Assembly (NCBI RefSeq): GCF_920987055.1
Contig: NZ_CAKLBX010000001.1
Coordinates: forward strand, 62,001-126,000
Direction of reading: 5' to 3'
Length of the DNA stretch: 64,000 bases
Source: Novosphingobium sp. CECT 9465
GTDB taxonomy: Bacteria; Pseudomonadota; Alphaproteobacteria; Sphingomonadales; Sphingomonadaceae
Under the pieces are notes generated by a model. The model saw nothing but the letters and a program-made list of their open reading frames with translations, was not told where the DNA came from and made no database searches. The translations under genes and the position numbers were made by a program. Positions 1 through 64,000 of this stretch are shown here, piece by piece; position 1 is the first letter of the stretch, and every line of letters starts with the position of its first letter.

Positions 1-1
1 C

Positions 2-3715
<3,714 letters not shown>

Positions 3716-3805
3716 GGGTGAGGGGCGGCGGTTCATCCGTCGCCCGTTCCTTCGATCAAAAATTCACGTCCAGCGCCTCTCAATGGGGCAAGGGAACGGC
3801 ACAAA

Positions 3806-8092
<4,287 letters not shown>

Positions 8093-8125
8093 GCCTTTTC
8101 GCCACCACACAAGGCAGATTGAATG

Positions 8126-8155
8126 GCCCCGCCGGAGTGATCCGGCGGGGCTTTT
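8126..8155 (+). terminator. rpoBC intrinsic terminator
   Basis: An 11-bp perfect GC-rich stem (8126-8136 with 8141-8151), a GTGA tetraloop and TTTT directly after it, 34 bp downstream of the rpoC stop. Confidence 0.92.
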
Positions 8156-8253
8156 CGCATGGGGATTCTACGCAAGGGCCGGAAACGGCGAAATTAATCC
8201 TGCTGTCATAGTCTTCGCTGGCAAAGTTCAGCGCTTCAGGAACACAGCTTGCC

Positions 8254-10056
8254 ATGATCGAGAACCAGACATCGCGAGGCGCCAAAGCCGTCATTTGCCT
8301 GATCGTGCTGGCTATCGTTTTGGCGTCGGCCGGGATTGGCTACATTCGGTTCGGCGGACCGTTGCATCGGCAGAACCTGCTGCAGGACGAACTGCTCGCC
8401 GACATCCTGCCCCCGCCCGCCTTCGTGGTGGAGCCTTACCTCCATGCCACATGGGCGATAGCGGATCCGGCCCATGGCGGCGATGCCATCACCGGACTGG
8501 AGGAGGAGCACAAGCTGTTCCTCCAGCGCAAGCGCTACTGGCAAGAGGCGCCGGTGCCTGAGGAACTGCGCGAACAGGTCGACACTACGATCGGGACGGC
8601 CGATGCCTTCTGGACCGCCGTCGATGCCCGCTTCATACCGGCGCTCAAGACTGGCGATCTTGAGGCGATGCGCCAGGTCCATGCCAGCGAACTTACCCCG
8701 GCCTATCTGGCTCAGCACAATGCGGTGACGAGCCTTGTCTCGCAATCGGGCACATATCGCGCAGGGCTTATGGACTTTGCCGAAACGACAGTGGTTGTGC
8801 TTGTTGGTGTGTTCGCGATCCTTGCGCTTGCCATCCTGGCGATGATTCACGGCGCGGCGCGAATGATCCGCCACCGCATCGTGGCTCCTTTGGCGGGTAC
8901 GGCGGAAGCGATGCGGCGCATGGCGGGCGGCGACTATTCCGAAACAGTTGCCGGGACCGAACGCGATGACGAGATCGGGGTAATGGCGCGCGCCATTGCG
9001 GTGTTCCGCGATAACGGAATCGCGCGCGAGAATGCCGAGCGCGATCAACGGGCGGTGGTCCAGGCCTTGACGGCAGGGCTGGATCGCATGGCCAGCAAGG
9101 ATCTGGAATTCAGGATAGAGCAGGAATTCCCGCAAGCTTACGAGGAACTTCGCCGCAACTACAATTCTGCCGTAGATGCTCTGGCCGGGGCATTGCGCAC
9201 GGTTCGGGTCGGTTCGGCCAGCGTCACGTCTGCTATCGCCGAGATTCGCGCAGCCGCAGACGACCTTGCTTTCCGCAACGAACAGCAGGCATCAAGCCTT
9301 GCTCAGACCGCTCTATCGATGAACAGCGTCACGGCCAGCGTGCGCGAAACAGCGGCGGGCGCCCGAAGCGTACAGGACACGATCAATGCCACGCACCGCC
9401 AGGCGAGTGAAGGCGGCGAAGTCGTGCGGCGCTCGATTGCCGCAATGGCTGCGATCGAGACGTCCGCACGGGAAATCAGCCAGATCATAACCGTGATCGA
9501 TGGCATCGCCTTCCAGACCAACCTGCTCGCCCTCAATGCGGGGGTGGAGGCTGCGCGAGCGGGCGAGGCAGGCAAAGGCTTTGCCGTGGTCGCGACCGAA
9601 GTTCGGGCGCTCGCCCAGCGCTCGGCAGAGGCAGCCCAGAATATCAAGGTGCTGATCGAAACAAGCAGCGCGCAAGTCGGCCAGGGCGTAAGCCTCGTCG
9701 GAGAGACCGGAGAGCGCCTCGTCGGTATCGTCGATCAGGTTGCACAAATCGATGACATGATGATGCGGATCGCACAGGCTGCCGGACTTCAGGCGGAAAG
9801 CCTGGAAGGTGTCAACCTGGCGGTGGCAGACATGGACCGCATGACTCAGGCCAATGCCGCCATGGTCGAGGAATCGTCTGCCGCCACGCACAGCCTTTCG
9901 GCCGAAGCCGAGCGCCTGACCAAGCTTGTTTCGGCATTCCGCACACGCGAAAATGCCAGTCGTCCGGCATACGTCGCCAGCCCCGAAGGCTTGCGTCGCG
10001 ATTCTTCGCTTCAGGCCGAACGGACCCGTTCACGCATCGCGCTTGCCGCAGGCTGA
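8254..10056 (+). CDS. Methyl-accepting chemotaxis protein
   Basis: Transmembrane chemoreceptor of 600 aa that would signal to CheA/CheW. Layout: membrane segment at about residues 12-29, a short periplasmic helical sensor of about 145 residues, a second membrane segment at about 176-198, a HAMP domain (about 199-250, with the DDEIGVMARAIAVFR signature), then a long cytoplasmic helical signalling domain. The conserved hairpin tip (GIAFQTNLLALNAGVEAARAG) lies near 416-436. The ligand cannot be predicted. No other chemotaxis gene is in the window, so this is an orphan receptor. It lies between the rpoBC terminator and a shared terminator with glpX. Confidence 0.93.
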   Translation: MIENQTSRGAKAVICLIVLAIVLASAGIGYIRFGGPLHRQNLLQDELLADILPPPAFVVEPYLHATWAIADPAHGGDAITGLEEEHKLFLQRKRYWQEAPVPEELREQVDTTIGTADAFWTAVDARFIPALKTGDLEAMRQVHASELTPAYLAQHNAVTSLVSQSGTYRAGLMDFAETTVVVLVGVFAILALAILAMIHGAARMIRHRIVAPLAGTAEAMRRMAGGDYSETVAGTERDDEIGVMARAIAVFRDNGIARENAERDQRAVVQALTAGLDRMASKDLEFRIEQEFPQAYEELRRNYNSAVDALAGALRTVRVGSASVTSAIAEIRAAADDLAFRNEQQASSLAQTALSMNSVTASVRETAAGARSVQDTINATHRQASEGGEVVRRSIAAMAAIETSAREISQIITVIDGIAFQTNLLALNAGVEAARAGEAGKGFAVVATEVRALAQRSAEAAQNIKVLIETSSAQVGQGVSLVGETGERLVGIVDQVAQIDDMMMRIAQAAGLQAESLEGVNLAVADMDRMTQANAAMVEESSAATHSLSAEAERLTKLVSAFRTRENASRPAYVASPEGLRRDSSLQAERTRSRIALAAG

Positions 10057-10062
10057 TGTGCA

Positions 10063-10096
10063 ACGGCCCGGCTCCCTCAAAGGGGTGCCGGGCCGT
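10063..10096. terminator. Shared hairpin between convergent MCP and glpX genes
   Basis: A 10-bp perfect stem (10063-10072 with 10087-10096) closing a loop that can form a further CCC/GGG helix. It sits between two convergent stop codons. There is no long T-tract on either side, so termination efficiency is uncertain. Confidence 0.7.
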
Positions 10097-10117
10097 CGGC
10101 AACAATGCGGCGAAAGA

Positions 10118-11110
10118 TCAGCGGCCCTTGCGGTGTTCGCCCTTGACCCAGCGGACCGTGCCCGATGATGCACGCATGACGACGCTCTCGGTGGTCATCA
10201 CGCCGTTCTTGTGCGTCTTCACGCCAGCCAGCAGCGATCCGTCGGTCACGCCGGTTGCGGCAAAGATGCAATCGCCCTTGGCCAGTTCGTTCAGGTCGTA
10301 CTGCTTGTTGAGGTCTTCGATGCCCCACTTGTACGCACGGCTCTTCTCGTCTTCGTTGCGGAACAGCAGGCGGCCCTTGAATTGCCCGCCAACGCAGCGC
10401 AGCGCGGCTGCGGCCAGAACGCCTTCGGGTGCGCCGCCGGTGCCCATGTACATGTCGATGCCGGTATCTTCGTTGGTCACCGCGATCACGCCGGCAACGT
10501 CACCATCGGGGATCAAGGCGATGCCGCAGCCGATGCCGCGCAGTTCGGCGATCAGATCGGCATGGCGCGCGCGGTCGAGCACACATACGATGATGTCGCC
10601 CGGCTCGACGCCCTTGGCGGCGGCCACGGCCTTGACGTTCTCGGTCGGAGACTTGTCGAGGTCGATGATACCGGCGGGATAGCCCGGACCCACGGCCAGC
10701 TTGTCCATGTAGACGTCGGGCGCGTTGAGCAGGCCGCCCTCTTCGGCAACCGCCAGCACCGCCAGCGCGTTGGGACCAGCCTTGGCAGTGATCGTCGTGC
10801 CTTCCAGCGGATCGAGGGCAATGTCGATCTTTGGCCCGCGACCGGGCGCCGCGCCCACCTTCTCGCCGATGTAGAGCATCGGTGCCTCGTCGCGTTCACC
10901 TTCGCCGATCACGACGGTGCCGTCCATTTCCAGTTCGTTGAAAGCGGCGCGCATGGCTTCAACGGCGGCAGCGTCAGCCGCCTTCTCGTCGCCACGGCCG
11001 ATCAGACGCGACGCGCCGATGGCGGCGGCTTCGGTAACGCGAACCATTTCGAGCACGAGAACACGGTCAAGGACTTGCGACGGGGCGGGGTTGGTTGGCT
11101 TGTCGGTCAC
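10118..11110 (-). CDS. glpX: Fructose-1,6-bisphosphatase class II (GlpX)
   Basis: Gluconeogenic phosphatase converting fructose 1,6-bisphosphate to fructose 6-phosphate, 330 aa. The metal and substrate motifs of the GlpX family are present: GEGERDEAPM (residues 69-78) and DPLEGTT (100-106), with the conserved GTGGAPEGV later on. The start has a clear AGGGAG ribosome site. In related genomes glpX commonly follows hom directly; here a plus-strand gene lies between hom and glpX. Sphingomonads often lack a complete Embden-Meyerhof glycolysis, so this enzyme would serve gluconeogenesis; that is family knowledge, not seen here. Confidence 0.95.
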   Translation of the reverse strand: MTDKPTNPAPSQVLDRVLVLEMVRVTEAAAIGASRLIGRGDEKAADAAAVEAMRAAFNELEMDGTVVIGEGERDEAPMLYIGEKVGAAPGRGPKIDIALDPLEGTTITAKAGPNALAVLAVAEEGGLLNAPDVYMDKLAVGPGYPAGIIDLDKSPTENVKAVAAAKGVEPGDIIVCVLDRARHADLIAELRGIGCGIALIPDGDVAGVIAVTNEDTGIDMYMGTGGAPEGVLAAAALRCVGGQFKGRLLFRNEDEKSRAYKWGIEDLNKQYDLNELAKGDCIFAATGVTDGSLLAGVKTHKNGVMTTESVVMRASSGTVRWVKGEHRKGR

Positions 11111-11313
11111 GATGGCTCCCTATTGGTCAATGCGCGGATCAATCACGTATGTCATGTGTTCAGCCATTGTGCAGGGTCATCCCGGCAGGACCGGGTCGAC
11201 GCAGGTTCATGACTGTGCAAACGTATGCGTAAACATCATTGTGTGGCTTGCCTGTAATTGCATGGCACAGGTGACGTTGGTGTGACTTAGGCACTAGACG
11301 CGAGGGACGGGTC

Positions 11314-11787
11314 TTGTCGAGACCGAGAGTGGCAGTTCTGGCAGGCATTGCGCTTCTTTTTGGGGCGATGCCCGTGATGGCGCAACAACAGGCCGGGACG
11401 AATGCAAATGTTCAGGGACCAGTGCTCCCGCGGGGCGAGGTGGCGCAGGACGATGCCACGATGTCGCAGCGCCTGCTGACCGGCGCGCAGGCCGAGCGGT
11501 GCCGACCGATGCAGCGGTCCGACGGGACGATCGTGGTTTGTGGCGGCAAGGAAGCCAGCGACAAGGAGCGCATTCCCTTGCGGGACGAAACCGACGGCGC
11601 GAAATCAACCGATGACGGGCTTCCGCGCGCGCCCAATGTTTCGGGTCTGCGCGATTGCAGCCGGGGCTGCATCGGCCTTGGCGGTGTGCCCGCGCCGATT
11701 TACTACTTCGATATCAAGGCGCTGCCTGCGCCACCGCCCGGATCGGACGCGGATCGTATCGCCAAGGGTGAAATTCCCGCGCCCTGA
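11314..11787 (+). CDS. Small secreted protein, TTG start
   Basis: No known function. 157 aa with a clear signal peptide (VAVLAGIALLFGAMPVMAQ, cleavage near residue 24) followed by a Gln/Asn-rich and Pro-rich hydrophilic mature part. It has four Cys in two pairs (CRPMQRSDGTIVVC and CSRGC), which could form disulfides in the periplasm. The TTG start is chosen because GAGGGA stands about 7 bp upstream and no ATG or GTG precedes the signal peptide. It lies on the plus strand between the minus-strand hom and glpX genes, converging on hom with an 18-bp gap. It resembles hypothetical secreted proteins common in sphingomonads. Confidence 0.75.
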   Translation: MSRPRVAVLAGIALLFGAMPVMAQQQAGTNANVQGPVLPRGEVAQDDATMSQRLLTGAQAERCRPMQRSDGTIVVCGGKEASDKERIPLRDETDGAKSTDDGLPRAPNVSGLRDCSRGCIGLGGVPAPIYYFDIKALPAPPPGSDADRIAKGEIPAP

Positions 11788-11805
11788 TTCGGCGCGGAGG
11801 GGCAA

Positions 11806-13113
11806 TCACTCGCCCAGAATGTGCATCACCAGTGGTGGCTCGGCGAGAGCAGGCGATCCATCGAGCAGCCGCAAGGCTTCGGTGATGGCGCTTTCGGGAC
11901 CTTCATGGGTTACCATGGCCACCATCACTTGGGCGTTGTCCTTGTTGCCCTTCTGGATCAGGCTTTCGATCGAAACCCCCGCATCGCGCATCGCAGCGGT
12001 GATCTCGGCGAGCACACCGGGGCGGTCGGCCACGTTGAAGCGGATATAGGCCTTGCCGGTACGGTGGCCGACATCGGCGGGCGCGGCGTGATCGAGTTCT
12101 GCGACGGGGATCGAGAATGGCGCGCCAATATCACCGCGGGCAATGTCGATCAGGTCGGCAACGACCGCGCTGGCGGTTGGACCATCGCCTGCGCCGGCAC
12201 CCTGAAACAGCAGCCGTCCGACGAAGTTCCCTTCGGCGACGACCGCATTTGTCGCCCCATCGACATGGGCGAGCGGATGGTCGCGGTGGACGAGGTGGGG
12301 ATGCACCCGCTGGAACAGGCGGCGATTGCCCGCAGCGTCGATTTCGGTCTGCGCCATGCCGATCAGGCGAATGTAGTAACCCAGCGCATCGGCCTGCGCG
12401 ATGTCGGCGGCCAGCACACGGCGGATGCCGGTGGCGGCCACGGGCTTGAAGTCCACCGCCGTGCCGAATGCGATGGAGGACAGGATCGCCAGTTTGTGCG
12501 CGGCATCGATGCCATCGATGTCGAAGCTGGGATCGGCCTCGGCATAACCCTTGGCCTGCGCCTCGGCGAGCACGTCGGCAAAGTCCCGGCCGGTGTCTTC
12601 CATCGTCGAGAGGATATAATTGCAGGTGCCGTTGAGAATGCCATAGACGCGCGCGATCTCGTTGGCGGCAACGCCTTCCTTCAGGCCCTTGATCACCGGA
12701 ATGCCGCCTGCCACCGCTGCTTCGAACTTCAGTGCAACCTTCGCCGCTTCGGCCTTGGTTGCCAGTTCCACGCCGTGGTGCGCGATCATCGCCTTGTTTG
12801 CGGTGACCAGCGCCTTGCCCGCTTCGAACGTGGTGCGTGCCAGCGCCAGAGCCGGGCCATCGGCGCCGCCCACCAGTTCGACCACCACGTCGACATCGGC
12901 GCGTTCGCCCAGGATGACCATATCGTCTTCCCAGGCATAGCGCGATACATCGAACCCGCGATCCTTGTTGCGGTTGCGCGCGCTGACCGTGGTGATCACG
13001 ATGGGGCGTCCGGCGCGGCGCTCGATCAGCTTGGCGTTCGCCTCGATCAGCCGGATCACCCCGCCGCCAACCGTGCCGAGGCCCGCAAGTGCGATGCGCA
13101 AAGGTTCGCTCAT
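11806..13113 (-). CDS. hom: Homoserine dehydrogenase
   Basis: NAD(P)-dependent reduction of aspartate semialdehyde to homoserine in threonine/methionine synthesis; 435 aa. It has a Rossmann motif GLGTVGGG (residues 10-17), the catalytic-domain motifs GILNGTCNYI and EADPSFDIDGIDAAHKLAIL, and a C-terminal ACT domain (KAYIRFNVADRPGVLAEIT), the usual site of feedback control by threonine. The frame is open 56 codons further upstream, but that part lacks conservation, so the ATG at 13113 (MSEPLRIALAG) is taken as the start. Aspartokinase (lysC, window end) and dapB (49.6 kb) belong to the same aspartate pathway but are not clustered with it. Confidence 0.96.
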   Translation of the reverse strand: MSEPLRIALAGLGTVGGGVIRLIEANAKLIERRAGRPIVITTVSARNRNKDRGFDVSRYAWEDDMVILGERADVDVVVELVGGADGPALALARTTFEAGKALVTANKAMIAHHGVELATKAEAAKVALKFEAAVAGGIPVIKGLKEGVAANEIARVYGILNGTCNYILSTMEDTGRDFADVLAEAQAKGYAEADPSFDIDGIDAAHKLAILSSIAFGTAVDFKPVAATGIRRVLAADIAQADALGYYIRLIGMAQTEIDAAGNRRLFQRVHPHLVHRDHPLAHVDGATNAVVAEGNFVGRLLFQGAGAGDGPTASAVVADLIDIARGDIGAPFSIPVAELDHAAPADVGHRTGKAYIRFNVADRPGVLAEITAAMRDAGVSIESLIQKGNKDNAQVMVAMVTHEGPESAITEALRLLDGSPALAEPPLVMHILGE

Positions 13114-13186
13114 ATCTGTCCCGTCACCGTAGAATAGTCGCGCGCGCCTTAGGCGACAGGCGCGCGCGGGGCAACAGCGGGAATCG

Positions 13187-14089
13187 TCAGCGCAGCACCG
13201 CCGGGCGGGTGCGGGTGCATTCGCCCAGTTCGGCAAGGACGAAGGCGTAATCCTCCTCCGCGGCGGCATGCTCTTCGGCATTGCCGGACAAGCCCGCGCT
13301 GGACGGGATCGTGCGCGGCAGGAAGCAGGCGAGGCGATACCAGGTCAGTGTATCGCGCTCCGGCGGCCGCGCGGCCTGATCGACAATCTCCGAAAGACTG
13401 ACACCCCACGTCCGCGCCATGCCGGGACGGCGCACGACAGACAAGGATACCGGCGCCGCCGTTTCCGTCTGCAGGAACAATTGGGTTTCGCCTTCGCCCG
13501 CAAGGTTGCCGGGGACGAACAGGACCTCGCGCAAGGCCTTGATCCGTGGCGGTGCATCGGGCGAAAGCAGGTCGGTAAGGATATTGCGGGTTCGCGCCTC
13601 GACGCCTGTTGACCACAGGATTTGCGCGCCGCCATCCACCAATCGCAGTTCGCCGGGGCGCCCGGCCACCGTCCGCGCGAAGATCAGCACCTGCATCTTT
13701 GCCAGCTTCGGCAGCTTGCCCTTTGCATCGAGCGGCACGTCGGCAAGGTAACGAACGGTCTCGCCGATTGCCGGCCCGGCAAGCAGCGCCGTGGTCCGGG
13801 TTTCAACCAGCACCCGCGCCATGCCCGGTACCAGCCCCGGAGCCTGCTCTGGCTTTAGCCGACTGACTTTCCGAACCTGTCCGCGCACGACCACCTCGGC
13901 AGCATCGGCGAGTCCGGCAAGGTCGGCATAGGTCAGGTTGTCCGAAGCATTCGTCACTACCTTCGTGGCGGTTGTGGCAGTGCTGCGAATCGGGGTTTGC
14001 TGCGCCAACGCCGAAGTGGAGGCGGCAGTGACGAGCAGGCTGGCGAGCGCAATCGCAGCAGCGGTGGTCCAGGTGGCAGAACGGTTCAT
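13187..14089 (-). CDS. Secreted protein of unknown function
   Basis: 300 aa with an N-terminal signal peptide (MNRSATWTTAAAIALASLL..., cleavage after SALAQ near residue 30). The mature part begins with a region rich in Thr/Ala and then a globular domain; no motif I recognise. The ATG at 14089 was chosen because GGAG lies 8 bp upstream and because it places the signal sequence at the N-terminus; the frame extends 24 codons further without support. It lies 73 bp upstream of hom on the same strand and may be co-transcribed with it, but no functional link is evident. Confidence 0.75.
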   Translation of the reverse strand: MNRSATWTTAAAIALASLLVTAASTSALAQQTPIRSTATTATKVVTNASDNLTYADLAGLADAAEVVVRGQVRKVSRLKPEQAPGLVPGMARVLVETRTTALLAGPAIGETVRYLADVPLDAKGKLPKLAKMQVLIFARTVAGRPGELRLVDGGAQILWSTGVEARTRNILTDLLSPDAPPRIKALREVLFVPGNLAGEGETQLFLQTETAAPVSLSVVRRPGMARTWGVSLSEIVDQAARPPERDTLTWYRLACFLPRTIPSSAGLSGNAEEHAAAEEDYAFVLAELGECTRTRPAVLR

Positions 14090-14435
14090 TCCAGAGTCTC
14101 CGGCGGTAGCGGCGGAAGCCGCCTTCCTTCGATTTCCGTCGATTTCAGCCAGTGCAACCATGAATCGACAGTTAACGGATAAAGCATTTGCGCCGCTTTG
14201 GCTTCGCCGTTAAAGATGCAACCCGTTCGGGCAATCCAAAAACAAGCAGCCCGACGCTTGCCGCCGCCAATCCTCCCGGATTGATGTCGGTGGACCGGGT
14301 TGCCGGCAGGGTGGATTGAAATTTGCTGGATTGGCTTTCGCGCAGGACGGTGATCTTGCGTGCGGGCTCCACTTTGGTCAGGGCCGTACACGCGTGCTCC
14401 GGGCTCAGGTGGGCGATCAGGAGTATTGGAGCTGA
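14090..14435. other. Intergenic region between divergent genes
   Basis: 346 bp between the divergently transcribed secreted-protein gene and tonB, so it should hold both promoters. It is more AT-rich than its surroundings around 14155-14215. Short open frames here have no ribosome site or recognisable product. I see no confident promoter or operator, and no obvious Fur-type palindrome, although tonB clusters are often iron regulated. Confidence 0.6.
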
Positions 14436-15098
14436 ATGGCATACGCTGACCAACAGATGAGCGGTAACAAGATCACCGCGCTCATCATCGTTGCGATCCT
14501 TCATGTCGTCGTCGGCTATGCGCTGGTCTCAGGGCTGGCGTATTCGGCGATCCAGAAGGTGAAAGAGGTAACCTCGGCGGTCAACATCGAGGAAGAGAAG
14601 CCGCCGGAAGAACCGCCGCCTCCTCCTCCTCCGAAGGATGACCTGCCCCCACCGCCGATCGTCGCGCCTCCGCCGCCGATCAGCTTTAATGCGCCGGCAC
14701 CACAGGTGCAGACGGTGAACCAGGCCCCACCGATTCCGGCTCCGCCGGCGCCGGTGGCTCTTCCTGCGCCGCCCGCTGCCCCGCCTGCCCCCAGGTTCCA
14801 GCCGAAAGGTGCGGCGCCAAAGGGCAATCCGGGCAACTGGGCAACGTCGAACGACTATCCCTCGCGTGCGCTTCGCGAAGAGCGTGAAGGCACCACGGGT
14901 TTCCGTGTCACTGTCGGGACCGACGGCAAGGTTACGGACTGCCAGATCACCAGATCATCGGGCAGCCCGGATCTTGACGAGGCAACATGTGCCAACGTCC
15001 GTCGCCGCGCGCGTTTCACGCCCGCGACCGATGGCGAAGGCAATCCTGCCACCGGCACGTATTCGAACTCGATTCGCTGGGTCATTCCAAAGGACTGA
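14436..15098 (+). CDS. tonB: Energy transducer TonB
   Basis: Links the proton-motive-force complex ExbB-ExbD in the inner membrane to outer-membrane TonB-dependent receptors. 220 aa: a short cytoplasmic N-terminus, one membrane anchor (about residues 14-35, ITALIIVAILHVVVGYALV), a long Pro-rich spacer (about 54-120, with PPPPPPP and repeated AP/PP), and a C-terminal TonB domain (about 138-218: YPSRALREEREGTTGFRVTV). Two Cys in the C-terminal domain (DCQIT and TCANV) could pair in the periplasm. A GGAG ribosome site precedes the ATG. It is the first gene of the tonB-exbB-exbD-exbD cluster. Confidence 0.96.
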   Translation: MAYADQQMSGNKITALIIVAILHVVVGYALVSGLAYSAIQKVKEVTSAVNIEEEKPPEEPPPPPPPKDDLPPPPIVAPPPPISFNAPAPQVQTVNQAPPIPAPPAPVALPAPPAAPPAPRFQPKGAAPKGNPGNWATSNDYPSRALREEREGTTGFRVTVGTDGKVTDCQITRSSGSPDLDEATCANVRRRARFTPATDGEGNPATGTYSNSIRWVIPKD

Positions 15099-15173
15099 TC
15101 CAGCCGGACGGACACGAAAGCCCGTTCGACTGGCTTTCACGCACTTTGATTTGATTTGAAGAGGAAGACTCGC

Positions 15174-15923
15174 ATGTTCATCTACAACCTTGCCGCTGCG
15201 GCCGGGCAGGCTGCGCCGCAGAACAAGTTCGGTTTCGCCGAAGCACTCGAGCAGGGCGGCTTCATCGCTTATGCGACGGTCATCATTCTCGGCATCATGT
15301 CGTTTGGTTCGTTCTTCATCCTGTTCACCAAGTTCTTTGAACAGAACAAGATTCTCAGCCAGTACAAGAACGTGCGCAGCGGTTTCTGGCGTGCTGCCAC
15401 GATCCGTGAAGGCGCTGCAAAGCTCGACAAGAACTCGGCCTGGCGCCAGCTCGTCGATGACGGCCTCGCTGCTGAAGACCAGCATGCCAAGATGACCGAT
15501 GCGCTTGAAGCACACGACTGGCTGCACGGTTCGCTCGCCCGCTCGGAAGCTTCGATCAATTCTAAGCTGGCAGGCGGCCTGCCGTTCCTCGCAACCGTGG
15601 GTGCAACCTCGCCGTTCATCGGTCTGTTCGGCACCGTGGTCGGCATCTACCGCGCTCTGATCAACATCGGCCTCGCCGGTTCGGCTTCGATCGACAAGGT
15701 CGCAGGTCCGGTCGGTGAAGCTCTGATCATGACCGCGCTCGGCCTGCTCGTCGCCGTTCCGGCCGTGCTTGCCTACAACTGGCTGCAGGCTCGCAACAAG
15801 CGGATCGCTGAACTCCTTTCGGGCTTCTCGACCGACCTGCTTGCGAACATCAACTCGAAGGGTGCGGTCAAGCCGGCAGTTGTTGCTGCTCCCGCTACTC
15901 CGGCCGCACCGGTCAAGAAGTAA
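15174..15923 (+). CDS. exbB: MotA/TolQ/ExbB proton channel protein
   Basis: Inner-membrane channel-forming partner of ExbD and TonB; 249 aa. Three membrane segments: about residues 27-50, 140-165 and 178-200, with the family signature LPFLATVGATSPFIGLFGTVVGI in the second and GPVGEALIMTALGLLVAVPAVLAYN in the third. The C-terminus is Ala/Pro/Val-rich. ATG 15174 was preferred over an upstream in-frame TTG (15156) because AGAGGAAGA stands 7 bp before it. It follows tonB by 75 bp; the next gene is separated by 124 bp carrying a stem-loop. Confidence 0.96.
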   Translation: MFIYNLAAAAGQAAPQNKFGFAEALEQGGFIAYATVIILGIMSFGSFFILFTKFFEQNKILSQYKNVRSGFWRAATIREGAAKLDKNSAWRQLVDDGLAAEDQHAKMTDALEAHDWLHGSLARSEASINSKLAGGLPFLATVGATSPFIGLFGTVVGIYRALINIGLAGSASIDKVAGPVGEALIMTALGLLVAVPAVLAYNWLQARNKRIAELLSGFSTDLLANINSKGAVKPAVVAAPATPAAPVKK

Positions 15924-15980
15924 GATTGAAACCTCTGGTCGGCGCATAGTCGCCGACCTGTTCCGGATACGCGGGCTTCT

Positions 15981-16012
15981 GCCGGAGCCGCACCCCAAGG
16001 GGGCGCTCCGGC
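15981..16012 (+). promoter_or_regulatory. Intercistronic stem-loop between exbB and exbD
   Basis: GCCGGAG (15981-15987) pairs with CTCCGGC (16006-16012) and encloses a second helix CCCC-AA-GGGG. No T-tract follows, so it is more likely a partial attenuator or an RNA stability element than a full terminator. It could lower exbD expression relative to exbB, in keeping with the excess of ExbB in the complex; this is inference. Confidence 0.5.
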
Positions 16013-16047
16013 AACTTCCGCGGCTCAGAACGGATAGGATGTAACCC

Positions 16048-16578
16048 ATGGCAATGTCTGTAGGCGGCGCTGGCGGTCAGGAACGCCCGATGTCGGAAAT
16101 CAACACCACGCCGCTCGTGGACGTGATGCTGGTGCTGCTGATCATCTTCCTCATCGCGGTGCCAGTCGCGATCCAGACTGTCGAAAAGCTCAAGGTGCCG
16201 GTCCTTCCCAGCGAGGAATCGCAGGACAAGGTCGAAAACCTGATGCTTTCGGTCGTTTCGACAGATGCTGCTGGCCGCAGCCCGAGAGAACCCGGCTATG
16301 AGGGTTCTTCGCGCACCGGCCAATGCCGCGTCTATTTCAATAACCAGACTGCGGTCGACAACCAGGAGCTGTACCAGCAGGCTTTCAATCGCCTCGATGC
16401 GATCGTGAAGCGTGAAGGCGGCGCCGCCAACATGGATCCGGAAAAGATCCCCGAAGTGCAGATCCGCGGTGACGTGAACGTCCCCTGGAAGTGCATCGCC
16501 GGGGCCATCTACAACGTCCAGTCGGCTGGCTATCCCAAGGTCGGCTTCATCTCCACCCCGGTCGATCCGAACGGCTAA
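16048..16578 (+). CDS. exbD: Biopolymer transporter ExbD, long form with two Cys
   Basis: Single-pass inner-membrane protein of the TonB energising complex, 176 aa. The conserved N-terminus MSEINTTPLVDVMLVLLIIFLI (about residues 15-36) contains the membrane Asp (D25) that carries protons. The periplasmic domain is longer than in the second ExbD, with an insertion at about residues 74-93 (AGRSPREPGYEGSSRTGQC) and two Cys (GQCRVYF and PWKCIAG) absent from the paralogue; they could form a disulfide. The ribosome site is weak (AGGA at -11). Confidence 0.94.
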   Translation: MAMSVGGAGGQERPMSEINTTPLVDVMLVLLIIFLIAVPVAIQTVEKLKVPVLPSEESQDKVENLMLSVVSTDAAGRSPREPGYEGSSRTGQCRVYFNNQTAVDNQELYQQAFNRLDAIVKREGGAANMDPEKIPEVQIRGDVNVPWKCIAGAIYNVQSAGYPKVGFISTPVDPNG

Positions 16579-16635
16579 GTCCTTCGGGGCAATGCAGTAC
16601 GCAACCGGGCCAGAGAACGAACAGGAGTACCTAAG

Positions 16636-17073
16636 ATGGGAATGAGCGCAGGCGGTGATGACGGCCAGCCGATGATGGAAATGAACACGACGCCGTTGAT
16701 CGACGTCATGCTCGTTCTGCTCATCATGTTCATCATCACCATCCCCGTGGCTACCCACGCGGTGAACATCGACCTTCCGCAGCCTTCGCCGCCGACGGAC
16801 GATGTCAAGATCGACCCGATCAAGAACAAGCTGGTGCTGACGCAGACCAACCAGATCCTCTGGAACGGCGCACCGATCAACACGGGCCAACTCGTGTCGA
16901 TCCTGCAATCGACCAAGGCGATCAATCCTGAGCCGGAACTGCAATTCCAGCCGGAGGAATATGCCAGCTACGAGATCGCGAACCAGATGATGAAGATCAT
17001 CACGGATTCAAAGGTCACGAAGTTCGGCTTCGTCGGCAACGAGAACTTCGCGACATTCCAGAAGGCCCAGTAA
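16636..17073 (+). CDS. exbD: Biopolymer transporter ExbD, standard form
   Basis: Second ExbD of the cluster, 145 aa, with the same N-terminal signature MEMNTTPLIDVMLVLLIMFIITIP and membrane Asp (D24), followed by a compact periplasmic domain. A strong AGGAG lies about 10 bp before the ATG. Two unlike exbD genes in tandem are typical of sphingomonads; one may act with TonB and the other in a more specialised uptake or Tol-like role, but the sequence cannot tell which. An intrinsic terminator follows. Confidence 0.95.
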   Translation: MGMSAGGDDGQPMMEMNTTPLIDVMLVLLIMFIITIPVATHAVNIDLPQPSPPTDDVKIDPIKNKLVLTQTNQILWNGAPINTGQLVSILQSTKAINPEPELQFQPEEYASYEIANQMMKIITDSKVTKFGFVGNENFATFQKAQ

Positions 17074-17125
17074 GCCAGAAGGTTGACGCACGGCTCTCAT
17101 CGCCTGCGGCAGTGAAACACGGAAA

Positions 17126-17152
17126 GGGAGCGGAGCAATCCGCTCCCTTTTT
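17126..17152 (+). terminator. Terminator of the tonB-exb cluster
   Basis: A 9-bp stem (17126-17134 with 17139-17147), GCAA loop, followed by TTTTT. The T-tract is also the outer end of the adjacent repeat element. Confidence 0.92.
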
Positions 17153-17316
17153 GTTTGGCGATCACGTCGTTTGCAAACACTGGGCGTAGAGCACCCTCCC
17201 CACTGCGACTAACTCTTCTTTCAGAAGCGCAAGTCTCGCTCCCCTCCCGCCTGCGGGAGGGGCTGGGGGTGGGTTTACGGCGACTGCGTTTGCAAACGAC
17301 GCAATCGCTTTTTGTT
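17148..17316. repeat. Palindromic repeat R1, GTTTGCAAAC-bordered (intact IS110 target)
   Basis: A non-coding module whose two ends are inverted copies of one border: T-rich, then GGCGATCACGTC plus GTTTGCAAAC at 17148-17178, and the reverse equivalent at 17288-17316. The two 10-bp palindromes are 129 bp apart edge to edge. The interior has a CCCCTCCCGC/GCGGGAGGGG hairpin (17241-17262) followed by CTGGGGGTGGG. The stretch AAGTCTCGCTCCC at 17231-17243 is the uninterrupted form of the site occupied by the IS110 element at 24.5 kb. Confidence 0.8.
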
Positions 17317-17470
17317 GGCGATTATGTCTTTTGCAAACATCACTTCGTCATTGCGAGGAGGCGAAGCCGACGAAGCAATCCAGCGCCGCTACACACCGCT
17401 CTGGATTGCTTCTCCCCGCTTCGCGGCGCTCGCAATAACGAAGCCAAGGTGTGTATCTGCAAACGATACA
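17309..17470. repeat. Palindromic repeat R3, TTGCGAG-type interior
   Basis: Adjoins R1 and shares its border region. The left border is TTTTTGTT, then GGCGATTATGTC and TTTTGCAAAC (17309-17338); a degraded right border (CTGCAAACGATA) ends near 17468. The interior is a large imperfect hairpin: left arm 17343-17382 beginning CTTCGTCATTGCGAGG, right arm 17401-17444 ending CTCGCAATAACGAAG. The whole unit recurs in inverted orientation at 60121-60291. It abuts the 3' end of the helicase gene. Confidence 0.78.
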
Positions 17471-17488
17471 ACCACCTTTCGTTTACGC

Positions 17489-19903
17489 TCAATTCAGCCG
17501 CATCGCGGCGGCGGCCAGGCTCTCGGCCTCGACGAGCAATTCATCGTCCGCCGCCCCTGCCGGAAGCGTTTCACGACCGATCATCACCAGCACGGGCACG
17601 GCCAGCGGTGTAACGCGGTCCAAAGTCACATGGACCAGTTGACCGGCCGCCCGATCGAGCAGATCACCCAACCGTCCGACATCGGTCATCCGCGCGCGCG
17701 CATCGGCCCACGCGGCCTCGATCAGCAGGTGATCGGGTTCGTACTTGCGCAACACATCGTAGATCAGGTCGGTTGAAAAGGTCACTTGCCTGCCCGACTT
17801 CCGCTTGCCGGGATGCTGGCGTTCGACAAGGCCTGAAATGACTGCCACCTCGCGAAACGCGCGGCGCAGCAGATGCGATTCCTGCACCCATTCGACGAAT
17901 TCGTGTGCGAGGATATCGGGCGAGAGCAGCGGGGCAGGATCGCCAACAGGCCGAGCGCCCCAGACGGCCAGTGCATAGTCGTTGGCGACAAAGCCGAGCG
18001 GCATCATTCCGCGCTCGTTCATGCGCCGGGTGATGAGCATGCCCAGCGACTGGTTCGCGTTCCAGCCCTCGAAGGTGTAGTACACCGTATAATGCCTGCC
18101 GTTGTGCGGAAAGCTCTCAGCCAGCAGATCGCCGGGGCCGGGCAGTCGGCTGCGCCAGTCCTGCATCTCAAGCCATTCGCGCAGATCGTCGGGAAAGCGC
18201 GACCATCCGGCACGGTCTACCATCAGCGCGCGTACGCGTTCCGAAAGGTGTGTGGTGAGCGGCATCCGCGCACCCATGTAGCTGGGGATCTGGCCCGGCT
18301 TCTTTGCCGCGCGCACAATCAGTTCAAGATCGCGCACGCCCTCTACCTCCAGGTCCATTCCGGCAAAGCGGATGGTGTCTCCGGGCGATAGCGTCGCGCC
18401 GAAACTCTCCTCGACCTTGCCCAGGTTGCGACCGTTGCGAAAGCGCACGTCGAGCATTTCGGAATCGACGATGATCCCGGCATTGAGGCGGTGGCGCGCT
18501 GCATGTTCTGGATGGACCAGCCGCCAGATTCCCTGCCGATCGCGCACGATTCGCTTGAACCGGTCATAAGCGCGCAGGGCATATCCGCCCGTGGCCACGA
18601 ATTCGAGCACACGGGACCATTGTGCAGCATCGATCCAGCGATAGGCGCTGGCAGAGCGTACTTCCGCCAGCAGCGCCGCCTCTTCGAATGGACCCGCGCA
18701 TGCGCAGGCCATCACATGCTGCGCGAGCACGTCGAGACCGCCCGGTCGGAACTCCTCGCCATCGCGCTGGCCTTCCTCCACCGCTTCCTGCGCGGCGAAG
18801 GCTTCAAGAAACTCGAAGCGGTTGCCCGGCACCAGCAGCGCACGGCTGGCACAATCGAGGCGATGATTGGCGCGGCCGATGCGTTGCAGCAGCCGCGACG
18901 AACCTTTGGGCGCGCCCATCTGCACGACCAGGTCGATGTCGCCCCAGTCCACGCCCAGATCGAGGCTGGCGGTGCAGACCAGAGCGCGCAACTCGCCGCG
19001 CGCCATGGCCCCTTCCACCTTGCGCCGCGCCTCCTTTGACAGCGAACCGTGGTGAATGCCGATCGGCAGCTTGTCGTCGTTCACGTCCCACAGGAGCTGG
19101 AAGATGTATTCGGCAAGGAAACGGGTGTTGGTGAAGATCAGGGTGGTCGTGTTGCGCCGTATCTCTTCGTAGAGCTGTGGTACGGCCCATGCCGCGGCGT
19201 GTCCGCCCCAGGGGACGCGCTGGTCTTCAGGATTGAGGATGGTGACTTCGGGTGCGGCACCCTCCTCGCCATGCACCAGCCGGACGACATCCGCCTCCCC
19301 CAGCGGGGCAAGCCAGGCGCGAAAGGCATCGGGATCGGCGACGGTGGCCGAAAGCGCGACCCGGCGCATCTGTGGCGCCATCGTCTGCAACCGGGCGAGC
19401 GACAGTGCGAGGAGGTCACCGCGCTTGCCGGTGGCGAAAGCGTGGATCTCGTCCACGATCACGCAACGCAGGTCCGCGAACATCGTGGCGGCTTCGGGGT
19501 AACTCAGCAGCAACGAAAGCGATTCAGGCGTGGTCAGCAAGACGTGGGGAGGACGCGCGCGCTGCCGTGCCTTGCGGTCCGAAGGAGTATCGCCGCTGCG
19601 CGTTTCGACGCGCAGCTTCAGTCCGATATCGTCGATGGGGGTCAGCAGGTTGCGCTGCACGTCATGCGCCAGCGCCTTCAATGGCGAGATGTAAAGCGTG
19701 TGCAATCCGTCGCCGGGCGGATCGTCACTCGCAAAATCGGCTAGCGTGGGCAGGAAGCCCGCCAGCGTCTTGCCGGCCCCTGTATCGGCCACGAGCAGGG
19801 CGTGATCGCCCGCGCGCGCCGCTTCCAGCATATCCCACTGGTGCCGCCGCACACGCCAGCCGCGGCTTTCGAACCAGTCTGCAATGGCGGGGGGAAGCGT
19901 CAT
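17489..19903 (-). CDS. Ligase-associated DNA damage response DEXH-box helicase
   Basis: Superfamily 2 helicase of the Lhr-core type, 804 aa. Walker A ADTGAGKT (39-46), DEIH box (152-155), SAT motif III (186-188) and QRIGRANH motif VI near 350, then the long C-terminal region typical of Lhr-like helicases. In many bacteria this family is encoded with an ATP-dependent DNA ligase, an exonuclease and a PdeM-like phosphoesterase; none of those is adjacent here. Instead it follows, by 22 bp, a J-like protein and an HscC-like Hsp70. Its 3' end lies against repeat R3. Confidence 0.9.
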   Translation of the reverse strand: MTLPPAIADWFESRGWRVRRHQWDMLEAARAGDHALLVADTGAGKTLAGFLPTLADFASDDPPGDGLHTLYISPLKALAHDVQRNLLTPIDDIGLKLRVETRSGDTPSDRKARQRARPPHVLLTTPESLSLLLSYPEAATMFADLRCVIVDEIHAFATGKRGDLLALSLARLQTMAPQMRRVALSATVADPDAFRAWLAPLGEADVVRLVHGEEGAAPEVTILNPEDQRVPWGGHAAAWAVPQLYEEIRRNTTTLIFTNTRFLAEYIFQLLWDVNDDKLPIGIHHGSLSKEARRKVEGAMARGELRALVCTASLDLGVDWGDIDLVVQMGAPKGSSRLLQRIGRANHRLDCASRALLVPGNRFEFLEAFAAQEAVEEGQRDGEEFRPGGLDVLAQHVMACACAGPFEEAALLAEVRSASAYRWIDAAQWSRVLEFVATGGYALRAYDRFKRIVRDRQGIWRLVHPEHAARHRLNAGIIVDSEMLDVRFRNGRNLGKVEESFGATLSPGDTIRFAGMDLEVEGVRDLELIVRAAKKPGQIPSYMGARMPLTTHLSERVRALMVDRAGWSRFPDDLREWLEMQDWRSRLPGPGDLLAESFPHNGRHYTVYYTFEGWNANQSLGMLITRRMNERGMMPLGFVANDYALAVWGARPVGDPAPLLSPDILAHEFVEWVQESHLLRRAFREVAVISGLVERQHPGKRKSGRQVTFSTDLIYDVLRKYEPDHLLIEAAWADARARMTDVGRLGDLLDRAAGQLVHVTLDRVTPLAVPVLVMIGRETLPAGAADDELLVEAESLAAAAMRLN

Positions 19904-19925
19904 TATCCCCTAGATAGGGAAAGGG

Positions 19926-21689
19926 TTACATAATCGAAAGGATTGCTTGCCGATCAGGTGCAGGCGCGGCGAGAGCGGCATCGATCAGCGCGATGGTGAC
20001 CGCGCATTGATCGGCATCGGAACCTGCATTCCCCATGGCCTGCCGCACGCGTTCCTCGCCAATGCCGGTCGTATGCATCACCTTGCCCACGATGGCGCCC
20101 GATACACTCGCCTTGCCTGTTGCAATACGAGGAGGCGGCCCCAGTTGTCTTGCGTCCAGCATGGTCCTCGCCAGCTTGCGCTCGCGCTCGGCCACGGCAT
20201 CGGGAAGCTGCAAATCGGCAGGCAGGCGGCGCGTACGGATGAACGCCATGCATTGTGCCGGGTTCACCTTGCGGGCCGCGCGCAGCAGGGCGACGCGGAC
20301 GCGCTGCACGTCTTCCAGCAGCGGTCCCTTCACCATGCGCGCGGTCATGTACATCCGCTCGCGCACAAGATCGTGGACTTTGGCGATATAGGCTTCGTCG
20401 GTGTCGCCTTCGGACCGGGCTATTGTGCGATTGGCTGAAAACAGCGCGGCCAGATCGGGCTGCCTTGCGCGCACCTGATCGAGTGTCACCCCGGTGCCGA
20501 AGATCGTCGTGGCTGCACGATCCATGATGGCATTTTCGCGGCTCTGGTCGATGGCACCGATCGTCGGAGGCTCGACAACCGCTTGCGGATCGGCATCGTT
20601 CGACGACATGGCAAACCGGACGATCTGGATGAGGAAAATCAGGGCGATGGCAATCAGCCGCCCATTGCTGAGCCAGCCATGATTGCCGCTCGACGTGCCC
20701 TGCCGCTCCCACAGCGCCACGCGCCACGGATCGAAGTGATGTTCCAGTTCGGGGAAATGCCTGCGCACCCCGCCGAGCAGTTGCTCCACATCGCCGCGCT
20801 TGACGAACCAGCCCCGGCGGCTGCCCTGCTGGGCGGGCGTGGTCAGTTCCATCCAGGCCTTGTGCAGGGGGTGCTTGGCGTCGAGCACCTTTTCGCGGAA
20901 GCGCAGGCCCCGCAACCGGCCGTTGAGGAATGCGACAGACTCGCGCTCGCTCACTTGTCCGCGTTCGCCTTCCCATCCGAACACCTGCGCCGCCGGTTCC
21001 AGCAAGGGGGCAGAGCGGGGCCAACTGCGGCAGAGGATGTCTGCCAGCCAGTTGTCGATCTCGTCGAATGCGGTCACGTTCACGTTTTCGGCGTTGTGCA
21101 GCACGGATTTCAGGTGCCCGCGCGCCATTGCCTCTTCCCAACCTTCCAGCGGCGGCAGTTCATCCCCATCGCGATCGGGCAGCAGCAGGCGGTGGAGAGC
21201 CTGTTCGTGCGCCCATGCGGGCATGACCGCATCGGCGTTCTGTTCCAGCCCCAGCAGCACCGGGCGCGTGAAAGGATCGCGCGAGACGGCGATGGCCTGT
21301 TCGGCTGGCGCCTTGGCAGGTGTGAAGCCCGGTGTAACGTCAAGCGATTGCGCGCTCTCGCCCAGCCGCGTGGTCAGCGTTGGTTCGGACGTGCCATGGG
21401 CCTGCGGGGCGCTGTAAAGCCAGCTTGAGGTTTCGGTTTTCGGCTCTTCCGACGCCCCGCCATCGATGTTCGCAACGCCTGCAAAGGGATCGAACGAATC
21501 GTCTGCGGGTGATTCCTGCATCCGCGCCCAGCGCAGTGCGGAATCGCGCGCATCGCGCAACCTTGCATAACCATCGACATCACGGTCGACATCCATCGCT
21601 TTCAGCTTCTCGGCATAGGCGCGGCGGATCGCGGGGATATCACCGGTTTTGGCGATGCCGAGCGCACGAAAGGCTTGAACAGGTGTCAC
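19926..21689 (-). CDS. J-domain-like membrane protein without HPD, partner of adjacent Hsp70
   Basis: 587 aa from a GTG start at 21689, 10 bp after the Hsp70 stop; the frame runs further upstream inside the Hsp70 gene without support. The N-terminal 60 residues (VQAFRALGIAKTGDIPAIRRAYAEKLK, then a YARLRDARDSAL helix) look like a J-domain, but the HPD motif needed to stimulate Hsp70 is absent (the loop reads AMDVDRDVDGY). A long middle region with Trp-rich patches follows, one membrane segment at about 342-362 (IAIALIFLIQIVRFAM), and a C-terminal domain of about 200 residues. The arrangement recalls the E. coli HscC-DjlB/DjlC system. Function is inferred from context. Confidence 0.75.
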   Translation of the reverse strand: MTPVQAFRALGIAKTGDIPAIRRAYAEKLKAMDVDRDVDGYARLRDARDSALRWARMQESPADDSFDPFAGVANIDGGASEEPKTETSSWLYSAPQAHGTSEPTLTTRLGESAQSLDVTPGFTPAKAPAEQAIAVSRDPFTRPVLLGLEQNADAVMPAWAHEQALHRLLLPDRDGDELPPLEGWEEAMARGHLKSVLHNAENVNVTAFDEIDNWLADILCRSWPRSAPLLEPAAQVFGWEGERGQVSERESVAFLNGRLRGLRFREKVLDAKHPLHKAWMELTTPAQQGSRRGWFVKRGDVEQLLGGVRRHFPELEHHFDPWRVALWERQGTSSGNHGWLSNGRLIAIALIFLIQIVRFAMSSNDADPQAVVEPPTIGAIDQSRENAIMDRAATTIFGTGVTLDQVRARQPDLAALFSANRTIARSEGDTDEAYIAKVHDLVRERMYMTARMVKGPLLEDVQRVRVALLRAARKVNPAQCMAFIRTRRLPADLQLPDAVAERERKLARTMLDARQLGPPPRIATGKASVSGAIVGKVMHTTGIGEERVRQAMGNAGSDADQCAVTIALIDAALAAPAPDRQAILSIM

Positions 21690-21699
21690 AGGCGCACGC

Positions 21700-23406
21700 T
21701 CATAGCGGCGGGTTTGCTTCGAGCATATCGAGCAGTTCGGCAAGGGTCGCGGCGGCATCGGCAATGCGGCGCGGGTCCTGGCTGTCGAGCGCCGCCGTGA
21801 ACGCCAGTGTGCGGTCACCGATGATCGCGCGGGCATCGCCGAGGAATTCCTCGAAACAGCGCTCCGCCCGCGCCAGCAGGGCCTGATTGGCGGCTTCTTC
21901 GCGCGGGTGATGCTTGAGCGCGGACAGCGCCTTGCGCCGGGCGTCCAGATCGCGCGCCGCCTTGCGATCCTCCTCGTCGATGATCATCAGGTTGTGCTTC
22001 GCGCCGGTCAGCGGCACTTCGACATCGACTTCGAGCAGGCCGGAACTGTCGTAGGAAAAGCGAACCTCGATGTTTACTTCGCCTTCGGCGCGCGGAGGCA
22101 CCGGTACTTTCAGTGTGCCCAGCTTGACGTTGCCCGAAACTTCGCGGGCTTCACCCTGATAGATGCTGACCTCGATCTGCTTCTGATTTTCCGCCATCGT
22201 GCTGTAGATGCCCATGCGACTGACAGGGACGGGGGTGTTGCGGTCGATGATCGGCGAAAACAAGCCTTGCTGAACCTGTCCGCGTGACGTTCGCTCTGCG
22301 GTTTCGATGCCGAGCGTGAACGGGCAGACGTCGGTGATCCGAATTTCCTCAAGCCCGCCGTCCCGCGCGATCAGCCCGCCCTGAATGGCCGCGCCCATCG
22401 CCACCGCATGATCGGGGTGGACCTGCGAATTGGGAAAGCGGCCGAACAGCCGGGTGATCGCCTTGCGCACCACGGGCATGCGGGTGCCGCCGCCGACCAG
22501 CACGATCTCGCTGAGCGATGCCGCATCGATCTGGCTGTCGCGCAGGGCACGCACCACCGGATCGCGCAGCCGCCGGATCAGGCCTTCGGCCTGTGCCTCG
22601 AATTCGGACGTGGAGACGGTCGTCGTCAGCCGCTCGCCATCCACGGTCACGGTAAACTCACCCTCGGCGGCATCGCTCAGCGCGCGTCTGGCGCGTTCGG
22701 CAGCTTGCAGCAGCAGCGCCTGCGCACGGGCCGGATCGATGGTGGCCAGCTTGCCACCGGGATCGAGACGGCCTTTGATGGCACTGGCGAGCGCGGTGTT
22801 GAAATCATCGCCGCCCAGCCGGTTATCGCCCGCCGATGCGCGGACTTCGACGATGCCTTCGAACATCTCGACGATGGACACGTCGAACGTGCCGCCGCCA
22901 AGGTCAAACACCAGAAACGGCTCGCGCTCGGCCTTGTCCTGCAGGCCGAAGGCCAGCGCCGCAGCGGTCGGTTCGTTGATCAGGCGGCGCACGGTCAGTC
23001 CCGCCAGTTCGCCCGCGCGCCGCGTGGCCTTGCGCTGGCGATCGTTGAAATAGGCGGGCACGGTAATCACGGCTTCGGTCGGGCGCTCACCCGTCAGCGC
23101 GGTTACGTCGTCGCGCAGGGCCATCAGCACCAGAGCGGACAAGTCCTCGGCCGAAAAATCCTTCCTGCCCAGCCGGACCTTGCGGTCGGTGCCCATGAAG
23201 CGCTTGAAGCTGGTGGCGGTCGCGCCATCCTTTGCGGCCATGCGTTCGAGCGCGGCAGCGCCGACCAGCGTCGTCCCATCGGGCAGGATCGATACGGCCG
23301 ACGGCGTCAGCAATGCACCCAGCGCATTGGGCACAAGCTGTGCCGCGCCATTGTTCCACAGGGCCACCGCGCTGTTGGTGGTCCCCAGATCGATCCCGAT
23401 GAGCAT
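21700..23406 (-). CDS. hscC: HscC-like Hsp70 chaperone
   Basis: ATP-dependent Hsp70 of 568 aa, shorter than DnaK (about 640), as in the HscC branch. The nucleotide-binding domain has GIDLGTTNSAVA (4-15), FDLGGGTFDVSIVE (about 165-178) and VGGGTRMPVVRK (about 302). The substrate-binding part lacks the extended DnaK-type C-terminal tail. Start ATG 23406 places the canonical N-terminus first; the frame continues 20 codons upstream without motif support. It heads a minus-strand cluster with the J-like protein and the helicase. The hscC name is by overall resemblance; a general DnaK-family label is the fallback. Confidence 0.85.
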   Translation of the reverse strand: MLIGIDLGTTNSAVALWNNGAAQLVPNALGALLTPSAVSILPDGTTLVGAAALERMAAKDGATATSFKRFMGTDRKVRLGRKDFSAEDLSALVLMALRDDVTALTGERPTEAVITVPAYFNDRQRKATRRAGELAGLTVRRLINEPTAAALAFGLQDKAEREPFLVFDLGGGTFDVSIVEMFEGIVEVRASAGDNRLGGDDFNTALASAIKGRLDPGGKLATIDPARAQALLLQAAERARRALSDAAEGEFTVTVDGERLTTTVSTSEFEAQAEGLIRRLRDPVVRALRDSQIDAASLSEIVLVGGGTRMPVVRKAITRLFGRFPNSQVHPDHAVAMGAAIQGGLIARDGGLEEIRITDVCPFTLGIETAERTSRGQVQQGLFSPIIDRNTPVPVSRMGIYSTMAENQKQIEVSIYQGEAREVSGNVKLGTLKVPVPPRAEGEVNIEVRFSYDSSGLLEVDVEVPLTGAKHNLMIIDEEDRKAARDLDARRKALSALKHHPREEAANQALLARAERCFEEFLGDARAIIGDRTLAFTAALDSQDPRRIADAAATLAELLDMLEANPPL

Positions 23407-23508
23407 TCCTGTCCCCGTGCTTCGCCCGCCCTGATGCGTCAGCGCGAACGACATTGGCAAGCGCAAAGCTGCGAAGCGACGAAGTGCCTGTCCCGTGCGA
23501 CCGATGCG

Positions 23509-23533
23509 CGAACCGTGGCCGTGTCCGTCCGTT
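23509..23533 (+). promoter_or_regulatory. Candidate EcfG-type stress promoter for BON-domain gene
   Basis: CGAAC, 16 nt, CGTT. The alphaproteobacterial general stress sigma factor EcfG is reported to use GGAAC-16/17 nt-CGTT; only the first G differs. It ends 36 bp before the ATG. Confidence 0.5.
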
Positions 23534-23568
23534 CATGTTGCATGACAGACCTTGCAAGGAGAGAGGCA

Positions 23569-24405
23569 ATGAACGACCGCCCCGAACGTCATGCGCGCGA
23601 CTATTGGCGCGACGAAGAGCGCCGCGATCACGGTCATTCCGGCCGGAATGACCCAGGACAGGATTATTCAGGAGAATTCGGACGCGACACATGGGGCCGA
23701 TCCGGTTCCACGGGTGCGCCACCGCCGCGTGGAGACGACTGGTCAAGCCGTGGGGCGAACTTGCGCGGCGACAGGCGAACGCACGATTGGGAAGTGGGTG
23801 ATCGCAACTACACCGGGCAATCGTCTGGTGGCCCGTCGCGTTATGCGGGGCGCGGCTATGGCCCTGCAACGCCTGACACATTTACCGGCGACGATTACGG
23901 CGGCGGAACGCGAGCCTGGGCCGGAACCGGATCCAAGGGAAGCGGCCTTGGCGCTGCACCATCCTACACCGGATATTCGGGCCGTGGCAGCTATGGCGAC
24001 GATGACGGACGCGGTTTCATGGACCGCGCGGTTGACGAAGTGCGCAGCTGGTTTGGTGATGAAGGCGCCGAGCGTCGTCGCGAGGAGGATCATCGCGGGC
24101 GTGGACCCAGCGATTACACGCGCTCGGATGAGCGCATTCGCGAAGATGCCAATGATCGGCTGACCGAAGATCCCCGGCTTGACGCGCGGCAGATATCCGT
24201 GGCGGTCACCGAAGGCGAAGTTACCCTGACAGGGACCGTATCCAGCCGCAGCGACAAACGCCGGGCCGAAGATTGCGTCGATGCGCTATCGGGCGTCAAG
24301 CATGTGCAAAACAACCTGCGGGTGCGTTCGGGCAGCGCGCTGGAAGGGCAAGGCGGGACGCTGGGCTGGGGCGACGGTGGCAGTTCAACCACACCTTCTG
24401 CCTGA
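23569..24405 (+). CDS. BON-domain protein with disordered Gly/Asp/Arg/Tyr-rich region
   Basis: 278 aa. Residues 1 to about 150 are low complexity, rich in Gly, Asp, Arg, Ser, Tyr and Trp (many RGY, GDD and RDYW patterns), and are expected to be disordered. A single BON domain follows at about 185-255 (DERIREDANDRLTEDPRLDARQ ... VKHVQNNLRV), a fold linked to membrane or envelope association and osmotic stress. There is no signal peptide or membrane segment. The ATG has an excellent AAGGAGAGAGG ribosome site; a much longer frame upstream is antisense to hscC and rejected. An EcfG-like promoter upstream suggests stress induction. Transcribed away from hscC. Confidence 0.88.
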   Translation: MNDRPERHARDYWRDEERRDHGHSGRNDPGQDYSGEFGRDTWGRSGSTGAPPPRGDDWSSRGANLRGDRRTHDWEVGDRNYTGQSSGGPSRYAGRGYGPATPDTFTGDDYGGGTRAWAGTGSKGSGLGAAPSYTGYSGRGSYGDDDGRGFMDRAVDEVRSWFGDEGAERRREEDHRGRGPSDYTRSDERIREDANDRLTEDPRLDARQISVAVTEGEVTLTGTVSSRSDKRRAEDCVDALSGVKHVQNNLRVRSGSALEGQGGTLGWGDGGSSTTPSA

Positions 24406-24426
24406 TCGTATCGCATCCATGCCGAG

Positions 24427-24455
24427 AAGGGCGCGGCACCCGCTGCGCCCTTTTT
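24427..24455 (+). terminator. Terminator of the BON-domain gene
   Basis: AAGGGCGC (24427-24434) pairs with GCGCCCTT (24445-24452), followed by TTTG. The T-tract merges with the outer border of the interrupted repeat R2. Confidence 0.85.
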
Positions 24456-24526
24456 GCTAGGGAATTATAGCGTTTGCAAACAATGCTGTATTGAACCCAC
24501 CCCCAGCACCTCCCTAAAGGGAGCGA
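24451..24526. repeat. Repeat R2, left part, cut by IS110
   Basis: Starts with the border TTTTTGCTAGGGAATTATAGC followed by GTTTGCAAAC (24472-24481), then ACCCACCCCCAGCACCTCCC and a short CCCT-AAA-GGG hairpin, ending in GGGAGCGA. It matches the reverse complement of R1 up to the point where the IS begins. Confidence 0.85.
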
Positions 24527-24545
24527 CTATCTGACAGGTCAAGTG

Positions 24546-25475
24546 TCACTGACCAATTTCAGCTCTTGTTTCGCGTGCTTTTGCGTTGAGTCGGACGAGC
24601 AGTTTTCGGGCGAGGGCGATGCGGACGACCATTTTGGGTTTACCTTGGTCGAGCAGGCGTTGGCGGAACTCTGCCATGGCCGGATCGAATTTTCGCACGA
24701 TGTCGGCGACGAGGAAGAGGATCGAGCGGACAGAGCTTCTTCCACCACGGATAGATCGGGCACCGGATCGTTTGCCGCTGTCGTTCGCGATGGGCGCAAG
24801 GCCTGCAAGTTTGGCGATGGCCTTGTTCGACAGGGTTCCGATTTCGGGCAGTTCGGCCAGCAGGGTGGCAACGGTGCGATCTGCCACGCCCTTGACCGAG
24901 CGCAGTGTGCGATCAAGCGCGGTCCAGACGGGATCGTGTTCGATCAGGCCTGCGATTTCACGGGCCAGCGCTTTGGCTTGGGTATTGAAGAAGGCGATGG
25001 CCTCTTTCAGGCTGGCAAGGGCAAGCGGATCGCGGGTGGAATGCAGGCGCTGCTTTTGCACCGTGATATCGCCTGTCACTTGCCGCAACCGGGCAGAAAG
25101 CGCGCTAAGCCTTTGTTGTTCGTCGCAAGGTGGCGGCGTTGGCCGTAGCCGCCGTGCCGCAGCAAAGCAGGCGATGACCTCTGCATCGATACGGTCGGTC
25201 TTCTCCAGCCGCCCCATCGCCTCGGCAAAATGCCGTACCGCTCTGGGATTGGTCAGGGCACAGGGCATGCCTGCGCGCCACAGCGCCAGGAATGCGTCCT
25301 GTTCGAGCCCGCCACTGGATTCCATCACCACCAGCCCTGCGCCATGGCGACCGGCCCAGTCCACCAACGCAGCAATCCCCGCCTCATCATTGGCGAACCG
25401 GCGATAGCCGCCGGCCTCGATCCAGCCATCAAGCCAGGCCTTGCTAACATCCACTCCACAAATCGTTTCGATCAC
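24546..25475 (-). CDS. IS110-family DEDD recombinase (transposase)
   Basis: 309 aa, full length with no frameshift. The N-terminal RuvC-like DEDD domain shows D9 (GVDVSK), E52 (VVMESSGG), D94 and D97 (EKTDRIDAEV). The C-terminal Transposase_20-type domain has the helix-hairpin segment VKGVADRTVATLLAELPEIG and the conserved serine motif GGRSSVRS (S247/S248), one of which is the expected nucleophile. It starts with GTG at 25475. Members of this family are guided by a structured bridge RNA encoded in the non-coding end of the element. All catalytic residues are intact, so the element may still be active. Confidence 0.95.
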   Translation of the reverse strand: MIETICGVDVSKAWLDGWIEAGGYRRFANDEAGIAALVDWAGRHGAGLVVMESSGGLEQDAFLALWRAGMPCALTNPRAVRHFAEAMGRLEKTDRIDAEVIACFAAARRLRPTPPPCDEQQRLSALSARLRQVTGDITVQKQRLHSTRDPLALASLKEAIAFFNTQAKALAREIAGLIEHDPVWTALDRTLRSVKGVADRTVATLLAELPEIGTLSNKAIAKLAGLAPIANDSGKRSGARSIRGGRSSVRSILFLVADIVRKFDPAMAEFRQRLLDQGKPKMVVRIALARKLLVRLNAKARETRAEIGQ

Positions 25476-25678
25476 GGTAACCTGCCTTGTCCGTACGGTT
25501 GAGACACCTGCCGACTATTCGGTCGTGCGTGACAAGCGGTGCTGGTCCCAGGCTCCCTTACGGTTACTGCCTGAGGGGTGACGGGCGACAGCACCGCAGC
25601 GCCGGGGTGGGTGGCCACCCACCCCGGCGATCAGCCGATTACATCGCAATCAACCAACAACGTCCAGATACAAGGGGG
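25476..25678 (-). ncRNA. Candidate bridge RNA region of the IS110 element
   Basis: Non-coding 203 bp between the IS end and the recombinase start. On the recombinase strand it carries AAGGGAGC (25559-25552), complementary to GCTCCCTT of the occupied target; AUAGUCG (25518-25512), identical to the donor-side junction; GUCUC (25505-25501), identical to the other target flank; and ACAAGG (25490-25485), complementary to the opposite donor end. It also holds a perfect 30-bp palindrome (25600-25629), and GTAACC near its middle can pair with GGTTAC just before the start codon. Exact ends and fold are not determined. Confidence 0.5.
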
Positions 25679-25770
25679 GCGAGACTTATTGAGCCGTCAG
25701 GCGAAATTAGTCGCAGCGGGAAGGGTGTGCTGCGCAAGTGTTTGCAAACGACATATCGCCTTTTGTTAAT
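25679..25770. repeat. Repeat R2, right part
   Basis: GCGAGACTTATTGAGC..., then AATTAGTCGCAGCGGG, matching the reverse complement of R1 (AGTTAGTCGCAGTGGG), ending in the border GTTTGCAAAC (25740-25749), GACATATCGCC and TTTTGTTAA. The last bases form the stop codon of the following minus-strand gene. Confidence 0.85.
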
Positions 25771-27169
25771 GTCCGAATTGTTCGCCGCGCACGACGCCGG
25801 ACGCAGCCAACTGCGTGTCGGCTTGATGCAGCAAGCGCGCCAGGCCGCTGTCGGTGCGGCTTTCTGCCCGCACCACCAGCACATCCTGCGTATTCGATGC
25901 GCGCAGCAGCCACCAGCCTTCGGGCGTATCGACGCGGACGCCGTCGATATCGTTCATTCGCGCGTTCGCGTTGCGCAGGCGCATGGCCACTTCGCCCACC
26001 ACGGCGAACTTGCGGGCTTCGTCAACCTGGAAGCGCAATTCGGGCGTGTTGACCATGGCGGGCATGGCGCTGCGCATGGCTGTGACCGATGCGTCAAGGC
26101 GCACGGTTGCGGCGATGAGTCGGACCGCAGCATAAATGGCGTCGTCAAAGCCATAGTAGCGGTCGGCAAAACAGACATGGCCGCTCATTTCCCCACCCAG
26201 CAGTGCACCCGTTTCCTTCATTCTGGATTTTATCAGCGAATGTCCGGTCTTCCACATCTCAGGTTTGCCGCCGCGCTCTGAAATCCGTTCAAACAAGGCG
26301 CTGCTGCATTTCACATCGCCGATAATCCGGGCGTTTGGCGAGGTGGCCAGCACATCGTCTGCAAATATCGCCAGCAGTTGATCCCCCCAGATTGTCCGGC
26401 CCATGGCATCGATTGCTCCGATCCGGTCCCCATCGCCATCGAATGCCACTCCGAAGTCGAGGCTTCCCCGCGCGACAGCCTGCACGAGATCGGCAAGATT
26501 GGATTCCACAGTCGGATCAGGATGATGGTTGGGAAAATGGCCGTCCACGCTCGTAAACAAAAGGACATGGTTTCCCGGAAGGCGGGCGGTCAAAGCCTCG
26601 ACCACGGGGCCGGCCGCACCGTTGCCGGTGTCCCAGGCGATGCGCAGGCCCTCCAGCGCAGCCTTGTCGATGCCATCCAGCCCCTGGATCAGCCGATCGA
26701 CGTAAGCGTCCATGATGGCAAGGTCGGCGGTGTGGCCGGTGCCGGAAGCCCAACGGCCTTCATCGGCGATCCGCCGGAGATCGATTATGTCGGCCCCAAA
26801 GAACGGCCGCCCTTCAAGTACCATCTTGAAGCCATTGTGATTGGCGGGATTGTGGCTGCCGGTTACCTGAATGCCGCCCTGCACATCTGGAACTGAAGCT
26901 TCGGCATAGTAAAGCATCGGGGTTGGTCCCATGCCGATCCGCACCACGTCGATCCCGCTGGCGTTAAGCCCTTCGACCAGCGCATGTTCGAGGATCGGCG
27001 AACTCAGCCGTCCGTCATAGCCGACCACGACCCGCGTACCGCCGATCGCAGCAACCCGCGTTCCAAAGCTGCGCCCGATCGCGCGGGCATCGTCAGGTCC
27101 CAGCGTCTCACCGAAGACACCGCGAATGTCATATTCGCGCAGGATCGTCGGATCGAAAGTGTGCCGCAT
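25766..27169 (-). CDS. Phosphomannomutase/phosphoglucomutase
   Basis: Alpha-D-phosphohexomutase interconverting hexose 6- and 1-phosphates for surface polysaccharide and nucleotide-sugar synthesis; 467 aa. The phosphoserine loop TGSHNP places S105 as the phosphorylated residue. The metal loop DGDGDR is at 244-249 and the sugar-binding loop GEMSGH at 326-331, all intact. ManB/AlgC family; bifunctional activity on glucose and mannose is common but not provable here. The stop codon TAA lies at the edge of repeat R2, so the repeat supplies its 3' untranslated region. Confidence 0.94.
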   Translation of the reverse strand: MRHTFDPTILREYDIRGVFGETLGPDDARAIGRSFGTRVAAIGGTRVVVGYDGRLSSPILEHALVEGLNASGIDVVRIGMGPTPMLYYAEASVPDVQGGIQVTGSHNPANHNGFKMVLEGRPFFGADIIDLRRIADEGRWASGTGHTADLAIMDAYVDRLIQGLDGIDKAALEGLRIAWDTGNGAAGPVVEALTARLPGNHVLLFTSVDGHFPNHHPDPTVESNLADLVQAVARGSLDFGVAFDGDGDRIGAIDAMGRTIWGDQLLAIFADDVLATSPNARIIGDVKCSSALFERISERGGKPEMWKTGHSLIKSRMKETGALLGGEMSGHVCFADRYYGFDDAIYAAVRLIAATVRLDASVTAMRSAMPAMVNTPELRFQVDEARKFAVVGEVAMRLRNANARMNDIDGVRVDTPEGWWLLRASNTQDVLVVRAESRTDSGLARLLHQADTQLAASGVVRGEQFGH

Positions 27170-27247
27170 GTCCGCATTCCATCTGCAAAGGGGTGATCGG
27201 ACAACGATGCCCCCGCACCAGCCGTTCCTTCGCTACCCGTTCCGCCG

Positions 27248-27538
27248 CTATCCGTTTCTGCGATCACCCAGCCGGGCAAGCAGCAGGTCGCGGGCGGCGT
27301 TGGCTTCGTGTACCGCTTCGCTCGATCCGCCGCGATCGGGGTGGACTTGCGTGATCAGGCGGCGATGCGCTTCGATCACCTCTTCATGGCCGGCGGTGGC
27401 CGATATGCCGAGCAGGTTGCGCGCCTTGGCCTCAGCGTTCATGCGGGGATCGCCTGCCAGCAATTCCCACGGCCAGCGCCCGGCCAGCAGCTTGCAGGCG
27501 ATACTGACGAGCGCCGCAAGTGCCAGCAGCTTGATCAT
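27248..27538 (-). CDS. Small membrane-anchored J-protein
   Basis: 96 aa. An N-terminal membrane anchor (about residues 3-17, KLLALAALVSIACKL) is followed by a compact J-domain at about 40-92 with an intact HPD motif (ITQVHPDRGGSSEAVHEANAARDLLL). The layout resembles mitochondrial TIM14/Pam18. Its ATG overlaps the stop of the upstream MipZ-like gene (ATGA), so translation is probably coupled. It would recruit an Hsp70, probably DnaK, to the membrane; the client is unknown. Confidence 0.88.
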   Translation of the reverse strand: MIKLLALAALVSIACKLLAGRWPWELLAGDPRMNAEAKARNLLGISATAGHEEVIEAHRRLITQVHPDRGGSSEAVHEANAARDLLLARLGDRRNG

Positions 27539-28365
27539 CAGGCCGCGCTCTCCAGCTTGGCGGGAGCGGCAGTGTCGGCGGTCTTCGCTGGGGTGGGCAG
27601 GTTAAGGCCCGAAACCAGCGTACGCAGCTCTTGCCGGGCAACAAGATGGCTGGTGCCAAGTTCCCCCAGATGCCCCTTGTCGAGCAGGGTCAGGCCGCTG
27701 GGGAACAGTTCGCGGTAGATCACACGTTCGGACAGGCCGCTGGCGATGCGGAAGCCGACGCGCTTTGACAGTTCGGTCAGCGCCGTATCGATGCGGCGCT
27801 GGTTGCGCGCTTCGGTATAGCCGGTACGGTTGCGCACGACGACCCAGTCCATCTCGCGTCTGGAATCCTTGATCGTCGCCATGGCCCGCTTCTTGCGCGC
27901 TTCCCAGATCAGTTCGGCGTAGAAAGACAGGCGGCGGACCTTGAACGTCTCGGCATCGACCTGTCCGATCAGATCGAAATCGACGAAGCTGTCATTCAGC
28001 GGGGTGACCAGCGTATCGGCGCGGGTGGCAACATGGCGCGCAAGCATATCATCACGGCCGGGCGTGTCGTAGACGATGAAATCGTGCGATTGCGAAAGCC
28101 GCTCGGTCATCGCGTCAAGCTCGTCGGCGCTCTGGCCGTCATAGACCTCGAATGTCGCGGTAGGCAGGGTGATCGAGCGGCGGCGCATGGTTTCCGCCCG
28201 GTTTTCCAGGTAGCGGTGCATCGTGCGCTGGCGGGCATCGAGATCGATCGCGGCCACGCGCGCGCCCTGATAGGCAAGCGCCACGGCAACGTGAACGGCC
28301 GTGGTGGACTTGCCGGTGCCGCCCTTTTCGTTGGCGAAGACAATGCGATGCGGGCCAATGGACAA
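27538..28365 (-). CDS. mipZ: MipZ-like ParA-family ATPase
   Basis: ParA/MinD-type P-loop ATPase; MipZ forms a gradient from the cell poles and blocks FtsZ ring assembly away from midcell. The deviant Walker A NEKGGTGKSTT lies near the N-terminus, Walker A' Asp in VAAIDLDARQRT, and a Walker B-like DFIVYDTPGRDD. 275 aa if a TTG at 28365 is the start; no ATG or GTG precedes the Walker motif in a sensible position, and the longer frame is antisense to panC. The ribosome site is weak. Divergent from panC with about 99 bp between, and coupled to the small J-protein downstream. Confidence 0.85.
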   Translation of the reverse strand: MSIGPHRIVFANEKGGTGKSTTAVHVAVALAYQGARVAAIDLDARQRTMHRYLENRAETMRRRSITLPTATFEVYDGQSADELDAMTERLSQSHDFIVYDTPGRDDMLARHVATRADTLVTPLNDSFVDFDLIGQVDAETFKVRRLSFYAELIWEARKKRAMATIKDSRREMDWVVVRNRTGYTEARNQRRIDTALTELSKRVGFRIASGLSERVIYRELFPSGLTLLDKGHLGELGTSHLVARQELRTLVSGLNLPTPAKTADTAAPAKLESAA

Positions 28366-28464
28366 GGGGGCGTACTCTCTGTTGGGTTGCGTTGCGCGGG
28401 CTTGCGAGAGGCCGCCTGCCCCCCTATCGCCCTTGCCATCGGACTTAGTGGAGAGGTGGCCCGC

Positions 28465-29322
28465 GTGCAAACCATCAATCAGCTTGTGAGCCTGCGCGAA
28501 GCGGTCGATGCGCTCAAAAACGGGGGAAAAAGCGTGGCGCTGGTCCCGACGATGGGCGCGCTGCACGAAGGCCATCTGACGCTGGTGCGCGAGGCGGCAC
28601 GGCGCGCCGATCATGTGATCGTCTCGATCTTCGTCAACCCCCGCCAGTTCGGCCCCAACGAGGACCTCGACGCTTATCCGCGCCGCCTCGCCGCCGATGC
28701 CGCGCTGCTTGAGGCTGAGGGCGTGGCGCTGCTGTGGGCGCCGACCGTCGATCAGATGTATCCCCAGGGCTATGCCACCAACGTCTCGGTTTCAGGGGTG
28801 AGCGAAGTTGCCTGCGGTGCCGCGCGGCCGGGCCATTTCGATGGCGTGGCAACCGTGGTGTGCAAGCTGTTCAATCAGGTCCGCCCCGACATTGCGCTGT
28901 TCGGCGAGAAGGACTGGCAGCAACTGGCCGTGATCCGGCGCATGGCCCGCGATCTGGACCTGACCCTGCCCCATGCCGACGCCATCATCGGCGTGGAAAC
29001 CGTGCGGGAGCCAAGCGGCCTCGCCATGAGCAGCCGCAACCAGTATCTGACCGCTGCGCAGCGCGAGCAGGCGGCGGGCCTTTCAGCCGGTATGCGTCGT
29101 GCGATAGCGGCAATTGAAGGCGGGGCCGATGTGGCGGAAAGCCTTGCAACGCTGAAGGCAAATGTGCTTGCGACAGGGTTCGACAGCATCGACTATGCCG
29201 ACCTGCGCGATGCGGCGACGCTGGAGGAGGTGACCGTCTGGAACGGTCGCAAGGCCCGCCTGCTCGTTGCTGCCCGGATCGGCGGAACGCGGCTTATCGA
29301 CAACATGGGGGTGGGACAATGA
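28465..29322 (+). CDS. panC: Pantothenate synthetase
   Basis: ATP-dependent condensation of pantoate and beta-alanine to pantothenate (coenzyme A pathway), 285 aa. It has the HIGH-like signature VPTMGALHEGHL near residues 25-37, the FVNPRQFGPNEDLDAYPR segment, GEKDWQQLAVIRRM near 150 and the SSRNQYL motif. Start GTG 28465 gives the usual MQTI N-terminus and has GGAGAGG 8 bp upstream; the long upstream frame is antisense to mipZ. The stop overlaps the start of the next gene (ATGA). Confidence 0.96.
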   Translation: MQTINQLVSLREAVDALKNGGKSVALVPTMGALHEGHLTLVREAARRADHVIVSIFVNPRQFGPNEDLDAYPRRLAADAALLEAEGVALLWAPTVDQMYPQGYATNVSVSGVSEVACGAARPGHFDGVATVVCKLFNQVRPDIALFGEKDWQQLAVIRRMARDLDLTLPHADAIIGVETVREPSGLAMSSRNQYLTAAQREQAAGLSAGMRRAIAAIEGGADVAESLATLKANVLATGFDSIDYADLRDAATLEEVTVWNGRKARLLVAARIGGTRLIDNMGVGQ

Positions 29323-29660
29323 CGATGACGAAGATTCAACCGGGCGCGGCGTTCAAGGAAAACCTTGCAGCGCTGCCGCCGATTGATGGGCTGGCTCACA
29401 TGGATCTGATCGATGCAGGCGGCCATGTCGTGGCACGCATCCCCAATGAACCCGGCAAGCAAGGTTCGCTGGCGGTTTACCACTACCTCCAGCAATGCTT
29501 CGGCACGCTGGACGCCGCAGCGGCCACACATGGCCTTGATGTGTTTGCCGAGCATGTGGCCGATGCCAGGACGCGTCCGGGGGCGCATCCCAACATCGAC
29601 AGGTTGCTGGACGTGGCGGCAAGCGGGCAAGCGTTGAGGATCGAGGTTTTCCGGGCCTGA
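29319..29660 (+). CDS. DUF2322 family protein
   Basis: 113 aa, cytoplasmic, no signal or membrane segment. It contains the conserved-looking stretches IQPGAAFKENLAALPPIDGL, NEPGKQGSLAVYHYL and HPNIDRLLDV that I associate with DUF2322; function unknown. It overlaps the panC stop by 4 bp, so it is translationally coupled to pantothenate synthesis, but no biochemical link is known to me. Confidence 0.75.
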   Translation: MTMTKIQPGAAFKENLAALPPIDGLAHMDLIDAGGHVVARIPNEPGKQGSLAVYHYLQQCFGTLDAAAATHGLDVFAEHVADARTRPGAHPNIDRLLDVAASGQALRIEVFRA

Positions 29661-29664
29661 CCGA

Positions 29665-30513
29665 TCAATATACCGGCGGATCGATCGTCGGCACGGCACG
29701 GACCGGGGCAACCGGTTCGCCCTCGGTGCGCGGTGGCAGAGCGTTTTCCGGCACATCTTCGATCTGCATGTCGCGGGTGGAGACATGTTCGAGGTTGCGC
29801 ACACGTACCGTGATTTCGCCGCCTGCCAGCGTGAGTTCGTTAAAGCTGGGGGGGGTGGAGCGCACCCGCTGCGACAGTGTGCCAGCGCCGATCATCCGCA
29901 CCGGGCCGTTGGGCGTCGGGTGAATCAGGTGGAACGGATCGTGGACATGCCCGGAAATCACGGCGCAGACATTGCGGCTTGCAAGCGCCGCCAGTGCGCG
30001 GCTGCCGCCACGGGTCAGCGCCTTGCCGCGCGTCCCGGCCTCGACCAGCGGATGATGGCATGCAACGACCGCGCGCGTTCCTGAGGGCAGGGCATCGATG
30101 GCCCGCAGGGTGTGGTTCAAGGCGGCCATGCCCACGGCGCCCTTGGACCAGTTGAGCCGCCACTGCGCGCGCGCGGTGGTCTTGAGCGGGACGATGGCGA
30201 GGCCCGGCAGATCGATTTCGCGCTCAAGCAGCGCTTCGATCGAGCGGAACCGGCGATAGGGATCGACGAACCGTTCAACCAGATTGAAGTAGGGCAGATC
30301 GTGATTGCCGACTTCAACCGTTACCGCCACGTCTAGCGACTTTATCCAGTGGCAGGCGGCGGTGAATTCACGATGGCGGGCGCGCATCGTCAGATCGCCG
30401 GTGATCGCTACGGCATCGGGCTTTTCGCGCGCGATGCACTGCGCCACCCAATCGAGCGCGCGACGATCTTCGAGTCCGAAATGAATGTCGCTGATATGGA
30501 ACAGGCGGATCAT
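29665..30513 (-). CDS. Calcineurin-like metallophosphoesterase
   Basis: 282 aa with the dimetal phosphoesterase motifs in order: HISDIHFG (D and H ligands), ITGDLT, VGNHD, a His in CHHPLVEAG and GHVHD. It resembles the CpdA (cAMP phosphodiesterase) branch, but the substrate cannot be assigned. The start is uncertain: ATG 30513 is chosen, while a TTG at 30552 overlaps the upstream stop codon. It is the third gene of a minus-strand operon after a small membrane protein and a lipid-kinase-like gene. A C-terminal Pro-rich tail of about 30 residues follows the catalytic fold. Confidence 0.85.
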   Translation of the reverse strand: MIRLFHISDIHFGLEDRRALDWVAQCIAREKPDAVAITGDLTMRARHREFTAACHWIKSLDVAVTVEVGNHDLPYFNLVERFVDPYRRFRSIEALLEREIDLPGLAIVPLKTTARAQWRLNWSKGAVGMAALNHTLRAIDALPSGTRAVVACHHPLVEAGTRGKALTRGGSRALAALASRNVCAVISGHVHDPFHLIHPTPNGPVRMIGAGTLSQRVRSTPPSFNELTLAGGEITVRVRNLEHVSTRDMQIEDVPENALPPRTEGEPVAPVRAVPTIDPPVY

Positions 30514-30548
30514 GTCGGGCGCGGTGATCGTCGTTGTGGCATGGCGGG

Positions 30549-31454
30549 TCAATCCCCGGCAGGCTTCGTGGCGATGAAGTCCACCGGAAATACGATCCGT
30601 TCGAATCGTTCGCGCAGGTCGCCCTGCCGACGTTCGCCATCGATCATCAGCGCGATAGCGGAATCGCTTATGCAGTCGATCGCATCGAACTGGCCAAGGT
30701 CGTCGTGCGGTCCCTGGCGGAAATCACGTTTCACCAGCATGGCAAAGCCCTGCGCGGCAAAATCGGCAAGGTCGGCAAAGTCATAGCCATCGACATGGAG
30801 ACCATTGCCGTGGGGGGCGATGCGCAGGGCGCGATAGCCGTCCGGCTTTCCAGCCGCTGGATCGGCGACCTTCACGCCGGGACCTTCGCGGGTTTCGCGC
30901 AGAGCCTTGGAAAACGTTTCGGCAATCGCCCCCAGATCAAGGTCGCGCACACCTTCGCGGACATCAGCCCACATCGCGCCCGGTCCCGCCAGCACTTCGA
31001 CCAGCGCTGTCCCCTGGGAAGTGCGGACGGCTGGCTGACCGATGCGCCGGAAGCTGCCTGCGGCAAGATGTCCGGTAATCGTTTCAGGCGGCACATCGCC
31101 ATGCAGCGCTTTGGACAGGAGGTTCATCGTGCCGCCGGGAAGGACGAGAATCGCACCATCCCAGCCCGTGGCGCTGGTTGCCGCAGCATTGATGGTTCCG
31201 TCGCCGGTGAATACCGCCAGGGTCCTGACTCCTGCCCTGGTCAAGTCTTCGCCAGTGGGCAGTTCCTCGTCGGGAAAGCAGATAATGCGAACAGGCGCGC
31301 ACCCGATCGATTCGAGCGATGCGGCTATATCCTGCACGGCATCGTCGCTGTTGCTGCCGCTTGCCGCGTTGGTGACAAGCCAGAGTGGGGAAAGTTCCAT
31401 GATGGCCGTGAAACCTGCAAAACCCGCGGTTGTTCCGCGGCGGAGGCTTGTCAT
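30549..31454 (-). CDS. Diacylglycerol kinase catalytic-domain protein
   Basis: 301 aa, DAGK/LCB5-type lipid kinase fold. The nucleotide-binding signature GDGTINAAA (preceded by AVFT) and the LPGGTMNLLSKALHGD motif are clear. Such proteins phosphorylate diacylglycerol, sphingosine-like bases or related lipids; sphingomonads make sphingolipids, so a long-chain-base substrate is conceivable but unproven. The start ATG 31454 overlaps the upstream stop (ATGA); a later ATG at 31400 is an alternative. Confidence 0.82.
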   Translation of the reverse strand: MTSLRRGTTAGFAGFTAIMELSPLWLVTNAASGSNSDDAVQDIAASLESIGCAPVRIICFPDEELPTGEDLTRAGVRTLAVFTGDGTINAAATSATGWDGAILVLPGGTMNLLSKALHGDVPPETITGHLAAGSFRRIGQPAVRTSQGTALVEVLAGPGAMWADVREGVRDLDLGAIAETFSKALRETREGPGVKVADPAAGKPDGYRALRIAPHGNGLHVDGYDFADLADFAAQGFAMLVKRDFRQGPHDDLGQFDAIDCISDSAIALMIDGERRQGDLRERFERIVFPVDFIATKPAGD

Positions 31455-31717
31455 ACCCGATCGGTCAGGATCAGCCATGCCGAAAAGCTGTTGAGCACCG
31501 AATAGACCACATAGGCAATAGGTCCGCTGACATTGTCCTGTGCGGCGAACATCAGGGCGGCGACCAGCAACAGGAATTCCAGCACCATAGTGAAGCGCCC
31601 GCCCAGCGCGTGATAGAAGCGCGGCATGCGCCCGAGCAGGGGATGCCCGCTGTCCATGACCGCGCGGTGCAACGCGAAGTTGCCGATGCCCAGCAGGAAC
31701 GTGATCAGAATCGCCAT
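31451..31717 (-). CDS. Small integral membrane protein, unknown function
   Basis: 88 aa with about three hydrophobic segments (residues 1-15, 43-58 and 62-83), hence an inner-membrane protein. ATG 31717 is preferred over an in-frame TTG at 31747. No family recognised with confidence. It is translationally coupled (ATGA) to the lipid-kinase-like gene, which suggests a role with membrane lipids. Confidence 0.7.
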   Translation of the reverse strand: MAILITFLLGIGNFALHRAVMDSGHPLLGRMPRFYHALGGRFTMVLEFLLLVAALMFAAQDNVSGPIAYVVYSVLNSFSAWLILTDRV

Positions 31718-31980
31718 TGACCCTGACGATATGGCTTCGTCCGGCAAATGTCACACCTGCAGTTGGTGGACCTGTGCAAGCCGTTCGTCGGACAAGCCGC
31801 GCGTTTGTCGGACGCTACGGAAAGCTGGTCGAGGCGGGCGCGCTTCTGCCGGATCGTCGGCCTAGGGAAAATGCATGCGGTGGCTCACCAGACCCCCGAC
31901 GACCCCCGAAGAGCCAAGGTTCGGTCACCGCAAACTTTCCCAGCCGGATGCGCTCCGGCCCTTGTTCAAAGGACGACGCC

Positions 31981-32277
31981 ATGATCCGCAATTCCATGAT
32001 CGCCGCAGGCCTCTTCGGTCTCGCTCTCTCTGTCAGCCAGCCCGCTTTCGCCAGCGAACGCAGCGTCGGCTATGCCGACCTCGACCTGACGACCGCTGCC
32101 GGCCAGGCCCAGCTCGATACGCGTCTCAAGCTGGCGGCCAAGGAAGTTTGCGGATTGACTCGCAAAGACGCCTCGTCCGCTGAAATGGAAGCATCGCGCC
32201 AGTGCTTTGCCAGATCCTTTGCCGATGCCCGGCGCGCCAAGCAGGACATCAAGCCGACGGCGCTGGCCGCGCGCTGA
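31981..32277 (+). CDS. UrcA family protein
   Basis: 98 aa with a signal peptide (MIAAGLFGLALSVSQPAFA, cleavage near residue 25) and the UrcA-type motif YADLDLTTAAGQAQLDTRLKLAAKEVCG. Two Cys remain in the mature part (EVCG and RQCF), which could form a disulfide. Function unknown; the family is common in sphingomonads and caulobacters. An AAGGA ribosome site precedes the ATG. A terminator follows. Confidence 0.85.
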   Translation: MIRNSMIAAGLFGLALSVSQPAFASERSVGYADLDLTTAAGQAQLDTRLKLAAKEVCGLTRKDASSAEMEASRQCFARSFADARRAKQDIKPTALAAR

Positions 32278-32333
32278 GCGAAGGCTTCACGGTTTGCCCG
32301 GCGGACCAGTCCCCCGTCCGGGCCAAACTCAAG

Positions 32334-32364
32334 GGGTCGCCGGTCAACCGGCGGCCCTTCTTTT
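32334..32364 (+). terminator. Terminator after urcA-type gene
   Basis: A 10-bp stem with one G-U pair (32334-32343 with 32348-32357), TCAA loop, then TTCTTTTG. It lies between convergent genes. Confidence 0.85.
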
Positions 32365-32373
32365 GTCAGGACA

Positions 32374-32868
32374 TCAGCCTGCTTCGTGCAGCTTGGCGGG
32401 GCGTTGTTCGGCTTCCAGTTCCGCACGGTCGCGCCACATCAGGCCATCGGGCTGAAGCATGCGGCCGTCCTGCGCACGAATGCCGATGGTGGCGATGGGC
32501 AGGCCATCGCGCGCATCGCAAAGCACCGGATTGGCCGGGACACCAAGCTGCCACTTCTCCCCCCATTGGCGCAGCGCCAGCATGGCGGGGAGCAGGTCGA
32601 GGCCCTTTGGCGTCAGGCGGTATTCGATCCGGCGGCGATCGTCTGCGCAATGTTCGCGCTTCAGGATGCCCACTTCGACGAGCCGTGACAGCCGGTTGGA
32701 CAGGATGTTTCGCGCGATCCCAAGCGATTCGAGGAAATCCTCGAAATGGCGCACGCCGTTGAAGGCGGCGCGCAGGATCATGAACGACCAGCGTTCGCCC
32801 ATCGCTTCGAGCGCGAGGGGCAGGCCGCAGAGGGCAATTTCGTTCAGAGGTTCGCGAAGTTTGTCCAT
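32374..32868 (-). CDS. HxlR-type winged-helix transcriptional regulator
   Basis: 164 aa. The HxlR domain is clear: CGLPLALEAMGERWSFMIL, FNGVRHFEDFLESLGIARNILSNRLSRLVEVGIL (recognition helix region), then the wing KREHCADDRRRIEYRLT. The N-terminal Cys of the family is present (LCGLP) and may sense reactive species, as in some members; this is family knowledge. ATG 32868 is chosen because GGGGA lies 5 bp upstream. A perfect inverted repeat upstream is a likely autoregulatory operator. A C-terminal extension of about 55 residues follows the DNA-binding domain. Confidence 0.92.
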   Translation of the reverse strand: MDKLREPLNEIALCGLPLALEAMGERWSFMILRAAFNGVRHFEDFLESLGIARNILSNRLSRLVEVGILKREHCADDRRRIEYRLTPKGLDLLPAMLALRQWGEKWQLGVPANPVLCDARDGLPIATIGIRAQDGRMLQPDGLMWRDRAELEAEQRPAKLHEAG

Positions 32869-32913
32869 GTCATCCCCGCCATAGCCCATCTGCGGCGTCC
32901 GGTTAAGTTTCTA

Positions 32914-32938
32914 GTTGCAACCTGCAACCTATATAGGT
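32914..32938. promoter_or_regulatory. Operator-like palindromes upstream of hxlR-type gene
   Basis: GTTGCA-ACC-TGCAAC, a perfect 6-3-6 inverted repeat at 32914-32928, overlapped by the perfect palindrome ACCTATATAGGT at 32927-32938. It lies 46 bp before the regulator start, in the divergent region shared with the next plus-strand gene. A likely binding site for the regulator; the TATATA core may be a -10 element. Confidence 0.55.
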
Positions 32939-33025
32939 AAGTAGTGATTCGCAACGGAAATAGCATCCACCGGATGAACCACACCTGTTCCGTCGCCCAA
33001 AATCACTGTGTTCAGGGAAATCACC

Positions 33026-33379
33026 ATGATCGTGTCAAACGGAAATGGCGCAGTGCGCCAGCTTCTCCCCGCGATTCTCGCACTGATCGGAACCACGGCC
33101 AGTTTCGCGCTGACAGCCGTCCCCACGCGGGCGGCCAATGGCCCGTTCTATTCGGCCAGGCTGACACGCCCGATGGATGGCCAGCAGAAGGTGATTCAGA
33201 AGGGCGTGCTGTGGAAATGCGTGGGCGCCGAATGCAGTGCTCCGCGCGATGCTTCGCGCCCGGTTATCGTTTGCGCCCGCCTGGCCCAGAAGGTTGGTCC
33301 GGTCGCGCGTTTCGCTACGCCGCAGGGTGATCTTGCCGCCGAAGATCTGGCCCGTTGCAACGCGGTCGCGGCCAACTGA
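33026..33379 (+). CDS. CC_3452-type small secreted protein
   Basis: 117 aa with a signal peptide (VRQLLPAILALIGTTASFALTAVPTRAA, cleavage near residue 35). The mature domain has a four-Cys pattern (WKCVGAECSAP, VCARLA, RCNAV) and a SRPVIVCARLAQKVGPVARFATP core, which I associate with the CC_3452 family of unknown function. An AGGGAA ribosome site precedes ATG 33026. Divergent from the HxlR regulator, so it is a candidate regulated gene. Confidence 0.75.
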   Translation: MIVSNGNGAVRQLLPAILALIGTTASFALTAVPTRAANGPFYSARLTRPMDGQQKVIQKGVLWKCVGAECSAPRDASRPVIVCARLAQKVGPVARFATPQGDLAAEDLARCNAVAAN

Positions 33380-33451
33380 TCCGCTTTTCCAGCGCTCGCC
33401 GGGTTTCCCATACCTGACCCGGCAGGCCAACCGTGAGGGGGCGCGAACGGC

Positions 33452-34183
33452 ATGTCTGTTCGCGGCCCTATTTTGCGCCTAAGCATGGCCGCCATGCGCT
33501 TCCTTGCTCCCGCCTTGCTCCTGTTCGCCCAGCCCGTCGCCGGTCTTGCCCAGACGGCCGATCAATCTGTTCCCGCGGCCTCCATGCTGACCGACGATCA
33601 TCGCGCCGCATTGCGTTGCGCCGCCGCTTTCGCGATTGTCGCCACCGCCCAATCCAGTGGCGAAGCACTGCCCGGATGGCCGCCGCTGACCGTGCGGGGG
33701 AAGCGTTACTTTGCAGATACCGGGCTGGCAGTAATGAAAGACGCCGGCCTGGGCCGTGAAGCGGTGCGCGATCTGATCGCTGACGATGTGCGCGCCTTGC
33801 AGGTCGCGGCCGATCCTGACGCGGCGCTGGCTGCGCTGGCAAAGCCCTGCAGCGCGCGGCTGGACGCGACCGTTCCGCCACTTGCCTCGCCCGATCTCAA
33901 GCAATGCGCTGCAATCATGGCGCTGGCCTACGAGGATCTGTACGCCCGCGAAGGCCTGTCGCCTGCGGCGCGGGATATCAAGACACTGGCATCGGTGCTG
34001 GCATCGCGCGAGCGCGAGGCGTTGATTGCCCTTGGCCGCACCGGTGACGAGGCCGACCGGACTCTGGCGCAAGCGCGCGCGGCGATGGTGGCGGAAGCCG
34101 AAGACGGCAAGGGCGGCATCGACAAGTACGACATCGCCCACTGTTACGAACTGGCGAAGCCGACCGAGAAGACGCACTATTGA
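33452..34183 (+). CDS. Secreted protein of unknown function
   Basis: 243 aa. The N-terminus contains a signal peptide (MRFLAPALLLFAQPVAGLAQ). The start may be 33452, 33485 or 33494; the first is kept because GAGGGG lies upstream of it. The mature part is alpha-helical and Ala-rich with four Cys (LRCAAAF, KPCSAR, KQCAAIM, HCYELA), likely disulfide-bonded. No family recognised. It lies 72 bp after the CC_3452-type gene and 48 bp before msrB, all on the same strand. Confidence 0.7.
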   Translation: MSVRGPILRLSMAAMRFLAPALLLFAQPVAGLAQTADQSVPAASMLTDDHRAALRCAAAFAIVATAQSSGEALPGWPPLTVRGKRYFADTGLAVMKDAGLGREAVRDLIADDVRALQVAADPDAALAALAKPCSARLDATVPPLASPDLKQCAAIMALAYEDLYAREGLSPAARDIKTLASVLASREREALIALGRTGDEADRTLAQARAAMVAEAEDGKGGIDKYDIAHCYELAKPTEKTHY

Positions 34184-34231
34184 GGATGGGGCGGGACATC
34201 ACCATATCTGCGCCCGAAGGAGATCCCCGCA

Positions 34232-34630
34232 ATGTCCGACAAGCTCAACCTGACCGATGCCGAATGGCGTGAACGTCTTTCGCCGGAACAATACCACGTG
34301 CTGCGCCAGGGCGGCACCGAGCGCGCGTTTACCGGCGCGTACGAAAAGAACAAGGCGGCTGGCGATTACACTTGCGCCGGATGCGGCGCGCCGCTGTTCA
34401 CGTCTGAAACCAAGTACGACAGCGGATCGGGCTGGCCCAGTTTCTACGCCCCGGTCGATGCCGATGTGGTGGACGAACATCGCGATACTGCGCATGGCAT
34501 GGTCCGTACCGAAGTGCGGTGCGCGCGTTGCGACGGGCACCTTGGCCATGTCTTTCCCGATGGACCCAATCCCACGGGCCTGCGCTATTGCATGAACAGC
34601 GCATCGCTGGACTTTGTCCCGAAGGACTGA
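34232..34630 (+). CDS. msrB: Peptide-methionine (R)-S-oxide reductase
   Basis: Repairs oxidised methionine (R-sulfoxide) in proteins, 132 aa. Structural zinc is held by two CxxC pairs (C48/C51 and C97/C100); the nucleophilic Cys is C120 in RYCMNSASL. No signal peptide, so cytoplasmic. A GAAGGAG ribosome site precedes the ATG. Confidence 0.97.
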
Positions 34631-34773
34631 ATGGCGTTCGTCGGGCGTCAGGCATGGCCCGACGATTTAGCGGTTAACCCTGCGTTACGATTGCCCTATG
34701 CATGGGGCCGCAATGCGCAGGGTGTCGCGCCTGACCCCGTCGGCGCCATTATGAGGGAAGCGGTACAAGACTG

Positions 34774-36870
34774 ATGGCCAGACGGGACAATCCCCGCCGC
34801 CCCGATGGTGGCCGGTCTTCTCCGCCTGCACCCCGCCCATCGGCACTGCGCCGCTGGTTCGGGCGTCTGCTGGTATGGGGTGCAGGATTCACCCTGCTGG
34901 GTGTGGTTGCACTGGTTGTGGCGGTTGCCGTCACGGCCCGTTCGCTGCCCGGCTATCAGGAACTCAAGTCCAGCCAAACCGGCCAGATGATCGTGGTGCG
35001 CGCAGCGGACGGTTCGGAAATCGTCACGCTGGGGCCAAGTTATGGCAAGTGGGTTCCGTACGAACGCATCCCTCAGGTGATGAAGGATGCGATGATCTCG
35101 GTCGAGGACCGGCGCTATCGCAGCCATTGGGGCGTCGATCCCATCGGCATCGTGCGCTCCTTGATGGTGCGCGTGGAAAGCGGCACGTGGAAGCAGGGCG
35201 GGTCCACGATCACCCAGCAGCTGGCGCGCAACATCTTCCTCAACAACACCAAGACATTCGGGCGCAAGGCGCGCGAATGGGTGCTGGCGCTGGCGCTGGA
35301 ACAGAAATTTTCCAAGGATCAGGTCCTCGAACTGTACCTGAACAAGGTCTACTTCGGCGGCGGCGCCTATGGCATCGATTCCGCCGCGCGCAAGTTCTTC
35401 GGCCATGCGGGCGAGGAGATCACCCTGCCCGAAGCGGCGATCATTGCCGGGCTGGTCAAGGCGCCTTCGCGCTATTCGCCCACCGCCGATGCCGATGCCG
35501 CCGTGGGGCGCGGCGGCGTGGTGTTGCAGACCATGGTCAGCAATGGCGTGGTGACCGCCAGCGAAGCGGCAGCGGTTGACCTCAAGAAGGTCAAGATGGT
35601 CGAGGACCGCGCGAGCCAGAATTCGGCGCGGTATTTCACCGACTGGGCCTTGCCCCAGCTTGATCTGTTCCTGCCCGAAAATGACCAGCCGATCGAGGTG
35701 TGGACCACGCTCGATCCGGTAATGCAGCGCGCCGCGACCAATGCCATCGCGGGGTTCGCACCCAAGGGTGCACAAGGTGCGCTGGTCTCGCTCGACCGCG
35801 ACGGCGCAGTGCTGGCGATGGTCGGCGGCACTGATTACGTGACATCGAATTACAACCGCGCGGTCAATGCCGTGCGCCAGCCGGGTTCGGCGTGGAAGCT
35901 GTTCGTCTATCTCTCGGCGCTGGAAGCCGGGTACACGCCCGATGATCGGGTAGTGGACGAGCCGGTGACGATCGATGGCTGGACTCCACGCAACGATGGT
36001 GCGCGCTACGCCGGGGAAATCGATCTGCGCACCGCTTTCGCCTATTCGAAGAACACCGTGGCGGCGCAGCTTGGCAACGAGGTGGGCTTTGGCAGCGTGG
36101 CCAACATGGCGCGGCGGCTGGGCATCACCACGCCGATCAACACCCTGCCATCGATGGTCCTCGGATCGTCCGACGTGCGCGTGATCGACATGGTCAGGGC
36201 GTTTGCGGCGGTGCAGGCCAAGGGCATGTCAGTGGTGCCCTATGGTATCCGCAAGGTGACGACGACTGACGGCGAACTGCTTTACAGCCACCGGCCGGAA
36301 TCCTCGCAGCAACTGATCCCCAACTATGTCGCGGCGGGAATGACCGACCTGATGCAGACCGCCGTCAACATCGGCACGGGCCGCGCCGCGCAGATCGGCC
36401 GACCGGTGGCGGGCAAGACCGGCACGACAACGTCCAACAAGGACGGCTGGTTTCTTGGCTTTTCCAGCGGGATCACCACAGGGGTGTGGATGGGCCGCGA
36501 CGATGCCAAGGCTGTGCCCGGCCTGCAGGGCGGTGCCGCGCCCGCGCGCGCCTTTGCCGCCTATATGAAGGTTGCCACGGCCAAGCGCCCGGTCGAAAAG
36601 TTCGATACCGAACTGAAACTGCCGCAATGGCAGCTTGAGCCTGATGACGAGGCGATGCTGGGCAGCCCGGACGAATACTTCTATGTCGACGAGCAGGGCA
36701 ATCTGGTCGATCCTTCGCGGCGGGAGCGTGTACCCGATCCGCAGATCATCGAAGATCCCGATGCGTCGGTCGAGGGCATGCCGCCCGACGTGCCGCAAGC
36801 GGCGAACGACGATTTCCTGAACCGGGCGACCGGACGGCAGCGTCCGCCACCACCTCTTCCGTCGCCGTGA
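34774..36870 (+). CDS. Class A penicillin-binding protein (PBP1A family)
   Basis: Bifunctional peptidoglycan glycosyltransferase/transpeptidase, 698 aa. A cytoplasmic basic Pro-rich N-terminus, one membrane anchor (about residues 33-55), then a GT51 domain with the catalytic Glu in VEDRRYRSHWG (near 111) and GGSTITQQLARNIFL. The transpeptidase domain has the SxxK serine in RQPGSAWK (near 372), SxN in YSKNT (near 425) and KTGT near 548. The C-terminus is acidic and Pro-rich. It is a monocistronic gene by spacing. PBP1A-like is a family call; a PBP1C-type role is not excluded. Confidence 0.94.
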   Translation: MARRDNPRRPDGGRSSPPAPRPSALRRWFGRLLVWGAGFTLLGVVALVVAVAVTARSLPGYQELKSSQTGQMIVVRAADGSEIVTLGPSYGKWVPYERIPQVMKDAMISVEDRRYRSHWGVDPIGIVRSLMVRVESGTWKQGGSTITQQLARNIFLNNTKTFGRKAREWVLALALEQKFSKDQVLELYLNKVYFGGGAYGIDSAARKFFGHAGEEITLPEAAIIAGLVKAPSRYSPTADADAAVGRGGVVLQTMVSNGVVTASEAAAVDLKKVKMVEDRASQNSARYFTDWALPQLDLFLPENDQPIEVWTTLDPVMQRAATNAIAGFAPKGAQGALVSLDRDGAVLAMVGGTDYVTSNYNRAVNAVRQPGSAWKLFVYLSALEAGYTPDDRVVDEPVTIDGWTPRNDGARYAGEIDLRTAFAYSKNTVAAQLGNEVGFGSVANMARRLGITTPINTLPSMVLGSSDVRVIDMVRAFAAVQAKGMSVVPYGIRKVTTTDGELLYSHRPESSQQLIPNYVAAGMTDLMQTAVNIGTGRAAQIGRPVAGKTGTTTSNKDGWFLGFSSGITTGVWMGRDDAKAVPGLQGGAAPARAFAAYMKVATAKRPVEKFDTELKLPQWQLEPDDEAMLGSPDEYFYVDEQGNLVDPSRRERVPDPQIIEDPDASVEGMPPDVPQAANDDFLNRATGRQRPPPPLPSP

Positions 36871-36902
36871 CAGCACGGCATGGCGCGGAATTATCGGGCG
36901 CC

Positions 36903-36927
36903 TGAACCTTTTGCGCAGTTGTTCGTT
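36903..36927 (+). promoter_or_regulatory. Candidate EcfG-type stress promoter
   Basis: TGAAC, 16 nt, CGTT. It matches the EcfG pattern GGAAC-16/17 nt-CGTT except for the first base, the same deviation type and spacing as the motif at 23509. It ends 47 bp before the ATG of the small stress-type protein. Confidence 0.5.
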
Positions 36928-36939
36928 TGCTTATCCGAT

Positions 36940-36957
36940 AGGAGGCTTTTGCCTCCT
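36940..36957 (+). promoter_or_regulatory. 5' leader hairpin before small stress-type gene
   Basis: AGGAGGC-TTTT-GCCTCCT, a perfect 7-bp stem in the predicted leader RNA. Its 3' arm (CCTCCT) could alternatively pair with the ribosome site GAGGAG at about 36960-36965, so the hairpin might control access to it. Confidence 0.5.
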
Positions 36958-36962
36958 GCTGA

Positions 36963-37217
<255 letters not shown>

Positions 37218-37237
37218 TTTGGGATCACCGCATAGCG

Positions 37238-37271
37238 AAAGGGCCGCCCCGATAAGGAGCGGCCCTTTCTG
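37238..37271. terminator. Bidirectional terminator between small stress gene and htrA
   Basis: AAAGGGCCGC (37238-37247) pairs with GCGGCCCTTT (37259-37268). A-rich on one side and T-rich on the other, so usable from both convergent genes. Confidence 0.88.
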
Positions 37272-37292
37272 TTTGTCGGCAGCAAATTCACA

Positions 37293-38822
37293 TCATCGCA
37301 GGCGGACCGGCAGGTATTGGGCGGGACCACCACGACGCTGAATGCGCAGCAGCACAGCCTCGCGGCCTTCGGTCTTTGCCGTCCGCACGATCCGTTCCAG
37401 ATCGGCGAGGTTGGCCACGTTCACATAATTGGCGGACAGCACGATATCGCCCCGTTGCAGGCCCTTGGCTGCCGCATCCGACGATGCATCGACCGCAGTG
37501 ATGACCACGCCCTTGGCATCTTCGCCCGCACCAAGCTGTCGGGCGATCTGCGGCGTCAGCGGAATGGCCACGACACCGAGTGATGATTGCAGCACACTGG
37601 GGCCTTGCTGAGGCTTGCCGGCAAAGCTGTCGTCATCCTGCTGCGCATCGGGATCGAAGCTCTGCTGCGCCAGCTCCTCTTCGGTGGGACGCTTGCCGAC
37701 CACGGTCTGTACGGTCAGGCGCTGGCCATTGCGGATCAGTTCGATCGGAATGCGCTTGCCCGGCGTGGTGTTGGCAACGATGAACGACAGCGTCTGGTCG
37801 GGCGAAACCTCCTTGCCATCGACCTTGACCACAACGTCGCCCGCCTGGATTCCGGCCTTGGCTGCGGCCTGCGCAGGTTCCACCGCCTGAATGAACTCGC
37901 CGCGATTCTTGGGCAGGCCAAGTGAAGCGGCAAGGTCTTCGGAAAGGGGCTGAATCCGTACGCCAAGATAGCCGCGTTCGATCGCCTGCCCCGCGCGGAG
38001 CTTGTCCACGATGGGCGCGGCAACTTCTGCCGGGATGGCAAAGCCGATGCCGACCGACCCGCCGGTGGGCGAGAAGATGGCGTTGTTGATGCCGATCACG
38101 TTGCCCTGCATGTCGAACATCGGACCACCCGAATTGCCCCGGTTGATCGAAGCGTCGGTCTGAAGGTAGCGATCATAGGCCGAGCCGGAGCCGGTGTTGC
38201 GATAGACCGCCGAGACGATCCCCTGCGTCACCGTGCCGCCAAGGCCGAACGGGTTGCCGATGGCGATCACCCAGTCACCCACGCGCGCCTTGCGCGAATC
38301 GCCGAACTTCACGAATGGAAACGGCTTGGGCGCGCTGATCTTCAGCACGGCCAGGTCCGATGCGGCATCCTTCCCGACCAGCTTCGCCGGATATTCGGTG
38401 CCGTCGGGCGTGGTCACGGTGATCGATTCGACCTCGCCCTGCCCGTCCGCGGTGATCACGTGGTTGTTGGTGACAACATAGCCATCGGCCGAGATGATGA
38501 AGCCCGAACCCAGCGACTGCGCCTCACGCGTCTGCGGACCGTTGCCTTGTCCACCTCCGAACAGATCGCCGAACGGCGTGCCCGCGAACGGGTTGCTGTT
38601 CTGCACTTTCACCCGTTGACGGGTGGAGATGTTGACCACTGCCGGTTGCAACTGCTGTGTCAGGTCGGCAAAGCTCGATGGAGCGCCGGCGCGTGGAACC
38701 ACTGTCCGCATCTCGGACTGGTCGTTCTGGGCAACCTGCGCGCCCGCCGGAAAGCCGGTGGCCAGGGTCAGTGCACTGCCAGCCAGAAGCAGCGCCGAAG
38801 TCACACCGTAAGCATATCGCAC
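37293..38822 (-). CDS. degP: DegP/HtrA-family periplasmic serine protease
   Basis: Envelope quality-control protease, 509 aa. Signal peptide (residues 1 to about 28), trypsin-like domain with catalytic H121 (TNNHV), D156 (ASDLAVL) and S231 (RGNSGGP), then two PDZ domains (about 285-375 and 420-505). A Gln/Asp-rich linker separates the PDZ domains. It begins with GTG, with GAGG about 10 bp upstream. It follows hflC by 124 bp on the same strand; the clustering of hflK, hflC and a Do-family protease is common in proteobacteria and groups membrane-protein quality control. Confidence 0.95.
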   Translation of the reverse strand: MRYAYGVTSALLLAGSALTLATGFPAGAQVAQNDQSEMRTVVPRAGAPSSFADLTQQLQPAVVNISTRQRVKVQNSNPFAGTPFGDLFGGGQGNGPQTREAQSLGSGFIISADGYVVTNNHVITADGQGEVESITVTTPDGTEYPAKLVGKDAASDLAVLKISAPKPFPFVKFGDSRKARVGDWVIAIGNPFGLGGTVTQGIVSAVYRNTGSGSAYDRYLQTDASINRGNSGGPMFDMQGNVIGINNAIFSPTGGSVGIGFAIPAEVAAPIVDKLRAGQAIERGYLGVRIQPLSEDLAASLGLPKNRGEFIQAVEPAQAAAKAGIQAGDVVVKVDGKEVSPDQTLSFIVANTTPGKRIPIELIRNGQRLTVQTVVGKRPTEEELAQQSFDPDAQQDDDSFAGKPQQGPSVLQSSLGVVAIPLTPQIARQLGAGEDAKGVVITAVDASSDAAAKGLQRGDIVLSANYVNVANLADLERIVRTAKTEGREAVLLRIQRRGGPAQYLPVRLR

Positions 38823-38946
38823 GTGGTCTGGTCCTCTTTATCTACATGGCCCACCCGATGGGGCGCCAAATCACTTTGCCGATTCACGCCGTTCTGCCTG
38901 AACGGATTTTGAATGGGCCGATTCGTTGACGTTCATCTGCCGCCCG

Positions 38947-39798
38947 TCACTTGCCCCGGAACTGCTTCAGGTATTCGTTATCGGGTGAAAGCACGACCGA
39001 GGTGCTCGATCCCTTCTGCGAGAACGTGGCATCATAGCTCTGCATCGCGCGATAGAAATCATAGAAAGCCGGGTCCTTGTTGAAAGCATCCGCATACGTC
39101 TTGGCAGCGGTTGCCTCGGCCGTGGCGCGGATGATCTGTGCGGTCTTCTGACCTTGCGCGCGAAGGGTTGCGGCTTCCTGCTGGCGCGCGGTGGCCATGC
39201 GGGTGAATGCCGATTCGAGCGGGCTGCCTTCGGGCAAGTCGGCACGCTTGATCCGCACATCGATGATCTGCGCGCCATATTCGCGCGCCTCACGGTCAAG
39301 CCCGGCGCGGATCTGCTCCATCGCCCTGCCACGGTCGGCCGTCAGCAGCGATCCGAAGCTGCGCTTGCCCAGTTCCTGCCGCAGTGCCGAATTGAGGATG
39401 GGCTGGAGCTGTTCGGTCACCCGCTCGGTTGTTCCCGCCGTCTGCACCATCCGCACCGGGTCGATGATGCGGAAGCGCGCAAAGGCGTCCACTTCAAGGC
39501 GGCGCTGGTCAGCCGATAGCACCTGCTGGCGCTCCATATCCAGATCGAGGATGCGGCGGTCGATCTCGACCACCTGTTCCATGAACGGGATGCGCCAGAT
39601 CACGCCCGCGCCGGTCTGGCCGAATTCCACATCGGGACGGAAGCGGTTGATCACACGGTCGGGCTGACCCAGCCGCACGACCACGGCCTGCGTCTTTTCG
39701 TCCACGATCTTGAGGCAGCTTCCCGCCGCGACGAGCGCGACGGCGGCGGCGATGATCGGCAGCTTGTGGTCATTCCACAGCGTTTGCAGGAAGGTCAT
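38947..39798 (-). CDS. hflC: Protease modulator HflC
   Basis: SPFH/band-7 protein that with HflK forms a large membrane complex enclosing FtsH; 283 aa. One N-terminal membrane segment (about residues 13-30), SPFH domain, then a helical region (about 190-250: TARQQEAATLRAQGQKTAQ). The C-terminus (SSTSVVLSPDNEYLKQF) has the conserved YLK motif. It starts one base after the hflK stop. Confidence 0.96.
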   Translation of the reverse strand: MTFLQTLWNDHKLPIIAAAVALVAAGSCLKIVDEKTQAVVVRLGQPDRVINRFRPDVEFGQTGAGVIWRIPFMEQVVEIDRRILDLDMERQQVLSADQRRLEVDAFARFRIIDPVRMVQTAGTTERVTEQLQPILNSALRQELGKRSFGSLLTADRGRAMEQIRAGLDREAREYGAQIIDVRIKRADLPEGSPLESAFTRMATARQQEAATLRAQGQKTAQIIRATAEATAAKTYADAFNKDPAFYDFYRAMQSYDATFSQKGSSTSVVLSPDNEYLKQFRGK

Positions 39799-39799
39799 G

Positions 39800-40900
39800 T
39801 CAGTTGCCCCCTTCCGCTGGTTTGGGCTGCGTACGCTTCATTTCGGGCAGGGGCAGGTAGGACTGCACATTGTTAGATTCGAGGATGACCTTGTCGGTCT
39901 GGCTCAACACGCGCTCCATCGTTTCGTAATACATGCGGCGGCGGGTCACTTCCGGTGCCAGCTTGTACTGTTCATAGACCTTGTCGAATGCGGTCGCCTC
40001 ACCCCCTGCGCGGGCAGTGAGCTGTTGCGCCCACGCCTGCGCGCGGTTGATCTCGCTCTGCGCGTCCTGCTGGGCGGCCAGCACTTCCTTGAACGCATCG
40101 ACGACCTTGGCCGGCGGATCGGTCTTCTTGATGTCCACGCCCTGAATCATCACGCCGGAACGATAGGCATCCAGCACGCGCTGCATGCGGTCGCGCACGT
40201 TCTGTTCGATCTGCTGGCGGCCCGAACCCATCGCGTCGTTCAGCGTCACTTCGGCGATCGACTGGCGCATCGCGGCTTCGGCCACTTCGCGCACGGTCTG
40301 GTCGGGATCGGCCAGCTGGAAGGAATACTGCTTCAGGTCCTTGATGTTCCAGCGCACCAGATAGGTCAGATCGACGAGGTTCTGGTCCCCGGTCAGCATC
40401 AGCTTCTCGCCATCGCCTTCGGGAATGGAGGCGCGACGGATCGAGGTCACGTCGGTCACGCTCACCGACTGGATCGGCCAGGGCATGGTCAGCGCCATGC
40501 CGGAATCAAGTGTGCGGCTGTAGGAGCCGAAGGTGGTGACCACGCCCTTTTCCTGCGGTGCAATGCGGTGGACCATCGATGCGCCAAGCCACAGGGCCAG
40601 GATCACCGCGATGCCATAGGGCGCCCAGGATTTGCCATCGGGGCGCTGCGGCAGGCGCGGCATGGTCGGACCGCGACCGCCCCCGCCATTGCCGCCGCCG
40701 CCCTTGCGGGCGCGGAAGATGTCTTCGATATTGGGGCCACGCTTTTGCGGCTCACCGGACTGTGGCGGCAGCCATGGGTTGCGCGGGCCTTCAGTCGGCG
40801 GCGCATCGCCTTGCGGTGCAGAGCCTGCATCGCCGGGCGCAGCCGGTTCGCTGCCTTCAGATCCGCCTCCCGATCCCCAGGGGCTTTTCTTGCCAGCCAT
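39800..40900 (-). CDS. hflK: FtsH protease activity modulator HflK
   Basis: Partner of HflC, 366 aa. A long Gly/Pro-rich cytoplasmic N-terminus (about residues 1-85, with GGGGNGGGGRG), one membrane segment (about 93-110), SPFH domain and a helical C-terminal part (ARAGGEATAFDKVYEQYKLAPEVTRRRMYYE). ATG 40900 (MAGKKSPWG) is taken as the start because it matches the usual N-terminus and has GGGGA upstream; an in-frame ATG 18 codons earlier has less support. Confidence 0.94.
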   Translation of the reverse strand: MAGKKSPWGSGGGSEGSEPAAPGDAGSAPQGDAPPTEGPRNPWLPPQSGEPQKRGPNIEDIFRARKGGGGNGGGGRGPTMPRLPQRPDGKSWAPYGIAVILALWLGASMVHRIAPQEKGVVTTFGSYSRTLDSGMALTMPWPIQSVSVTDVTSIRRASIPEGDGEKLMLTGDQNLVDLTYLVRWNIKDLKQYSFQLADPDQTVREVAEAAMRQSIAEVTLNDAMGSGRQQIEQNVRDRMQRVLDAYRSGVMIQGVDIKKTDPPAKVVDAFKEVLAAQQDAQSEINRAQAWAQQLTARAGGEATAFDKVYEQYKLAPEVTRRRMYYETMERVLSQTDKVILESNNVQSYLPLPEMKRTQPKPAEGGN

Positions 40901-41032
40901 GAAAAATCCCCGTTCCCGGCCCAATCGCGCGATCCATCCAGCCTGTTCAGTCATGCAGACTGTTATAGGAACGGTTCGCGCGAAAAACAGTGTCCATTCC
41001 CCAAAATTCATCTGCTAGGAGGCTGGCTGCAA

Positions 41033-41053
41033 ATGAGCAGGGAATTGGTGTGA
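41033..41053 (+). CDS. Possible six-residue leader peptide upstream of mrp
   Basis: ATG-AGC-AGG-GAA-TTG-GTG-TGA, encoding MSRELV. It is preceded by AGGAGG (41017-41022), the best ribosome site in the region, and its stop overlaps the GTG start of mrp as GTGA. It may only serve to load ribosomes for coupled translation of mrp. No evidence beyond position and ribosome site. Confidence 0.4.
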   Translation: MSRELV

Positions 41054-42015
41054 GCATTAGCGAAGATGCGCTGCGCGAAGCGGTGCAGGGTGTGGCGGGT
41101 GACAGGCTGCAGACGTGCAAGCTGGCCGATGGCGTGGCGACGATCATGCTGGAAGTGGGCGGGCTGGAGCGGCTCGATCGTGACAAGCTGGAAATGGCGG
41201 TGCGCGATGCGGTGCGGCAGGCAGGCGTTGGCGAAGTACGGCTGGGGATGACCGCCGAACGCAAGGCGCGGGTGATCATCGCCGTGGGATCGGGCAAGGG
41301 CGGCGTGGGCAAGTCGACGCTTTCGGCCAACCTCGCCGTCGCCATGGCGCGGCTTGGGCGCAAGGTGGGCCTTGTCGATGCCGATATCTACGGCCCCTCG
41401 CAACCGCGCCTCCTGTCCACGGAAGGCCGCCGCCCTGAGGCTGAGGGCAACAAGATGATCCCGATTCCCAGCCCTTATGGCGTCCCGATGCTGTCGATGG
41501 GTCATCTGGTTCAGCCGGGGCAGGCCATTGCCTGGCGCGGGCCGATGGCGGGCAATGCTCTGGGCCAGTTGATCGACGCGCACTGGGGCGATGTCGAGAT
41601 CATCGTGGTCGATCTGCCGCCGGGCACCGGCGATGTGCAATTGACCATGCTTGCCAAGCACAAGCCCGCGGGTGCGGTGATCGTCTCGACCCCGCAGGAT
41701 CTGGCGCTGATGGATGCGACACGCGCCATCGGCCTGTTCGAGCAGGGGCAGGTGCCCCTCATCGGCATGGTCGAGAACATGGCGGGCTATATCTGTCCGC
41801 ACTGCGGAGAGGAAAGCGATCCGTTCGGCCATGGCGGCGCGGAAGCAGCGGCCAGGACCATGGGCCTGCCGTTCCTTGGGCGCGTACCGCTCGACCTTGC
41901 GATCCGGCGCGAGAGCGACGCGGGCAATCCGCCCGCCGCCGGAGACAGCCCGCAGGCAGAAGCGTTCCTGTCCATCGCCAGCGGTGTTCTGGCCTGGCTT
42001 GACGCGAAGCGCTGA
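41050..42015 (+). CDS. mrp: Mrp/ApbC-type iron-sulfur cluster carrier ATPase
   Basis: P-loop scaffold/carrier that delivers Fe-S clusters to apoproteins, 321 aa from GTG 41050. An N-terminal MIP18-like part (MSISEDALREAVQGVAG...), the Mrp-type Walker A GSGKGGVGKST (about 80-90), DADIYGPSQP, VVDLPPGTGDV and the cluster-binding CPHC (near 249-252). An upstream in-frame GTG (40990) would add 20 residues unlike the family. The next gene, a molybdopterin oxidoreductase, starts 6 bp after its stop, then hemH. Confidence 0.92.
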   Translation: MSISEDALREAVQGVAGDRLQTCKLADGVATIMLEVGGLERLDRDKLEMAVRDAVRQAGVGEVRLGMTAERKARVIIAVGSGKGGVGKSTLSANLAVAMARLGRKVGLVDADIYGPSQPRLLSTEGRRPEAEGNKMIPIPSPYGVPMLSMGHLVQPGQAIAWRGPMAGNALGQLIDAHWGDVEIIVVDLPPGTGDVQLTMLAKHKPAGAVIVSTPQDLALMDATRAIGLFEQGQVPLIGMVENMAGYICPHCGEESDPFGHGGAEAAARTMGLPFLGRVPLDLAIRRESDAGNPPAAGDSPQAEAFLSIASGVLAWLDAKR

Positions 42016-42020
42016 CGCCG

Positions 42021-44330
42021 ATGCGTCTTACCCGGCGAGGGCTGCTGGTGGGGGCGGGCGTGGGCGGGGCGCTGCTGATCGCCTTCCCGCTGATCCCGCG
42101 CCGCCACGCCGTGCCGCTGGTTGCGGGCAAGGACGAACACGTCGTCGATGCCTTCCTCAAGGTGGGCAAGGTCCGCACGGGCCGTGGCAGGACGGATTGC
42201 GTACTGACCGTCGCGGTGCCGTTTTGCGAGATGGGGCAGGGGATCACCACGCTGGTCGCGCAGGTGGTTGCGGATGAAGCAGGGGCGGACTGGCGCAAGG
42301 TTGCGGTGGAAGCTGCACCGATCAGCCCGGCTTATGCCGATCCGGTGCTGTCGGCGCGTTGGGCACCGCTGTGGATGCCCGCCTTTGCCGCGCTTGGCGA
42401 TGATCCCACCGGCATTCTGCCGCGCCTTCATGCCGAGCGTGAGCCGCTTATGATGACGGCAGACGGCACCGCCCTGGCGGCGTTCGAAGCGCCCTTGCGT
42501 GAGGCGGGCGCGGCCCTGCGCGCGATGATGGCGCAGGCTGCGGCAGACAGATGGGGCGTCGGCTGGGAGGAGTGCGACACCAGGGACAACTTCGTCCTGC
42601 ACCAGAACAAGCGCCTGTCCTTTGCCGACCTGCTCGACAGCGCGGTGGACTACGATCCGCCTTCGGTTCCGGTGCTGCGCGCCGAACCCCCGCACGAACG
42701 CCCCGGCCAGTTTCCCGAAGGCGCCCCCGCGCGCCACCCGCGGCTTGATCTTCCGGCCAAGGTCGATGGCAGCTTTACGTTCGCGGGCGATGTGCGCCTG
42801 CCGGGCATGGTCTTTGCCGCCATTGCGCACGGGCCGCAGGGCGCGAGCGTGCTCTCGACCTATGACAAGCAGGCCGCTGCCAGAGTGCGGGGCCTTGTCG
42901 GTGTCGTCCATGCCCGGCGCTGGCTCGCTGCTGCTGCCACCACCTGGCATGCCGCCGACAAGGCCGTGCGCGCGATGGAGCCGCGCTTCCGGGCCGATGG
43001 ACCTGTTGCCGATAGCGAAAGGATGCTGGTCGCGCTCGACAAGGCGCTGACCAGGGGGGAGCCAGCGCGCCTGATGGCCGAGGGCGATCCCGACCCGCTA
43101 CTGGCAAAGCCCACCTTGTCAGCCCGCTATGATGTCGAACCCGCATTCCATGCCCCGCTCGAAACCGCCAGCGCCACCGCGCGCATGCGGCAGGGCAAGC
43201 TGGAATTGTGGATTGCCACGCAAGCACCCGAACGCGCGCGGCGCGCTGCGGCAAGGATGGCGGGCCTCTCGCGCCACGATGTGATCGTCTACCCCATGCA
43301 TGCCGGCGGCAGTTTCGATGCGCGGCTTGACGTTCGCATCGCCGCCGAAGTGACCGCGATTGCAGTCACTCTGAACAAGCCGGTACAACTGACCTATTCG
43401 CGCTGGCAGGAATCGCTGGCAGGCGTACCGCGCACCCCGTTGTCTGCACAACTCGATGGCGCGCTCAGCCCCGACAAGGCGCGCGTGCTGGGCTGGCGGG
43501 CGCGGCTGGCAGTGCCTGCCACAGCGCGCGAATCCGGCGCGCGATTGCTCGACGGCCGGGGCATTCGCGATGCGATGGAACTGCAGGACAGCACCGATCC
43601 GATGGCTTGCGCAGGGGCCATGCCGCTCTATCGTATCCCGGAGAAGGCGGTGGATCAGGTGCCGGTGGCCCTCGGCCTGCCCACCGCCCGGTTTCGCGGG
43701 CAGGCGCACGGCTATACCGCGTTCTTCACCGAAAGCTTCATCGACGAACTGGCACATCTGGCGGGCAAGGAGCCGCTGTCATTCCGCATCGGCATGCTGG
43801 AAGGCGAACAGCGGCTCGTCGATTGCCTGTCGGGCGTTGCCCGGCTGGCGCAATGGGGCGGGGGAATCGAGGCATCGGGGCAAGGGATTGCCTGCCACCG
43901 CATGGATATGACCACGGGCACCGACAGCCAGCGTTCGGGCTTCATCGCGGTCGTCGCCACGGCAAGGGCGGAAGCGGGCGTGGTGCGGGTTGAACGGCTC
44001 AGTGCCTATGCCGACATTGGCCGGATCATCAATATGGACATTGCCCGCCAGCAGATCGAAGGGGGGCTTATGTTCGGCCTTGCCCATGCCGTCGGCGGGG
44101 CGAGCGGCTATGCCAGGGGACGCCCACTGGCGGGCCATCTCTCCCAACTGGGGCTGCCCTTGCTGGCCGATTGCCCCAAGGTCGATATTGCCTTTGCTGA
44201 CAGCAAGGCAGAGCCGTTCGATCCCGGCGAACTGGGCATGGTCGCGGTGGCACCCGCCGTCGCCAATGCCCTGTTCTCTGCCACAGGCGCGCGCTTCCGC
44301 CGCCTGCCCCTGATTTCCGAAGGCCTTTGA
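42021..44330 (+). CDS. Tat-exported molybdopterin oxidoreductase, xanthine dehydrogenase/IorB type
   Basis: 769 aa. The N-terminus MRLTRRGLLVGAGVGGALLIAF is a twin-arginine signal. The body matches large molybdenum-binding subunits of the xanthine dehydrogenase family, especially isoquinoline 1-oxidoreductase beta-like periplasmic enzymes (CEMGQGITTLVAQVVADE, HAGGSFDARLD, DIGRIINMDIARQQIEGGLMFGLAHAV and, near the end, DPGELGMVAVAPAVANALF with the probable active-site Glu). The usual small [2Fe-2S] subunit is not encoded nearby. Substrate unknown. Wedged between mrp (6 bp) and hemH (1-bp overlap). Confidence 0.88.
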   Translation: MRLTRRGLLVGAGVGGALLIAFPLIPRRHAVPLVAGKDEHVVDAFLKVGKVRTGRGRTDCVLTVAVPFCEMGQGITTLVAQVVADEAGADWRKVAVEAAPISPAYADPVLSARWAPLWMPAFAALGDDPTGILPRLHAEREPLMMTADGTALAAFEAPLREAGAALRAMMAQAAADRWGVGWEECDTRDNFVLHQNKRLSFADLLDSAVDYDPPSVPVLRAEPPHERPGQFPEGAPARHPRLDLPAKVDGSFTFAGDVRLPGMVFAAIAHGPQGASVLSTYDKQAAARVRGLVGVVHARRWLAAAATTWHAADKAVRAMEPRFRADGPVADSERMLVALDKALTRGEPARLMAEGDPDPLLAKPTLSARYDVEPAFHAPLETASATARMRQGKLELWIATQAPERARRAAARMAGLSRHDVIVYPMHAGGSFDARLDVRIAAEVTAIAVTLNKPVQLTYSRWQESLAGVPRTPLSAQLDGALSPDKARVLGWRARLAVPATARESGARLLDGRGIRDAMELQDSTDPMACAGAMPLYRIPEKAVDQVPVALGLPTARFRGQAHGYTAFFTESFIDELAHLAGKEPLSFRIGMLEGEQRLVDCLSGVARLAQWGGGIEASGQGIACHRMDMTTGTDSQRSGFIAVVATARAEAGVVRVERLSAYADIGRIINMDIARQQIEGGLMFGLAHAVGGASGYARGRPLAGHLSQLGLPLLADCPKVDIAFADSKAEPFDPGELGMVAVAPAVANALFSATGARFRRLPLISEGL

Positions 44331-45358
44331 TGGAACGCATGCAAAGCAAGATGCCGGGCGATCACCCGACCATTCTGACCGGCAAGGTTGGCGTTCTCGT
44401 CGTCAACCTTGGCACACCCGATGCGCCCGATGCGCGTTCGGTGAAGCGCTATCTCAAGCAGTTCCTTTCCGACAGGCGCGTGGTCGAGATTCCGGCGCTG
44501 CTGTGGCAGCCGATCCTGCGCGGGATCATCCTGAACACCCGGCCGAAGAAGTCCGCCCACGCCTATGCGCAAGTCTGGAGCGAGGATGGATCGCCCCTGG
44601 CTGCGATCACCAAGGCCCAGGCCCGCGCGCTGCAGGCGCGGCTGGGCGATGCGGCGATCGTGCGCCACGCCATGCGCTATCAGTCGCCAGCCATGGCGGA
44701 CGAACTCGACGCGTTGCTGGCCGCAGGGTGCGAACGCATACTCGTCGCCCCGCTTTATCCGCACTATTCGGGGGCTACCACCGCTTCGGCGCTTGATGCC
44801 GTGGCCGACTGGATCAAGGCGCGTCGCCGCTTGCCCGCGCTCCGTACATTGCCGCCCTATCATGACGATCCGGCCTATATCGGCGCGCTTCACGCAGACC
44901 TTTCCCGGCAGATCGATACGCTCGATTTCGTGCCCGAACTGCTTCTGTTGAGCTATCACGGCATGCCCGAACGCACCTTGCATCTGGGCGATCCCTATCA
45001 CTGCCATTGCCGCAAGACCTCGCGTCTGGTGGCGGAGCGGTTTGCGGCCAGTCATCCATCGCTGCGCATCGAGACCACGTTCCAGTCGCGCTTCGGCAGG
45101 GCCAAATGGCTGGAGCCGGCGACCGATGCCGTCCTGATTGCCGAGGGGCAGAAGGGCACCAGGGCCATCGCGATTGCCGCGCCGGGTTTTTCCGCCGATT
45201 GCCTCGAAACGCTGGAAGAACTGGCCATTCGCGGTCGCGACGATTTCATCGCGGCGGGCGGCACGCATTTTGCCGCGCTGGCCTGCCTCAACGCCGGTAA
45301 CGAAGGCATGGCCATGATCGAAGCGCTGGTCCGGCGCGAATTGGCGGGATGGCTCTGA
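44330..45358 (+). CDS. hemH: Ferrochelatase
   Basis: Inserts Fe2+ into protoporphyrin IX, the last step of heme synthesis; 342 aa. VGVLVVNLGTPDAPDARSVKRYLKQFLSDRRVV is the typical N-terminal region; the catalytic His is in SYHGMPERTL near residue 209; HCHCRKTS and FQSRFGRAKWLEP follow. The ATG overlaps the upstream stop by one base (TGATG), so translation is probably coupled to the molybdopterin enzyme gene. Confidence 0.97.
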   Translation: MERMQSKMPGDHPTILTGKVGVLVVNLGTPDAPDARSVKRYLKQFLSDRRVVEIPALLWQPILRGIILNTRPKKSAHAYAQVWSEDGSPLAAITKAQARALQARLGDAAIVRHAMRYQSPAMADELDALLAAGCERILVAPLYPHYSGATTASALDAVADWIKARRRLPALRTLPPYHDDPAYIGALHADLSRQIDTLDFVPELLLLSYHGMPERTLHLGDPYHCHCRKTSRLVAERFAASHPSLRIETTFQSRFGRAKWLEPATDAVLIAEGQKGTRAIAIAAPGFSADCLETLEELAIRGRDDFIAAGGTHFAALACLNAGNEGMAMIEALVRRELAGWL

Positions 45359-45538
45359 TTGCGCCTGTGCTGTTCTTGCCGATGCATGATCGGCTTCGCA
45401 ACGATCGACGCCGAATCTGTTGACGATTCGGACCACTACCGTTAAGGGCGCCGCTTTCCGGTGGTGTATCGCCACCAAACCATGAGATTTTCGCGGCCCG
45501 TTTCAAGCGGCCCGCCAGAGGACGAGAAACAGGAACAC

Positions 45539-45799
45539 ATGGCCAACACGCCGCAAGCCCGCAAGCGCATCCGCCGCAATGACCGTCGCGCCGAAATCAA
45601 CGGCAACCGTCTCTCGCGCATCCGTACTTTCGTCAAGAAGGTCGAATCCGCGCTTGAAGGTGGTGATAAGACTGCCGCAGCGGAAGCTCTCATGGCGGCC
45701 CAGCCCGAACTGGCGCGTGGCGTTGCGCGTGGCGTGATGCACAAGAACACGGTTGCCCGCAAGCTGTCGCGCCTGACCAAGCGTGTAGCGGCACTCTGA
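45539..45799 (+). CDS. rpsT: 30S ribosomal protein S20
   Basis: 86 aa, basic helical protein binding 16S rRNA ([21 protein letters not shown] ... [19 protein letters not shown]). AGGAA stands 7 bp before the ATG. A TTGACG at 45420-45425 could be a -35 element, but the matching -10 is poor. rpsT next to dnaA is a conserved alphaproteobacterial arrangement. A terminator follows. Confidence 0.98.
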
Positions 45800-45870
45800 T
45801 TCGCCGTGGCGTGATTCGCGTCTGCTGTCGCATCAGGCGATAGGCAGACGGTGATCTGTCCCAGATTTGA

Positions 45871-45906
45871 AAAATGGCCGGCGTTTAGCGTCGGCCATTT
45901 TTGTTT
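45871..45906 (+). terminator. rpsT terminator
   Basis: AAAATGGCCG (45871-45880) pairs with CGGCCATTTT (45892-45901), with a T-rich tail (TTTTTGTTTG). Confidence 0.92.
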
Positions 45907-46456
45907 GTGACGCATATTGCATGCAGCCTACGCGCACGATTGTTTCAATGTGACAGTGTGCAGACGCAGCAAGTCGCGGAAACTACGCGATTCGCTTGCT
46001 GAAATACTGAAAGCTGTTTATTTTCAAATACTTGATGCAAGTCTGCGGGCCACAGCGAGTCAAGGGCATTTATTTCAGTTTTTTTGCGGGCACCCCGCTT
46101 GCGTTACGGCCCCATGCGCCAATAGACAGGGCTTCACCGAAGACGGGAATCACTGTCATCCGGTGTCACGGAAATTGCATTGATCGGGGCCTGCTGCGCA
46201 ACTGCGTGGTTGGGCAAGGGTAATTTGTGCCTGCGTGACCGACTGGTCAGCGCAAGCTTTGGCAGTCGGGGCGCGACGCGTGAAGATGGACGAATTTGCG
46301 GGAGGGTCCGCCGGCCTTGGGGCTGGCGTGGCGATCTCCGGGCCAACAAGCACCGGATCAACGAATACCGGCGCAACACATAACGGACGGGCGACCATCG
46401 CGGGCCATATGGCAGCCGAGCGTAACACGATAAACAGGAAAGGCCGGGACAGCACG
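45907..46456 (+). other. dnaA upstream region
   Basis: 550 bp between the rpsT terminator and the chosen dnaA start. It includes an AT-rich stretch at about 45985-46095 (TTTATTTTCAAATACTTG; a run of seven T near 46080), where a dnaA promoter is likely. Three GANTC sites (possible CcrM methylation sites) occur at about 45990, 46060 and 46147, close to the number expected by chance. No TTATCCACA-type DnaA box cluster is seen, so this is not claimed as the replication origin. From 46235 onward the dnaA frame is open, so part may be coding. Confidence 0.6.
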
Positions 46457-47851
46457 ATGATCGAAGACCAGGAAGCGCTGGATCTGGCAGCAGACTGGGC
46501 CGACATCAGCCAGGGCCTCAAGAAGGATCTCGGATCGCAGCTTCACGCCCAGTGGATCAAGCCGATCCAGCTTGGCGCTTTCTGCAAGGAGACCGGCACA
46601 CTCGATCTGTTCCTGCCGACAGAATTCTCCGCCAACTGGGTTGCCGATCGTTTCGCCGACCGCTTGAGTCTGGCGTGGAAGATTGCCCGCTCCGAAGTGC
46701 GCCAGGTGCGGATCACGGTGCATCCGCGCCGCCGGTCGCTGCCTGAACTGCGTATCGGTGGTGAAACATCCGTTCAGCCGCGCGCCACGTCGCACATGGC
46801 GGCCTCGCCAGTCATGTCCGACACCGCGCTGTCGGGTCTTGATCCGTCGCTGACCTTTGCGGAATTCGTCTCAGGCTCGGCCAATGTGCTGGCGGTCAAC
46901 GCGGCGCAACGCATGGCGGCCATCGAAACCCCGCAGTTCTCGCCGCTCTACCTCAAAGGGTCGACCGGGCAGGGCAAGACGCACCTGTTGCATGCCATCG
47001 GCCACACTTTTGCCGCCAACAAGCCGGGCGCGCGGATATTCTACTGTTCGGCTGAACGATTCATGATCGAATTCGTTCAGGCCATGCGCTCGAACGAGAT
47101 GATCGAGTTCAAATCGCGGTTGCGCGGGTTTGACATGCTGCTGGTCGATGACATCCAGTTCATCATCGGCAAGGCCAGCACACAGGAGGAATTCCTCCAC
47201 ACGATCGATGCATTGATGAGCGCGGGCAAGCGTCTCGTCGTCGCCGCCGACCGCGCGCCACAAGCGCTCGACGGGGTGGAACAGCGCCTGCTCTCGCGCC
47301 TGTCGATGGGCCTTGTCGCCGATATCCAGCCTGCCGACATCGAACTGCGCCGCAAGATTCTCGAACACCGGCTCGTCCGCTTCGGCAGCACACAAGTGCC
47401 ATCCGACGTGATCGAATTTCTGGCCCGCACGATCAACCGCAACGTGCGCGAACTGGTCGGCGGCCTGAACAAGCTGATCGCCTATGCCCAGCTTACCGGC
47501 CAGCCGGTATCGTTGCAGCTGGCCGAAGAACAGTTGACCGACATTCTTTCGGCCAATCGCCGCCGCATCACCATCGATGAGATCCAGCGCACGGTCTGCC
47601 AGTTCTACCGCGTTGACCGCACTGAAATGGCATCGAAGCGCCGCGCCCGCGCGGTGGTGCGTCCGCGTCAGGTGGCGATGTACCTCGCCAAGGTGCTGAC
47701 CCCGCGTTCGTACCCGGAAATCGGGCGCAAGTTCGGCGGGCGCGATCACTCGACCGTGATCCACGCGGTGCGCCTGATCGAGGAACTGCGCACCCGCGAT
47801 GCCGACATGGACGGCGATGTGCGAACGCTGCTGCGCCAGCTGGAAGACTGA
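46457..47851 (+). CDS. dnaA: Chromosomal replication initiator DnaA
   Basis: AAA+ ATPase that melts the origin; 464 aa from ATG 46457. Domain I (LAADWADISQGLKKDLGSQL... residues 5-80), a short linker, AAA+ core with Walker A GSTGQGKTH (near 167) and Walker B LLVDDIQF (near 228), sensor regions, and the C-terminal DNA-binding domain with the GRDHSTVIHAV signature near 428. The frame stays open 74 codons upstream with ATGs at 46286 and 46409; that part is Gly/Thr-rich and unlike DnaA, so the shorter start is preferred. Confidence 0.96.
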   Translation: MIEDQEALDLAADWADISQGLKKDLGSQLHAQWIKPIQLGAFCKETGTLDLFLPTEFSANWVADRFADRLSLAWKIARSEVRQVRITVHPRRRSLPELRIGGETSVQPRATSHMAASPVMSDTALSGLDPSLTFAEFVSGSANVLAVNAAQRMAAIETPQFSPLYLKGSTGQGKTHLLHAIGHTFAANKPGARIFYCSAERFMIEFVQAMRSNEMIEFKSRLRGFDMLLVDDIQFIIGKASTQEEFLHTIDALMSAGKRLVVAADRAPQALDGVEQRLLSRLSMGLVADIQPADIELRRKILEHRLVRFGSTQVPSDVIEFLARTINRNVRELVGGLNKLIAYAQLTGQPVSLQLAEEQLTDILSANRRRITIDEIQRTVCQFYRVDRTEMASKRRARAVVRPRQVAMYLAKVLTPRSYPEIGRKFGGRDHSTVIHAVRLIEELRTRDADMDGDVRTLLRQLED

Positions 47852-47859
47852 GCCGGAAG

Positions 47860-48045
47860 AAGGGGTTTCGCGCAGAGACGCGGAGAATGACGTGGAGGCG
47901 CAGAGGAGTTGCGTCGGGCCGACAGGTCGCTTTGTCCATCAAGGCTCACGTCCGGGGCCGGGGGAATGATTTCTTCGCGGCTTTGCCGCAAGCGCAACAT
48001 CTCTTCGTGTCTCGCTTCTTCTCTGCGCCTCTGCGAGAACCCTTT
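47860..48045. repeat. Imperfect inverted repeat between dnaA and thiF-like gene
   Basis: The arm at 47860-47886 (AAGGGGTTTCGCGCAGAGAC...) is matched in reverse complement by 48020-48045 (TCTCTGCGCCTCTGCGAGAA...), roughly 80 percent identical. A small GCGGC-TTT-GCCGC hairpin lies between. CAGAG/CTCTG-type repeats of this sort recur between genes in sphingomonads. No open frame with a ribosome site is inside. Confidence 0.65.
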
Positions 48046-48077
48046 CGGTTTTGCGCCGCAGCCCCTACCTGCAAGAC

Positions 48078-48845
48078 ATGACACCCGACCGCCTGGACCG
48101 CTTCGCCCGCCACATCGTCCTGCCAGAAGTCGGCGCGGTCGGGCAGGCGCGATTGGCGTCGAGCCATGTCGTGCTGGTCGGCATGGGCGGCATCGGATCG
48201 CCCGCGTTGCAATATCTGGCAGGTGCGGGGATCGGCAAGCTGACGCTGATCGACGATGACCTGGTCGAGGCTTCGAACCTTCAGCGCCAGACGATCTACG
48301 CCGAGCCTGACATCGGCCAGCCCAAAGCGGCGGCGGCGGCGGCATGGGTCGCTGCGTTCGACCCTGCGCTGGTGGTGGTCAGCCATGTCACCCGCATCAC
48401 CTGCGACAATGCTGCCCGCCTGATAGCAGGGGCCGACGTCGTGCTGGATGGCTGCGACAACTTCGCCACGCGGCTTGCCGTTTCCGACGCCTGCGTGGCG
48501 GCGGGCATTCCGCTGACGTCTGCCGCGCTGGGCCGTTTTCAGGGCCAGATCGCCAACTTCGCCGGGCACCGCACCGATCACGCCTGCTACCGCTGCTTCG
48601 TGGGCGATGCCTTCGATGCCGAGGACTGCGATTCCTGCGCCGATCTTGGTGTGCTGGGTGCAATGGTCGGCATGGTCGGCGCGTTCGGCGCGATGGCAGC
48701 GATGCGTGTGCTGCTGGAAGGCGTCAGCACACTGGGCGACCCGCAATGGGGCCAGTTGCACGTGCTCGACGGTCTGAAGCCATCGCTGCGTACCATGCGG
48801 ATCGCGAAAGACCCGGAATGTGGAGGGTGCAACTCAATCGAGTAA
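48078..48845 (+). CDS. ThiF/MoeB/HesA-family adenylyltransferase
   Basis: E1-like enzyme that adenylates the C-terminal Gly of a sulfur-carrier protein (ThiS or MoaD) for thiamine or molybdopterin synthesis; 255 aa. Rossmann motif GMGGIGSPALQYL (about 36-48), DDDLVEASNLQRQTIY, the catalytic-Cys region DSCADLGVLG, and zinc Cys pairs CYRC and CGGC. It has no rhodanese domain. Given the molybdopterin enzyme 4 kb away a MoeB role is plausible, but ThiF cannot be excluded. It converges on the sirtuin gene with a 12-bp overlap. Confidence 0.9.
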   Translation: MTPDRLDRFARHIVLPEVGAVGQARLASSHVVLVGMGGIGSPALQYLAGAGIGKLTLIDDDLVEASNLQRQTIYAEPDIGQPKAAAAAAWVAAFDPALVVVSHVTRITCDNAARLIAGADVVLDGCDNFATRLAVSDACVAAGIPLTSAALGRFQGQIANFAGHRTDHACYRCFVGDAFDAEDCDSCADLGVLGAMVGMVGAFGAMAAMRVLLEGVSTLGDPQWGQLHVLDGLKPSLRTMRIAKDPECGGCNSIE

Positions 48846-49553
48846 GTCATCCACCCACGCAGGCACCACTTCGCTGGCAGGTCCCAGCCGCGTTTCGTGG
48901 AACCATGCCGATCCCTGGCTACGTTCGAGATTCAGCTCCAGCGTCCGTAGCCCAAGATCCCGCGCTGTCCGCACAAGGCCCGCCGCCGGATAGACCGCGC
49001 CTGATGTTCCGATCGATACGAACAGGTCGGCGGCGGACAAGGCCTCGTAAATCTCGTCCATGCGGTAGGGGATTTCACCGAACCACACGATGTCCGGGCG
49101 CAACGCGGGTTCGCTGCACGAAGGGCATGGCGGGCGGTGGATCAGCGGGCCGGTCCAGCGGTGGCGCCTGTCGCATGCGGTGCACCACGCGGTCAGATGT
49201 TCGCCATGCATGTGCAGCACGTTCAGCGCGCCGCCTCTCTCGTGCAGGTCATCGACATTCTGTGTCACGATCAGCACCTCGCCGCCTGCCTGTTTCGGCC
49301 ACTCGCGGTCGAGCCGGGCCAGCGCGAGATGGGCCGGATTGGGCTGTCTGGTCTGGATCGCCTCGCGCCGCATGTCGTAGAAGCGCAGGACAAGGTCTGG
49401 ATCGCTGGCGAAGGCTTCGGGCGTTGCCACGTCTTCGACCCGGTGCTGCTCCCACAGGCCTCCGCCGCCGCGAAACGTATCGATGCCCGATTCGGCGGAT
49501 ATTCCTGCGCCAGTGAGAATGACGATATTGCGTGGACGTTTCATCGCGACCAT
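48834..49553 (-). CDS. cobB: NAD-dependent protein deacylase (sirtuin, CobB type)
   Basis: Removes acyl groups from lysines using NAD; 239 aa. NAD loop LTGAGISAESGIDTFRG, QNVDDLHERGG, catalytic H116 in HMHGEH, and zinc Cys C124, C127, C143, C146. Y59 and R62 (FYDMR) match the Tyr-x-x-Arg pair of class III sirtuins that accept succinyl and malonyl lysine, so desuccinylase activity is likely. ATG 49553 is used; ATG 49544 is equally possible. Divergent from dapB with only 26 bp between starts. Confidence 0.94.
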   Translation of the reverse strand: MVAMKRPRNIVILTGAGISAESGIDTFRGGGGLWEQHRVEDVATPEAFASDPDLVLRFYDMRREAIQTRQPNPAHLALARLDREWPKQAGGEVLIVTQNVDDLHERGGALNVLHMHGEHLTAWCTACDRRHRWTGPLIHRPPCPSCSEPALRPDIVWFGEIPYRMDEIYEALSAADLFVSIGTSGAVYPAAGLVRTARDLGLRTLELNLERSQGSAWFHETRLGPASEVVPAWVDDLLD

Positions 49554-49579
49554 GAAGCACGCCTGCAAAGGGACAGGCA

Positions 49580-50308
49580 ATGACCAGAATCGGAATTATC
49601 GGCAGCGCTGGACGAATGGGCAATGCGCTGCAGGCGGCTATCGCGGCGGCAGGGCATGACTATGCGGGTGGGATCGACAAGGACGGCGATCCGCTGGCGC
49701 TGGCCAAGGCTTGCGATGTGCTGGTCGATTTCTCCGCTCCCGGCGCGCTCGAATTCAACCTTGATGCTGCGATCCATGCAAGGGTCCCGATCGTGGTCGG
49801 CACCACCGGCCTGGAGGAGCGGCACCACTGGCTGGTCGATTCCGCAGCGGTCAGCATTCCGGTGCTGCAGACCGGCAATACCTCGCTGGGCGTTACCCTG
49901 CTTTCGCATCTGGTGCAGGAAGCGGCGCAGCGGCTGGGCGAGGACTGGGACATCGAGATCGTCGAGACGCATCATCGCATGAAGGTGGACGCGCCGTCGG
50001 GCACGGCGCTGCTGCTGGGTGAGGCCGCAGCCAAGGGGCGCGGCGTGGTTCTGGCGGATGAAGCCGTGCGCGGGCGCGATGGTATCACCGGCGCGCGAAA
50101 AGCCGGGACCATCGGTTTCGCATCGTTGCGTGGCGGCAGCGTGGCGGGCGACCATTCGGTGCATTTCCTTGCCGATAATGAACGCCTGACTTTCTCGCAC
50201 CTTGCTGAAAATCGTGGGATCTTTGCCAAAGGCGCGATCCGGGCGGCCGAATGGCTGCTGGGCAGGAAACCGGGGCGCTATACGATGCCGGAAGTATTGG
50301 GGCTTTGA
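49580..50308 (+). CDS. dapB: 4-hydroxy-tetrahydrodipicolinate reductase
   Basis: NAD(P)H-dependent step of lysine/diaminopimelate synthesis, 242 aa. Nucleotide-binding GSAGRMG near the N-terminus, GTTGL, and the active-site region ETHHRMKVDAPSGTA. The C-terminal LGRKPGRYTMPEVLGL is typical. It is followed by nth, whose GTG begins one base after the dapB stop. Confidence 0.97.
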   Translation: MTRIGIIGSAGRMGNALQAAIAAAGHDYAGGIDKDGDPLALAKACDVLVDFSAPGALEFNLDAAIHARVPIVVGTTGLEERHHWLVDSAAVSIPVLQTGNTSLGVTLLSHLVQEAAQRLGEDWDIEIVETHHRMKVDAPSGTALLLGEAAAKGRGVVLADEAVRGRDGITGARKAGTIGFASLRGGSVAGDHSVHFLADNERLTFSHLAENRGIFAKGAIRAAEWLLGRKPGRYTMPEVLGL

Positions 50309-50309
50309 C

Positions 50310-50990
50310 GTGAAGCGGGCGGATGTCTTCGAATTCTTCCGCCGGCTGGCCGAGGCCAATCCCGCACCCGAAACGGAGCTCGAATACGGCAATGTCTACC
50401 AGTTGCTGGTGGCGGTGACGCTTTCGGCGCAGGCGACCGACGTGGGCGTGAACAAGGCGACGCGGAAGCTCTTCGCGATCGTCAAGACCCCGCAGGACAT
50501 GCTCGATCTGGGCGAAGAGGGCCTGAAAGCGCACATCAAGACCATCGGCCTGTTCAATGCCAAGGCGAAGAACGTGATGGCCATGGCCGAAATACTCGTG
50601 CGTGTGCATGGCGGCGAGGTTCCGGCGGACCGCGATTTGCTGACGCAATTGCCGGGGGTTGGCCGCAAGACCGCCAATGTCGTGATGAACTGCGCGTTCG
50701 GGGCGGAAACCTTTGCCGTGGATACGCATATCTTCCGTGTCGGCAATCGTACCGGCATGGCGAAGGGAAAGACGCCGCTGGCCGTTGAGAAGGAGCTGGA
50801 GAAGAAAGTCCCCCAGCCGTTCCGCGTGGGCGCACATCACTGGCTGATCCTGCACGGACGCTATGTGTGCAAGGCGCGGACGCCCGAATGCTGGCATTGT
50901 GGTGTGGTTGACCTTTGCGGGTACAAGGCCAAGGTGCTGGAGAAGGGGGCCAAACCGGCTGCGCCGAAGAAGCCTTCCGCAGCACGATAA
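50310..50990 (+). CDS. nth: Endonuclease III
   Basis: DNA glycosylase/AP lyase removing oxidised pyrimidines, 226 aa from GTG 50310. Helix-hairpin-helix LPGVGRKTANVV with catalytic K120, D138 in VDTHIFRV, and the [4Fe-4S] cysteines C187, C194, C197 and C203, the same numbering as in E. coli Nth. A C-terminal Lys/Ala/Pro-rich tail follows. It starts one base after dapB, so the two are co-translated. Confidence 0.96.
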   Translation: MKRADVFEFFRRLAEANPAPETELEYGNVYQLLVAVTLSAQATDVGVNKATRKLFAIVKTPQDMLDLGEEGLKAHIKTIGLFNAKAKNVMAMAEILVRVHGGEVPADRDLLTQLPGVGRKTANVVMNCAFGAETFAVDTHIFRVGNRTGMAKGKTPLAVEKELEKKVPQPFRVGAHHWLILHGRYVCKARTPECWHCGVVDLCGYKAKVLEKGAKPAAPKKPSAAR

Positions 50991-51004
50991 AAGGAGAGCA
51001 TGAC

Positions 51005-51409
51005 ATGAAGCGCATGACTTCGATTTTGCTGGCCGCCGCCGTGTTGAGCGGTTGCGCTGCGCAAGGCAGCAATCCGTCCGCGCGCGACGGACGCGGCAAG
51101 GATGTTCCTGCCGCAAGGATCGTGGGTGAACCGGTCGATTGCATACCGATCCGCACGATCCAGGAAAGCCGCGTTCGCGATGACTGGACCATCGATTTCC
51201 GGGTCGGCGGCAACCGCTGGTATCGCAACAGCCTGCCAAATCGTTGCAGCAGCCTGGGGCTGGAGCGGGCGTTCTCCTATTCCACGTCGCTCAGCCAGTT
51301 GTGCAATGTTGATATCATCACGGTGATTTCCAGCAGCGGCGGCCCCGGCCCGATCAATCGCGGATCGTGCGGGCTGGGTGAATTTACGCCGGTGGAGCTG
51401 GTCAAGTAG
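51005..51409 (+). CDS. Predicted lipoprotein, unknown function
   Basis: 134 aa. Lipoprotein signal MKRMTSILLAAAVLSGC with lipobox LSGC (Cys 17). The mature domain has four more Cys and a RIVGEPVDCIPIRTIQESRVRDD core followed by WTIDFRVGGNRWYRNSLPNRC. Similar small proteins occur widely in sphingomonads; no function known to me. AGGAGA lies 7 bp before the ATG. 14 bp after nth. Confidence 0.82.
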   Translation: MKRMTSILLAAAVLSGCAAQGSNPSARDGRGKDVPAARIVGEPVDCIPIRTIQESRVRDDWTIDFRVGGNRWYRNSLPNRCSSLGLERAFSYSTSLSQLCNVDIITVISSSGGPGPINRGSCGLGEFTPVELVK

Positions 51410-51454
51410 GCTTACCAAGGTTCGGGCGTTTGATCATGCTGGGTGCTCGGCGGC

Positions 51455-52774
51455 TCAGTCTTCGAAGTTTGCCGGATCGAGATTCAGTCCCGCGCGGCCG
51501 TCCGCCGCAGTGTGTGACGGGGCGTGGGGCGGTTCGGCATCGGGGTCCATCGTGGGTTGCAACATGCCTTCCCACTTGGTGATGACCGATGTGGCCACGG
51601 CATTGCCCACCACATTGGTGGCGCTGCGGCCCATATCGAGGAAGTGATCGACGCCCAGCACCAGCGCGATGCCTTCCACCGGCAGGCCGAACTGGTTGAG
51701 CGTGGCTGCGATCACCACCAGGCTGGCGCGCGGCACCCCGGCAATGCCCTTTGACGTGACCATCAGCGTCAGCAGCATCACGATCTGGCTGGAAATCGGC
51801 AGGTCGATGCCATAGGCCTGCGCGATGAAGATCGCGGCAAAGCTGGTGTAGATCATCGACCCATCAAGGTTGAAGCTGTAGCCGAGCGGCAGCACGAAGC
51901 CTGAGATACGCCGCGGGACGCCGAAGCGGTCAAGCTGCTCGAACAGCTTGGGCAATGCGGCTTCGGAACTGGCGGTGGAATAGGCCAGCAGCAGCGGTTC
52001 GCGGATATAGCGGATCAGCGTGAAGATGCGCCCGTGCAGGAACAGCGCGCCCGCGCTCAGCAGGATCACCCACAGGATCAGCATGGCAAGGTAGAACGAC
52101 CCGACCAGCTTGCCATACGTCACGATGATGCCAAGGCCCCGCAGCGCGATGACCGAAGAGATCGCGCCGAACACCGCGAACGGGGCAAAACGCATGACAT
52201 AGCCGGTGATCGTCAGCATGACTTGCGCCAGCGCCTCTGCCCCGCGCACCAGCGGCGCCCCCTTTGCGCCGATGGCGGACAGCGCAATGCCGACAAACAG
52301 CGAGAACACCAGTACTTGCAGGATGTCGTTCTTGGCCATCGCCTCGATCGGGCTGGCGGGGAAGACCGAAAGCACGAAGTGGCGGAAGGTGAAATCGCCC
52401 GTGGCCAGTTCTCCCAGATCGCCGGTCGGCACCAGTTCAAGGCCGACGCCCGGCTTGAGCAGATTGACCATGATCAGGCCGAGCGTGATCGACACGAAAC
52501 TGAACGTCACGAACCACGCGAGCGAACGCCCGCCGATGCGGCCCAGCGCCGCGCTATCGCCCATGCTGGCGATGCCGGTGACGATGGTGGCCAGCACCAG
52601 TGGCGCAACGATCATCTTGATCAGGCGCAGGAACACATCGGGCAGCAGCTTGAGCGTGTCGGCGGTGAACGCCAGCGTTTCATCGCCCTTCGGATAAGTG
52701 ACGTTGAGCGCGTAGCCGACGACGATGCCGAGCACCATGCCGATCAGGATATATAAGGTCAGGCGCCTGGCCAA
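51455..52774 (-). CDS. Dicarboxylate/amino acid:cation symporter
   Basis: Inner-membrane transporter of the DAACS (DctA/GltP) family, 439 aa, with about eight membrane helices and two re-entrant loops. The serine-rich hairpin AYSTASSEAALP, the NLDGSMIY motif of helix 7 and the LGVDHFLDMGRSATNVVGN motif of helix 8 are intact. Likely substrates are C4-dicarboxylates or acidic amino acids; the sequence does not decide between them. It begins 74 bp downstream of the aroC stop on the same strand. Confidence 0.93.
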   Translation of the reverse strand: MARRLTLYILIGMVLGIVVGYALNVTYPKGDETLAFTADTLKLLPDVFLRLIKMIVAPLVLATIVTGIASMGDSAALGRIGGRSLAWFVTFSFVSITLGLIMVNLLKPGVGLELVPTGDLGELATGDFTFRHFVLSVFPASPIEAMAKNDILQVLVFSLFVGIALSAIGAKGAPLVRGAEALAQVMLTITGYVMRFAPFAVFGAISSVIALRGLGIIVTYGKLVGSFYLAMLILWVILLSAGALFLHGRIFTLIRYIREPLLLAYSTASSEAALPKLFEQLDRFGVPRRISGFVLPLGYSFNLDGSMIYTSFAAIFIAQAYGIDLPISSQIVMLLTLMVTSKGIAGVPRASLVVIAATLNQFGLPVEGIALVLGVDHFLDMGRSATNVVGNAVATSVITKWEGMLQPTMDPDAEPPHAPSHTAADGRAGLNLDPANFED

Positions 52775-52848
52775 AGGAATGCTCCCGCAATATTGTTACG
52801 GGCGAGACTAACGACCTTTCACGCGAAACCCAAGGGCTTCAAAGCGCC

Positions 52849-53916
52849 TTAACCACATTGCCCGCGATGCAGCAGCTTCTGGTCGGCCAGCACCAGCGCC
52901 ATCATCGCCTCGACCACCGGCACCCCGCGAATGCCGACACAAGGATCGTGGCGGCCCTTGGTGAACAGGTCGGTCGCTTCGCCGTCCCGCGTGATCGTGG
53001 GCATCGGCGTGAGGATCGAAGAGGTCGGCTTGAACGCCACGCGCACCGTCACCGGCTGTCCGGTGGAAATGCCGCCCGCGATCCCACCCGCGTGATTGGC
53101 GGTGAACTGCGGACCGTCCGCGCCGGGCCGCATCGGATCGGCATTGCCCTCGCCGGTATTGGCCGCAGCGGCGAAGCCATCGCCAATTTCAACGCCTTTT
53201 ACCGCGTTGATCCCCATCATCGCATGGGCCAGTTCGGCATCCAGCTTGGCATAGAGCGGCGCGCCCCAGCCTGCGGGAACGCCCATGGCTACGCATTCGA
53301 CCACCGCGCCCAGTGACGAGCCGGATTTGCGGGCATTGTCCATCAGCACTTCCCAGCGGGCAGTGGCCTGGGCGTCGGGAGAAAAGAACGGGTTCTTGCC
53401 GATTTCGGCGGGGTCGAAGTTCGCCAAATCGATGGCATCGCCGCCAATCGCGCTAACGAATCCGAGGATCGTGACCTCCGGGATCACCAGCCGCGCCACG
53501 CCGCCTGCGGCCACGCGCGCCGCCGTCTCGCGCGCGGATGAGCGTCCGCCGCCGCGATAGTCGCGGAAGCCGTACTTGGCATCATAGGCATAGTCGGCAT
53601 GGCCGGGGCGATAGGCCTTGGCGACATCGCCATAGTCCTTTGAGCGCTGGTCCACGTTCTCGATCATCAGGCTGATCGGGGTGCCGGTGGAGCGGCCTTC
53701 GAACACGCCCGACAGGATCTTGACCAGATCGGGTTCCTGCCGCTGCGTGGTAAAGCGCGATTGGCCGGGGCGGCGCGCGTCGAGAAACGGCTGGATATCC
53801 GCTTCGGAAATGGCGAGGCCCGGAGGGCAACCGTCAACCACGGCGCCCAGCGCCGACCCGTGGCTTTCGCCCCAGGTGGTGAAACGGAACATGTGACCAA
53901 AACTGTTCAGGCTCAT
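52849..53916 (-). CDS. aroC: Chorismate synthase
   Basis: FMN-dependent formation of chorismate from 5-enolpyruvylshikimate 3-phosphate, the last common step to aromatic amino acids; 355 aa. Signatures [18 protein letters not shown] near the N-terminus, the [17 protein letters not shown] loop and [16 protein letters not shown] at the C-terminal side. ATG 53916 gives the usual [11 protein letters not shown] start. Its upstream region is filled by a long inverted repeat. Confidence 0.97.
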
Positions 53917-53962
53917 GGGCCAGCGCAATGTCGCAAAGCGGCGGAAAAGTCCACTGTCGCAG

Positions 53963-54046
53963 CACCACCCCCCGGCCCCCTCCTCTGAAGAGGAGGAGGA
54001 GCAGAAAAAGCCCCATCCTCTTCAGAGGAGGGGGTTGGGGGTGGTG
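53963..54046. repeat. Long inverted repeat in the aroC / monooxygenase divergent region
   Basis: Arms 53963-53994 and 54016-54046 are near-perfect reverse complements (CACCACCCCC, then GGCCCC or AACCCC, then CTCCTCTGAAGAGGA), about 21 bp apart. Each arm also contains its own small palindrome (TCCTCT/AGAGGA). The C-rich part resembles the CCCACCCCCAGC part of repeats R1 and R2, but the rest differs. Confidence 0.8.
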
Positions 54047-54063
54047 GCGTCCCGCGCTAAGCC

Positions 54064-54381
54064 ATGCAAATGTACCTCGTCGTCTTCCGCAACCGCAAAC
54101 GTGCCGACATCGATGCCGCCGCCTATGGTGCCGATGCGCAAGCGATGGACACTTTGGCGCGCCAGCAACCCGGCTTCCTCAGCTTCAAAAGCTACACCGC
54201 CGATGATGGCGAAGTCATCGCCCTGTCCGAATGGGCCGACGAAGCCGCAGCGCTTGGCTGGCGGCGCGTGGCCGAACACGCCGAAGTGCAGGGCAGGGGC
54301 CGCAGCCAATACTACGAAAGCTACACCCTGCTCGCAGGTACGCCTTCGCGCATCCATCACTTCAATCGGCAGGACTTATGA
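54064..54381 (+). CDS. Antibiotic biosynthesis monooxygenase (ABM) domain protein
   Basis: 105 aa, ferredoxin-like dimeric alpha/beta barrel. MYLVVFRNRKR, the QPGFLSFKSY strand and VIALSEWADEAAALGWRRVAEHAEVQGRG are typical of the ABM/YgiN-like family, which includes quinol monooxygenases and heme-degrading enzymes; no specific activity can be given. The stop overlaps the next start (ATGA). Confidence 0.88.
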   Translation: MQMYLVVFRNRKRADIDAAAYGADAQAMDTLARQQPGFLSFKSYTADDGEVIALSEWADEAAALGWRRVAEHAEVQGRGRSQYYESYTLLAGTPSRIHHFNRQDL

Positions 54382-54728
54382 GCATCACTCTTTACGGCAT
54401 TCCCAATTGCGACACGGTCAAGAAGGCTCGCACGTGGCTCGATGCGCAGGGTTTTGCCTATACGTTCCACGACTATAAGAAACAGGGCGCTGATCCGGCG
54501 AGGATTGCGGGATGGATCGCGCAAGCAGGGTTGGACAAGGTGGTGAACCGCGCGGGCACGACCTACCGCAAGCTCGACGATTCACAGAAAGAAGCGTTGG
54601 CGGGCAACGGCGCGCCTGCGGTGCTGGCGGAGAACGCCTCGGTGATCAAGCGTCCGATCGTCGAGTATCCCGGCGGCTTGCTTGTGGGGTTCAAGGAAGC
54701 CGAGTGGGCGGCGGCGCTCAAGGGCTAG
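54378..54728 (+). CDS. ArsC/Spx-family reductase (YffB-like)
   Basis: 116 aa, thioredoxin-fold member of the ArsC family. GIPNCDTVKKARTWLDAQG places the conserved Cys at residue 10; VNRAGTTYRKLDD and the IKRPIVEYPGGLLVGF segment with conserved Arg-Pro follow. YffB-type proteins are probably glutathione-dependent thiol reductases; arsenate reduction is not implied. Coupled by a 4-bp overlap to the ABM gene. Its stop shares CTAG with the stop of the opposing gene. Confidence 0.88.
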   Translation: MSITLYGIPNCDTVKKARTWLDAQGFAYTFHDYKKQGADPARIAGWIAQAGLDKVVNRAGTTYRKLDDSQKEALAGNGAPAVLAENASVIKRPIVEYPGGLLVGFKEAEWAAALKG

Positions 54729-54976
54729 TTCGTCTCGCGCACGAGCCGTTCGGTAAGTTCCGCAATTTCCGATGGTTCCAGCAGCCAGGTGCGGGTGGCC
54801 CGGCCTTCGCGGTGGATCGGCTGGGTCAGCAGCACACGCGCCTTGGCTTGTGCTTCGGGCTTGTACAGCGGGAAATGCAGGGCGCAGTCGCGGATCGTGC
54901 CGATGATCGGCACCTTGCCATCAAGGTCGATCATCGTGGCGGGCTGATCCCAGGGAATCGCGTCCGTGTAGGCCAT
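54725..54976 (-). CDS. Conserved small protein downstream of gyrB
   Basis: 83 aa, soluble (MAYTDAIPWDQPATMIDLDGK ... WLLEPSEIAELTERLVRETN). No family recognised. ATG 54976 lies two bases after the gyrB stop, so it is probably translated from the gyrB message. Its stop and that of the convergent ArsC-like gene overlap by 4 bp in the palindrome CTAG. Confidence 0.75.
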   Translation of the reverse strand: MAYTDAIPWDQPATMIDLDGKVPIIGTIRDCALHFPLYKPEAQAKARVLLTQPIHREGRATRTWLLEPSEIAELTERLVRETN

Positions 54977-54978
54977 CG

Positions 54979-57624
<2,646 letters not shown>

Positions 57625-57645
57625 TCACCGGGGACTGTCACAACC

Positions 57646-59064
57646 ATGCGCAAACCGCTCATTACGATCGCGCCGATGCTGCTTGCGGCCTTGCCCGCGA
57701 TGGCGGCAGAGACCCCGCTGCGGCCCGATCAGCAGGCCTATCGTGCGCTGTACAAGGAGATGGTCGAGACTGACACTTCGATCACCACCGGCAGTTGCAC
57801 CGCGCTGGCCGAAAAGATCGAAGGCCATTTGCGTGGCGCGGGCTTTACCAGCGCCGAACTCCATCGCTTTGCCGTGCCGGAATTTCCCAAGGAAGGCGGC
57901 ATCGTCGTCATCCTGCCCGGCACATCGAAAGCGGCCAGACCGATCCTGCTGCTCGGCCATCTCGATGTCGTCGTCGCCAAGCGCGAGGACTGGACCCGCG
58001 ATCCTTATGCCTTCATCGAAGAGGGTGGATACTTCTACGGACGCGGGGTGGCCGACATGAAGGCGATGGACGCGATCTGGGTGGACATGCTGATGCGCTG
58101 GCGCAAGGCGGGCAAGGCTCCCAAACGCACGATCAAGCTGGCGCTGACCTGCGGCGAGGAAACCAGCACCGCCTTCAACGGGGCGAAATGGCTTTCGGAA
58201 AACCGTCGCGAGCTGATCGACGCCGAATTTGCACTGAACGAAGGCGGTTCGGGGCGTACGGACAAGCCGCTGGAAGATGGTGGCCGCGTTGTCGTGCAGA
58301 CGATCCACGTGGGCGAGAAGACCCCGGTCAATTACCGGATCGAGGCGACCAATCCGGGCGGGCACAGCTCCACGCCGGTCAAGGACAATGCGATCTACGC
58401 ACTGGCCGACGCCCTGGCCCGGTTGCGCGATTTCGATTTTCCGGTGATGCTGAACGACACGACCCGTGCCTTCTTTGCCAAGGCTGGTGCCGCGCGCAGC
58501 GATGCCATGGGCAAGGCGATGGTGGCGATTGCCGCCAACCCGGCCGATGATGCCGCAAGGGCAGTGCTCGATACCGATCGCTCGTTCCATTCCATGCTGC
58601 GCACGACTTGCGTCGCCACGCTGATCGATGGCGGCCATGCGAACAATGCGTTGCCGCAGCGGGCCGGGGCGAACATCAATTGCCGCATCTTTCCCGGCGT
58701 GAGTGCGGAGGATGTGCGCAAGGCACTGGAAACGGTGATCGCCGATCCGCGCATGACCGTGGTCCGCACCGACAATCGCGGACCCGACGCCAAGGCTCCG
58801 CCGCTCGATCCGAAGATTATCGGCCCTGCCGAAAAGCTGGTGGCGAAGTATTATCCCGGTGTGCCGATGGTCCCGGTCATGTCCACGGGCGCAACCGATG
58901 GCGTGTTCCTGTCTGCTGCCGGTATCCCCAGCTATGGTCCGCCGGGCATGTTCGGCAACCCTGACGGCGGCGGAACACATGGGCTGAACGAACGGATTTC
59001 GGTCAAGGCGGTCTATACCGGGCGCGACCTGCTGACCGAACTGGTCACTGTCCTGGCGTTCTGA
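57646..59064 (+). CDS. Secreted M20-family metallopeptidase
   Basis: 472 aa with a signal peptide (MRKPLITIAPMLLAALPAMAA). Dizinc M20 motifs: GHLDVV near residue 105, GRGVADMKA, catalytic Glu in CGEETST, and the C-terminal His in GGGTHGLNE. The dimerisation domain includes NPGGHSSTP. Likely a periplasmic carboxypeptidase or dipeptidase; substrate unknown. It is divergent from gyrB. A longer frame to 57547 lacks a ribosome site. A hairpin at 59196-59212 (AAGGCC/GGCCTT) lies downstream without a T-tract. Confidence 0.93.
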   Translation: MRKPLITIAPMLLAALPAMAAETPLRPDQQAYRALYKEMVETDTSITTGSCTALAEKIEGHLRGAGFTSAELHRFAVPEFPKEGGIVVILPGTSKAARPILLLGHLDVVVAKREDWTRDPYAFIEEGGYFYGRGVADMKAMDAIWVDMLMRWRKAGKAPKRTIKLALTCGEETSTAFNGAKWLSENRRELIDAEFALNEGGSGRTDKPLEDGGRVVVQTIHVGEKTPVNYRIEATNPGGHSSTPVKDNAIYALADALARLRDFDFPVMLNDTTRAFFAKAGAARSDAMGKAMVAIAANPADDAARAVLDTDRSFHSMLRTTCVATLIDGGHANNALPQRAGANINCRIFPGVSAEDVRKALETVIADPRMTVVRTDNRGPDAKAPPLDPKIIGPAEKLVAKYYPGVPMVPVMSTGATDGVFLSAAGIPSYGPPGMFGNPDGGGTHGLNERISVKAVYTGRDLLTELVTVLAF

Positions 59065-59235
59065 ACTTTTGCCCGGTCAGATGTGGGTTGTGGAAACTGC
59101 ACCCTCTTCCCCCTTGACGGCGGGCGGGCAGCAGTGTTCCTTGGCACTCATGCGTAACACAGAAGTCATGCGGCTCAGCCATGACTGCCCCTGCGAAGGC
59201 CATTTCGGCCTTGGCTGCAGGGACCGGACCGGGAC

Positions 59236-59871
59236 GTGCTTCATAAGGCGCTGATCGAACGGGCGGCTTCGGCCAGGCCCCATAGCGGCGATGGCGCCGC
59301 GTTCAATGATGTGTTGGGCAACGATCGCCACCTTTCCAATTGCCCGGCGCTGGTGCTGAACGCCGATTACACGCCGCTCAGCTATTACCCGCTCAGCCTG
59401 TGGCCATGGCAGACCGCGATCAAGGCGGTATTCCTGGAACGCGTCGACATCATCGAAACCTATGATCGTGAAGTGCACAGCGCCAGCTTTGGCATGAAGC
59501 TGCCTTCGGTGATCGCGCTGCGCCAGTATGTGCGGCCCAGCGAATATCCGGCGTTCACGCGCTTCAACCTGTTCCTGCGTGACAGTTTCCAGTGCCAGTA
59601 CTGCGGCAGCCCGGAAAACCTGACCTTCGATCACATCGTCCCGCGCCGCCTTGGCGGACGCACCTCGTGGGAGAATGTCGCCGCGGCCTGTTCGCCATGC
59701 AACCTGCGCAAGGGCGGGCGCACCCCCGAACAAGCCCGCATGCGTCTGATGAATCGCGCCATCCGCCCTACCACCTGGCAACTCCAGGAACGCGGCCGCG
59801 CCTTTCCGCCGGGCCATTTGCACGAAAGCTGGCGCGACTGGCTTTACTGGGATGTCGAGTTGGAGAGCTGA
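59236..59871 (+). CDS. HNH endonuclease
   Basis: 211 aa from a GTG at 59236; the true start may be further in (for example GTG 59311, before the conserved LNADYTPLSYYPLSLWPWQ). The HNH core CQYCGSPENLTFDHIVPRRLGGRTSWENVAAACSPCN contains a four-Cys zinc site and the DH catalytic pair. Stand-alone HNH proteins of this kind are widespread in alphaproteobacteria; biological role unclear. No methylase or toxin partner is adjacent. Confidence 0.88.
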   Translation: MLHKALIERAASARPHSGDGAAFNDVLGNDRHLSNCPALVLNADYTPLSYYPLSLWPWQTAIKAVFLERVDIIETYDREVHSASFGMKLPSVIALRQYVRPSEYPAFTRFNLFLRDSFQCQYCGSPENLTFDHIVPRRLGGRTSWENVAAACSPCNLRKGGRTPEQARMRLMNRAIRPTTWQLQERGRAFPPGHLHESWRDWLYWDVELES

Positions 59872-59953
59872 GTGACCTGCTGACCCTGCTTGTGTCGCAT
59901 GGCCGCCTTTCACACCGCCGCCCCGCGACCCCTCCCACCGCGGCCCCTCCCAC

Positions 59954-60319
59954 CGTCGCCCCGGACTTGATCAGGGGTGAGGCTTCCTTGTTTTGAAGCG
60001 GAAACACGGAGAGTTAAGACCCTTCGCTGATCCATGATCCGTTGCATGCAGCGCCAGATAAAAGAGGTTGGCCGCGCCAGACGATCAACCCCGCCGCGTC
60101 TCTGCGTAAACCATTCCAAAACAAAAGAAAAAGGCAACTATGTCTTTTGCAAAGACAAGCCTTGGCTTCGTCATTGCGAGCGCCGCGAAGCGGGGAGAAG
60201 CAATCCAGAGCGGTGGTGGATTGCTTCGTCGGCTTCGCCTCCTCGCAATGACGAAATGATGTTGGCAAAGGGTATAATCGCCAAAGAAAAGCCTGACCCC
60301 GATCAAGTCCGGGGCGACG
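59954..60319. repeat. Composite repeat locus bounded by 31-32 bp inverted repeats
   Basis: Left end 59954-59985 (CGTCGCCCCGGACTTGATCA...) is the reverse complement, with few mismatches, of the right end 60289-60319. Just before it are two direct copies of CCCCTCCCACCG (near 59930-59955). It contains the R4 element. This fills the gap between the HNH gene and the MFS gene; no credible gene is inside. Confidence 0.75.
60121..60291. repeat. Palindromic repeat R4, inverted copy of R3
   Basis: Borders: GGCAACTATGTC plus TTTTGCAAAG at the left (60133-60154) and, inverted, GTTGGCAAAG plus GGTATAATCGCC at the right (60261-60282). The interior hairpin TTCGTCATTGCGAG ... CTCGCAATGACGAA (60167-60255) is the reverse complement of R3, with very similar sequence over about 130 bp. 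Confidence 0.8.
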
Positions 60320-60354
60320 ATGAATGGGATGTCGGCTTTTAGCCGTCGGACAGC

Positions 60355-61584
60355 CTACGCCTCCCGCTTGAGCAGGGACGCACCCTTCCAGAACAGTGCC
60401 AGCGTGATCAGCGCGAACCCGGCTGAGATCAGCATCGGCATGCCCGGCAGGTCGATGATCGCATCCGGCCCGCTGAACCGTGCCAGAGCCTGCGTATAGA
60501 TCGGCGGACCTATGATTGCCGCGATGCTGCCGATGGACTGCACCGCGCCCTGCAATTCGCCCTGGCTGCGCGCATCGACCACGCGGCTGTTGTAGGCGGC
60601 TATGGGCGGCTGCACGAAGCCCTGCAGCGCGCCGACCGCAATCGCCAGGTAGACATGCCAGTATTCACGGGCGATCGTGTAGAGAATGGCCGAAATGCAC
60701 AGGCCGACGACGCCAAGCACCACGGCGCGCTGCTCCCCCAGTTTCGGCAAGGCCCAGCGTAGGCCGACGCCCTGCACCAGTGCACTGGTCAGCCCGACCA
60801 TGGCGAGCGCCAGCCCGACGTCGCGCACCGAAAAGCCATAGGCAGCAATCGCGAAATAGGACCACACCGCCGGGTAGACGACATGCGCCAGTTGCCACAT
60901 GCCAAGGGCTGCGACGAACCACAGCACGGTCGGGCTTTGCCCGCGCAAGGCCTTGAGTGTGGAAATCGCATTCGCCTTGCGCCAGTCGAACGGGCGGCGA
61001 TTGTCAGGGGTCAGCGATTCCTTGAGGAAAAACAGCCCGAACACGAAATTGGTCAGCGCCAGTGCGGCGGCCGCGTAGAACGGCAGGCGCGGGCTGATCG
61101 AGCCGAGCAATCCGCCAAGCGCCGGTCCCACGACAAATCCGAAGCCGAAGGCCAGTCCGATCATGCCGAAGTTCGCCGCGCGCTTTTCCGGCGGGGTCAC
61201 ATCCGCGATATAGGCATAGGCGGCGGAAAAGCTGGCACCGGTGATGCCCGCCAGCAACCGGCCCACCACCAGCCACCAGATGGTGGGTGCCACGGCCTGC
61301 AGCAGGTAATCCAGCCCCAGCATCAGCACCGCTGCCAGCAGCACGGGACGACGCCCGAAACGGTCCGAGAGGTTGCCCAGCACCGGCGCGAACACGAATT
61401 GCATCGCGGCATAGCCCGCGCTCAGCCAGCCCGCATATTCCGCCGCCGTGCCGATATCCACGCCGGTCAGATCGATGATCAGTCCCGGCAGGACCGGGAT
61501 GACGATCCCGAAGCCGAGCATATCGATCATCACGATCGCAAAGACGATCCCGAACGAGGCCCGGTGCGGCTTGGATGCAGGCAT
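60355..61584 (-). CDS. MFS transporter, TetA-like drug:proton antiporter
   Basis: 409 aa, twelve predicted membrane segments. Motif [15 protein letters not shown] between helices 2 and 3, and the [29 protein letters not shown] region, match the TetA/TCR subgroup of DHA1 exporters. Such proteins export tetracycline-like or other small molecules, but resistance cannot be inferred. It starts 41 bp after the following oxidoreductase gene on the same strand and is probably co-transcribed with it. Confidence 0.9.
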
Positions 61585-61625
61585 GGCAGGATCTCCGGGG
61601 CGGCAAATGCGGTGGCGGGATGGAC

Positions 61626-62636
61626 TCAGCGGCGGGCCAGGGCGTCCTCGCTCTGCGCCATCAGTTGCGCGATGATCTCGGCCACTGGCTCTTCCTTGGT
61701 GACCATGCCGACCGATTGCCCGGCCATCACCGATCCACGCTCTACATCGCCATCGATCACCGCGCGGCGCAGCGCGCCTGCCCAGAAGTGCTCGATCTCA
61801 AGCTGCGCCTGGCCCATGTCGACGATGCCTTCGTCAAGCCGCTTGGCCACTTCCACCTGCTTGGCGGTGAATTCCTCGGTGCCCTTGTTCTTGAGCGCGC
61901 GGACCGGGATCACCGGCAGGCGCGGATCGACCTGAACGCTGACGATGGCATCGCGCGCGTTGCCACGGAAGAACGCTTTCTTGAATGCCGGGTGGGCAAT
62001 GGATTCGGTGGCGCAGGCAAAGCGCGTACCCAGTTGCACGCCGCTCGCACCCATTTCCAGATAGCTGGCGATCATCTCGCCCCGGCCAATGCCGCCCGCC
62101 ACGAACACCACGTGATCGGCGGCCAGTTCGGGCAGAAACTCCTGCGCCAGCACCGATGTGGAGACCGGGCCGATATGCCCGCCCGCTTCCGAACCTTCGA
62201 TCACCAGCGCGTCCGCGCCGGAACGCAGCAGCTTCTTGGCCAGCGCCAGCGTGGGGGCGAAGACCAGCACTTTTGCGCCAAAGTCCTTGATCGCCTCGAC
62301 GCTGCCCTTGGGCGGGATGCCGCCTGCCAGCACGACATGGCCGACCTTGTGCTTTGCGCAGACCGCGATCAGATCGAACAGGGCAGGGTGCATGGTAATC
62401 AGGTTCACGCCGAACGGTCTGGCGGTCAAAACCCTCGTCGCGGTGATTTCGGCATCGAGCAGTTCGGGCGTCATCGCGCCGCAGGCGATCACGCCGAAGC
62501 CACCGGCATTGCTGATCGCCGAAACCAGATTGCGTTCGGAAACCCAGCTCATCGCTCCGCACAGGATGGCATGTTCGGTGCCGAGGAATTCGGCGCCACG
62601 GCGCATCATGGCGGAAGTTTTGGGCGTTGCGGTCAT
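61626..62636 (-). CDS. FMN-dependent nitronate monooxygenase/FabK-like oxidoreductase
   Basis: 336 aa, TIM barrel of the 2-nitropropane dioxygenase family. CGAMSWVSERNLVSAISNAGGFGVI at the N-terminus, GHVVLAGG, the FMN/active-site loop EGSEAGGHIG and FVAGGIGRGEMIASYLEMGASGVQLGTRF. Members include nitronate monooxygenases and the enoyl-ACP reductase FabK; context does not decide. Divergent from the pentapeptide-repeat gene. Confidence 0.88.
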   Translation of the reverse strand: MTATPKTSAMMRRGAEFLGTEHAILCGAMSWVSERNLVSAISNAGGFGVIACGAMTPELLDAEITATRVLTARPFGVNLITMHPALFDLIAVCAKHKVGHVVLAGGIPPKGSVEAIKDFGAKVLVFAPTLALAKKLLRSGADALVIEGSEAGGHIGPVSTSVLAQEFLPELAADHVVFVAGGIGRGEMIASYLEMGASGVQLGTRFACATESIAHPAFKKAFFRGNARDAIVSVQVDPRLPVIPVRALKNKGTEEFTAKQVEVAKRLDEGIVDMGQAQLEIEHFWAGALRRAVIDGDVERGSVMAGQSVGMVTKEEPVAEIIAQLMAQSEDALARR

Positions 62637-62768
62637 ATTGGCGTGGGATCCCGTCCGGTAAACTGGCCGGGGCTTTACGGCCCCTTCGTGTCAGCAACAA
62701 GGCCGGACTTCCCGCAGATCATTGCTTTGTGTTGGCGAATGCGGGCGCCATTCCCTAAACGCCCGGAA

Positions 62769-63446
62769 ATGACGACCTCCACGATCCGTGACCAGACCCT
62801 TGCCCGCGCAGACATCGTCGCGCTGGCCGGCGGTGCACCCCGGCATCTGGTCGACTGCGATCTTGAAGCGGCGGACCTTGGCAAGCTGGACTTGTCGGGC
62901 TGGACGTTCGAGCGGTGCAACTTGCGCCACGCCGATCTTTCGGGGGCGAACCTTTCCAATACCGTGTGGCAATCATGCCGGGCCGGATTTGCCAATTTCA
63001 GCGCCGCCGATCTGGCGGAAGCCGTGGTCAAAGCCAGCGATTTCAACAATGTGCCCTTTCGCCGCACCAATATCGCCGCAGCCCGGTTCACCGCCACGCG
63101 CATGACCGGGGCGGACTTCCACGGCGCACGGGGCATGGGCTTTGCATTCGAAGAAGTGCTGCTGGTCGGCGCGCGGCTTTCCGGCCTTTCGTTTCGCAAG
63201 GAAACCTTGCGCCGCGTCGATCTGGCGCAGGCCGATCTGGCCAAGTGCGATTTCCGGGGCACCGTCTTCGAAGGCTGCGCCTTGCGCGAAGCCAGCATGG
63301 ATGGCGCGCTGTTTGCGGGGGCTGACCTGCGCGGTGCGGATCTTGGCGGGCTGAAGCTGGAGGACGCCCGGCTGTTCCGCGGCGCGGTGATTTCACGCGA
63401 ACAGGCCGAGCAATTGCTGTCCGGCTGGGGCCTGCTGATCCGCTGA
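62769..63446 (+). CDS. Pentapeptide-repeat protein, Qnr-like
   Basis: 225 aa composed almost wholly of A(D/N)LXX-type pentapeptides (CNLRHADLSGANLSN, AQADLAKCDFRG, FAGADLRGADLGG), folding as a right-handed square beta-helix that mimics DNA. A short non-repeat break near residues 110-130 and a C-terminal dimerisation-like helix (AVISREQAEQLLSGWGLLIR) match the layout of Qnr/MfpA gyrase-protecting proteins, which are about 190-220 aa. Gyrase protection is inference. ATG 62769 is chosen; the longer frame is antisense to the upstream oxidoreductase. Confidence 0.88.
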   Translation: MTTSTIRDQTLARADIVALAGGAPRHLVDCDLEAADLGKLDLSGWTFERCNLRHADLSGANLSNTVWQSCRAGFANFSAADLAEAVVKASDFNNVPFRRTNIAAARFTATRMTGADFHGARGMGFAFEEVLLVGARLSGLSFRKETLRRVDLAQADLAKCDFRGTVFEGCALREASMDGALFAGADLRGADLGGLKLEDARLFRGAVISREQAEQLLSGWGLLIR

Positions 63447-63488
63447 CCGGCAAAGGCGGGGCAGGCCGCAGCCCGCCCCGCTCAAGGC

Positions 63489-64000
63489 TTACTCGCCGTC
63501 CATCTCATAGGCCGTGTGCAGGACGCGGACGGCCAGTTCGGTCTCGTCCTCGTCGATCAGCACCGAAACCTTGATCTCGCTGGTGGTGATCGCCTGGATG
63601 TTGATGCCGCGATCGGCCAGCGCGCGGAACATCGTGGCGGCAACGCCCGCATGGCTGCGCATGCCGACACCGACGACGCTGATCTTGGCGACCTTGCTGT
63701 TGGCCAGCATGCGGTAGTAGCCGATGGTGTCCTTGCGCTCTTCGAGCAGGGCCTGGGTGCGCGCAAGATCGGCCAGCGGTACGGTGAAGGTCACGTCGGT
63801 CTCGCCACGATCCTTGGCGATGTTCTGGATGATCATGTCGACGTTGATGTTGGCTGCGGCCAGCGGCCCGAAGATCGCCGCCACCGCGCCGGGACGGTCG
63901 GCGATGCGCGTCAGGGTGATCTTGGCTTCGTTCTTGTCGGCAGCGATGCCGGTGATCAGCTGGCGTTCCATATCAAGTCCCTCTTGGATTTTGGCAAGTT
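63489..64000 (-). CDS. lysC: Aspartokinase, C-terminal part (runs off window)
   Basis: Minus-strand frame open to the window edge; the visible 170 residues are the regulatory end with two ACT domains (ITGIAADKNEAKITLTRIADRPGAVAAIFGPLAAANINVDMI and KISVVGVGMRSHAGVAATMFRALADRGINIQAITTSEIKVSVLI). Aspartokinase makes aspartyl phosphate at the head of the lysine/threonine/methionine pathway; these domains bind lysine and threonine. The Met at 63971 is internal, since residues upstream (AKIQEGLD) continue the frame, although internal starts giving a separate regulatory subunit are known in some bacteria. Confidence 0.93.
   Translation of the reverse strand, partial: LAKIQEGLDMERQLITGIAADKNEAKITLTRIADRPGAVAAIFGPLAAANINVDMIIQNIAKDRGETDVTFTVPLADLARTQALLEERKDTIGYYRMLANSKVAKISVVGVGMRSHAGVAATMFRALADRGINIQAITTSEIKVSVLIDEDETELAVRVLHTAYEMDGE

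Follow-up and report, generated by a model that had tools for sequence, protein, structure and literature searches.

Among the closest described systems, IS621 and other IS110 elements insert at one position in REPs, and for ISPpu9, ISPpu10, ISPa11 and ISRm19 the account of Tobes and Pareja gives 7 of 7, 7 of 7, 6 of 6 and 4 of 4 copies in REPs (Tobes and Pareja, 2006, PMC1525189). The insertion of IS110 elements in REPs (PMC1525189), the bridge RNAs (PMC11208160) and the natural redirection of guides (PMC11187229) are already in print. Here, we analysed a stretch of 64,000 nucleotides from Novosphingobium sp. CECT 9465 (the window), which contains an element that, judged by its sequence, belongs to the known class of IS621-like elements and is an ordinary, if unusually clear, example of it.

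The element resembles IS621 as described in its DEDD recombinase with PF02371, its long left and short right ends, its CT core, its predicted two-loop bridge RNA with the left guide before the right, and its REP-type targets, whereas it belongs to another clade, uses a different palindrome family and follows about 3 target positions on the left and 5 on the right, compared with 7 on the left and 2 (extendable) on the right in the IS621 account (PMC11208160). Like ISPpu9, ISPpu10, ISPa11 and ISRm19, it uses one position in host palindromes, although here only 6 of 12 copies do so (PMC1525189). It appears to share with the seekRNA elements ISEc21/ISMch6 and ISEc11/ISXne4, as reported, RNA-directed target choice and natural redirection by altered guide bases; ISEc11/ISXne4 is described as IS1111-type with the RNA downstream, whereas the RNA predicted here lies upstream, as in the IS110 type (PMC11187229). 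The IS1111 group is marked by a long non-coding region 3′ of the gene and by sub-terminal inverted repeats of 11-13 bp; the former is absent here, the downstream end being 22 bp. None of the papers covered by our literature searches mentions both IS110 and sphingomonads and, among the matches listed, none has the rhizobial mosaic-element phrase.

Copies, ends and junctions of the element

Copy comparison identifies the window element as one of 12 near-identical full copies in its own genome, which differ in 16 of 1152 aligned columns. Read on the coding strand and compared by their flanks, all 12 start with CT-TGTATCTGG and finish with AGTCG-CT, giving the consensus CT-TGTATC...AGTCG-CT with CT as the core (Table 1). 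The element has features of the IS110 group, with a long left (197 bp) and a short right (22 bp) non-coding end, a short core that is shared by 12 of 12 copies without a longer target duplication, and a predicted target-binding loop that agrees with the target on both strands. The recombinase contains PF01548 (DEDD_Tnp_IS110, 6.2e-23) and PF02371 (Transposase_20, 4.2e-15), and D9, E52, D94, D97 and S233, conserved acidic residues and a serine that are presumably catalytic, are invariant in all six aligned proteins.

Table 1. Positions in the window of the element, its predicted RNA and the repeats
Feature	Position	Strand	Basis
Recombinase gene, 309 aa, GTG start	24546..25475	-	PF01548, PF02371; ISCro4 and IS621 matches in PDB
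Element body of the IS110 group without CT core, 1149 bp	24524..25672	-	Ends set by comparison of 12 copies
CT core, left (bridge-RNA) end	25673..25674	-	Copy comparison
CT core, right end	24522..24523	-	Copy comparison
Left non-coding end with predicted bridge RNA, 197 bp	25476..25672	-	Copy comparison, fold
Right non-coding end, 22 bp	24524..24545	-	Sequence
5′ hairpin of predicted bridge RNA	25600..25629	-	13 of 15 pairs with changes on both sides
Predicted target-binding stem-loop	25536..25597	-	5 of 7 stem pairs with two-sided changes; fold z -2.4
Left target guide GTCACCCCT, effective part CCC-CT	25574..25582	-	Guide-flank comparison
Right target guide GTAAGGGAG, predicted target CT-CCCTTAC, effective part ending at +5	25553..25561	-	Guide-flank comparison
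Putative left donor guide ATAGTCGG	25511..25518	-	Matches right IS end ATAGTCG; core letters mismatch
Putative right donor guide GGACAAGG	25485..25492	-	ACAAG complementary to CTTGT of left IS end
Interrupted repeat, one half, from GTTTGCAAAC border	24472..24523	+	Alignment to R1 and closest intact copy
Interrupted repeat, other half, to GTTTGCAAAC border	25675..25749	+	Alignment to R1 and closest intact copy
R1, uninterrupted relative of the repeat; arms CCCCTCCCGC mismatch guide at +4/+5	17169..17297	-	

The initial annotation had placed an IS110 element inside a palindromic repeat and named R1 as the uninterrupted relative of that repeat. Both statements hold, since the recombinase gene lies between GTTTGCAAAC borders at 24472 and 25740 and R1 carries the same border sequence at 17169 and 17288. 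The junctions proposed with them require correction: the flanks had been taken to end at 24526, which is 3 bp too far in, and to begin at 25683, which is 8 bp too far out. When the repeat is rejoined at the CT cores, the apparent 7-bp loss (122 versus 129 bp) disappears. The corrected join is identical to R1 in 98 of 137 columns (score 46.0), compared with 94 of 137 (score 40.5, with a 7-bp gap) for the earlier join, and it matches the closest intact copy of the repeat in the genome (C1:580539-580716) at 114 of 125 positions without a gap, compared with 110 of 125 and a 5-bp gap. Further downstream of R1, at window positions 17330-17410, another TTTGCAAA is followed by TCATTGCGAGGAGGCGAAGCCGACGAAGCAATCCAG, and the region looks like a further interspersed repeat.

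With the earlier junctions, GCGA, at AGTCTCGCTCCC, had been read as the shared recombination core. GCGA is indeed present at both junctions of the window copy, but TCGC (GCGA on the other strand) follows AG at the right end of all 12 copies, so that it consists of IS and core and is not a core of the target, and near the left junction it occurs in L001 and L002 only. In the window copy, it represents part of the right IS end plus the core (...AGTCG-CT), together with a look-alike in the flank. Furthermore, compared with intact repeats, the join that results from this reading lacks 5 to 7 bp. We therefore give a GCGA core practically no chance, and the intact site that had been named for it (17231-17243) lies beside the true target position.

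Bridge RNA predicted in the left end

Three parts can be made out in the left end: a long 5′ hairpin, a stem-loop that includes CACCCCU and UAAGGGAG, and a further segment containing AUAGUCG and ACAAG. In the scheme of Durrant et al. (2024, PMC11208160), the last two parts would each hold a left and a right guide, for the target and for the donor, respectively; the target guides read CCC-CU and UAAGGG-AG, with CCC-CT-CCCTTA as the predicted target. Within the putative donor loop, ATAGTCG and ACAAG match the IS ends while the core letters of the left guide mismatch, with GC where the core CT would be expected; the ends themselves hardly vary. Fold scores of the predicted RNA are modest (z -2.0, -1.0, -2.4 and -0.5), a predicted pairing of columns 36-44 with 160-168 was left out of account, and a search of Rfam gave no family match, its two hits lying far below their cut-offs.

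Comparison of sequences establishes the ends, the core and the copies as well as the covariation of guides with targets and within the RNA stems. Very probably, the element is an IS110-group IS with its own bridge RNA, whose guide steers insertion at CT and which hits the repeat through matching arms. By analogy with IS621, the RNA of the left end would be made, bound by the recombinase and used to guide it, and a circle would be the intermediate; the recombinase would then join this circular donor (AGTCG-CT-TGTATC) to the target at the CT dinucleotide.

Targets in and outside the palindrome

All 12 copies are inserted in CCC-CT-C, a recurrence that excludes chance as the cause of the insertion pattern. 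The initial annotation would have been refuted by copies with flanks sharing neither repeat nor core, and no such copy occurs. Its proposal of site-specific insertion at one position of the repeat family is borne out for half of the copies: the repeat hosts L001, L002, L003, L004, L009 and L010, of which two occupy one arm of its stem and four the other, so that both insertion orientations occur. The remaining copies (L005, L006, L007, L008, L011 and L012) lie outside it. L006 adjoins an open frame that encodes a ParB HTH domain (ParB_N is just below the cut-off), and L008 interrupts a gene, with an adenosine deaminase domain in the part to its right. L006 and, on another contig (C2, 193 kb), L011 are inserted at one and the same motif, CCCC-CT-CCCCTTCTGATC, next to open frames that closely resemble each other. 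The left flank of L005, outside the repeat proper, has a TTTGCAAA motif about 50 bp away that resembles the repeat border.

In the own genome, exact CCCCTCCCTT arms are occupied in 6 of 11 cases (L001-L005 and L009); of the 5 free ones, one is the second arm of the L009 repeat and two are overlapping arms of one palindrome. By contrast, CCTCCCG arms are occupied at 0 of the 64 listed (p = 2e-6), which comprise 31 palindromes and two single arms and were counted by eye from 100 of 111 places; C stands at -3 in 10 of the 12 plus-strand arms for which sequence was obtained. Counted by repeat, 5 of the 7 copies with exact arms are filled compared with 0 of the 31 listed palindromes (p = 4e-5), a count that covers exact sites only and not those of the L010 type (CTCTT). 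The guide fits the rarer loop type of the repeat in its own genome. Frequent insertion into the palindrome, in either orientation, would be explained by the presence of the target sequence in the stem arms of some of its copies. CCCTCCCCGTGCCGGGGAGG sites in the same genome also occur as pairs about 100 bp apart on opposite strands (for example C1:632102/632204, 1139265/1139371 and 2600620/2600732) and look like a second repeat family.

The position of six copies near the centre of the palindrome would fit a recombinase that recognises the repeat, or a hairpin or cruciform formed by it, directly and without an RNA guide. The other six copies lie elsewhere, the 31 listed palindromes with the other loop type contain none, and the flanks of relatives follow the guide, which together make direct recognition very unlikely; palindrome recognition alone is rejected by the copies outside the repeat and by the non-matching arms, of which none of those listed is occupied. 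Still less probable is a passive spread of the copies in the repeat, by homologous recombination or by duplication of repeat and IS together. The host sites are themselves repeats, and L006 and L011 share their surroundings, as such spread would have it, but copies occur in either stem arm with different outer flanks and six are outside the repeat altogether. From the contrast of filled and empty arms and the joint change of guides and flanks, we infer that the guide match, rather than recognition of the palindrome, best explains the targeting. The genome offers a natural test in which similar palindromes that differ in the loop bases beside the core are filled or left empty, and in which the guide match, not the repeat itself, appears to decide the destination of an IS110 element.

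Covariation of guides and flanks among relatives

Relatives of the recombinase were found at 18 loci, the nearest named one in Sphingobium terrigena (70% identity), with others in Mesorhizobium, Rhizobium, Bradyrhizobium and an alphaproteobacterial MAG at 55-64% where the match spans nearly the whole protein. At E <= 1e-60, a relative is present in 3 of 195 genomes of the genus and in 2 of 397 genomes drawn from the family, the own genome included in both counts; the repeat, present in 95 of the 195, is more widespread than the IS. An orthologous empty site was not found in the genus: 49 of 195 genomes, the own included, match the 281-base query, but the listed matches of other genomes all fall within bases 44-208, so that only the repeat part was found. 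Six plasmid records match the element, one covering at least 80% of it at 66% identity, and none of the 22 stretches of viral contigs that matched a pattern is a relative.

For the guide test, 25 elements were read and 24 counted (12 own copies and 12 relatives), L081 being excluded as it has no right end. L071, L072, L073, L075, L076 and L078 (partial or cut) as well as L080 and L092 (ends or loop unrecognised by the patterns) were not entered, whereas L074, with a right flank unlike its guide, and L069, with an N at -6 scored as a mismatch, were kept though adverse. At about 1080-1500 of L080 (genome G026), two IS110-type left ends seem to lie head to head.

Across the 24 elements, the donor ends vary very little, and changes in the target guide go along with changes in the flanks. 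Flanks agree with their own guide at -3, -2 and -1 in 23, 22 and 23 rows and at +1 to +5 in 23, 23, 23, 17 and 22, compared with 2, 10 and 10 at -6 to -4 and 2 and 9 at +6 and +7. Among the 12 own copies, agreement at -6, -5 and -4 is limited to 0, 4 and 1, and the right guide fits L007 and L008 at no more than 3 of 7 positions. Positions +1, -1 and -3 hardly vary among guides and test little (means of 23.0, 21.3 and 19.8 of 24 with swapped guides), and most of the information comes from +2 to +5 and -2, for which swapping would yield 8.1, 11.5, 11.6, 13.1 and 16.6. When the 9 guide pairs were swapped 20,000 times, the observed total was never reached (p = 5e-5), a result obtained with all 24 rows as well as with a single row per guide pair; the latter reduces, but does not remove, the kinship of rows that are related by descent. 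The right-side score was reached by one swap of 20,000, and the left side alone gives p = 0.006 with all rows and p = 0.009 with one row per guide pair. These data suggest that, in a clade other than that of IS621, the effective guide is short (about 3+2+5 bases), a point of relevance to how specific bridge-RNA tools are.

Whether guides follow the commonest repeat of their host gave a mixed picture. CCCTCATTCC occurs 39 and 43 times in genomes G585 and G586, where the elements sit in such sites and the reversed pattern used as a control occurs 0 and 0 times, compared with 1-11 times in 14 other genomes. For CCACCTCTCCC, six genomes that have this guide or right flank contain 4-39 occurrences and eight others 2-4, with exceptions in G593 (68) and G583 (11), and the counts of CCCTCATCC fail to separate its hosts (145 and 41) from the others (31-178). 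We entertain, as a tentative and rather doubtful picture, a clade from Sphingobium to the rhizobia in which one recombinase-donor chassis would have been repeatedly re-aimed through its target loop at a common host palindrome, filling matching sites and drifting to new guides; for the filling of sites, this draws on the occupied exact arms in the own genome.

Along with the contrast between filled and empty palindromes, the two private changes in L009 (G000:C1:1390691-1391860) are noteworthy, being the only private changes in any of the 12 copies. In the left target guide, A replaces C at -1, and in the stem of the target loop, C replaces G; both fall within the 62-base loop (p = 0.003 in a simple model made after seeing the data, and hence anecdotal), and they possibly reflect a guide that is being re-aimed, or decay.
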